Shown in pieces: positions 1 through 64,000 of a stretch of DNA of 64,000 nucleotides. Made by a program: the position numbers and the translations under genes. Origin of the DNA: Ophiura sarsii. Taxonomy: Eukaryota > Echinodermata > Ophiuroidea > Amphilepidida > Ophiuridae. The stretch's first letter is position 1; the number at the start of each line of letters is the position of its first letter. Below the pieces are notes generated by a model. It saw nothing but the letters and a program-made list of their open reading frames with translations, was not told where the DNA came from and made no database searches. The stretch covers positions 157,510,996-157,574,995 of the forward strand of contig CM069441.1 in assembly GCA_035610835.1 (NCBI GenBank), given 5' to 3'.

Positions 1-425
1 AATCTCTGAAACCGTGACACGTGTCAGTAAAATAAACTTATAGTACTTAAAATGTAAGTCTTACTCGTTTCTCACAGAAAATTTGGAACACGTGGGTCAA
101 TTTTATCATTACATCTCAGCACTGTGAAAACCGCGATCTCAGGGCACTGGTTGGGGAATTACATGTTACAATGGCGGGAAATTTGAAAGACAAGTTTATG
201 GTATGCATTAAGATACATGCGTTAACAGTTTTAATATTGGCGCTTGATTTATAATGCTGATTCTTGTCAATGTTCAGTACCCAGAGACCATGATGTTTAT
301 AGTACTGAAATTACATGATAAAAATGACCCACGTGTTTGAAATTTTGTGAGATAGGGGTAAGACTTACAGTTTAAGTATCATGAGTTTATTTTATTGACA
401 CATGTCATGGTTCAGGTATTTATTG
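1..425. mobile_element. Foldback (inverted-repeat) element
   Basis: The first ~65 bases (GACACGTGTCAGTAAAATAA, then a run ending GTAAGTCTTAC) reappear as reverse complement at about 350-420 (TTATTTTATTGACACATGTC). The arms are about 100 bp and flank a ~200-bp centre without an ORF. This is the structure of a non-autonomous TIR element. The left end may be cut by the window start, so the target duplication cannot be read. Confidence 0.6.
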
Positions 426-650
426 AATGCCCCTCGTTAATCGTCATGTTGTTGTACAAAGAGGACTGATTTTCTGAATCCATACCTATACCCCAAAAAA
501 GAGTAGAAATCCTTGATTTGATTCAAAGTGAGGGCTACAACTCATCTCTGAGTTTGCTGAGTACCCCTGTAATTAAAACAATGTAGGTGCTGTCCATCTT
601 GGATCAAGCCCCGTTTATTAACTCTTTCTCCTGTAAGGCAAAAAAAAAAA

Positions 651-1044
651 AATTGTTATATTGGCGTAACCCGCCCGACCCTAAAAATACGCCCGACCCT
701 ACACTTTTCTTCTTTTTTTTCAGTGAAAAACAAAACAAAAAACCAACCGACCGACCCTAAAAAATAAAAAAATGAAAAAAATAAATGTTTTTTCTCGAAC
801 GAAATACGACGGTGCTCCTCGAATAAACGGAAATTCCTTCCGAAAATATGGTTTATTGTGTTTTATTTGTATATAGACTTGTACTGAGGGGTACTTCTAA
901 CAAACAATAGGGAATGTTTAAACTCGGTTAACATTGTTCAAAAACAGCTGCTAAAAAAAAAATTAAAAAAAAATTAAAAAAATTAAAAAAATCCCTACCT
1001 ACCTACCCTATTTTTGTTCAGCCCGTTACGCCATAATAACAATT
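651..1044. mobile_element. Short TIR element (MITE-like)
   Basis: The left end AATTGTTATATTGGCGTAAC and the right end GTTACGCCATAATAACAATT are near-perfect reverse complements. Between them are A/T-rich runs and repeated CCCGACCCTA / CCTACCTACC motifs, and no coding sequence. The family is not recognised. Confidence 0.6.
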
Positions 1045-1048
1045 TATT
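1043..1048 (-). terminator. Possible poly(A) signal AATAAA
   Basis: TTTATT on the + strand reads AATAAA on the - strand, about 230 bases past the stop codon of the small - strand gene. It lies at the edge of the neighbouring TIR element. A six-base match in AT-rich DNA is weak evidence alone. Confidence 0.25.
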
Positions 1049-1279
1049 TTTTTTGGCCTAATCATAATGTAGCTGAGAGGAATAATTGTTACGTTTGGCT
1101 CCATAGCTATACTATGGAATAAATAATATAAAGACTCTGATGAAATGGCGTGAATGAAATTAACAAAGACAATACCTTAAAAAAATGCACGGTCACGAAC
1201 CCAGTCCGCTCACTATCGCGATGAAGGATTACCCATTGGACTATAGAGGTTGTGTTTAAGTGGGCACTGGAGTTAAAGT

Positions 1280-1416
1280 TTAGTTAAAATCTTCTTTCAT
1301 GTCATTAATGGTATCTAGCAAATCATTAATATTTACGTATTGCAATTGCATTGCACCACTGTTATACCAACATCGGTAGTATGGGTCGTTCTTAAAACCA
1401 TACACTATGAATACCT
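1280..1416 (-). CDS. Exon 2 of a small predicted secreted protein
   Basis: This exon follows a good acceptor (ACCCTTCACAG, bases 1427-1417) and runs to TAA at 1282-1280. Exon 1 ends in phase 1 with a single G; G plus the AG of this exon gives GAG. The frame then stays open for 45 more codons, beginning EVFIVYGFKNDPYYRCWYNS and ending INDMKEDFN. Exons 1 and 2 together total 207 nt, 68 residues plus stop. There is one cysteine and no domain I recognise. The region downstream of the likely signal peptide is aromatic-rich and then acidic. It may be a small secreted peptide or peptide precursor, but the function is unknown. The gene model is an inference from splice signals and phase. Confidence 0.5.
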
Positions 1417-1512
1417 CTGTGAAGGGTATAACAGAATTACTCCTTGTGTGCAAATGTAGCGATGATGGTGCCATACTATATCGCATAACTTTACTACGTT
1501 ATAAGAACTTAC

Positions 1513-1582
1513 CGTTTTGAAATAATAACAATGCTAAACTCAACGTTACTCCAAGCGTATTCACTCCAAGAAACATCTTCAT
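1513..1582 (-). CDS. Exon 1 of the small secreted protein: signal peptide
   Basis: The ATG at 1582-1580 has A at -3 (GCAAAGATG). It starts MKMFLGVNTLGVTLSLALLL, with a charged start and a long hydrophobic core as in a secretory signal peptide. The exon ends in G followed by a consensus donor GTAAGTT (1512-1506). Without splicing the frame stops four codons later, so the intron (1512-1417, 96 bp) is needed. A second in-frame ATG lies two codons downstream. A TAAATAAA box lies about 75 bases upstream. Nothing else on this strand nearby looks like an additional exon. Confidence 0.5.
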
Positions 1583-1656
1583 CTTTGCTGGTTATCTTGA
1601 AAATACCAAAACTAAACGCAAACTACAGTCTCACGACGTCGTCTCCACACACATGA

Positions 1657-1664
1657 TTTATTTA
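1657..1664 (-). promoter_or_regulatory. TATA-like box for the small - strand gene
   Basis: TAAATAAA on the - strand would put transcription start near 1633, giving a ~50-base leader before the ATG at 1582. Its placement suits the gene model, but AT-rich octamers are common here. Confidence 0.25.
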
Positions 1665-4600
1665 CCAACGTAACAATGGCGTTGAACTAGAGATGAATCA
1701 CACGTCGGCCATAATTGGTGCGAAGCTTTGGACCATAATAATGTCATGAGTAACTGTCTTCTTAAATGCATTATACTCCCTCAAAATAGACTCGCGTATC
1801 ATCAGTAATGCTCCCTACGTTGTCGCTACCTGGCAGACCATAGTACATGTGTGATGAAAAAGCTGATTGCGCGCTACTTCACGCATGCTAGAGATCGTGG
1901 CGCAATTTATAATTGAGTTTCCAATCCTATCACTTCAGTGTTTCGTTCACTGCTATCATTTCACGTTAATACTGGCGAGAAAGCATCCGGGAATTCGGTA
2001 GTAATAGTAATCTAGAGGGACGCTGGGACCCAGTCTAGTTATAGACCAAAATCTAGTAAATCTTGATTTGATGTCCACATAATTATGTCAACAAATATAG
2101 TTAAAATTATGTTACGGTTTTTCATACGTTCGCAAATTCGAAATCAATTGTTTCATGGCGTCCGCAAGGTGTCTGTTCGTATTTACTACGGCGGGTGTCG
2201 GTGTCATATTCAATATAATATCCGTTTTACGCACGTCCTATTGGGTATTGTATTGATTGATTGTAATAAATACAATATAGTGGATATCAGGCATATCAGG
2301 ATATGAGTTTTTATCTGTATTTGTAGCTCAAATTTATGGTTGATTCCAGCAACGTCAAAGCTAAGCTAGATGGAGCGTCTGAATACGTGTTTAAAGGTCG
2401 TGGGTTCGATTCTCTCTTCTTGGTTTAATGTTTGTAATTTGCCGAGGGTTTGTATTTTTGTTCAATCGTTGCAGCGCTGAACTTGCTGCAGTTCTTCCCG
2501 CTCCTGAACTATTTTAAAATTGTTACAGTGTCTGTTTGGGCATTTACAATAGCACATGTGCTTCCAATGTGTTCGTTGGTCATGTTGCATACTGGCTCCA
2601 TTCTCTTGTTTAGTTGTTGTGTATTTATAAATATGTTGTTGTTTTGTATCCATCAACGTTTATCCGAGTGAGCCACTTCATATCATTGTTTTCATTTCAG
2701 ATTGTGTCTACTATTTTTGGTAAAATTCTATTGTGCCGCTTGCTCTATCAAGCAATCACACAAAATTAGAATTAATCAAAAATAATTATAGATTGATATA
2801 ATTAGACAGGTTGCACAGTATTCCCTCGGCTTCTTCAAAACACGGATCATACCATTACGGTATCAAATGTCATAGGTGCATTTTTACAAAGATAACTAGA
2901 TTTGAAAAAATACACGTTGTCATATTTGATGTAAACTGAACTTTATTCGCGATCATATTCATTCAATTACTAAACCACCTAACTATGACACTTTTACTAG
3001 TATCACTTCTGATCAAGGTATACATCAAACATACCCGAGTTGCTAAATCCTGTCATTAGTATTTGGTTACTTGTTGCAATAATTTTAGAATACAAGCAAA
3101 GGGAAGAACAGTTTGTTGTGCGTCCTGTCAAATATGTTTCGAAAGCGTTCAACCTCGCAATTTTCTCGAAAAATAATAACAAAATGTAATCAAAATTCAA
3201 TATCATACAGTGAGAAAGGGGACTGTAAAATCATAAAATCAGGTTATCAAATTATCCGGTCGAACTGTATCCAACTAAAATATATTCCTCAATTGCAAAT
3301 ACATGATCTTCGCCTACAGCTTAAATAACATTAGATGGGTTTCGGAAAGAGAAAACAATCGTGTGAGTATAGTAGATATGATTATAAGTGCTAAATAAGT
3401 TTCTTGGCAATCCTTTAAAAGAAAATGCACAGTAGCTTATGCATGATCTTATCAGACCACTGATGTCTTTGAAATTGTCATTCCCGCGCATGGGCTTCCT
3501 TATGTAGGCTGACGTCGGTTCGTAATTTGTTTATGGAATTTGCAGGTTGCGAATAATTTGATTCATAAATGAAAATAGTGTTGTTGGTGATATTTCTGTC
3601 AAATTACATAAACCTAGAAACTGACATAAATGTTTGTGAATCGAATCAGGATGGAGAATATTTTTAATGGACTACTTTTCTTTGTAATATTTTAATATCA
3701 TTGCCATAGGTTGGTTGGTATGTATCCTTCCTGTCTCACAGTTCGTGTCTTTAGTGGTGACACGCCATTTTGTTCGATCTGTAGCCAGTTGGTGGATGTT
3801 AGAAGCAGGTTGCCCAACAAGGGATTATAATCTGTTTTATTATGTAAATGGAATAAAATCATATATTCATAACTTCACAACAACTGAATTTAATACCCAC
3901 TTACACGTCTTCAGTTGCTTTTGAGTATAGCACTTTAACTTGAATAACTTTTGATAAACGTGCATCTCCGATCCCTTTGTTTCATATAAGCAAAAAGAAA
4001 AGGCTATGTAAAGCACTGTCTTGAGTGGATAACTGGTTTCGTGGGCGATTACAATTCATCGCGATTATTTTGAAAAGTGTCGTAGGTTATCTTTTAAATT
4101 GTTCATTGATACTTCAAGCCAAAAAGTAGACCGAATGCTTTAGTCCACTAGGAGTTACGAAATATTGGTTGGACTGACTCAGATTTCTGCATCAAAAATC
4201 GACTGCGATTCCGAGTGCGTTGTATGACCAAGTTTGGAGTTTATTGGCACTAATTTCTGGGTCAATGGAGATCAAATTACTCGAGTTCGGCGTTGTCGCA
4301 TTTAGTGCATGCATGTACGGCCTCTGCGTTAAAGGTTCGCAAAAATGGTAAATCTAGATTGTTATAATGTAATGAAAGATGTTTAGAATATCATGCTTCA
4401 AAAAAAAATGAAAGACATTCTTTTCCATTCCTGTTCGGGGAAATATGTATGGAACCCACATTTGAAGTACCAGCACAAAACGCAGCCTCTATAATTATTT
4501 GTGTAAACAATCTCACCTCATTGTCATTTTCATATAGGCTTAAGTGTTCAAAAACGGGAGATCTTATACATCTAAAGTATCACTGCTTAACAATAAAATT

Positions 4601-5229
4601 GAATTTAGGATGTACCCGTGTTTAATATATTGTCTGACATTTGAACAGTTCCTTATAATTTGAAGCAGATTTCCATTATGAGTTAGTAAAGTTCTGGAAT
4701 TGCTTAACAGTAAATACAGTCAAATAGTGCATGTATAGATTTATGAGTCCATGACAGTTTTCGTGATGATCAAACTTCATTATAAGAAGGAAAAAAATAT
4801 GTGTAAACATTTGAAAAGGATCACATAATTTAACTTTATGTTAGTGATGCCCGTCAAAACACGCTAGTTATTATTTTAACTGAAATGGTACAATTTCACA
4901 GGTCAAAAACACTCACACTGAACACTTTCCATTATCATAGCTTGCCAACCGTGCGATTTACCAGATATGTTCACGCTTTGGAAAGTAGGCTTTTACACAT
5001 TGTAATACGATAAAAACCAATGTCTAAACTTGTCTCGTTTTTCTGCAATTAGGCTATTAAAATATGCAGTTTCATTGGTCCTCGGGCAGTAGTGCGTCAC
5101 TGCACAACAAAAACGATTGACCAGTCACAGAGCATGTCATTGAAGTGTGGGCGCTGATGAATTACTACAGAATGTAAACAAACCATTCCATTGCATGCAG
5201 CTTATAATGCAGCATTTTGGGTTTTTTTC
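1665..5229. other. Unassigned stretch
   Basis: Apart from a tRNA-like segment near 2357, I see no gene, no long inverted repeat and no coding-like frame. Short open frames on both strands look like chance. Confidence 0.5.
2357..2425 (+). other. tRNA-like segment (SINE head or tRNA relic)
   Basis: GCTAAGCTAGATGGAGCG resembles a degenerate A box. GGTTCGATTC about 45 bases later is a consensus B box. An acceptor stem does not form, so it is more likely a tRNA-derived repeat than a working tRNA gene. Confidence 0.35.
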
Positions 5230-5566
5230 ATTCCAAAATTTTGTAAATTTTCTTCATAGATAACCCTAACTCTACTACACCACACGGCAACTGTGCGGAA
5301 AAATGTTTTTATAACCCGGCGTGCAGGTTTTTTGGCTACAAAACGGACCCAGGCTATATAACGAGGCGAATATACTCGCCGAGTGTCGACTGACAGACAT
5401 GGTGTAGCGGCTAGGATCTGGGCCCTGGTACTGGAGGTCCGTGGTTCAAATCGGGGGGGGGGGGGGGTCGGGTGACCTTTCTGGTGAATTTTGGGGGTCG
5501 GAAAAGAAATCTGTTGCCTTGTGGTGATATCGAGTTAGGGTTATAGAGGAAAATTCAAAATATAGG
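5230..5566. mobile_element. TIR element carrying a tRNA-like segment
   Basis: The left arm (…AAATTTTCTTCATAGATAAC, then CCTAACTC, to 5273) is the reverse complement, with mismatches, of the right arm (GAGTTAGGGTTATAGAGGAA…, 5532-5563). The centre holds a tRNA-like segment (5398-5456) and a run of about 14 G. No ORF. Confidence 0.5.
5398..5456 (+). other. tRNA-like segment inside a TIR element
   Basis: ATGGTGTAGCGGCTAGGATC resembles the D-arm and A box of tRNA-Glu/Asp. GTGGTTCAAATC matches a B box. The T stem is lost into a G run, so it cannot be a functional tRNA. It is probably a captured or SINE-derived head. Confidence 0.45.
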
Positions 5567-8500
5567 TTTCAGTGCACGGAAGCGTCAAATATGGAAAACA
5601 GTTTAGAGTTGCCAGAGGTTTGATTTGTAATTGACAATTAATATCAAAAATCCATTCTTATTGCCTCGATATCAGTAATCCATTATTAGTTTGGTTTAGG
5701 TTCATTTTTCTCCTTTTATAATTGCCCGCAATACATAATATTATCATTATAGGAACATAAATTTGAAAGACATTTTAGGATGATATGCTATACGTTGACA
5801 TGCATGAATTTCTACGCAAAATCTAAATTTTCTTTTTGTTTCTCCCCAAATTGTGATTTCTAAAATCATTATTCTAAGAAAACTAAACCATAATCTAAAA
5901 TTCTGCTTTGTACAAAGAATCGTCTATTTCATTTTGTGTGCAATTAATGTATGTTTACTGTACAATGAAAGATTCAATGCCTTTGCAGACGATCTTAAAA
6001 CGTATGGCATTTTGATACTTTCAACTTAATATTAGTATGCAAATTGAATAGATTCAAATCAGAAATTTATAAAAACCCACCACAAACTGATAAATAAGGT
6101 ATAGTATAAACTCTGTGTAAGTTCCACATTGATGGGATTATCCACAGAGTCTTTATAGTCTGCTGCACTGCACCACGGCTAAAGTGAATGAATCTACATA
6201 GTCACTAGGCCAAAATAAATGTGTTGGGTTGCCCTCAAGTGACACAAATCTTGAAATCAATCGATTTTTCGGGCGTTTGTAAAACACGTACTCGCGTGCG
6301 CGCGTCCGTACGTACGATTGATCATTTTGAATTCTCCCTACTACTTGTACCATTTATTATTTGTAATGCAACCTATCGTTTGCTGTGCTCATCCCATTAA
6401 CCCGTAAGGCACAAGAGACAGACCCGACGTGCGGAGCATCAAAGGGGAATGGGGTGTACGTGTTTTACAAACGCCGCGATTTTAAATTTTTAAATTTTAT
6501 TATTCATTTATTTATTGTTGACAAATATTACTGACAGATCGTGGTTCATGTCAAGAAAACATTGGAAAATGTCAATTTGACTACTGTTTCTAGTGTGAAA
6601 ATAGTTAGAGTTTAAAAGCTATCTTTTCAACGAACTTAATATTAATTTCAAACAGAAAATAGTAATATTTTGACAAATTGGGTAACATTTAAATCATAAA
6701 ACAAAGCGACCCTTCTTGAGATTTTAGGGTGTGTTTTGAGGAGGTGTCTAGCAGATTTATTTGGTTGTTTATTTTATCAATATCACTACGGTATGTTTAA
6801 CGGTGTATCGTGAGATAATAAGGCTAAATCGGTGGTATCTGCAATTTCAATTCATTTTATTTCTCACAAGAACTTGAAAACCATCATCTCGTCAACACTT
6901 CGTTTTCCTTCAACCCTTTTTTGAAATGGCTAGATGTAATTCAATTAAAGGATAATGACTGCGTACCTGTTGTTTATAGTTAACTGTGAAGATTTTTTTT
7001 TTTTTTAAACTTTTGAACCAATTTAATTGACTTCCCGATAATTGATTTTTCCCTTATTAAAACTTCGTCACTTCAACTATATCTGATTTTCGATAAACTT
7101 TCTCTTTGTACAATAATGTATTAACATATTCTAAAAATGCAATCGATATATTAAAAAAGAAAACAATCGTGATCATAATTAACAAGATATCGACTCTTTC
7201 TTTCCTGCTAACGCGAACGACAATAAAAAATGAAGGTTCTATGGAAACGTTGGTTTCAGTTTCCACCTGTCCAGTAATATGACGATCCTCTCGACACTAT
7301 GTTATCTAAACGAATATTAAAGGAATTCCAACGTATCTTCCATTTATCACTACAATCTATTTGAACTCACGTAATATCAAACTTGCGGCATAAAAAACTA
7401 TCGATTTTATCTAATTCTAGATTCCTGGCGATACCAAACCCATAGGCTCTCAAAGTTCAATAAACCCTAAGCTTACGGCACATTGATTTTAAGTAATGGC
7501 ATTACACGTGTGTATGTGACGTCACTAACTTTGGGGTCGTCGAGAAGATGTATCAACGATTCCCGTAGGCAGGGTTCAATGACTGGAAAGGAATAGCAAT
7601 ACCATTCTCAGAGAGGCAAGCACATATTTAACCCGTACAAATACAGCATTCATCCTTCTAGGCTCCACTGCAAAAGTAGTACGCATTGCTGATACGTTTA
7701 GGTGACTTGTACGTAAGACTTATACGGTATAGTTGCGAAATCACCATCACTATACGTACAGGCACAATTTAAATTTTGGAAAAGTGTGTATATTATTATA
7801 GAGATATTTGAATTTTACTAAGTTCAATTTTGTTTTGGCGACCATCGTACAAGCTTTGCCCCCCCCCCCCCCCCAAAAAAAATCAAAAAGGTTAAAATTT
7901 AACCAAATTTGACCATTTTAGCATACAATATCATTTTTTTTGCAAACAAGGGCGAGGTTTGCGCGCACTTTTTAATTTTTGCCTCTCCCTAAATTGATTG
8001 AAATGTATGATGCTGGTGCCGCCACTGCGTACAAGCATTATATAGGGGATACTGGGTAATCCCGAACACCTTTCCATTGAAGTGCATGCTAAAACTAAGT
8101 TAGAAAAAATAAACCATACCAATAAAAAGTGTATTCAATAACTGAACTAGAATCAGGTTGTTATCAACTCTTCCTTCATTGATGAGACATTATGGTCATA
8201 AAAACATAATGGCGTCGTTACGGTATTAAATCACGCTCTGGGGGAGTCCCGAACGGTGTTTTGTAAGCTTATTAGACCACAGGTTGTACGTAATCAGAAT
8301 TGAAGCATCTATAACGAGTAACCTTAGTTACTTTAAGTAACCTTTGTGAACTTTTCGAGAGTGCACATTTTACCAAGCAGACAAAATAGTTAAAATCGAA
8401 GATACAAACAAAAATATCAATATAAAAAAAATTAAAAAGTCTTTACTGAAGTTGTAAATACAATACTAAATATACTAAGCTAATAATAATATATGTGATG

Positions 8501-8709
8501 TACCTTTGTGTCTTTGTAGGTCATAAATTCACTCAAAACAAGAAAATTACGACAAATATCAATCACCTGCTTACACTAAATGGGGTAATCCTGAACGATT
8601 ACCCCTCACCATATAGCTATTACTATTTCTCATTTGTGATGATAACCTACATGTCTTTACCCCAAACAGAGACGTTATTATTACAAGTATAAAGTAATCT
8701 AAATGATTT
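5567..8709. other. Unassigned stretch
   Basis: I see no gene. It includes a possible small TIR element (6266-6476) and a homopolymer C run near 7859-7874. Open frames are short and lack family resemblance. Confidence 0.5.
6266..6476. mobile_element. Possible small TIR element
   Basis: GGGCGTTTGTAAAACACGTA near 6269 is the reverse complement of TACGTGTTTTACAAACGCC near 6458. Similar CGATTTT strings flank both ends and could be a 7-8 bp target duplication, as in hAT elements. That assignment is tentative. Confidence 0.4.
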
Positions 8710-8777
8710 ACTTGTACAACTCAACCATGTCCATCGTTACATTACTTGTACAACCCAACTATGTCCATCGTTACATT
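8710..8777. repeat. 34-bp tandem duplication
   Basis: Two adjacent copies of a 34-bp unit (ACTTGTACAAC…CGTTACATT) differ at two bases. Confidence 0.8.
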
Positions 8778-8996
8778 ATTTCTATGCTTATAAATACTAC
8801 TCCTGCTTCAAAAGTCATTACGGGCTTATCTGGTTTTTGCTATTTTGGGAGATGAAACAGTTCACTCTCGAACCCGGTGTATAACGCCTAAAACGCGTTT
8901 TATATAACGCATGAAAATATTCCTGTCATTTTATTGGTGGAAACTGCATCACGTGACATAAACTAGTTTCACCTTTTCACCCAAATAACGGGTCAA

Positions 8997-9074
8997 GCGG
9001 TCAATAGTACATTTTGATGGGAGCTTTTGGACCTGGCGGTCAATAGTACATTTTGATGGGAGCTTTTGGACCTG
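8997..9074. repeat. 39-bp tandem duplication
   Basis: Two essentially identical copies of a 39-bp unit containing TAGTACATTTTGATGGGAGC. The near-identity suggests a recent duplication. Confidence 0.85.
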
Positions 9075-9327
9075 GCAGTCGCCCACTTTTCCCCCGACTC
9101 GCCCACGCCCCACACCGCGCCCATCCCTACCTTCATTTCGTGAGAGACGAGACGGTGAGAAAGTAAACAAAACGCGTCGTCTGCAGCTGTTGCTGTGCTC
9201 CCGGTTGCACTGTATACATGTATTTATAGTACAGTTTTGTGTAACTTTTCTAGATAAGGCCAAATAAAAAAATATAGTAGTTTCTCGTCCCCGCGCGCAT
9301 CCGTTTTGGCTGCCGCATCCCAAAAAG

Positions 9328-9399
9328 TTTTTTTTTTTTTTAATTTTTTTTTATTTTTTTTTTAAATTTTTTTTTAATTTTTTTTTTTTTTTTTTTTTT
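9328..9399. repeat. T-rich low-complexity tract
   Basis: About 70 bases of T interrupted by AA or AAA, ending near AAATTTCAAG. It may be an old retroposon tail on the - strand, but no retroposon body was recognised next to it. Confidence 0.7.
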
Positions 9400-10137
9400 A
9401 AATTTCAAGATCACACTGATGTTGTTAATGGAGAACGTGTCAATATTTTAAAAAAACCTGTGTTACAATCAAAAAACAACACAACAGGCGAAATGTACTC
9501 ATTTTAAGGTTATAAAGCTAGTCTTAGAAAAGTGGCGGCCATTTTGAAGCAAAAACATTTCCACCATGTTGGAAAAAGCGAAACCAGTTTTGGAAAAAGG
9601 GGCATCCGCCATCTTGGATCCGCCATTTTGGGGGAAAAAAAACAACAAAAAAACTGCCCTCATCCTCCATTTTTCAAAAAGTTAGGACGAGAAACTAGTT
9701 TTTTTTTTTATTTGGCCTAAAATGGATCAATTAGGATTTGAATTACTTGTGTCGACATTTTCTCTATTTAAAAGCCTACATTTCGTGTTCGGACTGATTA
9801 TAAACTTAGCCTAGCGGCCTAGGCTAGGTCCCGCAGCTTGGCTTGACCCACCGCTGGGCCTAGCCTAGTAATAGTATAGCATAGGACTACATCATTTGCC
9901 AGTTGAATTATTTGAACTTGAACTGTTTCGCGTGGAATAATTACACGATAAAGACTTTTTGACGAGGAATCAATTTGTTTTGGATTGTTTTATGAACTTG
10001 GGGAAATGATTTCGGACTGATGGGAAGCTCAACTCTGCTAAATTAGGTGAGTACCGTATCACTATCAGTATCAGTATCAGTCACTGATTGATGGTTGATG
10101 AAAATGTATAAAATGACAGAAATATTTTCATGCGTTA
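9400..10137. other. Unassigned stretch
   Basis: There is no gene I can support. Repeated strings such as CGCCATTTTG and CATCTTGGATCCGCC occur at 9535-9630, and GGCCTAG-rich bases at 9810-9870. Confidence 0.45.
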
Positions 10138-10333
10138 TATAAAACAAATATTTAATGATCTTTATTCGGGAAAGTGGTGCAAACTATTGGCCCCTCGGTG
10201 ACTGGAGGCCGTGGGCCTACTATTTTCCCTCGACCTCCGGTCTCGGGAAAATAGTAGGCCCACGGCCTCCAGTCACCTCGGGTCCAATAGTTTGCACCAT
10301 TTCCCTCATGATCATTAAATATTTGTATAATGG
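10138..10333. repeat. Large near-perfect hairpin
   Basis: The arm 10138-10229 pairs with 10246-10333. The inner 32 bp on each side are perfect reverse complements (…GGCCTACTATTTTCCC / GGGAAAATAGTAGGCC…). The outer arm, including TGGTGCAAACTATTGG, has a few mismatches. The loop is only 16 bases. It is probably a compact foldback element. As RNA it would form a ~90-bp stem. Confidence 0.75.
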
Positions 10334-10336
10334 ATT

Positions 10337-10437
10337 ACCCCACGTTTCCCTACAGGTCAATAGTACGTAAGAACCACACCGCGTTAGGATAACCCCACAT
10401 TTCCCTATAGGCCAATTGTACGTAAGAATCACCCCAG
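10337..10437. repeat. 55-bp tandem duplication
   Basis: ACCCCACGTTTCCCTACAGG… and ACCCCACATTTCCCTATAGG… are two diverged copies spaced 55 bp apart, each followed by GTACGTAAGAA. Confidence 0.7.
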
Positions 10438-10620
10438 GGATTATAATAATTATGGGATAAGAAACTCCCAAGACAGAACCCCGATTCTCTTGACCTTAAC
10501 AGTTTGTCGCAACTGGTATAGATGACGCGATATAATTTTCAAATAGTTGGGGGGGGGGGGGGGGGGGGGCTAAGGGATTATTTAGTTTACATTCTTCTAA
10601 AAGCACCAAATTGGACCCAA

Positions 10621-11228
10621 ATGTTGTTCATACCATACACTTTTGATTTTTGATGGATGCCAAATTGGAGCCTTTTGGGAGGGACGTGGCCAATATGGCC
10701 GCCATACTGTGGGATCAAACATTCAATTTGCTTCAATTAAGCTAACAAGCATACCAAATTGTTTGTCTGATGTGTGGTTACTGAGATATTGAGCAAAACG
10801 TGAAAAGGTCGTTGACCATTTGCTTTTGGGGTCAAAATGTGAACATGCTCCGATTTGGACACACGATATCTCAAATTGTTCGTCAGATCACAATGGTTCA
10901 AGAAATGGTAGTTGTTACCACATGGAGTTGCTTTTTGTGCCTTATACATGGTCGAAAGGTCACAAATCCTATATACGCCCAAAAACAAAGGTCAACGACC
11001 TTTTCACGTTTTGCTCAATATCTCAGTAACCACACATCGGAAGTGGGGCAAACTATACGTTTTTAGAATCCTGGTGCTCAGACAAACAATTTTCAGCTAA
11101 ATTGAAGCAATTTGAATTTTTGATTCCCCAGTATGGCGGCCATATTGGAATTGGCCAATATGGCCGTCCCAGACGGTTCCAATTTAGACAGTCCATTAAA
11201 AATCAAAAGAGTATGGTATGAGCAACAT
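10621..11228. mobile_element. Foldback element with ~230-bp arms
   Basis: The left end (ATGTTGTTCATACCATAC) and right end (GTATGGTATGAGCAACAT) are inverted, and similarity continues inward through GGCCAATATGGCCGCCATAC and the segment around ACGTGAAAAGGTCGTTGACC. The short centre lacks an ORF. Overlapping open frames here arise from the symmetry. Confidence 0.65.
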
Positions 11229-11519
11229 ATTTTCGCAACTGTTATAGAGTGCGCTTTGTTATGGGCCAAATCTAAACAATGCACAGATTGTGAGATTCAA
11301 TCGCCTGACCACACGTACTGGTTTTGCAGAGCGACTACTTTGTTTACTTCATTTTCACCAACAAGCCAACTTTGAGGGCAGTGTTACGTTTTATCATCAG
11401 GAAGGATGTAAATACTATAATTCCTACTACATGTACTTGCATCACAGCGAATTCTCAATGAACCAAAATAACTCCGAACCGTCAAGAGGTGGCGCTATAA
11501 CGCAAGCACACGATGATCA
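11229..11519. other. Unassigned stretch
   Basis: Nothing recognised; it lies between two TIR elements. Confidence 0.4.
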
Positions 11520-11885
11520 GACGACGATTAGGGGGGGTGGGGTACCGCGCCATTTTGTCCCGAAGCAATGGTTATGACGTCATATTTTTGTCGATTTTCA
11601 GAACTCTTGTATTGGATTTACGTGCAAAAAATATGCCCTTGGCATCATACTTTCCCAGGTGTGCAGTTCATTTTAAATTTCAGATGTTCTAAAATGGATG
11701 GTTTTCTAAACAATTCGAGAAAGAAAATCGAACTGCACACCTCAGGATTGCAAAAAAAGCATAAAACAAGTCAACTTTTTTGTGCCTTTGAACAGAGTGG
11801 TGGCCGGGATTGTAGAATTTAACACAGTGCATTAACCCATGACCCATGATATAAATAAATTATTTGCGTTAAATTTTTTCAATTA

Positions 11886-11957
11886 GCACGGTTAGTCTAG
11901 TGGAAAGATAGTCGCTTGAGGAGCGAGAGGTTGTGGGTTCGAGTCCCATTAGGAGCA
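11886..11957 (+). other. tRNA-like segment in the Mutator-like element
   Basis: This region has a D arm (GTCT-AGTGGAA-AGAT), an anticodon arm with loop TTGAGGA, and a good T arm (GTGGG-TTCGAGT-CCCAT). Taken literally the anticodon would be GAG. The acceptor stem pairs poorly (GCACGGT against TAGGAGC) and the long variable arm of tRNA-Leu is missing. It is best read as a tRNA pseudogene or SINE head carried by the element. Confidence 0.5.
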
Positions 11958-12250
11958 CTTTTTGTTTTATATGCTGGATTTGCTTAGCATCATCTGTATG
12001 CTTGCCCACGCGGACACCACACTGCTGGCGTTTACCGTATCAGGGTTAATTTTTACGCCATTTTTTTCTCGAAAATGTCAAAAAAAATTACCGTTCTTTT
12101 AAAAATAAGAATTATAATCAAATTACAAACACATTTTGTGCGAGAGCAACACACACATTTGGCAAAAATGGCACAATAAAAATCCGTTCGTTATAAATAA
12201 ATGGACATAGTTAAATAATAAAACTATCACAATTACAGCCGTAAATCTCT

Positions 12251-12310
12251 GTGGCGTGCGTAGGTTGGCCATGTCGTAGCAATCGGAAATCACGGGTTCG
12301 AATTTTCCCA
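12251..12310 (+). other. Second tRNA-like segment in the Mutator-like element
   Basis: GTGGCGTGCGTAGGTTGGCC resembles an A box, and GGGTTCGAATTTTCCC gives a B box and a partial T stem. It is degenerate and unlikely to be a functional tRNA. Confidence 0.35.
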
Positions 12311-12816
12311 TTATTTTTCTATTTTTTAAACTTGATGGTATATTAATGTAACATCATTGTTATGTCAATTTTTATCAATTATAAATGCCGCCCATGCGTT
12401 TATAGTTTTCTTTTTATTTATTTATCTATCATAAATGTATCCTTGATTTATTTAACTTTGTCTAAACAATTAAAATGCGTAAACAATTATATTATTGCTC
12501 GATATAGAGTGATTTAACTTGAGTTCAGTTTGATATATGATAGCAAAACTTGTTGTAAAACCATTTTACCAGTGTGTCCAACAATTTCACACTTTGGTAA
12601 TACATTTAGAGATGTCACTTTTAGCTTGTTATAGCTAGGCTCAATATAAGCAAGTTTGCGACCTCTATAATTTTAGGCTGGTAACACAATCCCACAGTGC
12701 ATTTCGTTAAAACAGTGTACATTATTTTTCCACGATACGTATCACGTGATAACCACGATCGATTTCGCAAAATATTGCAAAATGGCGCGGTACCCCAGCC
12801 CCCCCTAGACGACGAT

Positions 12817-13500
12817 CTCAGATCCGCCCAGGTTTGCCGACGTCATCAATTATAAAGTGGTTGCGCAATGATATCATCAACATTTTGATGTGTGCGCATG
12901 CTTATCGACACCCTGTATGACATCATGATAATTCGTCATATGCCGTTCAGACCGACGAAACGAGCGGAAAATAAGCAAATTAGTACTTTTTTGGTGCGAG
13001 CAAATATTTCGACTGTTTTTCTTTCTTTTTAAGTTAGCGATATTTTGCACATGATATTTTGAACGTAAACTTGAAAACAAAATATATGTCCAGTAAAGTA
13101 CTAGTTTTCTTGGACAGGTGTATAATATATGCTTTGTTTAACATCCGATAGGGCCGAACAGTCCCGAGTTTGTCGAATTCGTCGCGTCCGAGTTCGGTAA
13201 CACGTGTTGTGCATTTGGCTAAGACCATAGACAACGCTGTTGAGCTACACTTTCAAAAGACAATTCAATAATCACATACATGTAGGTATTTAAAAAGGGT
13301 TTAAGCCATTGATACCTATGGCTCCAGGTGGACCTTTGCAATAATACGCTGTGATGATGTTTGTTCGAAAATATTGTTTCCAGAAATAAAAACGTAATAA
13401 AAAAATTCTTATGATGTAAATAAAATAAAAGTTTTCGAAGCCTTGATCCTGTTTCGAAATGCCGTTAGACATCATTCAAATTCAACATTTTCTATAGGAC
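12817..13500. other. Unassigned stretch
   Basis: No gene or clear repeat recognised. Confidence 0.4.
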
Positions 13501-13537
13501 ATAAACAAAGTGCATGACTTTCTTTTGTTGAGCACTT
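13501..13537. mobile_element. Solo end of the 23.3-kb foldback family
   Basis: ACTTTCTTTTGTTGAGCACTT followed by TA is the same terminal sequence as both ends of the element at 23259-23934. No partner end is nearby, so this is a relic. Confidence 0.6.
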
Positions 13538-13734
13538 TAATATATACAATCTGTCGTTCGAGATACGTCAGTATTAAGCGATTCTGGGTGTTCTATATTT
13601 TAACATTAAAATAGTTTAATCAATTCCAAATAGGTGAGAAATGTCGGTTTTAATCTCTACGCACGCACCAGTTAGTCACGCGTACGCGCGCAGTTGTGAC
13701 CATGTGCACGCTGCTTTGTACGAAGCTTTATTGT

Positions 13735-13825
13735 ATCGCGGCACGAAATCTCGTATCGCGACCCCGGAATCTCGTGTGGCGACCCGAAATCTCGTATGTG
13801 AGTGCGCGATACGAAATGCATGACT
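13735..13825. repeat. Short degenerate repeats (TCTCGTATCGCGACC)
   Basis: Three or four imperfect ~20-bp units of the type AAATCTCGTATCGCGACCC, rich in CG dinucleotides. Confidence 0.5.
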
Positions 13826-14130
13826 CGAGAGTCGCGTCATGAAATGATGCACAGTGCGGTTGCCTTCATGCGCGCCCACGCCCCTCTGTTTTCATTCGCT
13901 GCTGTAGGGAGGATTCGCCAATTTGGAACTGATTAAACAATAGTTAGTACATTCTAGTATATCTGGTACCTAAATACACTTTTTCTATTTGATATCTTCA
14001 GCCTATGCTAGATGGCAACTAAAATTGGATAAGACTTCTTTTCTTGTGTCCCACAAGTCTACTGGCAAAATCGCTCAAAAGCAGTGCCGGCACAACAGGG
14101 GGGAAAGTCCCCCTCAACAACATCAAAATT

Positions 14131-14190
14131 GTCCCCCCCCCCCCCCACACTCCCCCCCCCCCCACTCCCCTCCCCCCCCCCCCCCCCCAA
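14131..14190. repeat. C-rich homopolymer tract
   Basis: Runs of C interrupted by ACT, followed by an A-rich tract. A proline-rich open frame across it is only a by-product of the C run. Confidence 0.8.
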
Positions 14191-14229
14191 AAAAAACACC
14201 AAAAAATAATTTTAAAAAAATAATAATAA

Positions 14230-16740
14230 TAATTCATTAAAACTTAGACGCTATGCTACGTTATGTTAAGCATAAAACAGCTACATTTATCCAAATTAGT
14301 TAGTATTATACCAAATTTGACAATTAAAGCTTAAAATGGCACAAAAACAAACAAACTCAAAAGTGTTTTTTTAGTTATTCATTTATTTACTATTGTTTAA
14401 AACATTTTTTAACATTTTTATGGTTGGGGTGCATGTGGGAGGGGGGCAGGCCTGTGATCGGGGAGGGGGCATAATTGAGTACTTAATATTTATATACATA
14501 ATATTTTGTCATTTAGGCTACCATAAAGGACGGAATATCGTAATGCAATATATATTACTGCCTTTTTAATCATTTCCCATCCAGCTACTTTATACACGTG
14601 ACTAATTTGAAAATACCAAACTTGATATAACTTAAGTATATTAAATAGCACACTTAAACTCCAAATACATTGGAATCCAACAAAACAATATGTCATCTTA
14701 AAGATCTTTGCAACAGATAAAATTTGGTGTAAGAATCGTGGTAATCGAGTATTAATGCTCTGGTCATTTGAAATTTTCCAAAAGTAGTCGAAAACCATGA
14801 AAACCTGCCACGAAATGCCATTTTGAGCCAAAAATTGATAACATTTGTTCGACATTGAACCTCTTTATTTAATTAACCATGTTCTTACAATGACTAAAAA
14901 CGCATCAATGATCACAGTTCTTACATGTTTATCAGCTGATAGAAAATCAGAAGTGTATTTTATTCCAAAGTTTGTAAGCCAGGTTCCTGAAAATTGCAAA
15001 AATTCAATCCGTAATGTGGAAATCCTAAAATATATACGAAGACTAATTGCGTAACTAAATATCTCAAGTTCTACAGGTACATGTAGTAGTAAACTAATGA
15101 CATGTGTTATGATGGATACCTATGCTAAGATGTGTCTTTAAATTGACAATCAGTTCGATATCTTATCAGCTATGCAAATTAATTATTCAAATCCAAAAAA
15201 TGCAAATTATGTACCTAATGCCATATTTTTTAACATGATTATACTCCTAAATACATTCATAATATGTGTCACCATGTTTAACAAAAGTATATTGCAATAC
15301 TTTTTATTTGTAACCATGGTAACCATTGATTTGTATCAAATTATGCATAAATGTCCCAATAAATGTCTTAATGCTTGTATGCTACACTCACTGTTTTAAA
15401 AATCCAATTATACCAACAGATTTCCAGGAATGAACATGTATTATAGTGCACAATAGAATATCTACCTTTTAAAATTGGACCCAAAAATAGGGCATTTGGC
15501 CTAAAAATGAGGTATTTTGAGCAAAATATGTGGATTCGTTCAAACAGTCCAATCTCGAGTTATTGAAATAAATTTAGAATAGTACATACATGGGGATGTA
15601 GCTAAAGGTCAGAACAACCATATGTGGTAAGGGCATGCCCACACATGGAATGAAGCACTCAAGTAAAATGCATTCCTTACAGGGGTGTTTATAAGAAATG
15701 AGGCCTGTGTGTGCATTCAATGAGAAAAGTAGTAGATTTCACGCGCTGTATTAAAACCACTGAAAAACAATATTTTATTTAAAATATTACTAGGAGGATT
15801 AATAAATTGACACTCCCCCAAAATTCCAAGAACATAACTAAATTATATAAAGTGAAAAGATCACATTTTTATATACCTTCGTTTGTTTATAAATTAGATT
15901 TGAAGTTTACCAAAATATAGACATTTCTCAATTGTGCGCGAAATGTGTGTGTGTGGCAGGTTTGTACAGCATGACTCTCGCTATGCCTACTCGACCGAGA
16001 CTTGATCCAGGGACCTACGAACTCCATACGGAGAACTATAAATTAGAATCATTAGAAATGCATAAAGGGTACAAGAGTTCAAATCCCAAATGTCATGGCT
16101 ATTTTATTAATTCATGTGAATGACACAATCACCACGGGTACAAATGGTACAAAAGTGTTTTTCATTTTTCTACTGAGTGAGGCCTTGACCGTACAATGAC
16201 ACTTAATTCAGGTTCAAAATATTATCATCAGAATACAATGGATCCTTAAGGACTAGTATGAACGCTTTTCTAGGCAGAATTATGTTTCCTGATGTGTCAA
16301 GTATGGCTCATGCACCAAATGACTAGCCCCAGCCCAAATCCCAAAGAGTAAAAAATATATAGATTGCATAGATTAAAATTGTTCATACGGCCTTACTTTT
16401 ATTTTACTTACTAGGTACCGTGGATGGGAGTATGGACACCGATTTATGACGAATACAGGAAGCAATGCTAGAGAACATAAATGTAGATTTATAACGGGTC
16501 CGTAATTTTAGTTAGTGAAAAGCGTACAGATATTTCATAACAGCTTCACAATTACTCTCACTCAAAGCACTGACAGCAATTTAAAGGTCATGGTTGTCAT
16601 GATCAAAATCCAGAATACTGGAAACTTCAACTTGGTTAAATTATTGAAATAAAAAATTGTAAGTTCAATTCACATCATTATCAGTGTCTGGTATAAATAA
16701 TAGGAAAACTCACTCCTGGGCTATTGAGAAAGAAAACTAG
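14230..16740. other. Unassigned stretch
   Basis: No gene or element recognised. Frames of 60-120 codons occur on both strands but are AT-rich, have no splice context and resemble no family. Confidence 0.45.
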
Positions 16741-16749
16741 AACCGGTAT

Positions 16750-16825
16750 AGCGTCCAGAACCCGGGTGCGAAAAACCCGGGTTTTGAGTAAACACTATTA
16801 CTGGACAAAACCCGGGTTTTGCGCA
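16750..16825. repeat. Clustered AACCCGGGTT palindromes
   Basis: AACCCGGGTTTT occurs at about 16778 and 16806, with a related CCCGGGT at 16760. The same palindrome is embedded at 18427 with GCGCAAAACC-like flanks. The pair may be the ends of a ~1.7-kb inverted-repeat region running to about 18465. Confidence 0.45.
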
Positions 16826-17389
16826 ACAACACTCAGGGCAGTGTCACTCAACTTACCGATCTGAAGCTGGTGTCCCATTGTTGGTGGCGCTGTTTGTATC
16901 GTCTGCTGCCATAGAAATCCTACAGCTTACGGGCAAGCCCCGAAAGGGTTATCTATGTCGTCTGCTTTAGGTATTCGAATTAATTGAAGTTTACAGGGAA
17001 TTGTTCTGAAAATTCCCCATGGGGCCGGTTTTGAGTTTATGATACCGCGTGCTGGAGGATATACACCATGCGCTCCCCGTAAACGATCCATGCAAAGTAG
17101 GAGGGGTCAAACAATCAGCTCTAACTTGAGTTATCTCATACGTCCATGGCATTCACATAGAGTGCTGGGAAAAGCTGTTTTCGAACCGTTGGTGCGATTT
17201 GGTGTGTACTTTTGACCATATTTTATTGAAAAGCAATCACTTTATTTAATTTTGCCTGTTGCCATCACATACACTATATGAAAAATCAGGGGGGGGGGGT
17301 GATCACATTGACCACCTCCACCCCAGGTTAAAAAAGGGGACGGGAGGGATATCCCTCCCAGAATTTCCGCCCTACATGTATTAGGGAGT

Positions 17390-17690
17390 CCCTTTTTCCC
17401 AGCCTCTCATGTCTTAGTTGTACGATTTACAGGGACTCGACTCCCGCACTTAGACCCCCAAGCCTCTTCAACATTGTACCGGGCGAATTACACAGAGAAA
17501 CCCTCTTTTCTTCAACAATAGCTGTACGAATTACAGAACAGAGGACCCTATCTCCAACAATTAGGCGAATAACAGGGACTCCCTCTTATTTTTACAATGA
17601 ATGAGAAGGGACTTTTATCTTAATGAGTTTTACGAATAATACAGAGACTCCCCTATTTTTTACAACAGTTATACTAACCCAAACCCCCTG
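17390..17690. repeat. Degenerate ~60-bp tandem repeat
   Basis: Five or six diverged units share the order TACGAATTACAGGGACTCCC then TCTT, a T-rich stretch and CAACAAT. Strong divergence indicates an old array. Confidence 0.5.
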
Positions 17691-18621
17691 AGTGCTAACA
17701 AATGCTAATCCTAAGTCCCTCTCCAAACGCATGCGCCGTCGGTTTTCGATGAAGTAGTCAACCGAGCCTATATAGTGAGCGCAGTATACTGCACGAATGT
17801 GTAGCTGAGGGGGGAGGGTCAATCATCCAACATGCAGGCAAGTGCCCTTCCCAGGCAACACCCATTTGCATGTTGCGAATTATTTTTGACTCTGAGGATA
17901 TTTAACCCCAGTGATATACCCATTCCTCCCACTCCAATATTGACAACTGCCTAAACATCGAAAATTCGGGGTTTAATTCCGTAGAAAGTCCAAGTTTCCA
18001 TACACGTGTTGTCATAAAAAAATCATCCACGTTTTAATCTGAGTGCCACCCCACCCTAACTTTGATTTTAAGTAGCCTACGAGTTAATCAGCATATAGGG
18101 CCTAATATTTACACTCACTCAACACAAAACAGGAACAATTGCAAAATGTGTCTTGAACCATTCATTAATTCATTAAACAATATAAATAATAATAGCACCA
18201 CATTAAATAATAAAACCAATGCCTAATAGTTAGAAACGGCAGTCACAACAAAATCACTGATATTCCCCGCTATTAACGGCCTCATAAAAGTAATTCCTGA
18301 TTTGCAAATCAAGCGATCGTATTACAAACAACCAGTATGCCATACGTACATGCACTGCATGACGTATTTCTGCGCAAAACCCAGGCCCCATTTTTGTATG
18401 CGCAAAACTAGGGGCTTGCGCCAAACCCGGGTTTTGCGCAGACCCTAGTTTTAGACGCAGCACCGGGTCTTTGCTACTTAGGGACGCACCATTTGATTTT
18501 CAGGGGGGGTGGTAGGAAGTTGGGTTCGGGGGTGAATTTTTTTTTTTGGCCGCCGTAAGGGGTGATGTTTGGTTTTTTTGCGCCGCCGAAGGCGGCGAAT
18601 TTTTTTTTGTAAGGTATCCAT

Positions 18622-18721
18622 NNNNNNNNNNNNNNNNNNNNNNNNNNNNNNNNNNNNNNNNNNNNNNNNNNNNNNNNNNNNNNNNNNNNNNNNNNNNNNN
18701 NNNNNNNNNNNNNNNNNNNNN
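18622..18721. other. Assembly gap (100 N)
   Basis: Exactly 100 N, a conventional placeholder of unknown true length. The left flank has a GC palindrome (CGCCGCCGAAGGCGGCG) and long T runs that may have blocked sequencing. Reading frames across the gap have no meaning. Confidence 0.99.
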
Positions 18722-18884
18722 TGAAAAGTGTCAGGAAGCCCACTGGTGTCAGGGTATACATTTAAGATCCATTGAAGATACCTTTGAGGTATCCCCTTAC
18801 AGATCTCCTGGTACATTAAGGAGCCCCTTGACCCTTTCAAGTGTCTCCCAACACCACTTTCGGCGTCGATTGACACCCCAAAAA

Positions 18885-19021
18885 GTGGGTCCTGGGGCGC
18901 TACCAAAAAGTTGTCAAATCGGTTTGACACCCTAAAGCTGCCATCTTTACCCCCAAAGAAGTCCACAAGATACTCTAAAGGTATCACTTTGACTCCTTGT
19001 TGGTAGCGCCCCAGGACCCAC
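18885..19021. repeat. 21-bp inverted repeat
   Basis: The arms are perfect reverse complements: a 21-bp arm containing GGTCCTGGGGCGCTACC at 18885-18905, and its complement at 19001-19021, separated by 95 bases. Several GGTGTC/GACACC strings surround them. Possibly part of a TIR element broken by the gap. Confidence 0.6.
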
Positions 19022-19109
19022 AGCTGGACACCCAAAAAGGTGTCTATTGATTTCTTTTATTTTTTCAGTGTAGGTAAAGGAATTCCCAAAGGAGATATAT
19101 TATTAGTAT

Positions 19110-21102
19110 CTTGAGTGAAGTGGACTTCATAAAAGTCCTTGACTGTGTAAGCCGTCATTTCCAGCTATTTCCGCCTTGGTTTAATCTTTGTAAAACCCTA
19201 AAGGGGCCAAGCGAGATTTCTCTCCCTATCGCTCTCAATCTCTAAAATAACCAGGAAAACACTATAAAAGAAACCGTACAATGTAACGATTTCTATAAAA
19301 GTCAATTAATCCGCGAATAAAAAATCATTTTCTGAGCTTTCCTGAAGGCCTCTATGTTTCAATGTTTCAAATAGCGCTTCTGTGATAAAATCAGAAGCAT
19401 GGAACCGAAACAAGACAAACATACATTCATGGACCTTGATGCATGACTATATCAATTGGACATTTCCAATAACAATGATTCGACACCATGATGTGTTTCC
19501 ATTGAATTTGAAGGGGGCGGGGATGAGCCTACCACAGATAATGGTTAATCGGCCATCTTTTTTTAGACTCATGACACCTGCTGTGATGATGTGAATTATT
19601 AATAAAACCAGTACTAAGCGTTGAGTCACATGTATCTATATAGTTACAAAGACAATCAAGCGCTATTGCAACCATCTTAATAAATTAATGTTGACAGTTC
19701 GAAACTCTCAAAGGAAGAATAAGTGTGTGAAGTCAACAATTATGAAAGAAATAATGATAAATGACGAAAATGCGGTATACCCTCAATTTAGCGTAGGTGG
19801 TCAAATTCAGGGTCAAATTATTGGATCTAATTTAATCTAAACAGATACATTTCTGATATGGACACATACAGGGTGTCTCAAAAAAAAACGTGCACGTGTT
19901 TACCCAGCTTATTGACCGTGAACTTATAGAATTTGGTGTAACAATTGTATACATATTGATAGCCATAACGGTTAGCTTTCATATTCCGTTTATTTCATCT
20001 GATTTGGTTTTGTCAATCTTGAGATATGACCAATTAACTAAAGCTACCTAAAGTCAACGTTGTGCCACTTTACAGTTTGCAATGAATAGAAAGGGTTACT
20101 CCGGAGATGGGGGTTGTTACCACCGGGGTTACCACCCTCTAACAAAATCCAATCCGAAATGCAGTGTATGCTTATTTGGGTACCATGTTATAGCTAGAGG
20201 TTCCCTCTATCCACACATACTAAAACAAGTACAAATATCCCACGCATGACGTCACAATGACGTCACCAAACATGGCCGACCTCAAAATCCCGTCGTATTC
20301 GATGGACAGTGAAATATCATAGAAATCTTCGCCAAAAAAGTTCTAAATATCGGAATTTCACCCGGTTTTTTGCTTATAAGTGATGGAAATGGTGTTTCTA
20401 ACATAGACCCATGCTAAAATATTTCAGGAACAATCAATAAAAATATTTTTCAAAATGGCGATTTAAAAAATATTTGTAAGGTGGCAACCACCCCCTTACT
20501 ATCGGACTTTGACGGCTTACCCTACCCCCGGGTAAGGTGGCAGCCTCAATTTGTTTTCGTCAAAGTGAGCGCAGGGAATGTAAAAGCGATCCCCAAGACG
20601 CCCTAGGTCACTGTTTTTTGCGTTCTAGCGCAATCGGCGGTCACCCTCCCTTAAGAGGACGAGGGTTTTAATGCTTATCTTAAGCATTCTTTCCGTAAAA
20701 GTGGCACAACTTCGATTTTAGGTAGCTTTAGTTAATTGATCATATCTTAGGATTTTTTAAACCAAATTAGATGAAATAAACAGCATATGAAAGCTAAGTG
20801 TTGGGTCTATCAATATGTATACAACTGTTACACCAAATATTAGAAGTTCATGGTCAAAAAGTTGGGTAAACACGTGCACGGTTTTTTTTGAGACACCCTG
20901 TAATCTATACAAAGTGAGGGATTACACTTCATGAATTGTTATAAATACTAGATAAACCCCTAAATAATCCAGGATACATATAAGTGCAGAGCGCAGTCAG
21001 TTTTCCTATCAAAAATTACCAGGAAAATATCATTATATTTCAGACCCTATTTCCGGTGTATAAATTGATGAAACTTGGGTATTCGGATAAATTTACTATC
21101 AC
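19110..21102. repeat. Duplicated segment, copy 1
   Basis: Starting at GTGAAGTGGACTTCATAAAA, this segment matches 24160 onward (GTGAAGTGGACTTCTTAAAA). Similarity continues through TTCGAAACTCTCAAAGGAAG, GGATCTAATTTAATCTAAAC and GATATGGACACATA. After the TIR element at 19869-20900 the match resumes (ATCTATAC.AAGTGAGGG) and reaches GATGAAACTTGGGT near 21070. No coding sequence is visible. Confidence 0.75.
19869..20900. mobile_element. Tc1/mariner-like foldback element, TA target
   Basis: The ends CAGGGTGTCTCAAAAAAAAA and TTTTTTTTGAGACACCCTG are flanked by TA on both sides (19867-19868, 20901-20902). The arms stay complementary for about 200 bp (for example AAAGCTACCTAAAGTCAACG against a matching region at 20710-20735). 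There is no transposase. The duplicated segment at 25629 keeps the uninterrupted target (GGACACATAATCTATAC), so this is a real insertion with TA duplication. Confidence 0.85.
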
Positions 21103-21214
21103 TTAAAGGGACATTAAGTGGTGGTGAACATTTTAAATGTTTAAAAAATTTACTTCAGAATTCAACTAACAAAAACACAGCAAAACTTGATTAAAACAAT
21201 ATCATCGCTATTTC
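21103..21214. mobile_element. Truncated end of the TTAAAGGGACA family
   Basis: TTAAAGGGACATTAAGTGGT and the following ~100 bases match 39905-40050. The match stops at the start of the inverted repeat at 21214. Confidence 0.65.
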
Positions 21215-21372
21215 AGAATCGGGTCATAGACTCTTGGTAATTTGTACCTGCCCCCGTCTTTGTTGAGTAATGGTTGGTTGGCTCTGATGTAAATAGCCTC
21301 CTTGACACCTCTCTCGAACCAACAAAGACGGGGGCAGGTACAAATGACCAAGAGTCTATGACCCGATTCTGA
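21214..21372. repeat. 52-bp inverted repeat (AATCGGGTCATAG…)
   Basis: The arms 21214-21265 and 21320-21372 are reverse complements (CAGAATCGGGTCATAGACTC … GAGTCTATGACCCGATTCTG). The same arm and its downstream sequence recur at 60150-60460, so this is a dispersed repeat. Confidence 0.75.
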
Positions 21373-21411
21373 CGTCACACCTCCAAAAGGTCAAGTCGAG
21401 TCATTAGTCTG

Positions 21412-21439
21412 CTGATGAAAGGTGTAGTAACACCTGAAT
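21412..21439 (+). ncRNA. Hammerhead-ribozyme-like core, degenerate
   Basis: CTGATGA is followed by a hairpin (AGGTGT-AGTA-ACACCT) and GAAT. The canonical core is CUGAUGA, stem II, GAAA. Here the last core A is T, and there is one extra A before the stem, so it is probably inactive. A copy with GAAA intact is at 60409. Confidence 0.3.
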
Positions 21440-21852
21440 ATTCCAGGTAAATATTTCTTGTGTTGAGATCGAAAGTTTTACTTCATTTTATTTATCACCA
21501 ACACAGATGAACTTTCATTCTAACATTGTTTATGTGTTGAAGTATGGCACTACTAGGTTTTAATTGGCATACTTATTCTGAAATCCCATAATTCTAGCAA
21601 TATAAATGCGTAATAATTTTAGAAAAGTAACAAGTCTGTATGTCGGTAACCTTTTCATACTACAGAGTTGTTCATGTTGTTAAGAAGATCGTAACACACG
21701 TGTGGATAACACTACATTTGAAATAGCGCTGTAACTCACATAATGAAGTTGTGGTACAAATTAAACTGAATGATGATAATCGATTGGCCATCATCTATAA
21801 CAATACCGTATTAGTCCGGGTTAGACCTGGATCCAGTGGCGTATCTGGGATC

Positions 21853-21858
<6 letters not shown>

Positions 21859-21886
<28 letters not shown>
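21859..21886. repeat. 28-base G run
   Basis: Follows CCAGTGGCGTATCTGGGATC. Several other G/C runs in this window follow a similar CAGTGGYGTA motif. Confidence 0.85.
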
Positions 21887-21890
<4 letters not shown>

Positions 21891-22189
21891 AGGGTATTTT
21901 TTCCCGGTGAACACCAGTTCGACCCTATTAGGTAAACAAATGACGCAGATGGGTTGTTTATTCCAGCGAATGACGTTGCATCTTAAAGTAGATGCGCGCG
22001 CAGCGCGTGAAAATTTAACAACAGATCTACACGAATCTGGTCGTTATTAAGGTAATTTTTTTTTCAAACGGGCTTCTATAATGATTTTCCTGGACAAAGT
22101 CGAAAATTTGCCATTTTTATACTGAATTGCCCATCATAAAACCGGGAAGAACCAAAGTTTAGAAGGGAATGAAGTAAATCCCTTAGATT

Positions 22190-22348
22190 TTCTCTTTCCT
22201 TTTCCCTTTTATCTTCCTCTTCTCCTTTTCCTTTCCTTTTTCCTTCTCTCTTTCTCCTCCTCCCTTTCCTTTCTTTCCCTTTCCTTCCCCTTTTCCCTTT
22301 CCTTTCCCCTTTTCTTTTCCTCTCTTCCCTCTCTTCTTCCCTTCTCTT
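22190..22348. repeat. Polypyrimidine tract (CCTTTTCCC-like)
   Basis: About 160 bases almost purely C and T on the + strand. The Lys/Gly/Glu-rich open frame on the - strand is a by-product. Confidence 0.85.
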
Positions 22349-22439
22349 CGATTTTTTTTAGCCCGGTAGTGTGAGCTGGCCTTCCCGATCAAATCTGTCT
22401 GGGGGGATTCCCCCTCCCCCTGACCCCCCGAGAGATACG

Positions 22440-23256
22440 CTACTGCCTGGATCGCTGCACATAACTAGAATGAATAGTGCGTCTTATCTCTTATGGTATT
22501 CTAGTCTCAGGTTCAACCAACAATTATGTGAGATTGCAAGATAGTGTGCCGGAATTTCCTGAAATAATGATTCACATACGAGGCTAATTGACATACCAGT
22601 ATTCCATATAACGATTTATGGTTTCATCGTTATGTTTGGTAGAGGTCATAGTAATCGAATGGTATTTATCAAAACAAACGCACTGTGATACCAGTGTGCG
22701 CGATATTTAAAAATAACAACATATTAGTTTAATTTATCAAACTTATGTCTTAAAAAATGTAGGCCTATGCCGCAGGCTCGTTCAAACTTTCAATTGATTT
22801 GTCCTGTATTTCTGTGCTTTTAATGTAACCCAAAGCACAACTGCAACACGATATGCTTGCATGGTGCATCGTGTTTAACTGTACATCCTGTGTCACAAGT
22901 TATCCCTGAAAAAATCGTTCGACAATATTCCAGTCAAAGTATATATAAGCAGACAAACGGAAAGCAGTTTAGTATTTAAAAGTGGTCATTCATTTATTTG
23001 TTTTGATCTTCTTTTTAATTTAACTGCATCATTTGTTTAGCAGACAAAATAAACAAATGATTTATGAAAGCAATATTGAGTATAATCATGGACGGTAGAA
23101 CCATGACAACCGTTGCATGAGAACCTTTGTGTTTCCCTTCCACATCTTTCCAAAATCAATTGATCGACCTAAGGACCTAATACTAATCCCGTACAATATG
23201 TCGTCATTTTCATGTTAATAAACTTGGTAAACATGGTACCTCTTATATATATATCA
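22440..23256. other. Unassigned stretch
   Basis: No gene or repeat recognised. Confidence 0.4.
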
Positions 23257-23258
23257 TA

Positions 23259-23934
23259 AAGTGCTCAACAAAAGAAAGTCGTACACTTTAGTTAAGTTAT
23301 TTAAAGTAACTTTCGATTATTGTTTTACCAAACAGGCTTAAATAGACATTTGGATGAACCTTTTAGGCACATTTTTATACCAAACATAACACCTAGCAAC
23401 AAAGAAAACCATAATTAGCGCCATTTAAAGAAAATTAGGCACTTTTCAAAAGTCACATTTTCAATACACTACGCGGGAGGAAAATGTGTCTGAGTGAGGT
23501 TCACCCCGTGTGTGACACCGTTATAACCAGGATTGACCGACGGGCAATCAATCACACAGTGCAGCCATGCACACTGGTGTGGGGGGGGGGGGGGGATATT
23601 TGATTCCCATGCATGACACTTTGAATTTGAATTAGCCCGCGCATTGAAAGGAAATGCGCAGCGATCAACACGGGACTGATACGGCTTATGTGCTTGTTAA
23701 CAATTGGTGTTTTTTTCCGCGTAGTGTATTAAAAATATGACTTTTGAAAAGGGAGTAATTTTCTAGAAATGGTGTTAATCATGGTTTACCTTTGTTGTTA
23801 GGTATTATGTTTGGTATCAAAATGTGCCGACAAGATTCATCCAAATGTCTATTTAGCCTGTTTGGTAAAAAAATAATGGAAAGTTACTTTAAATGACCTA
23901 AATAAAGTGTACGACTTTCTTTTGTTGAGCACTT
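23259..23934. mobile_element. Foldback element with ~230-bp TIRs, TA target
   Basis: AAGTGCTCAACAAAAGAAAG at the left end and CTTTCTTTTGTTGAGCACTT at the right are flanked by TA. The arms remain complementary inward to TTTCAATACACTACGCGG / CCGCGTAGTGTATTAAAA. The unpaired ~220-bp centre includes a G run at 23580. No transposase. Confidence 0.85.
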
Positions 23935-24326
23935 TAGATATTTAAAACAAAATAGCAAGCAAAAGTGGATTCGTGCTAGGGTGTGTTTATTGAACCTATA
24001 ATCAGCCATAGCTGAGCTATGACTAAGAGGAAGTACGTATTCTTGGCTCACATTTATTTTCTGAGTATTTATAACCTCATAACGCATTAAATATTAATGA
24101 ATGCTTTTAATAATACCCGATGTTCTTACCAATTGTAAGCTGTAGGGCCTATAAGATAAGTGTGAAGTGGACTTCTTAAAAAGTCATTGGACCATGTAAG
24201 CTGTCATTTCCAGCTATTTGCGTTTGAGTGACACCCTTATTTTCCTCAATATGTCGACGTTAAGGTTCACAAAAACAAATCGTTTGTAGAATACAAAAGG
24301 TGATGGATGTGATATGAAATACCATA

Positions 24327-24438
24327 TCTACATATATTACACAACGTGATGTAATAGGGATCATAATCGTAAATTCTACATATATTACACAACGTGATGT
24401 AATATTTATAGGGATCATAATCGTATAATCTACATATA
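24327..24438. repeat. ~50-bp tandem repeat
   Basis: TCTACATATATTACACAACG…ATCATAATCGTA occurs twice, with a third copy starting at 24429. The third is split by the element at 24439-25010 and resumes at TTACACAATAGGGATCAT. Confidence 0.75.
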
Positions 24439-25010
24439 CAGCGTGTCCCAAAAAAACTGGGTTCAAAAGTTTGCGAGCTTATAACTAAATAAGTACAAAT
24501 TATGGATATTTTATATTTTAGGATATAAAAGAAAATATACTTGACCTTAATTGGGTAAATTTGGAGACCAATCCAATGTAAACTTTATTAAATACAAAGA
24601 TTTGAAAAGAGCGTGGTCAGAACCCATTTGTCCCGATTTAAGGAATAAACCATCCGTGCGTTGCAGGAAACTGTGCGCTATGTGCAGCATGGGGTTTATT
24701 CTCCGAAAGAACTTAATAATAACTCGGACTATAACAAAGAACATTTGTGTTAATGTATATGACCAAGATAATTTTATTACCTGCCCAAGTCTTTTTAAAG
24801 AATGAATGCAAAGGCGAAACATTGACATTTTAATCACGCTCTATTAAAATCTTTGTATTTCTAAAAGTTTATATTGGATTCATTACAGAGTTTTACCAAT
24901 TAAGGTCATGTATATTTTGTTTAATATCCCAAAATATAAACTATCTATGTTTCCTTCTTCTTTAGTTGTAAGCTCGCAAACTTTTGAACCCAGTTTTTTG
25001 GGACACGATG
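24439..25010. mobile_element. Tc1/mariner-like MITE in a tandem repeat
   Basis: The ends CAGCGTGTCCCAAAAAAACT and AGTTTTTTGGGACACGATG are flanked by TA. Arms of at least 50 bp continue as GGGTTCAAAAGTTTGCGAGC / GCTCGCAAACTTTTGAACCC. The neighbouring tandem copies show the unfilled site TCTACATATATTACAC. Non-coding. Confidence 0.85.
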
Positions 25011-25628
25011 TATTACACAATAGGGATCATAGTCGTTTAAATTTTCACATCTCGTTAGATTCGTTAAAACTTTTTTAAAAAGTCTAGCACTTCTGTGAAT
25101 GCCTTTGACAACAATAGAAGCATGAAACGGCAACAAGACCCGTGTGTTAAACTATCAACTCTTCTAAATAGTAAATACAAATGAGTTTATGCCAGATTTG
25201 TTTCAATTTGAAATTATTCGGTTGAGACTCTAAAATGGTGTTCCATATAGATGTTGGGCTATTGTCATCGGTTGGGACGTTAGATGGGCCATTATCATCA
25301 GTTGATACTCCCAAATGGTGATCCATCTTGATGTTAGATGGGCTATTGTCATATTTAGACTTATGACACCTGTTGTCAATAACAATAAGTGATAAAGCAT
25401 TGAGTCACGTTCATCTATAGTTACAAAGAAAATTAAGCGCTATTGCAACATATTGTGCTAAATTAGTTTTGACAGCTCGAAACTCTCAAAGGAAGAATAA
25501 GTGTGAAGTCAGCAATTATATGAAAAGAAATATGATGACTGACGCAAAACCGGTATACATCAATTAAATCTAGGTCAAATTCAAGGTCAAATTATTGGAT
25601 CTAATTTAATCTAAACAGGTACACTTCC

Positions 25629-25760
25629 GATATGGACACATAATCTATACGAAGTGAGGGGTACACTTCCGATATGGACACGTAATCTATACGAAGTGAG
25701 GGGTACGCTTCCGATACGGACACATAATCTATACGAAGTGAGGGGTACACTTCATAAATC
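25629..25760. repeat. 42-bp tandem repeat, three copies
   Basis: GATATGGACACATAATCTAT…GAGGGGTACACTTCC is repeated three times with few changes. Copy 1 of the duplicated segment has a single unit, so expansion occurred after duplication. The repeated peptide on the - strand is incidental. Confidence 0.85.
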
Positions 25761-25772
25761 GTTATACTACTA

Positions 25773-26858
25773 ACAGTGCAACAGAGCATAGATTTCCAAA
25801 AGTGCATGTTATTGAAATTACGCTCTAATTCAAAAAGTAACATATGTAAGACAAGGAGACAATATCATATTATAGAATACAGCTTGGTGATTTAATGTAA
25901 TAGACAAAAAAAATGGTTTGACCTTATTTGCATATGATTAGCATATTATAAAGAAATACATTAACATTTTGCTTTTTGGAATTTCCAGCAAAAACCATAA
26001 ATGCTATTAACACCAAAGTTACAGGAAATGAAGTTCCCATCATTGCCAACAATACTGTTTGAGAAAAAGTTCCCATTTATCTTTACTTTTAACAAAACCC
26101 AAAATCTGTCCTAATTAAGCTTAATTAATGACCAAACTCGTTGAAATTATTAAGTAATACTGTGTATCCAAACCAGACTTGCATGGTATCAAATTAAAGG
26201 TAAAGATGTGCTTAAAAGAATGGTCTGAGCAGATAATTCAATATCCCTTTAGTATTTAAGATATCGTCCTCCAAACATTTAGTATATTTAAAAAGAGAAA
26301 AAAACACATGTAACCACTATTTCATACAACTGTACACAGACTTGGCAAACGTCTATTGATACTTGTGCAGCCATGCACGCAAACAATGGAAGGAATATTC
26401 AAGGACATGCCCATGCTAAAGGACCAGTGGTTTTAAATTCGCGCTACATGAAATTTGTAATGCAATTCGCTAGTGTGAAGTCATAATGTTGTATGTTACT
26501 TTCAGGTGACCATGTGCTGACATGCATGGGTGTACAAACAGGTATCGTGTTAAAGACCTGCACTAAAGTCTAGATAAAAAAGAAATGTTTAAATAGTCAA
26601 GGCCATGAAAGGAAGTAGGTAGTAGCTGGTTGGATTAGCTTGTATGGATAATCAAGTATTGGCCAATCCGAAATCAGGTTTTAATAAGAAATGTAACAAT
26701 GCTGATAATCATACAAGGACGAAAAAGTACTTCAAAACAAAGCTGTTTTAATTATATATGATACACATACTTAGGATTGAAATGTTCATTGTTGTACAAC
26801 AATCAGGAGGCACTATATTTATAATTCAATATTTGGAAATTTATGCTCTGTTGCACTG
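25773..26858. mobile_element. TIR element, TA target
   Basis: CAGTGCAACAGAGCATAGAT at the left is inverted to ATGCTCTGTTGCACTG at the right. TA lies on both sides. The other duplicated copy (near 20950) reads straight across as ATACTAGATAAACCCC, the empty site. The body is non-coding. Confidence 0.75.
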
Positions 26859-26894
26859 TAGATAAACCCACACATAATCCAGGGTATAGGCCTA

Positions 26895-27959
26895 CAGGTT
26901 GTCCCAAAATAATAAGTACCCATCGATGCCCAAAGTTAAATAATTTTTGTCATCATCAAAATCGATGGGATTAGGTCCGTTGCTTTAACATCATATTTTA
27001 CTATTTCATTAGAATTTTAGATTATATCGGATTTATCAAACTCAAGATACACCCATTATGTAAAACATGGTGAATTCACCTTTTTAACAAAGTGCTAAAA
27101 AAAATGTGTGCTATTACAGCTTGTTTGAAAGAAACTTGTGTATTCTCATAATCTCTTGTTTAGTCCCTATAATCGTGTGTGCCTTTCTGTTGTAACTGTT
27201 ATTAGTTATAGGTGTTCAAATCCTTAATAACACTTCTCCTTAGTCCAATTTAACGGGTAAAAGAAGTTTGTCAAACTTGAGTGACCCCATGCATTGTTTT
27301 ATTTGACAAGTGTTTAGGGACTTCTAAATGACTAGTGGTATTTGATAATTCACCAGTGGCTTATATTTCATTTTCTCATCGGAGAATGGATTTCGTGAGG
27401 TTAAACAATAAGGGACTATATAATTTTTAGCAAGTTTGTAGGAAATTGCATCCCCAATATGAAAAGAAAGCCTAAGCTACTATGCTAGTTACCCATGGCA
27501 ACATCTTTACCTGTTTAAATGTCCCTCAAGTTTAGCCTCAAAACTAGCTCATTATAGAAACAAAGCTTGGGGTCGCTCTTGCGTGACGATCCATTTTTAC
27601 TCTTCAAATTGAATCAAAATGACAAAGCATTAATGGTTTGAACAACAATATGATACAGCAGCAGTTTAAAATAGAAAGGAACCAAAGCTATAAGCAGACA
27701 AGAGATTGAGAGAATGTATTGGTTTCTTTCAAACAAGCTGTTTAAAAATACAAATTTTAAGGTGAAATCACCATGTCTTACATAATGGAGTGTAACTTCA
27801 TTAAAATAAGTCCGATATTCATGATCTAAAATTCTAATGAACGGGTACAGTATAGAAAGTATGATAGAAAACAACGGATCTAATCTCATTGATTTTGATG
27901 ATGAAAAAAATTATTGAACTTTGGGCATCGATGGGTACTAATCCTTTTGGGACAGCCTG
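26895..27959. mobile_element. Foldback element with ~350-bp TIRs, TA target
   Basis: The left end CAGGTTGTCCCAAAATAATA and the right end …CCTTTTGGGACAGCCTG are flanked by TA. Complementarity runs through TACCCATCGATGCCCAAAGT and ATGTAAAACATGGTGA to the region around AGCTTGTTTGAAAGAAAC. Copy 1 (near 20982) shows the empty site. A second, interrupted copy is at 41766. Confidence 0.85.
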
Positions 27960-28730
27960 TATATCACTGTACAGCGCAGTTGATTCCTATCAAACTACAC
28001 TCTCAGAATATGTATTACATGTTGATTAAAAAGTATACTACATCGGTTAAAAAATTAACCTTTGGTTAAAAATTACTTGTAATACTGCGTTGGTTAAAGA
28101 GAAAAAATCGAATTCATTTTTGGTTTATTCAACGTTGGTTTAGGCATCATAATTTTAACCAACAATAGGTCAAAACAAGATTCCCGCCGAAGAATTTCAA
28201 TGGCGGGAAAATTTGTTGTGCAAATTATCAAATTGTTGGTTAAATTTTAATCAACATTGATTAAATTTGAATAAATGTGTTGGTGAAAAATCACTATTAC
28301 ACAACGTTGGTTAAAAATGTGGTGTGTTGCTGCGACATCAAAAAGAGGCTGACCATTCTCTCACTTTTCGACAAAATGGCAGACAGGATTGATTTCTTAA
28401 TTAACACTGCAATTTAATAATTATGTAACTGTCTGAGCTAGACTGTACAATATTATGGCATTTGTCTATCAAGAAAGGCAGATATAGGAAACTATTTTAC
28501 CTTCACTAACTACATCACTATGCATGACGGAGCCTACCATAGACCTCCAACATCATATCATATATGTAGCTTGTATAGGGCAAACAAATTTCAAGTCATG
28601 TTAGCTTGAATATAGAAGGTGCCTCAACCATTTCATCAACTGTTACATGTTAATTGATTGTTATAGATGCTATGTGAACCAAAATATGATGAATTTGATG
28701 TCAATATGTTGAAATATACTGATGAACATT

Positions 28731-29165
28731 TGTGACGTGTTCTACCAAAACCAGACACAATTGGGCAAGATATCAAAATTGAGTTAGTAATTGAATATTA
28801 AACTAGATATCTTCAGCGTTACAGTGGTACCTCTCTTTTTTTAATTGGACTTCCCGAAGTGGAGTTACATCATTTTCAAGTTCGTCTTTTACGGTCTTTA
28901 TGAAAACTCCAAACTGAGATATCGCCCTTTAAAATTACTAAAACTAGGCTTTTTACTAGAACTAGGCTTTTTTAAATCACTGAAACATACATTTAGGATG
29001 ATTTTTTTAATCTGAATCTTTCACAATATTGTTATAAACACTCTGAAGATAAATTATTTACCAGAAACTCAAATTCTCCAAAAATCATTTCCAATTATGT
29101 TTTGGGCTATTTCTCAGTTTGGAGCTCTGACCAATTCCGTCTGGTTTTAGTAGAACACGTCACAT
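28731..29165. mobile_element. MITE nested in the TTAACC element
   Basis: TGTGACGTGTTCTACCAAAA at the left is inverted to TAGTAGAACACGTCACA at the right. The arms extend inward in part (CTCCAAACTGAGATATC / CTCAGTTTGGAG). The sister copy near 31283 reads across without it (GATGAATCTACGATGCC). Confidence 0.7.
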
Positions 29166-29379
29166 TTACGATCGATGCCCCTGGTCAATACAATAATAGT
29201 ATATCCAAAGCTCAGACAGTTACATAATTATTAAATTACAGTATTAAGAAATCAATCCTGTACCTTGAAACACTTGGTGCGCAATTCAACAACTCCGTCG
29301 TCTGCCATGATGTCGCAGCAACACTTCATAGCCATACAATAATAGAGCTTCTGCCCAATGCATATTATAAAAAGAGTTT

Positions 29380-29740
29380 TAACCAACCTTGTTAAATATG
29401 AAGCAGATTTAACCAACAAATGGTTAGGTTTTAACCAACCCATGTTATAAATCAAGCAGGATTAACCAACAAATGGTTAAGTTTAGCAGAATTAACCAAC
29501 AAATGATTAAAAGTTTTAACCAACCACATGTTAAAGTTTAGCGAAAAAAATAAAAGTTTAACCAACATTTTTTAACCAACCACTGTTAATTAAAGCATAT
29601 TAACCAACAAATGATTAAAAATTGTAACCAATCACAGGTTAAGTTTAACCAACAGCTCTTGGTTACGGTTTTAACTAACCAATTGTGTTGTTCACCTGGT
29701 AATATCCTGTTGGTTACAATTTTAACCAACATGGTTAAAG
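29380..29740. repeat. TTAACCAAC/GGTTAA palindromic array
   Basis: About ten irregular units of the form TTAACCAACAAATGGTTAA, several of them palindromic, spaced 25-60 bases. A reverse-complement block of the same kind is at 30965-31170. Confidence 0.7.
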
Positions 29741-29881
29741 ATTTTAACCTTTGTTCTGAAACAAAAATATCATTATATATTAAGACCATATTGCTGGTGA
29801 ATTATCTCATTATTCCTGGCTGTTGGGCATAGTTAAACAAATTCGATGAAACTTGGGTGTTCGGATGAATTTACCGTCACG

Positions 29882-30170
29882 TAATATTACATATCATTAC
29901 ATACATGAGTATTCGGTACAAGCCGTAATATTTGATGAAAACCTTGTGTTCAGATGAATTAAGTAGCATATAACATCAACATTGCATCACATCACATTGC
30001 ATTTAAATTTAAAAGTCAGTTATTTTGAAGATTGTCACAGCCTTCACCACCCCCCCCCCCCCCCCTCCCCCCTCCCACCACAGCCCAACTCACCACATGC
30101 TAAAATAAAACGTTTCCAGTGAAACACAGGACGCGCAGATTCACCTTTGAAGGTCTTCTAAACTAAACAT
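29882..30170. other. Unassigned stretch with a C run
   Basis: Includes a C run near 30050 and no gene. Confidence 0.4.
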
Positions 30171-30358
30171 GCTACACTCTCAGAACAGGCATTAAAAAAC
30201 GTGTATTAAAAGAATGTTGATTAAAAAGTATACTACATTGGTTAAATATTAAGCGTTGGTTAAAAATTACTTTTAATACTGCGTTGGTTAAAGAGTAAAA
30301 ATATAATTCATTTTTGGTTTATTCAACGTTGGTTAAGGCATCATAATTTTAACCAACA

Positions 30359-30463
30359 ATAAGTAAAGTAAAGAGTAAAGACTCGCGCCGAGCTTCTTAA
30401 GCTCGCGCGCGGAGTGCCCATCTCTCTTTCATTAGCGTTTGGGCCAGACTCCCCCATGTAATA
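30359..30463. repeat. ~105-bp insertion relative to the sister copy
   Basis: The first copy reads ACCAACAATAGGTCAAAAC without a break. Here AGTAAAGTAAAGAGTAAAG, then a GC-rich segment (CTCGCGCCGAGC…GCTCGCGCGCGG), lie between ACAATA and ATAGGTC. It is probably a retroposon fragment of unknown family. Confidence 0.6.
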
Positions 30464-30654
30464 GGTCAAAACAAGATTCCCGCCAAAGAATTTCAATGGC
30501 GGGAAAAATATTTTATGCATATTATCAAATTGTTGGTTACATTTTAATCAACATGTGTTGGTGAAAAATCTTTATTGCACAACGTTGGGTAATATTGTGG
30601 TGTGTTGCTGCGACATCAAAACGAGGCTGGTCCGTTCTCTCTCTTTTTGACAAA

Positions 30655-30724
30655 ATGGCAGACGACCAAGTGATTGCAATGCTCCGGTTGTGGGGTTTGC
30701 AGACGCATATAGAAGGGTTTCAAG
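30655..30724 (+). pseudogene. First-exon fragment inside the TTAACC element (SAM-like?)
   Basis: After AAAATGG, an open frame of 23 codons starts MADDQVIAMLRLWGLQTHIE and ends at CAAG/GTACAA, a weak splice donor, in phase 1. The pattern LxxWGLxxxIxxF resembles the first helix of SAM domains (inference). Three shortened versions occupy the equivalent places in the other arms (28374 +, 29252-29300 -, ~31410 -), each joining ATGG(C/T)(A)GAC to a TTTCAAG/GTACAG-like end or losing it. No downstream exon was found, so the exon is an orphan within mobile DNA: either a captured gene start or the first exon of the element's own gene. Confidence 0.4.
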
Positions 30725-31650
30725 GTACAATATTGATTTCTTAATACTGCAATTTAATAATTATGTAACTGTATGAGCTTAACTGTACAATATTATGGTA
30801 TTTGTCTATCAAGAAAGGCAGATTTAGGACACTATTTTACCTTCACTTACTACAACATGCATGTATGGTTAAGCTTAGCTTGAGCCTACCATAGACTTCC
30901 TACATCGTATTTTCACTGTAGCGTGTATAAGGGCAAACACATTTCAAGTCATGTTTTCTAGAATTTCATGTTGGTTAAACTTTAACCTGTGGTTGGTTAC
31001 AATTTTTTATTAATTTGTTAATTTGTTAATATGTTTTAACAGTGGTTGGTTAAAAAATGTTAGTTAAACTTCTTTTTTTTGGTGCTAAACTTTAACATTT
31101 GGTTGGTTAAAACTTTCAACCATTTGTTTGTTAATTCTGCTAAACTTAACCATTTGTTGCTTGATATATAACATGGATATATAGAACGTGCCTCAACCAT
31201 TTCATCAACTGCTACATGTTAATTTATTGTTATAGATCCTATGTGAACCAAATATGATTAATTTTGAAAATGTTGAAAAATAGTGATGAATCTACGATGC
31301 CTCTGGTCAATACAATAATAGTAGACTTCATCATCAAAGGCTCAGACAGTTACATATTATTAAATTACAGTATTAAAAATCTATCCTGTACCTTGAAACA
31401 CTCCGTCGTCTACCATGATGTCGCAGCAATAGTTTGATTTCGTAATACGAAATAAAGCCAAATTCACTGGAAGAAAAAAAAATATTTGTTTTCCTTTTTT
31501 TTTTAAATCAACTAATCAACTAAAAAAATCAAAAAATTGTGTTTAACTCACGTACGATTATACTATTTCGGGTAGGGCAGACCCCTTGATTACCAGGGCA
31601 TGCATATGAATATCACGTTAATGTTAGTAAGTCATTACAGCTTGTCAATT

Positions 31651-32623
31651 GCTATAAGAAGAAAAATTGAGGAGATAAAGAACAACAATCTAAAAGCAGC
31701 CCTTGTTTTCATTGCCTTCCAGAAAGCATTTGATACCATCCTCCGAGGAGAAATGCTGGACATTCTACAAGCTTATGGAGTCCCAGAGAAGCTAGTGTCT
31801 GCCATAGGGCTAATGTTCCGAAATATTACTGCTCATTTTACATCACTGCAAGGTGTTACACAAGATTTCAACATCCAGCTAGGGGTTCTACAAGGTGATA
31901 CACTGGCACCATTCGTATTCATCACTGTGCTTGACCACGTCCTGAGAAAAGCTTTAAACGGCAATGAAGAGCTTTTGCGGATGACATTGCCCTACTAGCA
32001 AACAACCTCAAAGATGCAGACAAACTACTACACCTTGTGGAAGCTGCTGCGCTCACGAGCTAGGTGCTTGGATGGCTAGTAGTGAAAAGGACTATAACAT
32101 CAGAAAGGCACAAGCTTGGAAAGCATGTAATAAATTGAGTAATATCTGGAAAAGTAAACTTCCAAGGGACATGAAGCTGAAGCTATTTACAACGACAGTG
32201 GAACCAGTCCTGATATATGGAGCAGAATCCTGGTCAATCACTTCCAAAACAGAGAAGGCCTTAGATGGCTGCTACACTCGTCTCCTAAGAAAGGCGCTAA
32301 ATATTTCATGGCAATCGCATACTACCAATAAAGATTTGTATGGAAAACTATTGCTGATCTCTGTGATGCTACAGTCGAGGAGACTAAAACTTGTCGGTCA
32401 CGGTTTTCGGAGTAATGACGAAGCAGCAGCCAAAGTTCTCTTGTGGCAACCCAAACATGGAAGAAGATCCAGGGGACAACCCAGAAAAGACTACTAAATC
32501 AGGAATATTACAGAGGACAACGGCTTAAGTGGACAAGGATCTGAAAAATGGCATGAATGATAGAGCAGTGTGGAAGGCCATCACAAAAGTATGATCTTTT
32601 GGGTCGCCATAAGCAAGTAAGCA
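31651..32623 (+). pseudogene. 5'-truncated LINE: reverse transcriptase remnant
   Basis: The frame beginning RKIEEIKNNNLKAALVF is the middle of a non-LTR reverse transcriptase: KAFDTI motif, LQGDTLAPF motif, then the catalytic (F)ADD sequence displaced into another frame at 31977. About 100 residues are missing after ALLANNLKDADKLLHLV. The frame restarts with LGAWMASSEKDYNIRKA and ends in the conserved C-terminal region (GAESWSITSKTEKALDGCY, LVGHGFRS, RRSRGQPRKDY). AGCTTGTCAATT occurs at 31639-31650 and 32624-32635, a 12-bp target duplication. The 3' end is AAGCAAGTAAGCAAG. The LINE clade is not certain. Confidence 0.8.
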
Positions 32624-32734
32624 AGCTTGTCAATTAGTCTGCCGTTATTGGCCCTATTTTAACATACGCATGTGACCTATCATGTATGCCCTTGAAGGAC
32701 ATGAATTTACACGTAGTTCTTCCCTTCAGTGGGG

Positions 32735-33107
32735 GGAGCGTGTTGGCGCAGCGGTTGTTCCCTCGCCTTGCACCAATGAAATCCGGGTTCAATTCTGTGC
32801 ACGACCGGGCTCTACTCGTATGTGCATTTGGTTTATCACGATCAATGCACGCTCTCGCAGGTTTTCTCCGGGGTCTCCGGTTTCCTCCTGCTTTCAAAAT
32901 CTGTGATCAGTTGCTTCGGTTATCAAAAACGTCCTTGACCCAATGGTATTTGGGGAGCTGCGTTAAAAATGGTGGATGTTACATGTGCGGATAGGTTTGC
33001 GCTAGGATTTGGCATCACCATAGTTGATGCGACCTGATTCTGAAGATTTACCAGAAGCACAATTACAGCGCTTTGAGCCATTTGGAAAAGGCGCTATATA
33101 AATACTG

Positions 33108-33137
<30 letters not shown>
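32735..33137 (+). mobile_element. tRNA-derived SINE with (ATT)n tail
   Basis: The head has an A box (TTGGCGCAGCGGTTG) and B box (GGGTTCAATTC). The body includes GGTTTTCTCCGGGGTCTCCG and ends with GCGCTTTGAGCCATTTGG, GGCGCTATATAAATACTG and about nine ATT units. The GCGCTATATAAAT ending is a conserved 3' domain of several animal SINE/LINE pairs. It starts about 110 bases after the LINE. Confidence 0.8.
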
Positions 33138-33140
<3 letters not shown>

Positions 33141-33406
33141 TAAATTGGTACTGTAAACCGAAGGTGAAGATACAAATAAAACTTCGAATGCACAAATTCT
33201 AGATACGGAATGTGAGGTTTATTTTATTAGATCATATTTGTAGTCACGTCGTGAATCATAACTACTGGAGAACATCGTCAGGGCGTCACCGTTAGTCAGA
33301 GAATCAAGAGTCAAGAAGAGAGCGTCAGTGGGCTCGCTTGTGAATCCTCGTGAATTCCATTTCTCATGTTTTTGAGCGTATCGGCTGATTGCGCCAATAG
33401 AGCTTA

Positions 33407-33805
33407 GGGTCCATATCCAAACTCTCAGTGCTTTTAAAGCATTTTTCTAGCGATTTAAAAGCGCTTTTCCAACGGTATTTCGTTCTATTGTTAAAAGCAT
33501 CGGAAAAAGATCGGTGATTAACTAGAAACCTCTCTACTTATCTGGCGTTAACAATAAAACTATTGTAGTACTCTCGATGGCTGCATTAGTGAAGCAGACA
33601 GATCAAAGGCGCAAGGAAGGTTGTGTTATATTCTTTAAGAAATACTATAGTTCTATTGTTAACGCCAGATAAGTAGAGAGGTTTCTATAGTTAATCACCG
33701 ATCTTTTTCCGATGCTTTTAACAATAGAACGAAATACCGTTGGAAAAGCGCTTTTAAATCGCTAGAAAAATGCTTTAAAAGCACTGAGAGTTTGGATATG
33801 GACCC
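33407..33805. mobile_element. PIF/Harbinger-like MITE with TTA duplication
   Basis: The ends GGGTCCATATCCAAACTCTC and GAGAGTTTGGATATGGACCC are perfectly inverted. The arms are ~150 bp and nearly identical, through GATTTAAAAGCGCTTTTCCA and GATAAGTAGAGAGGTTTCTA. TTA lies on both sides (33404-33406, 33806-33808), the 3-bp TWA duplication of PIF/Harbinger elements. High arm identity suggests recent insertion. Confidence 0.8.
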
Positions 33806-33808
33806 TTA

Positions 33809-35832
33809 TCCGTGTTGCCATGCGCAACGGGCTACAAAGTGAAATCGCACTGTGATAAAAGCTTGCGCGTTATCTAAAAAATAACAACAATTAATTAGAT
33901 TTATGTAAATGTAATTGTGTTACCCGTAGTGAAACACGTGCAATTGATTCGTTCATTATTCCTGTGTTTGTAATAAAACACAAAGCACAATACTGTGGTT
34001 GGTTTCTAGCTCTTAAAGGCGAGCTACCACTCTGAGTTTCTAGCCACCTCCAGTTCTCTTGGGAATTTGACAAGGTTACAATTTCTCCATGTTAACTCTG
34101 TACAGTCTATCATCAAGTGAACAGGTGTATGATCAGTTCGTCTGTGGTGAACTACTAAAGTGGTAGGCCAGCTTTAAGGTGCGTGTGTACATCGTGTCAC
34201 AATTTATCCTTGAAAACTACTGAAGGTTATTTCCTTAATAGTTCAATATATTCAAGTCAAAGCATAACGTTGTGACAAGCGGTGTCTAAACATGCTAAAT
34301 AAAGCCTTGAAATGTCATCATCCAGTTATTTGTTTTGATCTTTCATAAGGAAAGGGTAATCCCCGGGGCCCCATTGTGAATCCTACAGTCACGGATCAGG
34401 ATATTGAAACATTGGGTTTAAAAATATAAAACTTATGATTGTAAACATCTGACAGTACGTCTTTCTTTTTGCTATTTCTGGATACATTTGACTATATTAT
34501 CTTCTACCTACTTCTACCCAACCGTATTTGCTTTGTTTTAGATTTTCATAACCTTTAATCATGATAGTTAATAACCTGTTATTAAATTGCGAGGCGAAAA
34601 TTACTGTTATGTGTAAATTAATTAGATAATGGATTATGTCATGACGGTAATGACCCTGGTAATGACCATTAATTGATGTGTCTCCTAATTAAGTACGTGG
34701 TGATCGAGGTCTAGTGATACTACTGTAGTTTGAGTTTAATATAGAGCTCTCTTCGTAAATGTATTATATACTAAAAGTGGGTTGTCTTTCCGTTTAATGT
34801 ACCAAAATAAACTTCGTAACACGTTGCCGGTGCCTTACACGGGGCATTATTAAGTCACGTGTCACTTAATTGGAGATTGTCTTCATTGTTTCATTATGTA
34901 ATAAATCTACTTGATTATTATACTGGCTATCGTGTAATTATGTTGTTTATCGTTTTAAAGTGTAAACTTCAAAAACTGATGCAGTTCAATCGTTTAAGTA
35001 AAAAAGGTTAAAAAACCCAAGCACTACAACAAACTAACAAACAAACAAACAAACAAATATCGGTCAAAGAAGAAATTAACAGCATTGCAATAACACAGGT
35101 ATTTTTTTTAAAAACTATGAAGTTCATGTTTAGATAATTAGTATGCTGTACGATGAAATATTTAGGCTTTTTGGCAAGACCAATATTAGGTAGATGCTGA
35201 CAGTTTGGTCCGATGATTATTGGTCCGATTGTGGATTTGTTATGTGAAATAGGCAGGGGTGTCTCCAGATCCTTGAATGGGGGGGGGGGGGGGTGTAGAG
35301 GTCTCGATTGCCGACAAGCACCCTAAATATATTAAAATTTAATTTTGTTAGCAGGATCAAAAGATTTCGCACGGTCACAAATAATCGCACGGACACAAAT
35401 AATCGCACAGTAATAAAATCGCCAAGTCAAAACAACAGCACAGTCAACAACACATGGACAATCCTGGACAATCCGCGGCCCCCCTCCGGCCCCCTACCTC
35501 GGGCCCTACCTTTGGCGCACACGCTACAGCAAGCGCACCTCACCGACATTTTTTTCAGAATTGTTATGGTCAAAATCGCAAATGTACCGATGAAACCATG
35601 TTGTGCCGACAGATTTGAAGAATGGGGCAGATTTTGCCAACAGATTTGATTGGGGACGCCCTTGGAAATAGGAACAAGATCCGACTATCTGTTATATAAG
35701 GCTCAACATTAGAGAAATTAGGGCACTTGTGTTTTGGCTCGAGAAGACTTTAAAAGAATTAGGGTTAGGGTTGAACCTGAAAACGGCTTGATGGAAAAAA
35801 ATCAAAATCGGCAAGTTAGTTTATCTTGTCAA
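33809..35832. other. Unassigned stretch
   Basis: No gene recognised. It contains an (ACAA)n-like microsatellite near 35030-35057 and a 14-base G run near 35279. Confidence 0.45.
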
Positions 35833-35834
35833 TA

Positions 35835-37518
35835 GGGGAATATGGGGCAACTGGTCCGTGGCGCAAGTGGTCCGAAATGAAGGATTTTGTAATTGTATGG
35901 GCATACTACTTTCTTTTGAACAGTACGGATTTTGTTGAAACTTGACATATATCCTTACCTTCTACAATCCAAAACATTTGGAACTTTTACACGTGTGATA
36001 TTCTCCAGATCTTTGAAGCCACCTCCTTGAGTGACTGATTGAAAATTACAGATAGTATTGGCGATATATGAAGATTGGTTTAGATCATGTTTAATGTACT
36101 TTATATGATTGACAGATATGCAACAGTAAATATATACATGCAGTACAGTCGTCTTAAGATGCTAGGTGCATATTGCATTTGATGGGTGCTATATTGCTGT
36201 GTGCTTAGGGACTTTCCGAAATAATTATGATTAAAACCATAGGTTGTCGTTAAAATGACCGTGGCGCATATTGCTCATTTGGGACATTGGTGGTTTGGAT
36301 TTGCGATCAATATTATTATTTCAAGAATACTTCAACTTAAATCATTATCACGGGTATTCATTTGGTAGAATAATTAGTTCATGAATTTGCAAATAAAAAA
36401 AAGTACAACATTTCTTATTTGATCTAAAGACACTCGTCTACTTGTAGGACCCGAACGCCGTAATATTTGCGAATTCAAAGATACTCGCTGGCTACAGAAA
36501 TCTGTGTAATGGATAAAAACAAAAATGCAGTTTTGCCTTTTTTCTGAAATGTATTGGAGTTATTGACTATTATGACAAATGGTGGTATGTTTCAAAACAT
36601 TTTGGCGTAAAATGTATTACGTCACAGGCGTGTTTGAATAATGTTTCATCTCGATGTCATTTGTTGGGGCAAGTGAAGTGATCCGAAGGGGTATGGGGCA
36701 ACTGGTCCGCCTGCAATAACTTCATCAAAACTGTAAAATTCATTTGGAAAATTAGTTGTTAGTGTCAATCAAACATGACTCGGTATTGAAATGTGAATAG
36801 AATATGAAATAATTCACATTCTTTCTAGTTCTTAGACATTTTGGGGCATTTTGGGTCTAATACCACTACTTCTGCTATTGAAGGATTACAATATGACATG
36901 AAATTGATTTAGAATGGTTTAAAACCTCGATATTATGAATTACATCTTTATTATATTTTGAATGGTGTCTGTAAAGGTATTTGCAATGACAAAATATCAT
37001 GATTTATGTATTTTATCCACTGCTTTTTGTGTATATTAACCGTTGGGTCATCATTGTCATAATTGACTAACTTTTATCTAATAAATATGCAGTCGAAAAG
37101 TTCGCTTGCTTTGTACACCATTAGTATACTGCTATTTACACGTTAACCACGAAAACTGTATAAAACATGGGTTTCATGAGACATGTATCCTTTTTACATG
37201 TTAAATTATATGGAAATGTGTTTGTAAAGAAAATACTGCCTAGTTTCCGTGTTGTCATTCACTGGTTTCTGTGTATTCTAACCGTTGGAACATATAGGAC
37301 CAGTTGCCCCAATGATGGGGTAACTGGTCCGTGCCACGTAAAGTTTTCAGTTAGTGGTAATTGGCCTTTTCTTTACATATTTTTTAACATTGATTATATT
37401 TCATATGTAAACAGTTACATGGGTGATATTTTTATAGCAATTCCATAAATATGTACACGAGCTTTAATCTTTTATATCATGAAATATGCTTAACTGGACC
37501 AGTTTCCCCATCCTCCCC
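35835..37518 (+). mobile_element. 1.7-kb TIR element (GGGGCAACTGGTCC family), copy A
   Basis: GGGGAATATGGGGCAACTGG at the left and CCAGTTTCCCCATCCTCCCC at the right are inverted, flanked by TA. The GGGGCAACTGGTCCG motif is repeated inside (36692) and near the right end (CCAGTTGCCCC, then GGGGTAACTGGTCC, at 37300-37330). No transposase frame. A full copy in the opposite orientation lies in lipase intron 2. Confidence 0.8.
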
Positions 37519-37520
37519 TA

Positions 37521-38487
37521 TACACATCCTGTATAATTTTGAAGCGAATCTGAGCATGACGCCATAGCCGATATAGCTACATTAAAGATGAATCTTATGT
37601 TTTATGAAATAGAGCATCGAGAAACTAGTAAATACATGTAAAATTGAAATATTGAAATATATTTGAAATTTAAGAAAGTGATGTTTCTTCAATCAAATTG
37701 TAACACAAATCACATTTTCTATAGCATACACTGCAGATACCATCAGCTCCTAAAGATCATGAAGATTTTTTTTTATTATACCAAACAATTTGTTTCGTGT
37801 AAATCCGTAAATCCGTAAATTGTAAGGTCATAATAAATCACCATGGTCACGCCAGAATTTCGATTTTAATATAGCTTGCATGCGCTTCACCAAAAGACCG
37901 TAAGACGTGACTTATTCTCGAGGTCAAAGAAATAAGTATTATTTATAAAATCACCTTACGTGCAACACTAGGATATTCTAGAATTCTAGAATTCTGTGAT
38001 TCCGGTTTTTGACATTCCACACCCCACATCATGATTGACATCAACGCTTGGCAAATCCTAGTCACATTTACATTGCGGTATGATCACGTATGATATTGGG
38101 CTTTTCATATGCGTGATAACGCGTCATAAATACGCACACACAAATATTTGGATAAGGAATTGGATAAGGCGATCTCGATTTGCCTAATAGAGCAACCTGG
38201 TGATTCTCAACAATTAGTCATAGAAACATATGTACATTTTTATATATTATATTTATATGTGTCAGAAAGCTGTTATGCTTGCAGGAAATTGATGCTAAAA
38301 TTAAAACTTTCAATTTCAATAGAGATGTTTTGACACGACTATCGAAGATTGAGAGATAACGGGTTTTATAAGTCATCTTTAACTCATCAGTCTCTATTAA
38401 ACATTCCAGAAATAAAATGGTCCATTCACACATCATACGATGAACACCAATCAGGGATTTTACACCTGAGACCAGCAGGGATGATAC
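37521..38487. other. Unassigned stretch
   Basis: No gene or repeat recognised. Confidence 0.4.
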
Positions 38488-38489
38488 TA

Positions 38490-39358
38490 AAGGGGTCCAA
38501 AAAAAGTAAGTCCCCCTCTAAAATTTAATTACCTTTGTTTACATAACTTCACACACAATTAAACGTTTTGAAAAATGTAAACGATTATGAAAAGAGAAAA
38601 CGCTTGGCTACGAATAGAAAGTTGTTTGTTTTCGATATCATGTTTACTTTTCCCAAAACAGTGACATTTCCTCGAAAGGATGTTTTCAGAAAAAAATGGA
38701 ACTTACTTGTATTGGATTTTGGCAAATTTCATGTTAACGGAAACATTATTTTGGGGATATTTGACTTTTTTTGTGAAAAGTAAAGATGATATTGAAAAGG
38801 GGAAACTTTGTACGGATAGCTAAGCGTTTTTCCTTTTCAGAAACGTTTCAATTTTTAAAACGTCTAATTGTGTGGAGGTGTTACGCAAACAAAATTGTAT
38901 AGGATTTTGAAAATTGCCACTGTTTCTGAGAACATCGTTTTGGAAAAATGAGACAATTATGGGAAAAGTAAACATGATATTGAACATAAGAAAATGTTAA
39001 CAAAAACCCAAGCGCTTTTTCTTTTCACAAGTCTTTAAATTTCTCAAAATGATTAATCCTGTGCGGAGTTACGCAAACAAACTTAGTCTAATTTGCGTAC
39101 AAAAAAATCACGATAAAGAGTTTTTAAATTTACTGGTATAGGACTAAGTGCCACTTTTTCTGAAAACATCATTTTGGGGAAATATGACTGTCTTGGGAAA
39201 AGTAAACATGATATCGAAAATGGAAAGCTTTCCATTGGTAGACAAGCGTTTTATCTTTTCATAATCGTTTCAATTTTCCAAAACGTCTAATTGTGTGTGA
39301 AGTTAGGTAAACAAAGGTAATCTAATTTTAGAGGGGGACTTACTTTTTTTTACCCCTT
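38490..39358. mobile_element. TIR element with TA duplication and internal subrepeats
   Basis: AAGGGGTCCAAAAAAAGTAA at the left and TTACTTTTTTTTACCCCTT at the right are inverted, and the match continues through CCCCCTCTAAAATT and ACCTTTGTTTAC…CACACAATTA. TA flanks both ends. The middle has about four diverged units with TTTTGAAAAGTAAA.ATGATAT-like cores. Non-coding. Confidence 0.8.
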
Positions 39359-39360
39359 TA

Positions 39361-39904
39361 TAAACCTGGTTTATGCAGTGCTATCTGTTGCTATCTGCAA
39401 GGTGTTAGGGTTTTACAATGGTCGCTTGGATTGAATTGTGCCTCCATGTATATCTCTTATCGAATGAGGAATGTGGAGCCATTTTTAAAATATGGCGGAG
39501 AGTTTCTTTATTTAGGGCAATACTGTACACAAAATGTACTTGGTAAACTGTGTTACTCGCGGCAGTGATGTCAGAGCGTATTCCAATAATTAAGAACAAT
39601 GCGCGTTATGTTGGCACACATGCGTCAAACCTACTACGATCACATACACGTTGACGTCATCATTGTCATACAGCGTAGTCAATTCAAGTAATATGTACAT
39701 GTTTGTTTTAGTACAGCTTCTTAATCTGGGGCTGTATACGTGAACACATGCTACATGGAAAAACCCACAGTGAATACCTTCTGGTATTTTCCATTTTGTC
39801 TAAATCTAATATTTTTCAAAAACTATATATGTCACGTAACCACTTCTTGCTTCCATTACGTATCCATCGAACTGTATTGTATAACTCCTTAATTCTGTCT
39901 TTAC
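39361..39904. other. Unassigned stretch
   Basis: No gene or repeat recognised. Confidence 0.4.
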
Positions 39905-40311
39905 TTAAAGGGACATTAAGTGGTGTTGAAAAGTTTAAATGTTTAAAAATTTACTTCAGAATTCAAGATGAACATTAAAAATCGCCATTATTGTTGTTTC
40001 TACTAACAAAAAACACAGCAAAACTAGATTAAAACAATATCATCGCTATTTATTGAAAAACGCCCTCTATGCAAATATGGTTCGCGTTATGTATCACGCG
40101 TACTGCACGGGGATACTGTCGGACGTAAAATGCTGGTCCCGCGGGACCAGCATTTTTTGAATCGACGTTTTCTTGTACAAAGAGAGCTGATTTTTCTTAA
40201 TCCTTATAGGTGTAAGTTCATACATGTAATACAATTATAAAAATAAACTAATCTCAGTTTTTATCATAATTGAGGGCGCTGCCTCCAACACATCTCTTAG
40301 TGTCCCTTTAA
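39905..40311. mobile_element. TTAAAGGGACA-family TIR element
   Basis: TTAAAGGGACATTAAGTGGT at the left; the right end reads CACATCTCTTAGTGTCCCTT then TAA, its imperfect complement. The left part matches the fragment at 21103-21214. Confidence 0.65.
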
Positions 40312-40455
40312 AGGGATACCAAGAGATGTGTTGAAGGCTGCGCCCTCAAAATAGGATAAAAAACGGGATTTCTGCATTTTTACAATTGTATTACAAACAC
40401 AAACTTACAGCTGTAAGGATTAAGAAAAATCAGTTGTCTTTGTGCAATAAAACGT
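40312..40455. mobile_element. Inverted partial copy joined end to end
   Basis: Starting at AAGGGATACCAAGAGATGTG, this is the reverse complement of 40165-40311 (GGCTGCGCCCTC against GAGGGCGCTGCC; TAAGAAAAATCAG against CTGATTTTTCTTA). The junction is the palindrome TTTAAA. Confidence 0.7.
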
Positions 40456-40562
40456 CGTTTCAAAATATTTTATCCCTGGCTCGGACAGCATTTTATAGTG
40501 TTTGGGAAATAACGACATTCAAATAAGTATTTGGTATTTCTTAATTCTCTGCCACCATAATC

Positions 40563-40625
40563 GTGGTCTAAGGCGGTGGTCTAATGAAAACTTTTGCGCG
40601 TGAGTTCGAATCTCACTGGGGTCAC
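40563..40625 (+). other. tRNA-like segment, degenerate
   Basis: It has a perfect T arm (GTGAG-TTCGAAT-CTCAC) and an acceptor-like pairing GTGGTCT / GGGTCAC that includes several G-T pairs. The D and anticodon arms do not fold convincingly, so it is likely a tRNA relic or SINE head. Confidence 0.4.
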
Positions 40626-40639
40626 TTTTTTCTTTTGTC

Positions 40640-41560
40640 TTTATTTTTCTTATGATTTGGAAGTAATTATGAATCGTATTGCTCTGTAACTCAGAAAATA
40701 TTTATGATTTATTATCAGAAATGTAATTCGGCAATAATGAATGAAATTTTGCGCGCTGTTTTGTATTCAATAACAAGGGTCGATTAGACATGTTCATTTG
40801 GGTGGGCACAGCGGTGGCAAGAACATTTTTAGGACGGGGGGATCATACTACGATTTCTTAACGAACACCTGCGCATTGGCTCCCAAAGATCATTATTTGT
40901 GAATTTCATGTTGATTTGCTTCAAAATCGAAATGAAATGGGTAATGTACACGCGTAGAACGTTAGGAATTCAAATTCTAATGTGTGGTTTCAGCTATAAA
41001 TAATGTGAAAATTCATATTAAGACACCTGTTAACATAACACGATAGACTGGGTCGTATTTGTCCTCGTTTTATTAGGGATGGGCTGGTTACGCTACTGTT
41101 AATGACACATTTATATTTACAGTTTGCCTAACAATCTGTTAAACCCCCCTACCCCACCACAACCCCACCTTGATTATAAGATTTGAAAGGTGCTAAAAGT
41201 ATTAGCAAAATATCTTGAACCAACATTGGATGTGCCTGTTCGCAAGCAATAAGATTTTAAAAAGACTATTACTTCACTAACAAAATAATGACATCATACA
41301 ACATCTACTGAGACAAATATTAAAGGATTAATGGAGTAAGGGGGGGGTGCACAGTCCAAAAAGCAGCACAGTGAACATATAATGGTCATTTCGCAGGGTT
41401 TTAAACAATTTTTTTACATAAAAAGTTCATTTATTTATAAAAACAACGAGAAAATTTGTTATTTTTATATGGTTATAACGCATATAAGCACTACATCAGG
41501 AGAGTGGGACGGGGGCACAAAGGGGTGGGGGCACAAAATAATCTGTCCCAACTGCCCCCC
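40640..41560. other. Unassigned stretch
   Basis: No gene recognised; a GGTGGCA…GGACGGGGGG motif at 40810-40850 resembles other G-run contexts. Confidence 0.4.
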
Positions 41561-41562
41561 TG

Positions 41563-41583
41563 CCCCCCCCCCCCCCCCCCCCC
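41563..41583. repeat. 21-base C run next to a CAGTGGTGTAGCTC motif
   Basis: On the - strand this reads CCAGTGGTGTAGCTCGGGG…, parallel to the context of the G run at 21859. Confidence 0.8.
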
Positions 41584-41765
41584 GAGCTACACCACTGGAT
41601 CAAGGTTGTGTTCAGATACTCAATACAGAAAGGGAAGCTTTTGCCATCAGTCACGGTACTTTGGTAGGAAATGTTATAATTAATACACCTGTCATAGGTA
41701 AAGCTTCTAGAAGGAAATCATGTATTCTTAATTCCCTACTGTAATAGTTACAAATACTTTATATA

Positions 41766-42736
41766 CAGGCTGTCCCAAAATGATTAGTACCCATCGATGC
41801 CCAAAGTTCAATAATTATTGTCATCATCAAAATCGATGGGATTAGGCTCGTTGTTTTTACATTATCTTTGTCATACTGTACTATTTCATTAGAATTTTAG
41901 ATCATGAATATCGGATTTTTAAAACTCAAGATACACTCGATCCATTATGTAAAACATGGTGATTTCACCTTTTTGGCAAAGTGCTAAAAAATGTGTGTGC
42001 TATCAAAAGCTTGTTTGAAAGAAACTTGTGTATTCTAATAATCTCTTGTCTACTCAATGTAATCGTGTGTGTCTTTCTGTTGTAACTGTTATTACGTAGT
42101 TATGGTGTTCAAATCATAAATAATTCTTCTCCTTAATTCAATTTAACGGGTAAAAGAAATGTGTCACGGTTTTAGCTTAAAATCGTGTTTATCTAAACGC
42201 GTGTCTAACTTAAACGTGGGTTTATCCTTTAAACGACGTGTTTAACAAAACACGATTTTAAACTCTGCAAATCTCGTTCCCAGAGTGGTCCTGCGTTGAT
42301 TGTATACTGGTATTTAATTCATTGTGGCCCTATTGGAGTACAATAAACATCGACCGAATGCCTTAAATACACGGTACTTTTAAAGACTACGCGATCCGCA
42401 CGTGTCAGCTTGCACCGGGCACGGATGAGTGATCATTCAAGGCATACAGTTGGTGCGCGAGTTTAGTTAAACACGCATTAAACTACCCCGTACCCATGTT
42501 TAAAGTTAGACACATTTCGGCGAGATAGACGCGTGTTTAAGTAAAACAAATGTACGAGAATTGCGTTTAGTTAAACGCTGTGTCCAAAGTCAAAGTTAGA
42601 CGCGTGTTTAGCTTAAAACCGTGTTTAACTACGTACGAGAATACGGCCCTTAGTCATGTTAGTGTTTAAGGACTTCTAAATGAAGTGGTATTTGGTGAAT
42701 CACCAGTGGCTTAGATTTCTTTTTCACATTGGAGAT
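41766..42736. mobile_element. Interrupted, one-ended copy of the 26895 element
   Basis: CAGGCTGTCCCAAAATGATT to GGGTAAAAGAAATGTGTC (42170) matches 26895-27280. After a foreign insert the match resumes at GTGTTTAAGGACTTCTAAAT (42662) and ends near 42735, where a LINE fragment begins. The right terminus is missing. Confidence 0.75.
42172..42655. mobile_element. Insert with repeated GCGTGTTTA/TTAAACACG motifs
   Basis: CACGGTTTTAGCTTAAAATC near the left is inverted to GTTTAGCTTAAAACCGTG at 42608. The right end ACGAGAATACGGCCC looks like the outer end of a MITE. Many internal CGTGTTTAA / TTAAACACG repeats. The left end seems truncated and ~30 bases of the host element are missing. Confidence 0.55.
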
Positions 42737-43315
42737 GTATTCGATCATGCAGAGTTCAAAGCAGCAAAGAAGGTTATCATGGAAGGTTAAGCTTAGGTGA
42801 ATATGACATCCCACCAGAGATCCTAAAAAGATGTGACCTTGATGAATATTATCCATGATGCACTACTAAAAGACAGAAAACCAGAACAGTGGTTACTTCT
42901 CAACCTTATACCAATCCCAAAGAGTGGTCATTTACGAGAAGGAAAGAACTACAGAGGAATATGTCTGTCATCCATTGTAGCGACAACATTCAACAGACTG
43001 TTGCTAAACCGGATAAGACCATTCCTTGATCCTGTCCTACCTGCTCTAAGAAAAAGAATTGAGGAGATAAGGAACAACAATCTAAAGTACGTAGCTCTTG
43101 TTTTCATTGACTTCCGGAAAGCATTTGATACCATCCACCGAGGAAAATGCTGGACATTCTACAAGCCTTTGGAGTCCCAGAGAAGCTAGTGTTTGCTTAC
43201 AGAGGACACCGGCTTAAGTAGATAAGATCTGAAATATTGCATGCATGATAGAGCAGTGTGGAAGGCCATCACAAAAGTCCGACCTTTTAAGTCGCCATAA
43301 GCAAGTAAGCAAGAT
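42737..43315 (+). pseudogene. LINE reverse transcriptase fragment, same family as 31651
   Basis: The first part translates, with stops, as a region containing EFKAAKKVI and IPPEIL. A clean frame at 42833-43189 then gives NLIPIPKSG, KNYRGICLSSI and VFIDFRKAFDTIHRGK, motifs of the RT fingers and palm. After EKLVFA the sequence jumps to the 3' untranslated end (CTTACAGAGGACACCGGCTT … AAGCAAGTAAGCAAG), identical in type to the copy at 31651. It is 5'-truncated with a large internal deletion. Confidence 0.75.
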
Positions 43316-43519
43316 CGATTGGATTAAAAGCCGTTCAAACATCATGGATGGTCAGAGTCACAAACTGGTCCAAAAAATGTTTCACTTCTAATAATGTTGA
43401 GAAATGCACCAATTCTGATTAAACGGGTCAAAGTTTTACATACTTAATGACCCACAAACAATATATTGTTGGAAAGCTTATGATTCAAGGTTTTTCATTT
43501 TTGCAAAAAAGAATCAAAT

Positions 43520-43985
43520 TATACAGGGTGTGTAACATTTTTACAGGGTGGAACATAAAAAAGTTGATCGTTTTTGCTCCTCACAAAATATTTTGATAGT
43601 TTGTACAATTAGGGTTTAGCTGAAGATAGTCACCAAAATCAGAACAACCGCAGAAGGTGCTACCAAATTTGCTAAGAATCACCTGCCCAAAATGTACACA
43701 GGAAAAGTACAGGGTGTCTAAAATGATGATGAAATAATGCATACAATGAAGGTTTGTACATAATATTCTATGAAATTTAGTTAGCATGGACTATTTAATT
43801 TTAAGGAAAATGGTTATCAAAATGAACTATATGAATATCATTAAAGTTCCTTTTATTTTGAATACAGGGTGGTCCAAAATAGGTCTAAATAGCAAATTTT
43901 TCATGAATCTATGAACAATTCTGTGAAAAAACACTTCTGGCTTTTTTAGTTAAATGTTTTACTACCCAGGGTACAAAAGGACCGA
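43520..43985. repeat. Cluster of ACAGGGTG motifs
   Basis: TACAGGGTG or ACAGGGTG occurs at about 43525, 43542, 43709 and 43865, and CCCAGGGTAC at 43965. These resemble Tc1/mariner ends, but no matching inverted end was seen. Possibly nested, truncated elements. Confidence 0.45.
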
Positions 43986-43989
43986 AGAG

Positions 43990-44620
43990 TCACACAAATG
44001 AAATAGAGATACTGCGATTTGGCCATTGTTTTATCAATAAAATGAATAAAACTGTGTATTTTTTACATTAAAACACTCCCTGAATTAAACATCATATTCT
44101 AGTAGAGAATGTCTAGATAACAATTCAATATTATTATTCATAGTAGCAGGCACATGTTATTAACACATATGAGAAGTTTGAAAACTTTCCTATGTATACT
44201 TTTCAATTTCAAAAGTTCTAATTTTCCGCTATTTCGTGTAGAAACCTATGGGCGCCTCACCCACCGGCGCCTCACCCACCGGCTCCACCCTTGACTCACT
44301 CGACGTGTAGATTGATAACTTCACTGTTGCTAGACATGTGGCTTTAATCTTTCTTTTTATTCGGTAGCTGGATAAATTGTCTTTAATATGATACCAAAAA
44401 TGTTGATTTGTTGACAACTTCTATTTAAAATCCAGACACGTATCACTATTTTAAGGATTTTTGAAACGGCCCCACCTTATTTGATATACCTATTAGTGAC
44501 CTGTGACCGGATGCATCACTGATAAAGGATTTACATGTTACCATCGATAGCATTGTATCCTTGAGATGATTATTTGTATAGTCCGTGAAAATGTCCGGCT
44601 CTGGAAAGCTTTCCAAATCT
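43990..44620. other. Unassigned stretch
   Basis: A 16-bp tandem duplication (GGCGCCTCACCCACC) lies at 44250-44281. Nothing else recognised. Confidence 0.4.
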
Positions 44621-45011
44621 GTTAAGGGAAGACATCAAAACTCGACCGCCCGTTGACCGCCGGTTACGGTCGGTTCCGCCCGGTTCTTTCAGGTCAAATG
44701 TTTTACTGGTATATGAATATAAAATGTAAAAAGATGAATCCAACGGAACGAGGAACAAAACACACCAAGGATCAGAAAACTGATACAAGAGGATATCTCG
44801 AAAATATAAAAATGCTAAGTGTAAAAGCAAGATATACCAACAGGGTGTGGGGTAACAGGTAATAACAAAGGAGAATAACGCGATAAAACAGATAAATAAC
44901 AACAAAACAAAAAAACCGGAAATGCACTGGGACAAGCAATGAAAATTGCTATGCAATAAAACAACAAAGATATATCTGAGACTACTCGGATATATGGTAA
45001 CAATAAAGACC

Positions 45012-45050
45012 GACGTTTCAAGTGGATATACCATCCTTCATCAGGGACAA
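45012..45050 (-). ncRNA. Hammerhead-ribozyme-like motif in the Penelope-like element
   Basis: The - strand reads GTCCCTGATGAAGG, a short imperfect hairpin (TGG-TATAT-CCA flanked by AAG/CTT), then GAAACGTCGG. CTGATGA, stem and GAAAC in this order match the hammerhead core known from Penelope-like terminal repeats. Stem II is imperfect and stems I and III are not obvious, so activity is doubtful. Confidence 0.4.
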
Positions 45051-45774
45051 AATATAAAAAACAAAAGTGTTAAGAACTATAAATAAGATAATGAACTAGA
45101 CAAGTCCACCACTGTAATTATAGCACAATGCCAGTAATAGATGTTGACTACTAGGCACCCAAGTTAACACTGACACAAACTAGCAAGTTTACTATAGAAT
45201 ACAGATCCATGTTGCTAGGCAAACTAACAAAGCATGTACAATAAATCAATGGACAACACATCATGCATATGCATGAGTGATGTTAAGAAGACAATGGACA
45301 GGAAGTGAATATATGAGACAGAAATAGTAAATTAACTAAGCCTAATATGAATGAACTGAGTGGGGGCATAAATAATATAAATTAATAATAAATAAATAGA
45401 AGAAGAAAAAAAAACCAAATTATTCAAAAATTACATAAATTAATGAGGAAATAAATAAATCATATAAGCAAATGAAGATAAAAATAATAATTTTTAAAAA
45501 AATTAAAAAAAATTAAAATAATAATAAGAAAATAAAATAAATCATGAGGAAGAATTGCTGCAAAGAGAGCAGACTTACAAGAATAAAAAGGGGGAAGACA
45601 CAAGAAACTTGAGCCCCAGACAGGGCACTCAAGTTGTGGGAAATAAAAAGAGGGGGTTTCAAACTTAAGCCCCAGACAGGGCACTCGAGTTATAGGAAAC
45701 AAATAGGCCTGTGGGTGTATAGACTGTAAAATACAGGCATGACAAGCAGGAACATAGGCCTATGATAATTAATC

Positions 45775-47825
45775 TTTAATGTTGAGACCATTGGGCTCTG
45801 TTGTGTCAAGCATCATGATCCATTCCTTCTCCAAGATCCTTCTCATGATAATATCGTTCTTTGCATGTAACGGAGATGTTACAAGCGTTGTGGTTCGGTA
45901 AGTTGAAATGACGACCAACTTGTTTGTCCCTGTTGTGTCTGGCGTCAGCGCAATGCTCACCTACTCGACATTCCAGAGTGCGACCAGTCTCTCCAACATA
46001 CTGCTTCTCACACGTTGCGCAGGTAATGAGATATATGACATTGTCCGATTGGCAAGATAAATGTTTGCGTATGGGAAACGTCTCTCCAGCAGAAGAGCTG
46101 GTGAAAGTTGTGTTCTCAGAGGTATGATAAATAGAAACTCTACCAACATCGGAGTGTACCCCTTTGTGGTTGCAGGATTTGCACTTGGAGCCACCACAAG
46201 GATATGAACCTCGAAGAAGAGGTGTGATCCGGGGAAGAGTAGATCTCACTAGAAGGTCTTTCAGGTTGGCACTTCTACGGTAAGCCACAATGGGAGGGTT
46301 AGGGATATTCCTACACTTATTGGAAGAGTGGAGAATGGGAAGATGACGGCGTATGATTTTGGAAATGCCCGGAAGCGAAGGATAGTACGTAACCACAAAG
46401 AGAACCCGGTCAATACTGTTATCACTGCCACCAGTGGGTTTAAGGGCTTCAAACCTGGGTATAGACAAAGCTTTGCTGATCTGCGTGGTTACCAACCGAC
46501 TGGAATACCCTCGATCCCTGAGAAAACCTGTGAGTTCAGAAACTCTAAGCTGGAGGTTTTCAGGTGTGGAACATATTCTATATTCAGTCTGAAAGCCAAA
46601 CCGTAAGAAAGACTGCGCTTGGTATGTTTGGGGTGACAAGAAGTCCAATGAAGGAATTGGTGGGAGTCTGTAGGCTTAGAATACAAGTCTGTTTGAAGAC
46701 CACCATCTGAAATAGACACCATGACATCCAAGAAAGGTACCTCTTTGGTAGAAGATTCGGAAGTGAACTTGATGGAGGAATGGAAGTTGTTACACATTTG
46801 AAGAAAACTGTCAAGTTCCTCTGAGCCATGAGTCCATATAAAGAAGATATCATCAATGTACCGTGTCCACATGAGGGGGGCTTTTGGAGAAGACAAGAGA
46901 AGTCTGCTTTCCAATAAACCCATGAAAAGACAAGCCATCGAAGGAGCCATCTTAGTGCCCATGGAGGTGCCAGAAATCTGAAGGAAGTTATCCTCACCAA
47001 AGATGAAATTATCGTGAGTGAGGACAATCTCCATAAGCTCACAGAAAGAGTCAACCTTCTCAGGAGGCATGCTATGTTCTAGAAACGAACGGCAAGCAGC
47101 AATACCTTCTTCTGTAGGGATATTGGTGTACAGTGCAGACACGTCCATAACACACAGGATAGCATTAGGAGGAAGAGGGCCATTGCGCTTGATGGTCTCA
47201 AGTTTACGAAGAAAGTCCATGTCGTACTGCACATAAGAATCCAGCTTAGACACCAGGGGTTTTAGATGATAGTCAATGAACAAGGAAACCTTTTCAGTAA
47301 CGGTGCCATTGCCGCTGATGATGGGACGACCGGGGGGTATGCTGTCGTATTGTTTGTGAATTTTGGGAAGAGTGTAGAATCTACCCGGCTTGGGGTTTCT
47401 AGGCCTAAGTAGTGCTGTAGTTTCAACTCCTTATCAATTAGGCCTATGGTAACAGCTTTGTTAAGAGCTTTGTCAACATCCTTGGTGAATGTAGGAGTGG
47501 GATCGTGGTCAAGCTTAGTGTAGTACTTGGTGTCATTGAGTTGCCGTGAACATTCTTGGATATACTGCTCACGATCTTGTATGACCACCGCTGATCCTTT
47601 GTCTGCCTCCTTGATGATAATATGCCTATTACTTTTCAAGTCATGAAGAGCTGTATCTTCATGGGGTGTAATGTTGCGATAGGTCTTGGGAGTTATATCA
47701 TTCATGATGTCAGCATCAACAGCAGTTATATAAGCGTCAAGAAAAAGATCATTGCCGGGAGAATGAATTGCTGGTATATGAATATTCACGCATGCACCAC
47801 CACTGAACAACCGCCGGTTGACTTA
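45775..47825 (-). pseudogene. Penelope-like reverse transcriptase / GIY-YIG endonuclease, frameshifted
   Basis: N-terminal part (47810-47410): IIKEADKGSAVVIQDREQYI. A frame change near 47405 leads to FYTLPKIHK and PPGRPIISG, then the RT core with DVSALYTNIP, SGTSMGTKMAPSMACLFMG and the catalytic RYIDDIFFIW, and KPTDSHQFLHW. A second frame change near 46600 leads to VTYYP…ISKIIRRHLP, a Cys-rich stretch (CGGSKCKSCNH) and the GIY-YIG-type nuclease (VIYLITCATCEKQYVGETGR, 46040-45980). A third, near 45830, precedes the end (WIMMLDTTEPNGLNIKD). RT followed by a C-terminal GIY-YIG domain defines Penelope-like elements. The start is not an ATG and the 5' end looks truncated; the copy is inactive unless the shifts are sequencing errors. 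Confidence 0.9.
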
Positions 47826-48216
47826 ATGCTGTAACCAGACCAATTTACACTATCAATCTGTTACTTTGCGGTCATAATAGCTCTCTCTCTATAATCGTTC
47901 TATAAAAAAACCCATATACTTTCGGTATTGATTTTAAAAAGTTAATTGAGCTATAAACAGATTGAAAAAGCCAACCCCAGCAAAAATCAATAGCTGTATT
48001 GTACTGGTTGTCAACTGAGACTTGAGAACCCATTACTTCAAGACTTTATTGCTCACGGGTGTGACGAGGCAGTATCAACCGGTCGTGTTCACCAGAGTGT
48101 AACTATTTGACCTCATTATGTGTATATATTATAACAGACGACACGTTTTGTGAGAACTGGGCGGAACCGGCCGTAACCGGCGGTCAACGGGCGGTCAAGT
48201 TTTGACGTGATCCCTA

Positions 48217-50014
48217 AGACCTTTTCAAATGTGTAAATATCGAATACCACAATGCATTGTACGCGTATTAAAATTTACATTGCGTTGTTATTGTTTTTAT
48301 ACGAACGGAAGGTGTTTAGTCTACATTCTAACATAATAGTGCTTAGTCTACAGTCTAACAATAACATTATAGCGTTTTGAAATGATTGAGGATTAATATT
48401 ATTAGGAAACTAATTGATAACTCAATTTAACCAATACATTTAAAATTAAAAACTCAACGGATTAGTTATTATGAACTTGAACATGATGCACAGGTCCAGA
48501 TGTAAATTAAATTGCAGAGCAACAATGCTCAATTAAACCCTTCCAGAGCTGGTGTCTTACTAGAATATGATATCTGATAATTTAGCCCGGACTGCTGAAT
48601 ATAGCTTTAAGATACATTAACAAAACAATAAATAAATCATAACATAACGATTAATATTTATATGACGCTATTTCATCTAGATCATTATATCTCGGATGTA
48701 TCGAAATGTTACTACATTACAAATTACTACAGCTCAAATAACCCGGCTGTTGCACTACTGCGAGACATCAAGTCAGTAAATATCTTGTGTGTCAGACAAA
48801 TCAAGTCTAATACCTCGTTAAAGTTGTTTTCGTAGTTAGGAACACATTAAAGACAAGTGGAAAATGTGAGCCACACGACTAGCAACATTATAACTACAAT
48901 AACAACTCTTTAAAACAATATATGAATCCAAAACGATACATATCGTATTATGTAGATGTGCAATAAAGTAAATAATTAATTATATCCGGTTTGTCTGTCA
49001 TTCTGTTTCTGTTGAGTTGTTTATAGATGCTGCAGTTTACATGTCTACACGTACCGTGACCTGCATTGTCTGTTGAGTTGTTTATAGATGCTGCAGTTTA
49101 CATGTCTACACGTACCATGATCTTCATTATGCTGCGGTTTACATGTCTACACGTACCGTGACCTGCATTGTCCTATTATTACCCCTGTAATCAAAACCGG
49201 AAGTTGCAAGTTCGTTCCCATACGAAGGTTGCAAGTTCGTTCCCATACGAGGGTCTTTAAATAGTTTGCCAGGTAATGACATTAGCGGTCCGCCTTAAGC
49301 TATGTTCCAATAATAAGCTCAAAATAGGTATGTCATTGATACATTGAACAGATACATACATTATAGGATTAGTTATGACATAGACGCGCTTATACTACTA
49401 ATTAACAGAACCCGACTACAGAATGTCTACACCTATACTCTCTTGATAATTGTATTGCTAATAACATACTTATAGAATAATAAATGCAAAGTTTCCTACA
49501 AATTGCTAAAAGTTTGTCTCATAATATATTGAAATAGAGACTCATACACGTTTTAACATTTTTTTCTCCAAAGACTTGATCTTTTTTCAGAGAGCAAACA
49601 TCATCTATTTTCTTAAAGCTACGGATCAGCTGAATGTCATATTTCCAGATATGTTAAGTCATAATCCCGTTTGGTTTTTTATTTTTAATTTTAATTTTCA
49701 TGGTTGTAGTGATTGAAGCTGTATATTTTCGTACTATGGTAAATAATCTCGTGAATTTAAAAAAAGAAAATCTGCGGTATGATTATGCTTCAAATGACCG
49801 GAGACACCAACCACGCATGATGTACCTATCCGTGCTTTATATAAAAATAACTTTGAACGTCAGGATACTATTAATAATTGTCTGCTGACTGCCCACACGA
49901 GGAGGGGGTAACTATTAATATAGGTCGTCCTACCTATCAAAATCTGTCTTCAACCAGTCACTTCCCGTGTCAAATCTAATGAGCATTTCCCAATACGTGA
50001 CTAAGTAGCCCAAG
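48217..50014. other. Unassigned stretch upstream of the lipase gene
   Basis: No gene recognised. Contains the tandem duplications at 49008-49170 and two copies of GTTGCAAGTTCGTTCCCATA at 49203-49250. Confidence 0.45.
49008..49165. repeat. ~61-bp tandem repeat, 2.5 copies
   Basis: CTGTTGAGTTGTTTATAGAT…GCAGTTTACATGTCTACACGTACC occurs twice in full. A third partial copy starts at GCTGCGGTTTACATG. Confidence 0.8.
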
Positions 50015-50022
50015 TATATATA
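50015..50022 (+). promoter_or_regulatory. Candidate TATA box of the lipase gene
   Basis: TATATATA lies ~318 bases upstream of the lipase ATG and would give a ~285-base leader if no 5' intron exists. A TCAGTT initiator-like site at 50277 is an alternative start. Neither is proven. Confidence 0.3.
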
Positions 50023-50332
50023 CACAGGGAAAAAGTGTGTTCGGTTCCATGTGATGAACCAATACTCGTGGATAAATTTGGGCTACGAGTTTGACAAAAA
50101 CTACATTATGTACAATTTCCAGTTGGCAACACTACCATAAAATTTCTAAGGCAACCCAACTTCAGGATTCCATAACACTTTAGTGCGGCTTTCTCAGTAT
50201 CATTACGCTTTTAGTTGCCGTCGTGTAATCATTGACTCAAACGTTGTTAAGGTCGCTGGACGATCTGTACGTAAGTCAGTTGTGTGAATCTATCTATTTG
50301 TGAAATACTATCCACAAGGAATCGATATCAAG

Positions 50333-50387
50333 ATGCATTGTCAGACAATACTTGTTTTAGCTGCTTTGTGTGTGGCGGCTGTTGCTG
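50333..50387 (+). CDS. Pancreatic-lipase-family gene, exon 1 (signal peptide)
   Basis: The ATG (AAG ATG) starts MHCQTILVLAALCVAAVA, a typical secretory signal peptide with a hydrophobic core and small residues at the end. The exon ends in G before a consensus donor GTAAGT (50388), phase 1, completing Gly with exon 2. The product is therefore secreted, as expected for triglyceride or phospholipid lipases of this family. The start is chosen because it is the only ATG giving this signal peptide in frame with exon 2. Intron 1 (50388-52398) holds a small MITE and no other exon that I recognise. Confidence 0.8.
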
Positions 50388-51967
50388 GTAAGTTTCAAAA
50401 ACTTTGAAAGTTTTTCATCTTCTAACTCTATTTCTCAACCATTCTTCAAGCATGCCTTCTATCTCTCTTGGTATAATAATAAGATGACAGATATTCAAAA
50501 CTCGTACATCATTTGACTGTCTTTATTCCAAAAAAACAATCTGGACTGTATATCAAACGTGAAATCGACAAAGAAGGAATAATATATACAAGGCGTATAC
50601 CAAGGATTGTGTTAACACTAGCTTGGCTGATGAACTTCGAATACCTGCTCAGTTAACACCATGTCAACGGAAAAGGAGCGGTTATCAAATTACCAGGAAG
50701 GCAACTTTGAACGTGACAAGGGAGGTCGATTTACGTGACAAGTCTACATGTATCAACTGCAATGTATGATGGGGCTGCTGTGATGTAGAACCCTCGTAGT
50801 GAAGCGAGAGTCTATCTGTAGATAGTGAATTTATTACCGGGAACATCGCAACGTTACACCTATTCGATTGTTCCATTTTTCCACACTCTCAAACAAGTTT
50901 TCGTGCATGTGAAAATTGATCTTTTACAAGAAATCAATCAAGTAATTTGTCAGTTGTTTGACCATGGCACTCGTAAGCTTACATTATGCATGAAATGTAA
51001 AACGTTCTTCATTGGATGCAAAATTCTATCACAAGATCATCTGCAGCTGTCCATTAATCGTGGTATGTTGTCTTTGTCAATATGACATTATAACTACTCT
51101 GGAATTAGGTTTTATTTTCAGATCAAAACTTATATATTGCCTTTTGGCTTTATAACCAAAACACTTGTTACTTTTCCTCAACCAAATTTGCCCCCATGAG
51201 TATTTTCTGGACAGACCATCTTTAACTTGAAGTCACGTGGTTATGTCAATGAAATGGGTGGGGACAGGCCTGTCAGTAGATATTCATTCGGGGTCAACGG
51301 TAGGCCCCCTAAAGATAATTGTAAAGACACCGTAGGCCTTATCGTACTGTTGTAGGTACGCACCTTTCTCTAGATATGTACTTTTAAATAGATACTCTTC
51401 TAGTTATGGACAAGTGCCAATCGAGTATTATTCATGTATATTAATATCGTAACATTCGGTAAGAGCAATTAAAGGTACCAACACAATGCTTAACTTCTAA
51501 TGTTTGGCATCATACATGAGATTTGCATTGTTCACAAATAATGGGGAATGACAAAACTTGATTAAAACCTTAGGGCGGTGTAAAACGAGCCAAGTTAATT
51601 AGTAAAGTTTAAATGCTTTGTGATTCTAGTCAATTTGTAATCTTTCATCGATATTCTATTGAATATATTTTGTGTTCTATAACCACACAAACTGATGAAC
51701 CAGTCCTTTGAATGTGTAGAAATGCTAAAAGTAGATGTGCTCCTGAATGATGAATTCAGGTTTATTTTATTTTTGTGAGCCATTATGACGAACCCGTTAT
51801 TCTGCACTGACGATGCCCTTAGCTGTCACAAACAATCTGTAATTCCTCAAACATAATATACAGCACGTTCCCCAGCTCAATCAATGAAATGTTTGAACCT
51901 TTTTAATGCGTCACTTCAAAAGAAAGTACAATGGCCACCCTTGGAAACCTATATAACTACAAACATA

Positions 51968-52226
51968 CTCTCTAAATGTAAAACGAGTAGAAAGAGTGGA
52001 AATTCACTTGAAAAGGAGTGAAGCGAGTGAAACTCAGGACAAATCGTTTTATAGTGGAACATTTCCACTCTAAAATGAGAGTGAAAGTTTTCACTAACAA
52101 TAAAGTGGAACATTGTCATATAAAATCCCCTTTCACTCCTTTTAGAGTGTTTTTCCACTCAAAAACGTGTTGTCCTGCATTTAACTCCTTGAAAGAGTAG
52201 AAATCGACTCTTTTACATTTAGAGAG
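51968..52226. mobile_element. 259-bp MITE in lipase intron 1
   Basis: CTCTCTAAATGTAAAACGAG at the left is inverted to CTCTTTTACATTTAGAGAG at the right, flanked by TA on both sides. The body contains repeated GAGTGGAAA / TTTCCACTC strings in both orientations. Confidence 0.8.
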
Positions 52227-52398
52227 TATAGCTTTAATGGCATGGAACTGTGACTTACACACTTTCATTATGGATATGATGAGAAAGTTTAATAATGCAA
52301 TACGATCTTTAATTATGTCGCTCATAATCCAAATCAGTCCTCCTTAATAATCACGGTAGGACCTAAAGAACATACCTTTCTTTTCTCATTTTCACAAG

Positions 52399-52611
52399 GT
52401 TCTCGTGAAGCTCGTCAAACTCAGGGTGCCGGTACAGGAGGCGCCGCTGCAGGAGGCGCCGGTACAGGAGGCGCCGGTACAGGAGGCGCCGGTACAGGAG
52501 GCGCCACTACAGGAGGCGCCGCTACAGGAGGCGCCGCTAGAGGAGGCGCCGCTACAGGAGGCGCCGCTAGAGGAGGCGCCGCTGCTGCTGCTGGACCGGC
52601 AGCTTGTAATC
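52399..52611 (+). CDS. Lipase gene, exon 2 (Gly/Ala-rich repeat linker)
   Basis: After the acceptor TTTTCACAAG, 71 codons start with SREARQTQ and continue with about eleven units of a 15-bp repeat. The repeat encodes Gly-Gly-Ala plus two variable residues (Gly/Ala/Thr then Thr/Ala/Arg). The exon ends AAAAGPAACN before donor GTAAGT, phase 1. The segment joins signal peptide and lipase domain and is likely a flexible, possibly O-glycosylated spacer. Such a linker is not part of the usual pancreatic lipase architecture. The repeated GGAGGCGCC DNA makes length variation between alleles likely. Another frame across this exon is also open but is a by-product of the 15-bp period. Confidence 0.8.
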
Positions 52612-52864
52612 GTAAGTATTCTAGAGATGATATTGTTTTAAATAAATTGTGACTCGTTTGGCAAATATCCCATCGATTTAGGTATTTTTAACCTTTAAGG
52701 ATAATGAATGATCGCAGTGATCTTGAAATACAATTCCCCTGTGCATGAAACACCTGTGTATTTATATATATTGTAAGCATGGCAAGTGTCTCTCCCGATG
52801 ACATGAATGACGCGAAATCAGAGAGCTTTAAGGAGGTGTCCCGCGAACACAAAAGTGTGCATTA

Positions 52865-54708
52865 GGGGAGGATGGGGCAACTGGACCGGTTAAGCATATT
52901 TCATGATATAAAAGCTTAAAGCTCGTGTAAATATCACCCATGTAACTGTTTACATATAACATATAATCAATGTTAAAAAATATCCAAACAAAAGGCCAAT
53001 TACCACTAACTAAAAACTTTACTTGGCACGGTCCAGTTACCCCATCGTTGGGGCAACTGGTCCTAATTGTTCCAACGGTTAGAATACACAGAAATCATTG
53101 ATTGACAACACGGTAACTAAGCAGTATTTTCTTTACAAACTCATTTCCATATTATTTAACGTGTAAAAATGATACAGGTCTCATGAAACCCATGTTTTAT
53201 ACAGTTTTCGTGGTTAACGTGAAAAAAGCAGTAATACTAATGGTGTACAAAGCAAGCGCAATTTTCGACTGCACGTTTATTATAGATAAAACGGTATGAA
53301 CCTAGTTAAATGGTTACATGGTTGTGACATTCAGACGCCCCATACATTTGTCTATATATACCCCTTTCTTTAATGATTTTATTTACTTCATATAATCATC
53401 ATTTAGTACTTATAATAAACCATCTTGATATTTAGCCAGCTTTTCATGTTACAGGGGAAGTTAGTCAATATGACAATGATGACCCAACGGTTGATATACA
53501 CAAAAAGCAGTGGATAAAATACATAAATCATGATATTTCATCATAGCAAATACCTTTACAGACACAATTCAAAATATAATAAAGATGTAATTCATAATAC
53601 CGAGGTTTTAAACCATTCTAAAGCAATTTCATGTCATATTGTAATCCTTCAATATCAGAAATAGTGGTATTAGACCCGAAATGCCCCAAAATGTCTAAGA
53701 ACTTGAAAGAATGTGAATTATTTCATATTCTATTCACATTTTAATACCGAGTCATGTTTTATTGACACTAACAACTCATTTTCAAAATGAATTTTACAAT
53801 TTTGATTAAGTTTTTGCAGGCGGTCCAGTTGCCCTACACCCCTTCGGACCACTTACCCCAACAAATGACGTAGCACTTTGTCGAGATGAAACGTTATTAA
53901 AACACGCCTGTGACGTACTACATTTTACGCCAAAATGTTTTAAAACATACCACCATTTGTCATAATAAACAATAACTCCAATACATTTCAGAAAAAAGGC
54001 AAAACTGCATTTTTGTTTTTAGCCATTACACAGATTTCTGTAGCCAGTGAGTATCTTTGAATTCGCAAATATTACGGCGTTCGGGTCCTACAAGTAGACG
54101 AGTGTCTTTAGATAAGTAAGAAATGGTGTACTTTGTTATTTGCAAATTCATGAACTAATAACTCTACCAAATGAATACCCGTGATAATGATTTAAGTTGA
54201 AGCATTCTTTAAATGATAATATTGATCGGAAATCCAAACCACCAATGTCCCAAATTAGCAATATGCGACATTTTACGGTCATTTCAACCACAACCTATGG
54301 TTTAAATCATATTTCGGAAAGTCCCTAAGCACACCACAATATAGCACCCATCAAATGCAATATGCACCTAGTATCTTAAGACGACTGTACTGCATGTATA
54401 TAGTTACTGTTGCATATCTGTCAATCATATAAAGTACATTAAACATGATCTAAACCCATCTTCATATATCGCCCATGCTATCTGTGAATTTTCAATCAGT
54501 CACTCAAGGAGTTAGCTTCAAAGATATGGAGAAAAATCACATGTGTAAATACCCTAAAGTTCCAAATGTTTTGGATTGTAGAAGGTAAAGATATATGTCA
54601 AGTATCAACAAAAGTCGTATTGTTCAAAAGAAAGCAGTATGCCCATACAATTACAAAATCCTTCATTTCGGACCACTTGCCCCACGGTCCAGTTGCCCCA
54701 TATTCCCC
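52865..54708 (-). mobile_element. GGGGCAACTGGTCC-family TIR element, copy B, in lipase intron 2
   Basis: Inverted relative to 35835-37518, with the same ends (GGGGAGGATGGGGCAACTGG … CCAGTTGCCCCATATTCCCC) and TA on both sides. Internal landmarks match in reverse order, for example CGAATTCGCAAATATTACGG-type and CCTACAAGTAGACGAGTGTC. About 160 bp longer than copy A. Non-coding. Confidence 0.8.
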
Positions 54709-54816
54709 TATATGTTAGAAAAAAACTATCAAACACAACTTTTGTAATTATATTGAACAAAACACCACACTTATGAAAAAACAAATAAAACCGCCATCTT
54801 TCAACATGTAATTTAT

Positions 54817-54942
54817 AAAATTCGCGGCGATCGAAAGTCTTGGTGTCGATAAAGTCATAGTTATACAATGCACATGGGCAAACTTGAGCACCAATACCCA
54901 TGACGTCATCGGCACCGGGACTTTCGATCGCCGCGAATTTTA
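54817..54942. repeat. 23-bp inverted repeat in lipase intron 2
   Basis: AAAATTCGCGGCGATCGAAA-GTC at the left is perfectly complementary to GACTTTCGATCGCCGCGAAT-TTT at the right, 80 bases apart. Possibly the ends of a very small element. Confidence 0.7.
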
Positions 54943-55208
54943 AAAATTGCATGTTGAGTGAGTGATGGTAGTTTTTATTCGTTTTTGTGACTAGTATGAT
55001 GTTTTGTTCTATATAATTACGTAATTTCGGCTCGATAATTATTGTTCTAACGAATAATGCTCAATGTTGTGCTTGCGCGACATCTCCTTTAATTATCAGA
55101 TTATTGTCTAGCATGTTGACATTGCGTGATTGAGACAGGATTGCATTGTATATCTGATTGGAAGTCGAATTTTAATCAAATAGAAACTTGCAACTTTAAA
55201 CTTAGGGT

Positions 55209-55262
55209 ATCAATGTAACGGATCAGCTGTGTTTTTAAACACAGCTAATCCGTTACATTGAT
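55209..55262. repeat. Near-perfect 54-bp palindrome in lipase intron 2
   Basis: ATCAATGTAACGGATCAGCT…AGCTAATCCGTTACATTGAT. The arms are about 26 bp with a single mismatch and almost no loop. Confidence 0.8.
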
Positions 55263-56034
55263 TTCCGACCGACAGAAGACACACCTGTTTCATGATATGT
55301 AGTCCGATTTGGTAACACGATTCATGAATTGGACGACACGATTAATTCAATTGAATGTAGAATATAGGCCGGGTGTGATTCCCCTTCGTGGTCCATTGCG
55401 CACCGGGATTGCGCATGGCTACGTAGCAGCTATTCAATTGAATCAAAACACTTTACGACTCTATCCTAGCATATTACTCTAACCCTGCTAAATCCCACTG
55501 AATCCAACAGAAGTACCGCGCTAGTACACCCCACTCCCCAATCTTATTGCGCAATCACGCAAAGGTACATGGGATCCGAATTAATTGTTGGAGCCCTACC
55601 CCTACCCCGATAGCGTAGTGCACGATCACCCCGGCCGCGGCGGCCCGGTTTGTTCCCCGGGGGCGGCACACACCGGTTTTTCTGTGTTTATTTGTCCAGT
55701 CTTTCCAGGTTATTTTGACAGATAAGAGGGGTTAGGGTTAATAAATGAACAAGTTTTACAGCCGGTCGTTTACGGCTTCCTATTTGGCGGTGTCTGAGCC
55801 TCCAATGGTGACTCACCAGCACACTAGTATTATTAACAAACATTCCTTATAAAAGCAGTGGTGGCTCCCGGTACAGAACTCGGTATGGATTTAGGCCCTT
55901 TTCCTCAGATTATAACATAAGTCTAAGTTAGACTTCTTACACATTCTGTAAGAGGAATTTGTGTTTTATCAGTATTTGTCCTGCATTCAGAAGGCAGTGA
56001 ATTGCCTAATCTGGTACGGATGGATTCCGTTGTA

Positions 56035-56340
56035 GAGCACGTGTGGTCCAGTGGAGTAGTTGCCGCTCTCATAATCATAAGGTCGTGAGTTCTAGCCCCG
56101 CTGGTGCCAATGTGTTTGTGTCCTTGGGCCAAGGCACTTTAGTCTACATTGCCTATTGGGGGTTACTATATAGGGGTTATTTATGTTTGTTCATGTTGGT
56201 TTATGTCGCAACTTGGCGCTGATTTAGCTGCTGCCTGGACGATGCATTGTTTATTAATGTATTTGATGATTTGTAATGTTGTTACAATTCAGCCAGTTGG
56301 CTGCGATGACAATAAAAAAATTAAAAAATTTTAAAAAAAA
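56035..56340 (+). mobile_element. tRNA-Met-derived SINE in lipase intron 2
   Basis: The head keeps TGGTCCAGTGGAGTAG (A box), an anticodon arm with CTCATAA (CAT), and AAGGTCGTGAGTTCTAGCCC (B box), closely recalling elongator tRNA-Met. The body includes TGTGTCCTTGGGCCAAGGCA, a conserved SINE motif, and it ends in AATAAAAAAATTAAAAAA. The 61-residue open frame across it is incidental. Confidence 0.75.
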
Positions 56341-56480
56341 TTTAAAATTTAAAAAAATCATAAAGAAATCACGTAAAAAAGTGCAATCTGAAGTAATTTG
56401 ATCGATTTGGGCAAAGCTTATTTATACCTTTCCAATTTCAAGAATACCTCATACATATCTGTTTTGACTTTTCCTTACAG

Positions 56481-56761
56481 CGCCAAATTGTGTTTGTTAT
56501 CCTCCAATTGGATGCTTCAGGAAACGAGCACAATGTGTTGAAGCTAATGCACCATTACCGGAGTCACCACAAAAGATAGGTACAACCTTTAGGTTATATA
56601 CCAGAGGCAACCGAGAAATCAAGACTATCTCACCAACCATGTCGGCAACAGCAATATTCGCCGCCGGGTTCGATTCACGACGCGCCACTAAGATACTCAT
56701 TCACGGCTGGACACAGAACGCAAATTCATTTGATGGATTGAAAAATGTGCTTTTGAAGAAG
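56481..56761 (+). CDS. Lipase gene, exon 3 (lipase domain N-terminus)
   Basis: Acceptor CTTTTCCTTACAG. 281 nt, phase 1 in, phase 0 out at AAG/GTGAGC. Sequence features: NCVCYPPIGCF (the CY…GCF start common to pancreatic lipases), FRLYTRGN (the RFLLYT-like strand), ILIHGWTQN (oxyanion-hole HG motif, with W where many vertebrate enzymes have F), and LKNVLLKK at the end. The chain joins directly to GDFNIIMVDW in exon 4. The fold is an alpha/beta hydrolase acting on lipid esters outside the cell. Substrate cannot be read from this part. Confidence 0.9.
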
Positions 56762-57213
56762 GTGAGCTCATTCAGTTGCCCATTGTTATCTTTGTTTAAG
56801 AATATAATAATAACTAACAACAAATGATCATTTTTTTTGTTGAAAAAAGAAGTCAAGGTTAAATTCACATTAAAATAGACATGATTGTTCAAAATCAATG
56901 CTGATAGGCAGGCAGCCTTACTTAGCTAGGCTAACACAGGAGTTCAACGTTTATATATATTTATGTTTAACATGTTGTCATTCAATTTTCTAGGAGAAAT
57001 CATTGGAACTATTTATACTGGATTGATCCTTTGATAAGAAAAACAATTACTGGTTAGAATCATTTACTAAAAAAATAAGCGGGGCTTCTAAACAAAACAA
57101 AACAAAACAAAACAAAGGTTACCACCAATGACTATTAATGTGAGCGAAGGATCGAAATAAAACTTCTAAAACCTCGTTAGAAATGTTAAATTAAACACTT
57201 TCCACCTGACATA
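56762..57213. other. Start of lipase intron 3, nothing recognised
   Basis: AT-rich intron sequence with an (AACAA)n-like microsatellite near 57090-57115. Confidence 0.5.
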
Positions 57214-57390
57214 CGAGTGTCAGTCAGTAAGTAATGAAAGTGATCATGGTATGGAATGCATGGATGATTCTATTGAGGGATAATGTAATCAATACAAAGT
57301 ATGAACCTTTGTCTTTCAAACAATACACTTTTGGATTTCTAAGTATCAACTATGACGTCATAGCATTAGCGTTAACTAAGTTAAAGTCCT

Positions 57391-57887
57391 TTCAACATCC
57401 GACTGATACATATAATATCATGGTGGTCATGGGTTAAGTGTAGGTTAATGCTTGGTTGGGGAGATGGTGGTCCTGTAAAGCATGTAGCCAGCTGGGCTGG
57501 TGATACGGTCATGCCCCAACAGGTGACAACAGGCAGCTCCTGGTAGATTTAGTTCCCATGTTTGTTGTATAGGTTCTCTTGATGCCCATCAGACCTCCAG
57601 ATATTATTATTTTTCTATAATTTATATTTTAATTATGTTGTTCTCTATGTTTGGGCTTTTATCTTATTATTATGTCACTTTCATTGGCATTTTTTAACCT
57701 CTGCCCATTTGTGTGTCTTGTTTTATGCATATTTTCTGAGTTGCAGTGAACCAATTGATTGGCCTTTCAGAGCTCTCTTTCGGGAGTTACCAGTTTGATT
57801 TTTAATCACTCTGGTCATTAACCTTGTTAATGTCTGTTGGGCTATTGTTCACATTTGCGCTTTATATACAAAAAAGAAGAAAAAAAA
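57391..57887 (+). mobile_element. Probable retroposon inserted in the mariner-like element
   Basis: This segment separates parts that are contiguous in the right arm (59103-59130). It ends GGGCTATTGTTCACATTTGC, then GCTTTATATAC, then an A-rich stretch, similar to a LINE/SINE 3' end. The family is not identified. Confidence 0.5.
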
Positions 57888-58774
57888 GTACACTTGGGAC
57901 ACTGCCTGAAATTGGTCAATATTTGGCTGGATTTGTAATAGGTTGAAATATGGGTTGTTTGAAACAGTTGCGTGTATCTCGGCAATGCAAGCATAGAAAC
58001 AGATAACAATTGGTGCATAGTTAGAACACATAATAATCTCTGTTTCACACTTTGTTTTAGATCCGAATTCCTTAATACAAACAAGAAGGGACCATCTCAA
58101 ATACGTTTTTATAAAGCAAAATCCGCAACAATAAACCTTAGAAAACAACAAAGGATAAAGAACAATGGAGGGATCATAATTTAGTAAATTGTTGTGGGAT
58201 GTAAAGCAATAATAGTGGGCATTTCAAAAGGAGCTGATCATAAAATGTCCTCAATCCATTAAAATTATGTGACGATTACTTTAACAGTACACATCTAGTA
58301 GCTCCAAAGATAGCAGTAACAAGAGAGGTTGTGGCAGCCATCTTTGATTGATATATTCATGTATAACTTCATTTTGACTAGCACAATAAATATACAAATT
58401 GATAAACGCATTTGTCAATATTTCTGATTAAAATTTGAAGGCACAGTAAGCTTTTATCTGGTAAATTTCATGATTTTAGCCATTTTTGGCCCAGTTCAAA
58501 ATTATATGCCGTCTGCGCATGCGCATATTTTCTGTAAATGGGTTTATTGCTTGTTTTTTCCTAACTTGTTTGATTTTCCGCAATACTAGTGCTTCACTGA
58601 CTGGGCATTTTTCAATGAAAATGGGCTATTTGAAATATTGATATTTGTATACGTTTTATTCAATTGCTTATCCTTACTTTTTCCTCTTATACTACACATT
58701 TCAAATTACACAGGGATTAAAGTTATTGTCTTTTGTATCATAATTATGCGAAAATAAAATCGGGATTTACATGA

Positions 58775-58779
58775 TTCTG

Positions 58780-58811
<32 letters not shown>

Positions 58812-59079
58812 CATATTTGTATAGCGCCTAACATCGAGATCCCTAAGCGCTTTAACATAAAAACATAATAACAAACAAATACATGGATATGGACTACAAT
58901 TAAAAAGCCTTTGTGAACAAATGAGTCTTTAAGGATTTCTTAAACTGAAATATAGTCTCTGCATTTTTCACATGAAGTGGAATATTATTCCAGAGTTCTG
59001 CAGCTGACACAGAGAAGGAACGTTGACCATACTGAGTGGACGTTGAAGAGCAGACGTGTTTCATTTAAACAATTCAAAC
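58775..59079 (-). pseudogene. 3' end of a CR1/L2-type LINE
   Basis: On the - strand a frame reads QYGQRSFSVSAAELWNNIPL, then HVKNAETIFQFKKSLKTHLF and ends TKAF-stop at 58900. This is the conserved C-terminal tail after the RT domain in CR1/L2-like LINEs. The 3' untranslated part has AAGCGCTTAGGGATC…GGCGCTATACAAATATGG and ends in about ten ATT units. Strongly 5'-truncated, lying inside lipase intron 3. Confidence 0.75.
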
Positions 59080-60077
59080 TTCCCGCCAAATAATTGATTT
59101 AACAGTGTCCCAAGTGTACTAACTTTAAGCTAATGATATGACTTAATAGTTCATACTTAGAATTCCAAAAGTGTATTGTTTGAAAGACAAAGGTTCATAC
59201 TTTGTATTGATCACACTAGCACTCAATAGAATCGCTCATGCATTCCATATCATGATCACTTTCATTACTTAATGACTGGCCCTCGTATCATATGTAGGCC
59301 TACTGTTTTTCGTCTTGACACACCCATGATTCAGGGGACCATTATATTACATATGAAATTCCATGAACAAGTAAGGGGGCTGTAAAGTCTCAGGAATTGC
59401 CACCGTTAAACTGCCGGAACTTCTTCATTATTCATTTAATATAAAAGTATACATTTTTAGAAAAGGAAATGAGTATAAGAGAATCTATTTTAGACATCAC
59501 TTTTTTGGCTCAAAGTTTGCTGCAAACGTAGCAAAATTAGTTTTGGTAAAAATGCTGAAATTGCACCAACATCATCTAAGGAAACATCTCTAGGGAAATG
59601 TTTTTAGTTTTGAAATACAACTGTTTAGTCTGCCTTTTTTGGTTATAGAAAATATGGTGGGGTTAAGACGCAACCTGAAATCTAAGTCTAGGAATCTCTA
59701 AGGATATAATTATCTAATAATATTGATATCATATTTTGGTATCTGAACCACAATTAGATATTAGGTGTATACAAAATAGGACTCTGTTTTATGACGGTAT
59801 AATTCTTATTATAATCATTGGACCATGACCAATTTAGTCTCAATGTAAAGCCCAATTAATTATTATGACATCCTGAAAATATAAAATCAATCCGATGCAA
59901 AATAAGAAAACTAGCGTACTTTGCGTAAACCATGTCATTTACTGGTGTGTACAATGGGATCTACATGACTAAACAAACCAGTAAATAACATTATTAGAAT
60001 GAAAGTTCATCTGTGTTGGTGATAAATAATATGAAGTTAAACTTTCGATCTCAACACAAGAAATATTTACCTGGAAT

Positions 60078-60105
60078 TTTCAAATGTTACTACACCTTTC
60101 ATCAG
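60078..60105 (-). ncRNA. Hammerhead-like core, left arm
   Basis: The - strand reads CTGATGA, a hairpin (AGGTGT-AGTA-ACATTT, imperfect) and GAAA. It is the inverted partner of 60409-60436. Confidence 0.3.
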
Positions 60106-60408
60106 CGGACTAATGACTCGACTTGACCTTTTGGAGGTGTGACGTCAGAATCGGGTCATAGACTCTTGGTAATTTGTACCTGCCCCCGTCTTTGTTGAGT
60201 GATGGTTGGTTGGCTCTGATGTAAATAGCCTCCTTGACACCTCTCTCGAACCAACGAGGATCCCTATCCAAGATCTTGACTTTGTCTATAAGTCAACACT
60301 GTGTCCTGGTGACTCAATATGGATGTGTTGGGATACCTCGGACGAGGTGGAACTAGGACCCGATTCTGACGTCACACCTCCAAAAGGTCAAGTCGAGTCA
60401 TTAGTCTG

Positions 60409-60436
60409 CTGATGAAAGGTGTAGTAACACCTGAAA
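60409..60436 (+). ncRNA. Hammerhead-like core, right arm
   Basis: CTGATGA, a perfect 6-bp hairpin (AGGTGT-AGTA-ACACCT) and GAAA give the conserved core in the right order. One extra A precedes the stem, and stems I and III are not evident, so function is uncertain. Confidence 0.4.
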
Positions 60437-60463
60437 ATTCCAGGTAAATATTTCTTGTGTGAA

Positions 60464-62988
60464 CAGGGTGGATATATAGGGTGAGTAGAAAAAAGTGTAC
60501 TCTGATTGAAAAATAAATTTAAAATATTTCTGACCACAAAATTAAGGCAACCAATAATTTAATCAATTACGCCATTTATCTGCTCTCATCGGCAAAAAGA
60601 ATCACGGCAATATATGGTACCGTTTAGTTGATATGAATCTTTCTGTAAAATAACTGAATTTTGAAACCGAACAAATTTGTGATTTCACGCTCAATGAGCG
60701 CTTAATAATGTGTACTAGGATTAACATGTTAAGGATTACACAGTCTATTTATTAAACCAATTAAATAAATAATAGCCTTGTTCAGAATTTCTCCTCATTA
60801 TTTAACATGAAATAAAGATAAGATATTATAACCACTTGTGAGTTAAAGTAATTGCAAGGATTTAAAAATGATCCATAGATTTCATAAACATGATAAACAT
60901 GACGAGGACGTGAAATAAAGTATTTTGAATAAAAATAGTATTGCACCTATTGTTCATAAATATGTTCGATTAAATAAATGTTGACTTCTATACGGTCAAA
61001 TATCGATGCCCACAGTAATACTAGTAAAGTAAAAGTCTCTCTCTCTTTCTTTACATCGACATTCATTATTGAAGACAATTTGTTTTCAGGTAAGTCCAGC
61101 AATAGCCAAATAATCAAGCAGCTCTTCCCTCTACTTGACCACCATTATTGTAAATACAAAGTCTCGCTCTGGTCTTCATGCTGTTGGTGGCGCGCCTGGA
61201 GATCCTTCTTTTTGAAGGAAGGGTTTTGGCACTTTGTTGGCAAGATTTTAAGAGAGTTATTTTGTTGCCAAAATTAAAAAAGATGTGCATTTTAAGTGTA
61301 ATTTGATATGATACCAGAAAAAGATTCTCCGGCTCATTTCCGTTCCAAAGATGTATACTTTTATATACATCACATTAATAATTCAAAAGTTACAGCGCTT
61401 GATAAATCCTACGCTTTTTGTTTGGTGGGGCAACCGCCAACCTTATAGCATCAGATTGCATATTCTTGGACATTTAGGTCTTTCTACATATACATGGAGG
61501 CTGCCATTTTGTTTTTAGTATATGGAAAATTGTCTAAATTATTTTGCAGTCTTTGTAAATTACATGTACCTATGCAGTTTATTTTAACAGTCCTGCAGTC
61601 TGTGATGGAGTCAAAGCTATATTTGTTTAGCCTTGATGATTTTAATCAGAGAGATGTTATTAGACTCCCAACAGAGAGACATAATAGCTTATCTTGTTTG
61701 ACTAAAGTGAAATCTCCCAACTGTCCAGATGTTATACACATTACAATTGTGGTCTCAGATACTACAAGGTTTGCATGAAATATCTATGTGTATGAAAAAT
61801 TTCGCGACTGGCTAGGATTGGTGAAATTGTCATGCTCACAAGCTTTTAGTATTCTTATTAGACATTATTAGAAAGGTGTACATTTGTAAACATTTCATGA
61901 TGACAAATGTGGGTTCTTCTGCATCACGAACATTAAATGCCGCGAAAAAATAGTGCTTGCTTTAGAATAAACCACAGATAGTCAAAACCAGGGATAGATT
62001 TCTGTCGGTAAAGCTTGAAGCTATCCTTGTTTCGCAACAAGGTCACCCCTTGCTCAGCATGTGGTGCTGATTGAGTTGTTACTGCCACAAGCATGTTTAG
62101 CAACATATCTTTACTGTAAGGATTCCCACCCCAACACTATGATTAAAGATCATCGATTGTTATTTGCATTTAAAATAGCCTGATATTACACCTACTTTTC
62201 TCAGTTCTAAAAGGATCACATCTTGGGGGAAAGGCTAAGAACGCCAGGATTGACATTACTTTTTAAATAAGCTTCTTACAAAAAAAAGGTGAAGATTTGC
62301 CATTTAGCAAATAATTAATTTTTGTTATTGTTCATATAAATCAACAAAGCAGATACATTACTGGACCCATTTATTTATAAAATAACAACAGTTGTTTTGT
62401 TTGCTGAGTGTTTATCACTAAACTATGGCTGTAATTTATATTGCTTTCAAGTAATGCCATGCAAGAATCTTGCACAATTATCATCTATGCGCTTGCTTCT
62501 TCTGCCACATAATTTTAGCAACAAAAAGCCGTTTTTACAAATGTTGCTATTTTTGCTCTTTCTATTTGCCTTATATCGCAATTTCCTTTTGACCGCCAAC
62601 TTTCCATTTTAATGGAATTGTTATTACCCCTTAAAGGTAGACTGGTTTAATGATGTTGTACGAAGGGAAGTTAGCTATCAATGTATGATGCAATCAGGTT
62701 TAGGAACACGACAGACAGAAGCAGATTATATGAGACACCTTTTTGACACCATTTGTCATCTGTCAACTTTCAACATCTAGACATGCGTGTTGATTTCCGG
62801 ATCAATTAGGGACCGGGTCTTTCTCGAAGATAGAGGAAATTTGAATAATCTGACGGTTTCATGACCATCAATGTTTATCACTTCGGTTTATCAGAGTGAT
62901 GCAACATTCACTTCACTCATATGAACGATTTTGAGTATGAAGTTGAGTTTCTGAAGAAAAAAACCCTATAGGATTTGAACACTATTTG
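60464..62988. other. Lipase intron 3, unassigned
   Basis: No exon or element recognised. Frames at 60978-61277 and 61494-61778 have no family resemblance and lie inside the intron. Confidence 0.45.
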
Positions 62989-63789
62989 AATATTATTATG
63001 GTTGACTACCCAAGCAACGTGGCTTATTCTTATTCAGTAAAATATGTTTTCCTACAACAGGGAGACTTCAATATTATTATGGTTGACTACCCAAGCAATG
63101 TGGCTTATTCTTATTCAGTAAAATATGTTTTCCTACAACAGGGAGACTTCAATATTATTATGGTTGACTACCCAAGCAATGTGGCTTATTCTTATTCAGT
63201 AAAATATATTTTCATACAACAGGGAGACTTCAATATTATTATGGTTGACTACCCAAGCAATGTGGCTTATTCTTATTCAGTAAAATATGTTTTCCTACAA
63301 CAGCGAGACTTCAATATTATTATGGTTGACTACCCAAGCAATGTGGCTTATTCTTATTCAGTAAAATATATTTTCCTACAACAGGGAGACTTCAATATTA
63401 TTATGGTTGACTACCCAAGCAATGTGGCTTATTCTTATTCAGTAAAATATGTTTTCCTACAACAGGGAGACTTCAATATTATTATGGTTGACTACCCAAG
63501 CAATGTGGCTTATTCTTATTCAGTAAAATATATTTTCCTACAACAGGGAGACTTCAATATTATTATGGTTGACTACCCAAGCAATGTGGCTTATTCTTAT
63601 TCAGTAAAATATGTTTTCCTACAACAGCGAGACTTCAATATTATTATGGTTGACTACCCAAGCAATGTGGCTTATTCTTATTCAGTAAAATTTATTTTCC
63701 TACAACAGGGAGACTTCAATATTATTATGGTTGACTACCCAAGCAATGTGGCTTATTCTTATTCAGTAAAATATATTTTCCTACAACAG
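62989..63789 (+). repeat. 81-bp tandem array of splice-acceptor/exon-start units
   Basis: A 72-bp partial unit (62989-63060) is followed by nine full 81-bp units starting at 63061, 63142, 63223, 63304, 63385, 63466, 63547, 63628 and 63709. Each full unit starts GGAGACTTCAATATTATTAT, a copy of the start of exon 4, and ends TTTTCCTACAACAG, an intron acceptor. 81 bp is 27 codons and no unit has a stop in the exon frame. Units 4 and 8 begin CGA instead of GGA. The TATGTTTTCC and TATATTTTCC variants alternate, so units 1-4 and 5-8 form a duplicated 324-bp block. Confidence 0.9.
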
Positions 63790-64000
63790 GGAGACTTCAA
63801 TATCATTATGGTTGACTGGGAGAAAGGTGCAGGAATATCCGGAAGATGGCCGCTAGCTTACACACTGCCTGTACAGAATACAAGAGTGGTTGGAAAACAA
63901 ATCGCCATGATGATTTCACATCTAAAAGCCGTTGCTAACACCAACCCATTGTCTGTTCACATAGTTGGAGCTAGTCTTGGTGCTCAAGCAGCAGGGTATG
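63790..64000 (+). CDS. Lipase gene, exon 4 (nucleophile region), runs off the window
   Basis: Using the last acceptor (cag at 63787-63789), phase 0, the exon starts GDFNIIMVDWEKGAG. It continues with RVVGKQIAMMI and VHIVGASLGAQAAGY up to the window end. IIMVDW and the GXSXG nucleophile motif (GASLG, Ser in the middle) are hallmarks of the pancreatic lipase family. The second position is Ala where the family usually has His. Direct joining to exon 3 gives a normal family spacing (LLKKGDFNIIMVDW). The catalytic Asp and His and any C-terminal PLAT domain lie outside. About 253 residues of a usual ~450 are visible. If an upstream array acceptor is used, the protein gains 27 residues per unit. Confidence 0.9.

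Follow-up and report, generated by a model that had tools for sequence, protein, structure and literature searches.

Background

In-frame alternatives of one exon can arise from tandem acceptors of the NAGNAG type, in which usually two sites lie a few nucleotides apart and share a branch point, and acceptor arrays within a gene are also known from tandem exon arrays such as that of Dscam. The locus described here, a lipase gene of Ophiura sarsii, differs from both. Its ten acceptors lie 81 nt apart, instead of the 3 nt of NAGNAG sites, and each has its own branch-point matches rather than one in common. Unlike in Dscam-like arrays, its repeat units contain no complete exon or strong donor, as only 28 exon bases are repeated before the homology to the exon stops and the donor-like string in each unit is GTAAAA.

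The closest precedent that we found is the VNTR in intron 18 of human ABCA7. According to the available text of PMC5954066, that array also lies directly at an exon-intron junction and its unit begins with a splice site; the isoform keeping one extra unit amounts to 2 +/- 1%. There, however, the unit is 25 bp long, starts from the first intron base, carries a donor and is out of frame, whereas here it is 81 bp long, includes 28 exon bases, carries an acceptor and is in frame. Furthermore, the ABCA7 repeat is described in the same text as length-polymorphic and as altering splicing, whereas the present one is known from the sequence of one assembly. A second likeness is to intron gain by tandem duplication of a stretch with a proto-splice site (PMC2891723, available text), in which splice signals are copied as well and a duplication by a multiple of three can give alternatives. 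In those gains a new intron is made from an exon, whereas here an old intron was extended and only the acceptor was multiplied.

With regard to the choice between acceptors, the parts of a survey of alternative 3' splice sites that were at hand (PMC9225289) state that when two sites are separated by more than about 20 nt the choice between them is typically made at first recognition, with a branch point for each, and that over all such first-step pairs the upstream site is preferred. For near-equal acceptors with long introns on both sides of the exon this preference is significantly reduced, and the authors of the survey conclude that exon definition favours the sites with the shortest distance across the exon. 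Within the literature on repeats and splice sites, covered mostly outside the subscription journals, we found no description of acceptors repeated in an array.

The host gene and its intron

The window, i.e. the whole stretch of 64,000 nucleotides analyzed here, corresponds to positions 157,510,996-157,574,995 of contig C1 in an assembly of 1.57 Gb and 748 contigs. At its end, on the forward strand like all features of the gene, lies a lipase exon of 250 nt (exon 4 in the numbering of the earlier note), which occupies 63790..64000 of the window and truly ends at 64039. The open frame containing it matches the Pfam family PF00151 with an E-value of 2e-12, and the joined exons reach 78.4 bits at a cut-off of 27. 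The best protein match of this exon is P0001, a pancreatic lipase-related protein 2-like sequence of the brittle star Amphiura filiformis, whose residues 76-159 match from 63790 onward; the identity is 67% across the aligned part and, for residues 67-159, 70%. Searching the assembly with P0001 gave at least 15 listed matches, of which the four at the array-bearing gene are 58-80% identical and those elsewhere are weaker. Both the host lipase and P0001 have the nucleophile motif GASLG, in contrast to GHSLG in many relatives.

The upstream coding exon (exon 3 in the same numbering, 56481..56761) ends with LKNVLLKK and the donor AAG/GTGAGC, and its start at 56481 is proposed from TTTCCTTACAG. Residues 1-75 of P0001 match 56537-56761 by tblastn, and the join LLKK/GDFN is seamless and collinear with P0001, a predicted lipase of 362 amino acids that has no extra residues; the exon end at 56761 claimed in the earlier note is thereby supported. 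As the stretches 56537-56761 and 63790-64039 are collinear with P0001, the ordinary product should be one without an insert. Between them lies a phase-0 intron of 7028 bp (56762..63789), placed by tblastn homology and by the same intron position in paralogs, of which the array forms the 3' end. The following exon begins at 67950, in coordinates extended past the end of the window, after an intron of 3910 bp.

Four other lipase loci were located in the genome (C17 near 9.68 and 21.47 Mb, C1 near 145.8 and 155.5 Mb), and all three paralogs whose junction was read have an intron at the same phase-0 site. The intron is therefore old rather than novel. In all three, the exon frame meets a stop in the final 18 codons of the intron, and Tandem Repeats Finder detected no tandem array at their acceptors, its sole entry at these loci being a short array of 15-bp units in L012, far upstream. 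Compared with the three read paralogs, the array is seen in the array-bearing gene alone. A diverged lipase-like locus on C1 near 155.5 Mb (L016 and L010) has the nucleophile motif GHNMG, which lacks the serine, and a stop inside one exon match, and it may be inactive or a pseudogene.

The remainder of the window contains, on the minus strand at 45806-47430, an RVT_1 open reading frame (E-value 1.5e-9) followed by a GIY-YIG open reading frame (E-value 1.1e-6), a layout which we take to be that of a Penelope-like element. Two further fragments of RVT_1 reverse transcriptase frames lie on the plus strand (31576-31998 and 42827-43189, the second just under the Pfam cut-off), and a tandem array at 52428-52583 has 10.4 copies of a 15-bp unit and several open frames. 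An assembly gap of 100 N is present at 18622-18721.

Structure of the array and of its acceptors

Tandem Repeats Finder reports an array at 62989-63817 with a period of 81, 10.2 copies, 97% matches, no indels and a score of 1581, which is contiguous with the splice junction at 63790 as placed by homology. The repeat and frame analyses confirm the main claim of the earlier note, a tandem array of ten in-frame acceptors in front of a lipase exon, and several of its details had to be revised. There are ten acceptors but not ten full units, as the first unit (62980..63060) is broken at its left edge: bases 62980-62988 match the unit at only 3 of 9 positions and the array homology starts at 62989. 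Units 2-10 (63061..63789, 81 bp each) differ pairwise by a mean of 1.39 of 81 bases. The start of the exon is indeed repeated in each unit, over 28 bases however and not over about 24; by sequence comparison, 63790..63817 is copied nine times within the array, with 27 of 28 bases identical in seven copies and 26 of 28 in the other two. The common mismatch, ATT for ATC, is silent, and in two copies the first base is additionally C where the exon has G. Likewise, a 27-residue repeat peptide is present in every unit but is not constant, with variation at V/I, L/I, G/R and Y/F.

The units carry distinct variant patterns, and the C at position +1 recurs four units apart. An A/G variant alternates at seven of nine steps between units; 16.5% of shuffles reach the same value, and the alternation thus does not demonstrate expansion in steps of two units. 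No special RNA structure was found across two units (z +1.10). The open frame of the array matches PF00009 (GTP_EFTU) with 28.3 bits at a cut-off of 26.5, no single stretch of it passes, and we regard this match as an artefact of the repeated peptide. When the unit was compared with the 1.57-Gb assembly, all 11 matches among the best-scoring candidates fell within the array or on the start of the exon, i.e. at one locus, which rules out a dispersed repeat or satellite at that depth; elsewhere in the window just matches of 13-18 bases occur.

Each unit bears a copy of the splice site, the first exon bases being at 63061 + 81k (k = 0-9) with 63790 as the last. The first acceptor, TTTTCCTACAACAG/G, occupies 63047..63061, and the complete acceptor that had been ascribed to each unit is exact at nine of the ten; the one at 63223 (63209..63223) reads TTTTCATACAACAG. 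This acceptor as well as those at 63304 and 63628, in which the +1 base is C, look weakened. All ten have YTNAY matches at -56, -35 and -29, the latter two being the branch-point match CTTAT, together with a modest pyrimidine tract and CAACAG. According to a 3' splice-site score built on approximate consensus values, and valid for ranking only, seven of the ten share rank 3 among the 351 AGs from 56901 to 63830, while the weakened ones rank 29 (63223) and 31 (63304 and 63628). The last acceptor, 63790, scores no higher than six upstream ones, which counts against its dominance. In addition, every one of the ten units has a second acceptor-like string, TTCAG, at a distance of 23 nt from the main acceptor on its upstream side; splicing to this string would make TAA the first phase-0 codon (first site 63033..63040, exon base 63038 + 81k).

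Reading frame of the unit

All ten units are open in the frame of the exon, which bears out the earlier statement that each has 27 codons without a stop and could add 0-9 copies of a 27-residue block. In the consensus unit the exon frame is the sole open frame of six, the other five having stops. For comparison, 485 of 2970 YAG-ending 54-mers in the window are stop-free in the same register, as are 175 of the 920 pyrimidine-rich ones; with a chance of 1/3 for a length divisible by three, the joint chance of a unit that is in frame and stop-free is about 5-6% (~1 in 16-18). The open frame is mildly unusual and is no strong evidence of selection. Between units there are four amino-acid-changing differences and one silent one, in agreement with the 181 nonsynonymous to 48 silent (and 14 stop) among all single changes, so that there is no sign of the peptide being kept; five changes are too few to judge avoidance of stops, since 74% of such sets show none by chance.

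Origin of the array

The left edge of the array starts inside the exon-derived part (AATATTATTATGGTTGACT). Bases 62986-63007 share 20 of 22 positions with the start of the exon and then the homology stops, which gives a truncated border. Before the amplification, intron and exon would have shared 18 of 19 bases at a distance of 62 bases, and by a simple reckoning this is far beyond chance, suggesting that the match in the intron has to be a copy. Unequal exchange at the shared 19 bases, as had been proposed in the earlier note, accounts for the amplification but not for the presence of such a match in the intron, and requires in addition that copying had taken place beforehand or that the left edge was deleted afterwards. 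Two courses are conceivable: a first duplication that afterwards lost part of its left side, or a template switch that carried exon bases into the intron. We infer as the founding event that the final ~53 bases of the old lipase intron were duplicated in tandem together with the first 28 bases of the exon; the resulting unit would then have spread to ten near-identical copies.

Splicing across the array

In our opinion the locus is best explained, with a probability of roughly 60%, by a recent minisatellite that has grown across a splice junction and is largely silent, with minor in-frame isoforms of +27n residues. Each unit would carry a working-looking branch point and acceptor. As both neighbouring introns are long (7028 and 3910 bp), the exon would be recognized by exon definition, and in most transcripts the spliceosome would select 63790, the acceptor that lies nearest, for pairing with the donor at 64040, so that the ordinary lipase results. 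The dominance of 63790 is expected because long introns lower the preference for upstream sites (PMC9225289, in the parts at hand); against it stands that the section in question speaks of a reduction, without stating a clear reversal for equal acceptors. We infer acceptor choice and isoform levels from these considerations, and most likely the extra nine acceptors are used rarely, in line with the share of 2 +/- 1% for the isoform with one extra unit in ABCA7; the strong upstream ones (63709, then 63547) might be used at a low level and would add 27, 81 or more residues.

The extra residues would come to lie between a helix and the core strand GDFNIIMVDW, where the loop is short. In an AlphaFold2 model of P0001 (mean pLDDT 81.7, and 95, 93 and 96 for residues 61-70, 71-80 and 81-90) the predicted helix spans residues 62-75 and the strand 79-84, with the splice junction after residue 75, and each 27-residue insert would accordingly be predicted to enter a loop of three residues. 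The extra peptide is carried by none of the proteins found in the database (0 of 3 and 0 of 1). A transcript-derived protein of this species was not found in the protein database, from which the species seems absent; the missing peptide therefore says little, as the ordinary product is also absent.

The array could instead produce a true ladder of isoforms, with several near-equal acceptors used at comparable rates to insert 0-9 blocks and a unit number that varies between individuals. The tie of seven acceptors, the identical YTNAY matches that all ten share at -29 and -35, the open frame of all units and the general preference for upstream sites (PMC9225289, available parts) argue for it, and an insertion at the end of the helix in the P0001 model might be borne. 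However, the exon would then lengthen from 250 nt to up to 979 nt, the choice of upstream sites is weakened by long introns according to the same parts of the survey, the modelled loop leads straight into the core strand, and the proteins found in the database lack the peptide, even though the weight of this is lessened by the apparent absence of the species. We therefore consider comparable use of the acceptors unlikely, and it seems more doubtful still that a length-variable in-frame array would act as a graded splicing device that provides different animals with different lipase ladders of 0-9 blocks. Similarly doubtful is a role as a poison or decoy buffer, in which the TTCAG/TAA sites and the spare acceptors divert splicing into transcripts that are degraded because of their stop, so that the lipase output is lowered, or tuned with the unit number. 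The TTCAG sites, present in every unit and followed by TAA, rank 15 of the 351 AGs, but only 6 nt separate them from the nearer CTTAT match, and the next base is T. They are probably poor splice sites, and may be skipped because of this short distance.

A wrong unit number, or an array that is altogether an artefact of the assembly, has to be considered since there is a single assembly and near-identical repeats are easily miscounted; the distinct variant patterns of the units speak against it, as does the distance of 44 kb to the only N run in the window, and we judge it very improbable. Hardly credible, finally, is that the array represents diverged lipase coding sequence, i.e. the tail of one exon joined to the following one, rather than intron. 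The exon tail that begins at the tryptophan of HGW has the same length as the last 18 codons of the intron, and these codons resemble the family average as well as only 2 of 485 stop-free controls do and the gene's own exon tail better than all 485; in bases, 15 of 6148 controls reach 26 of 54. These comparisons used 115 family rows, including P0045, which is misanchored, and at least one, P0006, which is one residue out of register. Full shuffles were as good in 19 of 5000 cases for the own exon and in 17 of 5000 for P0001, and with the first 34 nt kept in 58, 1 and 26 of 5000 (own exon, P0001 and profile, respectively). On the profile, however, 169 of 5000 full shuffles were as good, and with the last 20 nt fixed the numbers rose to 551, 1446 and 2485 of 5000 in the same order. 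The resemblance thus sits in the last 20 nt, where the acceptor itself encodes F/L/Q, and since the three read paralogs also have their intron at the same site we rejected the unit as lipase coding sequence.

Conclusion

If the array is indeed a minisatellite that has grown across the end of an old lipase intron, as we favour, it shows that a splice junction can tolerate such growth. Its ten evenly spaced, in-frame and near-identical acceptors amount to a natural competition experiment on the choice of the 3' site in the presence of long introns, and should the unit number vary between animals, they would also provide a dose response for acceptor choice.
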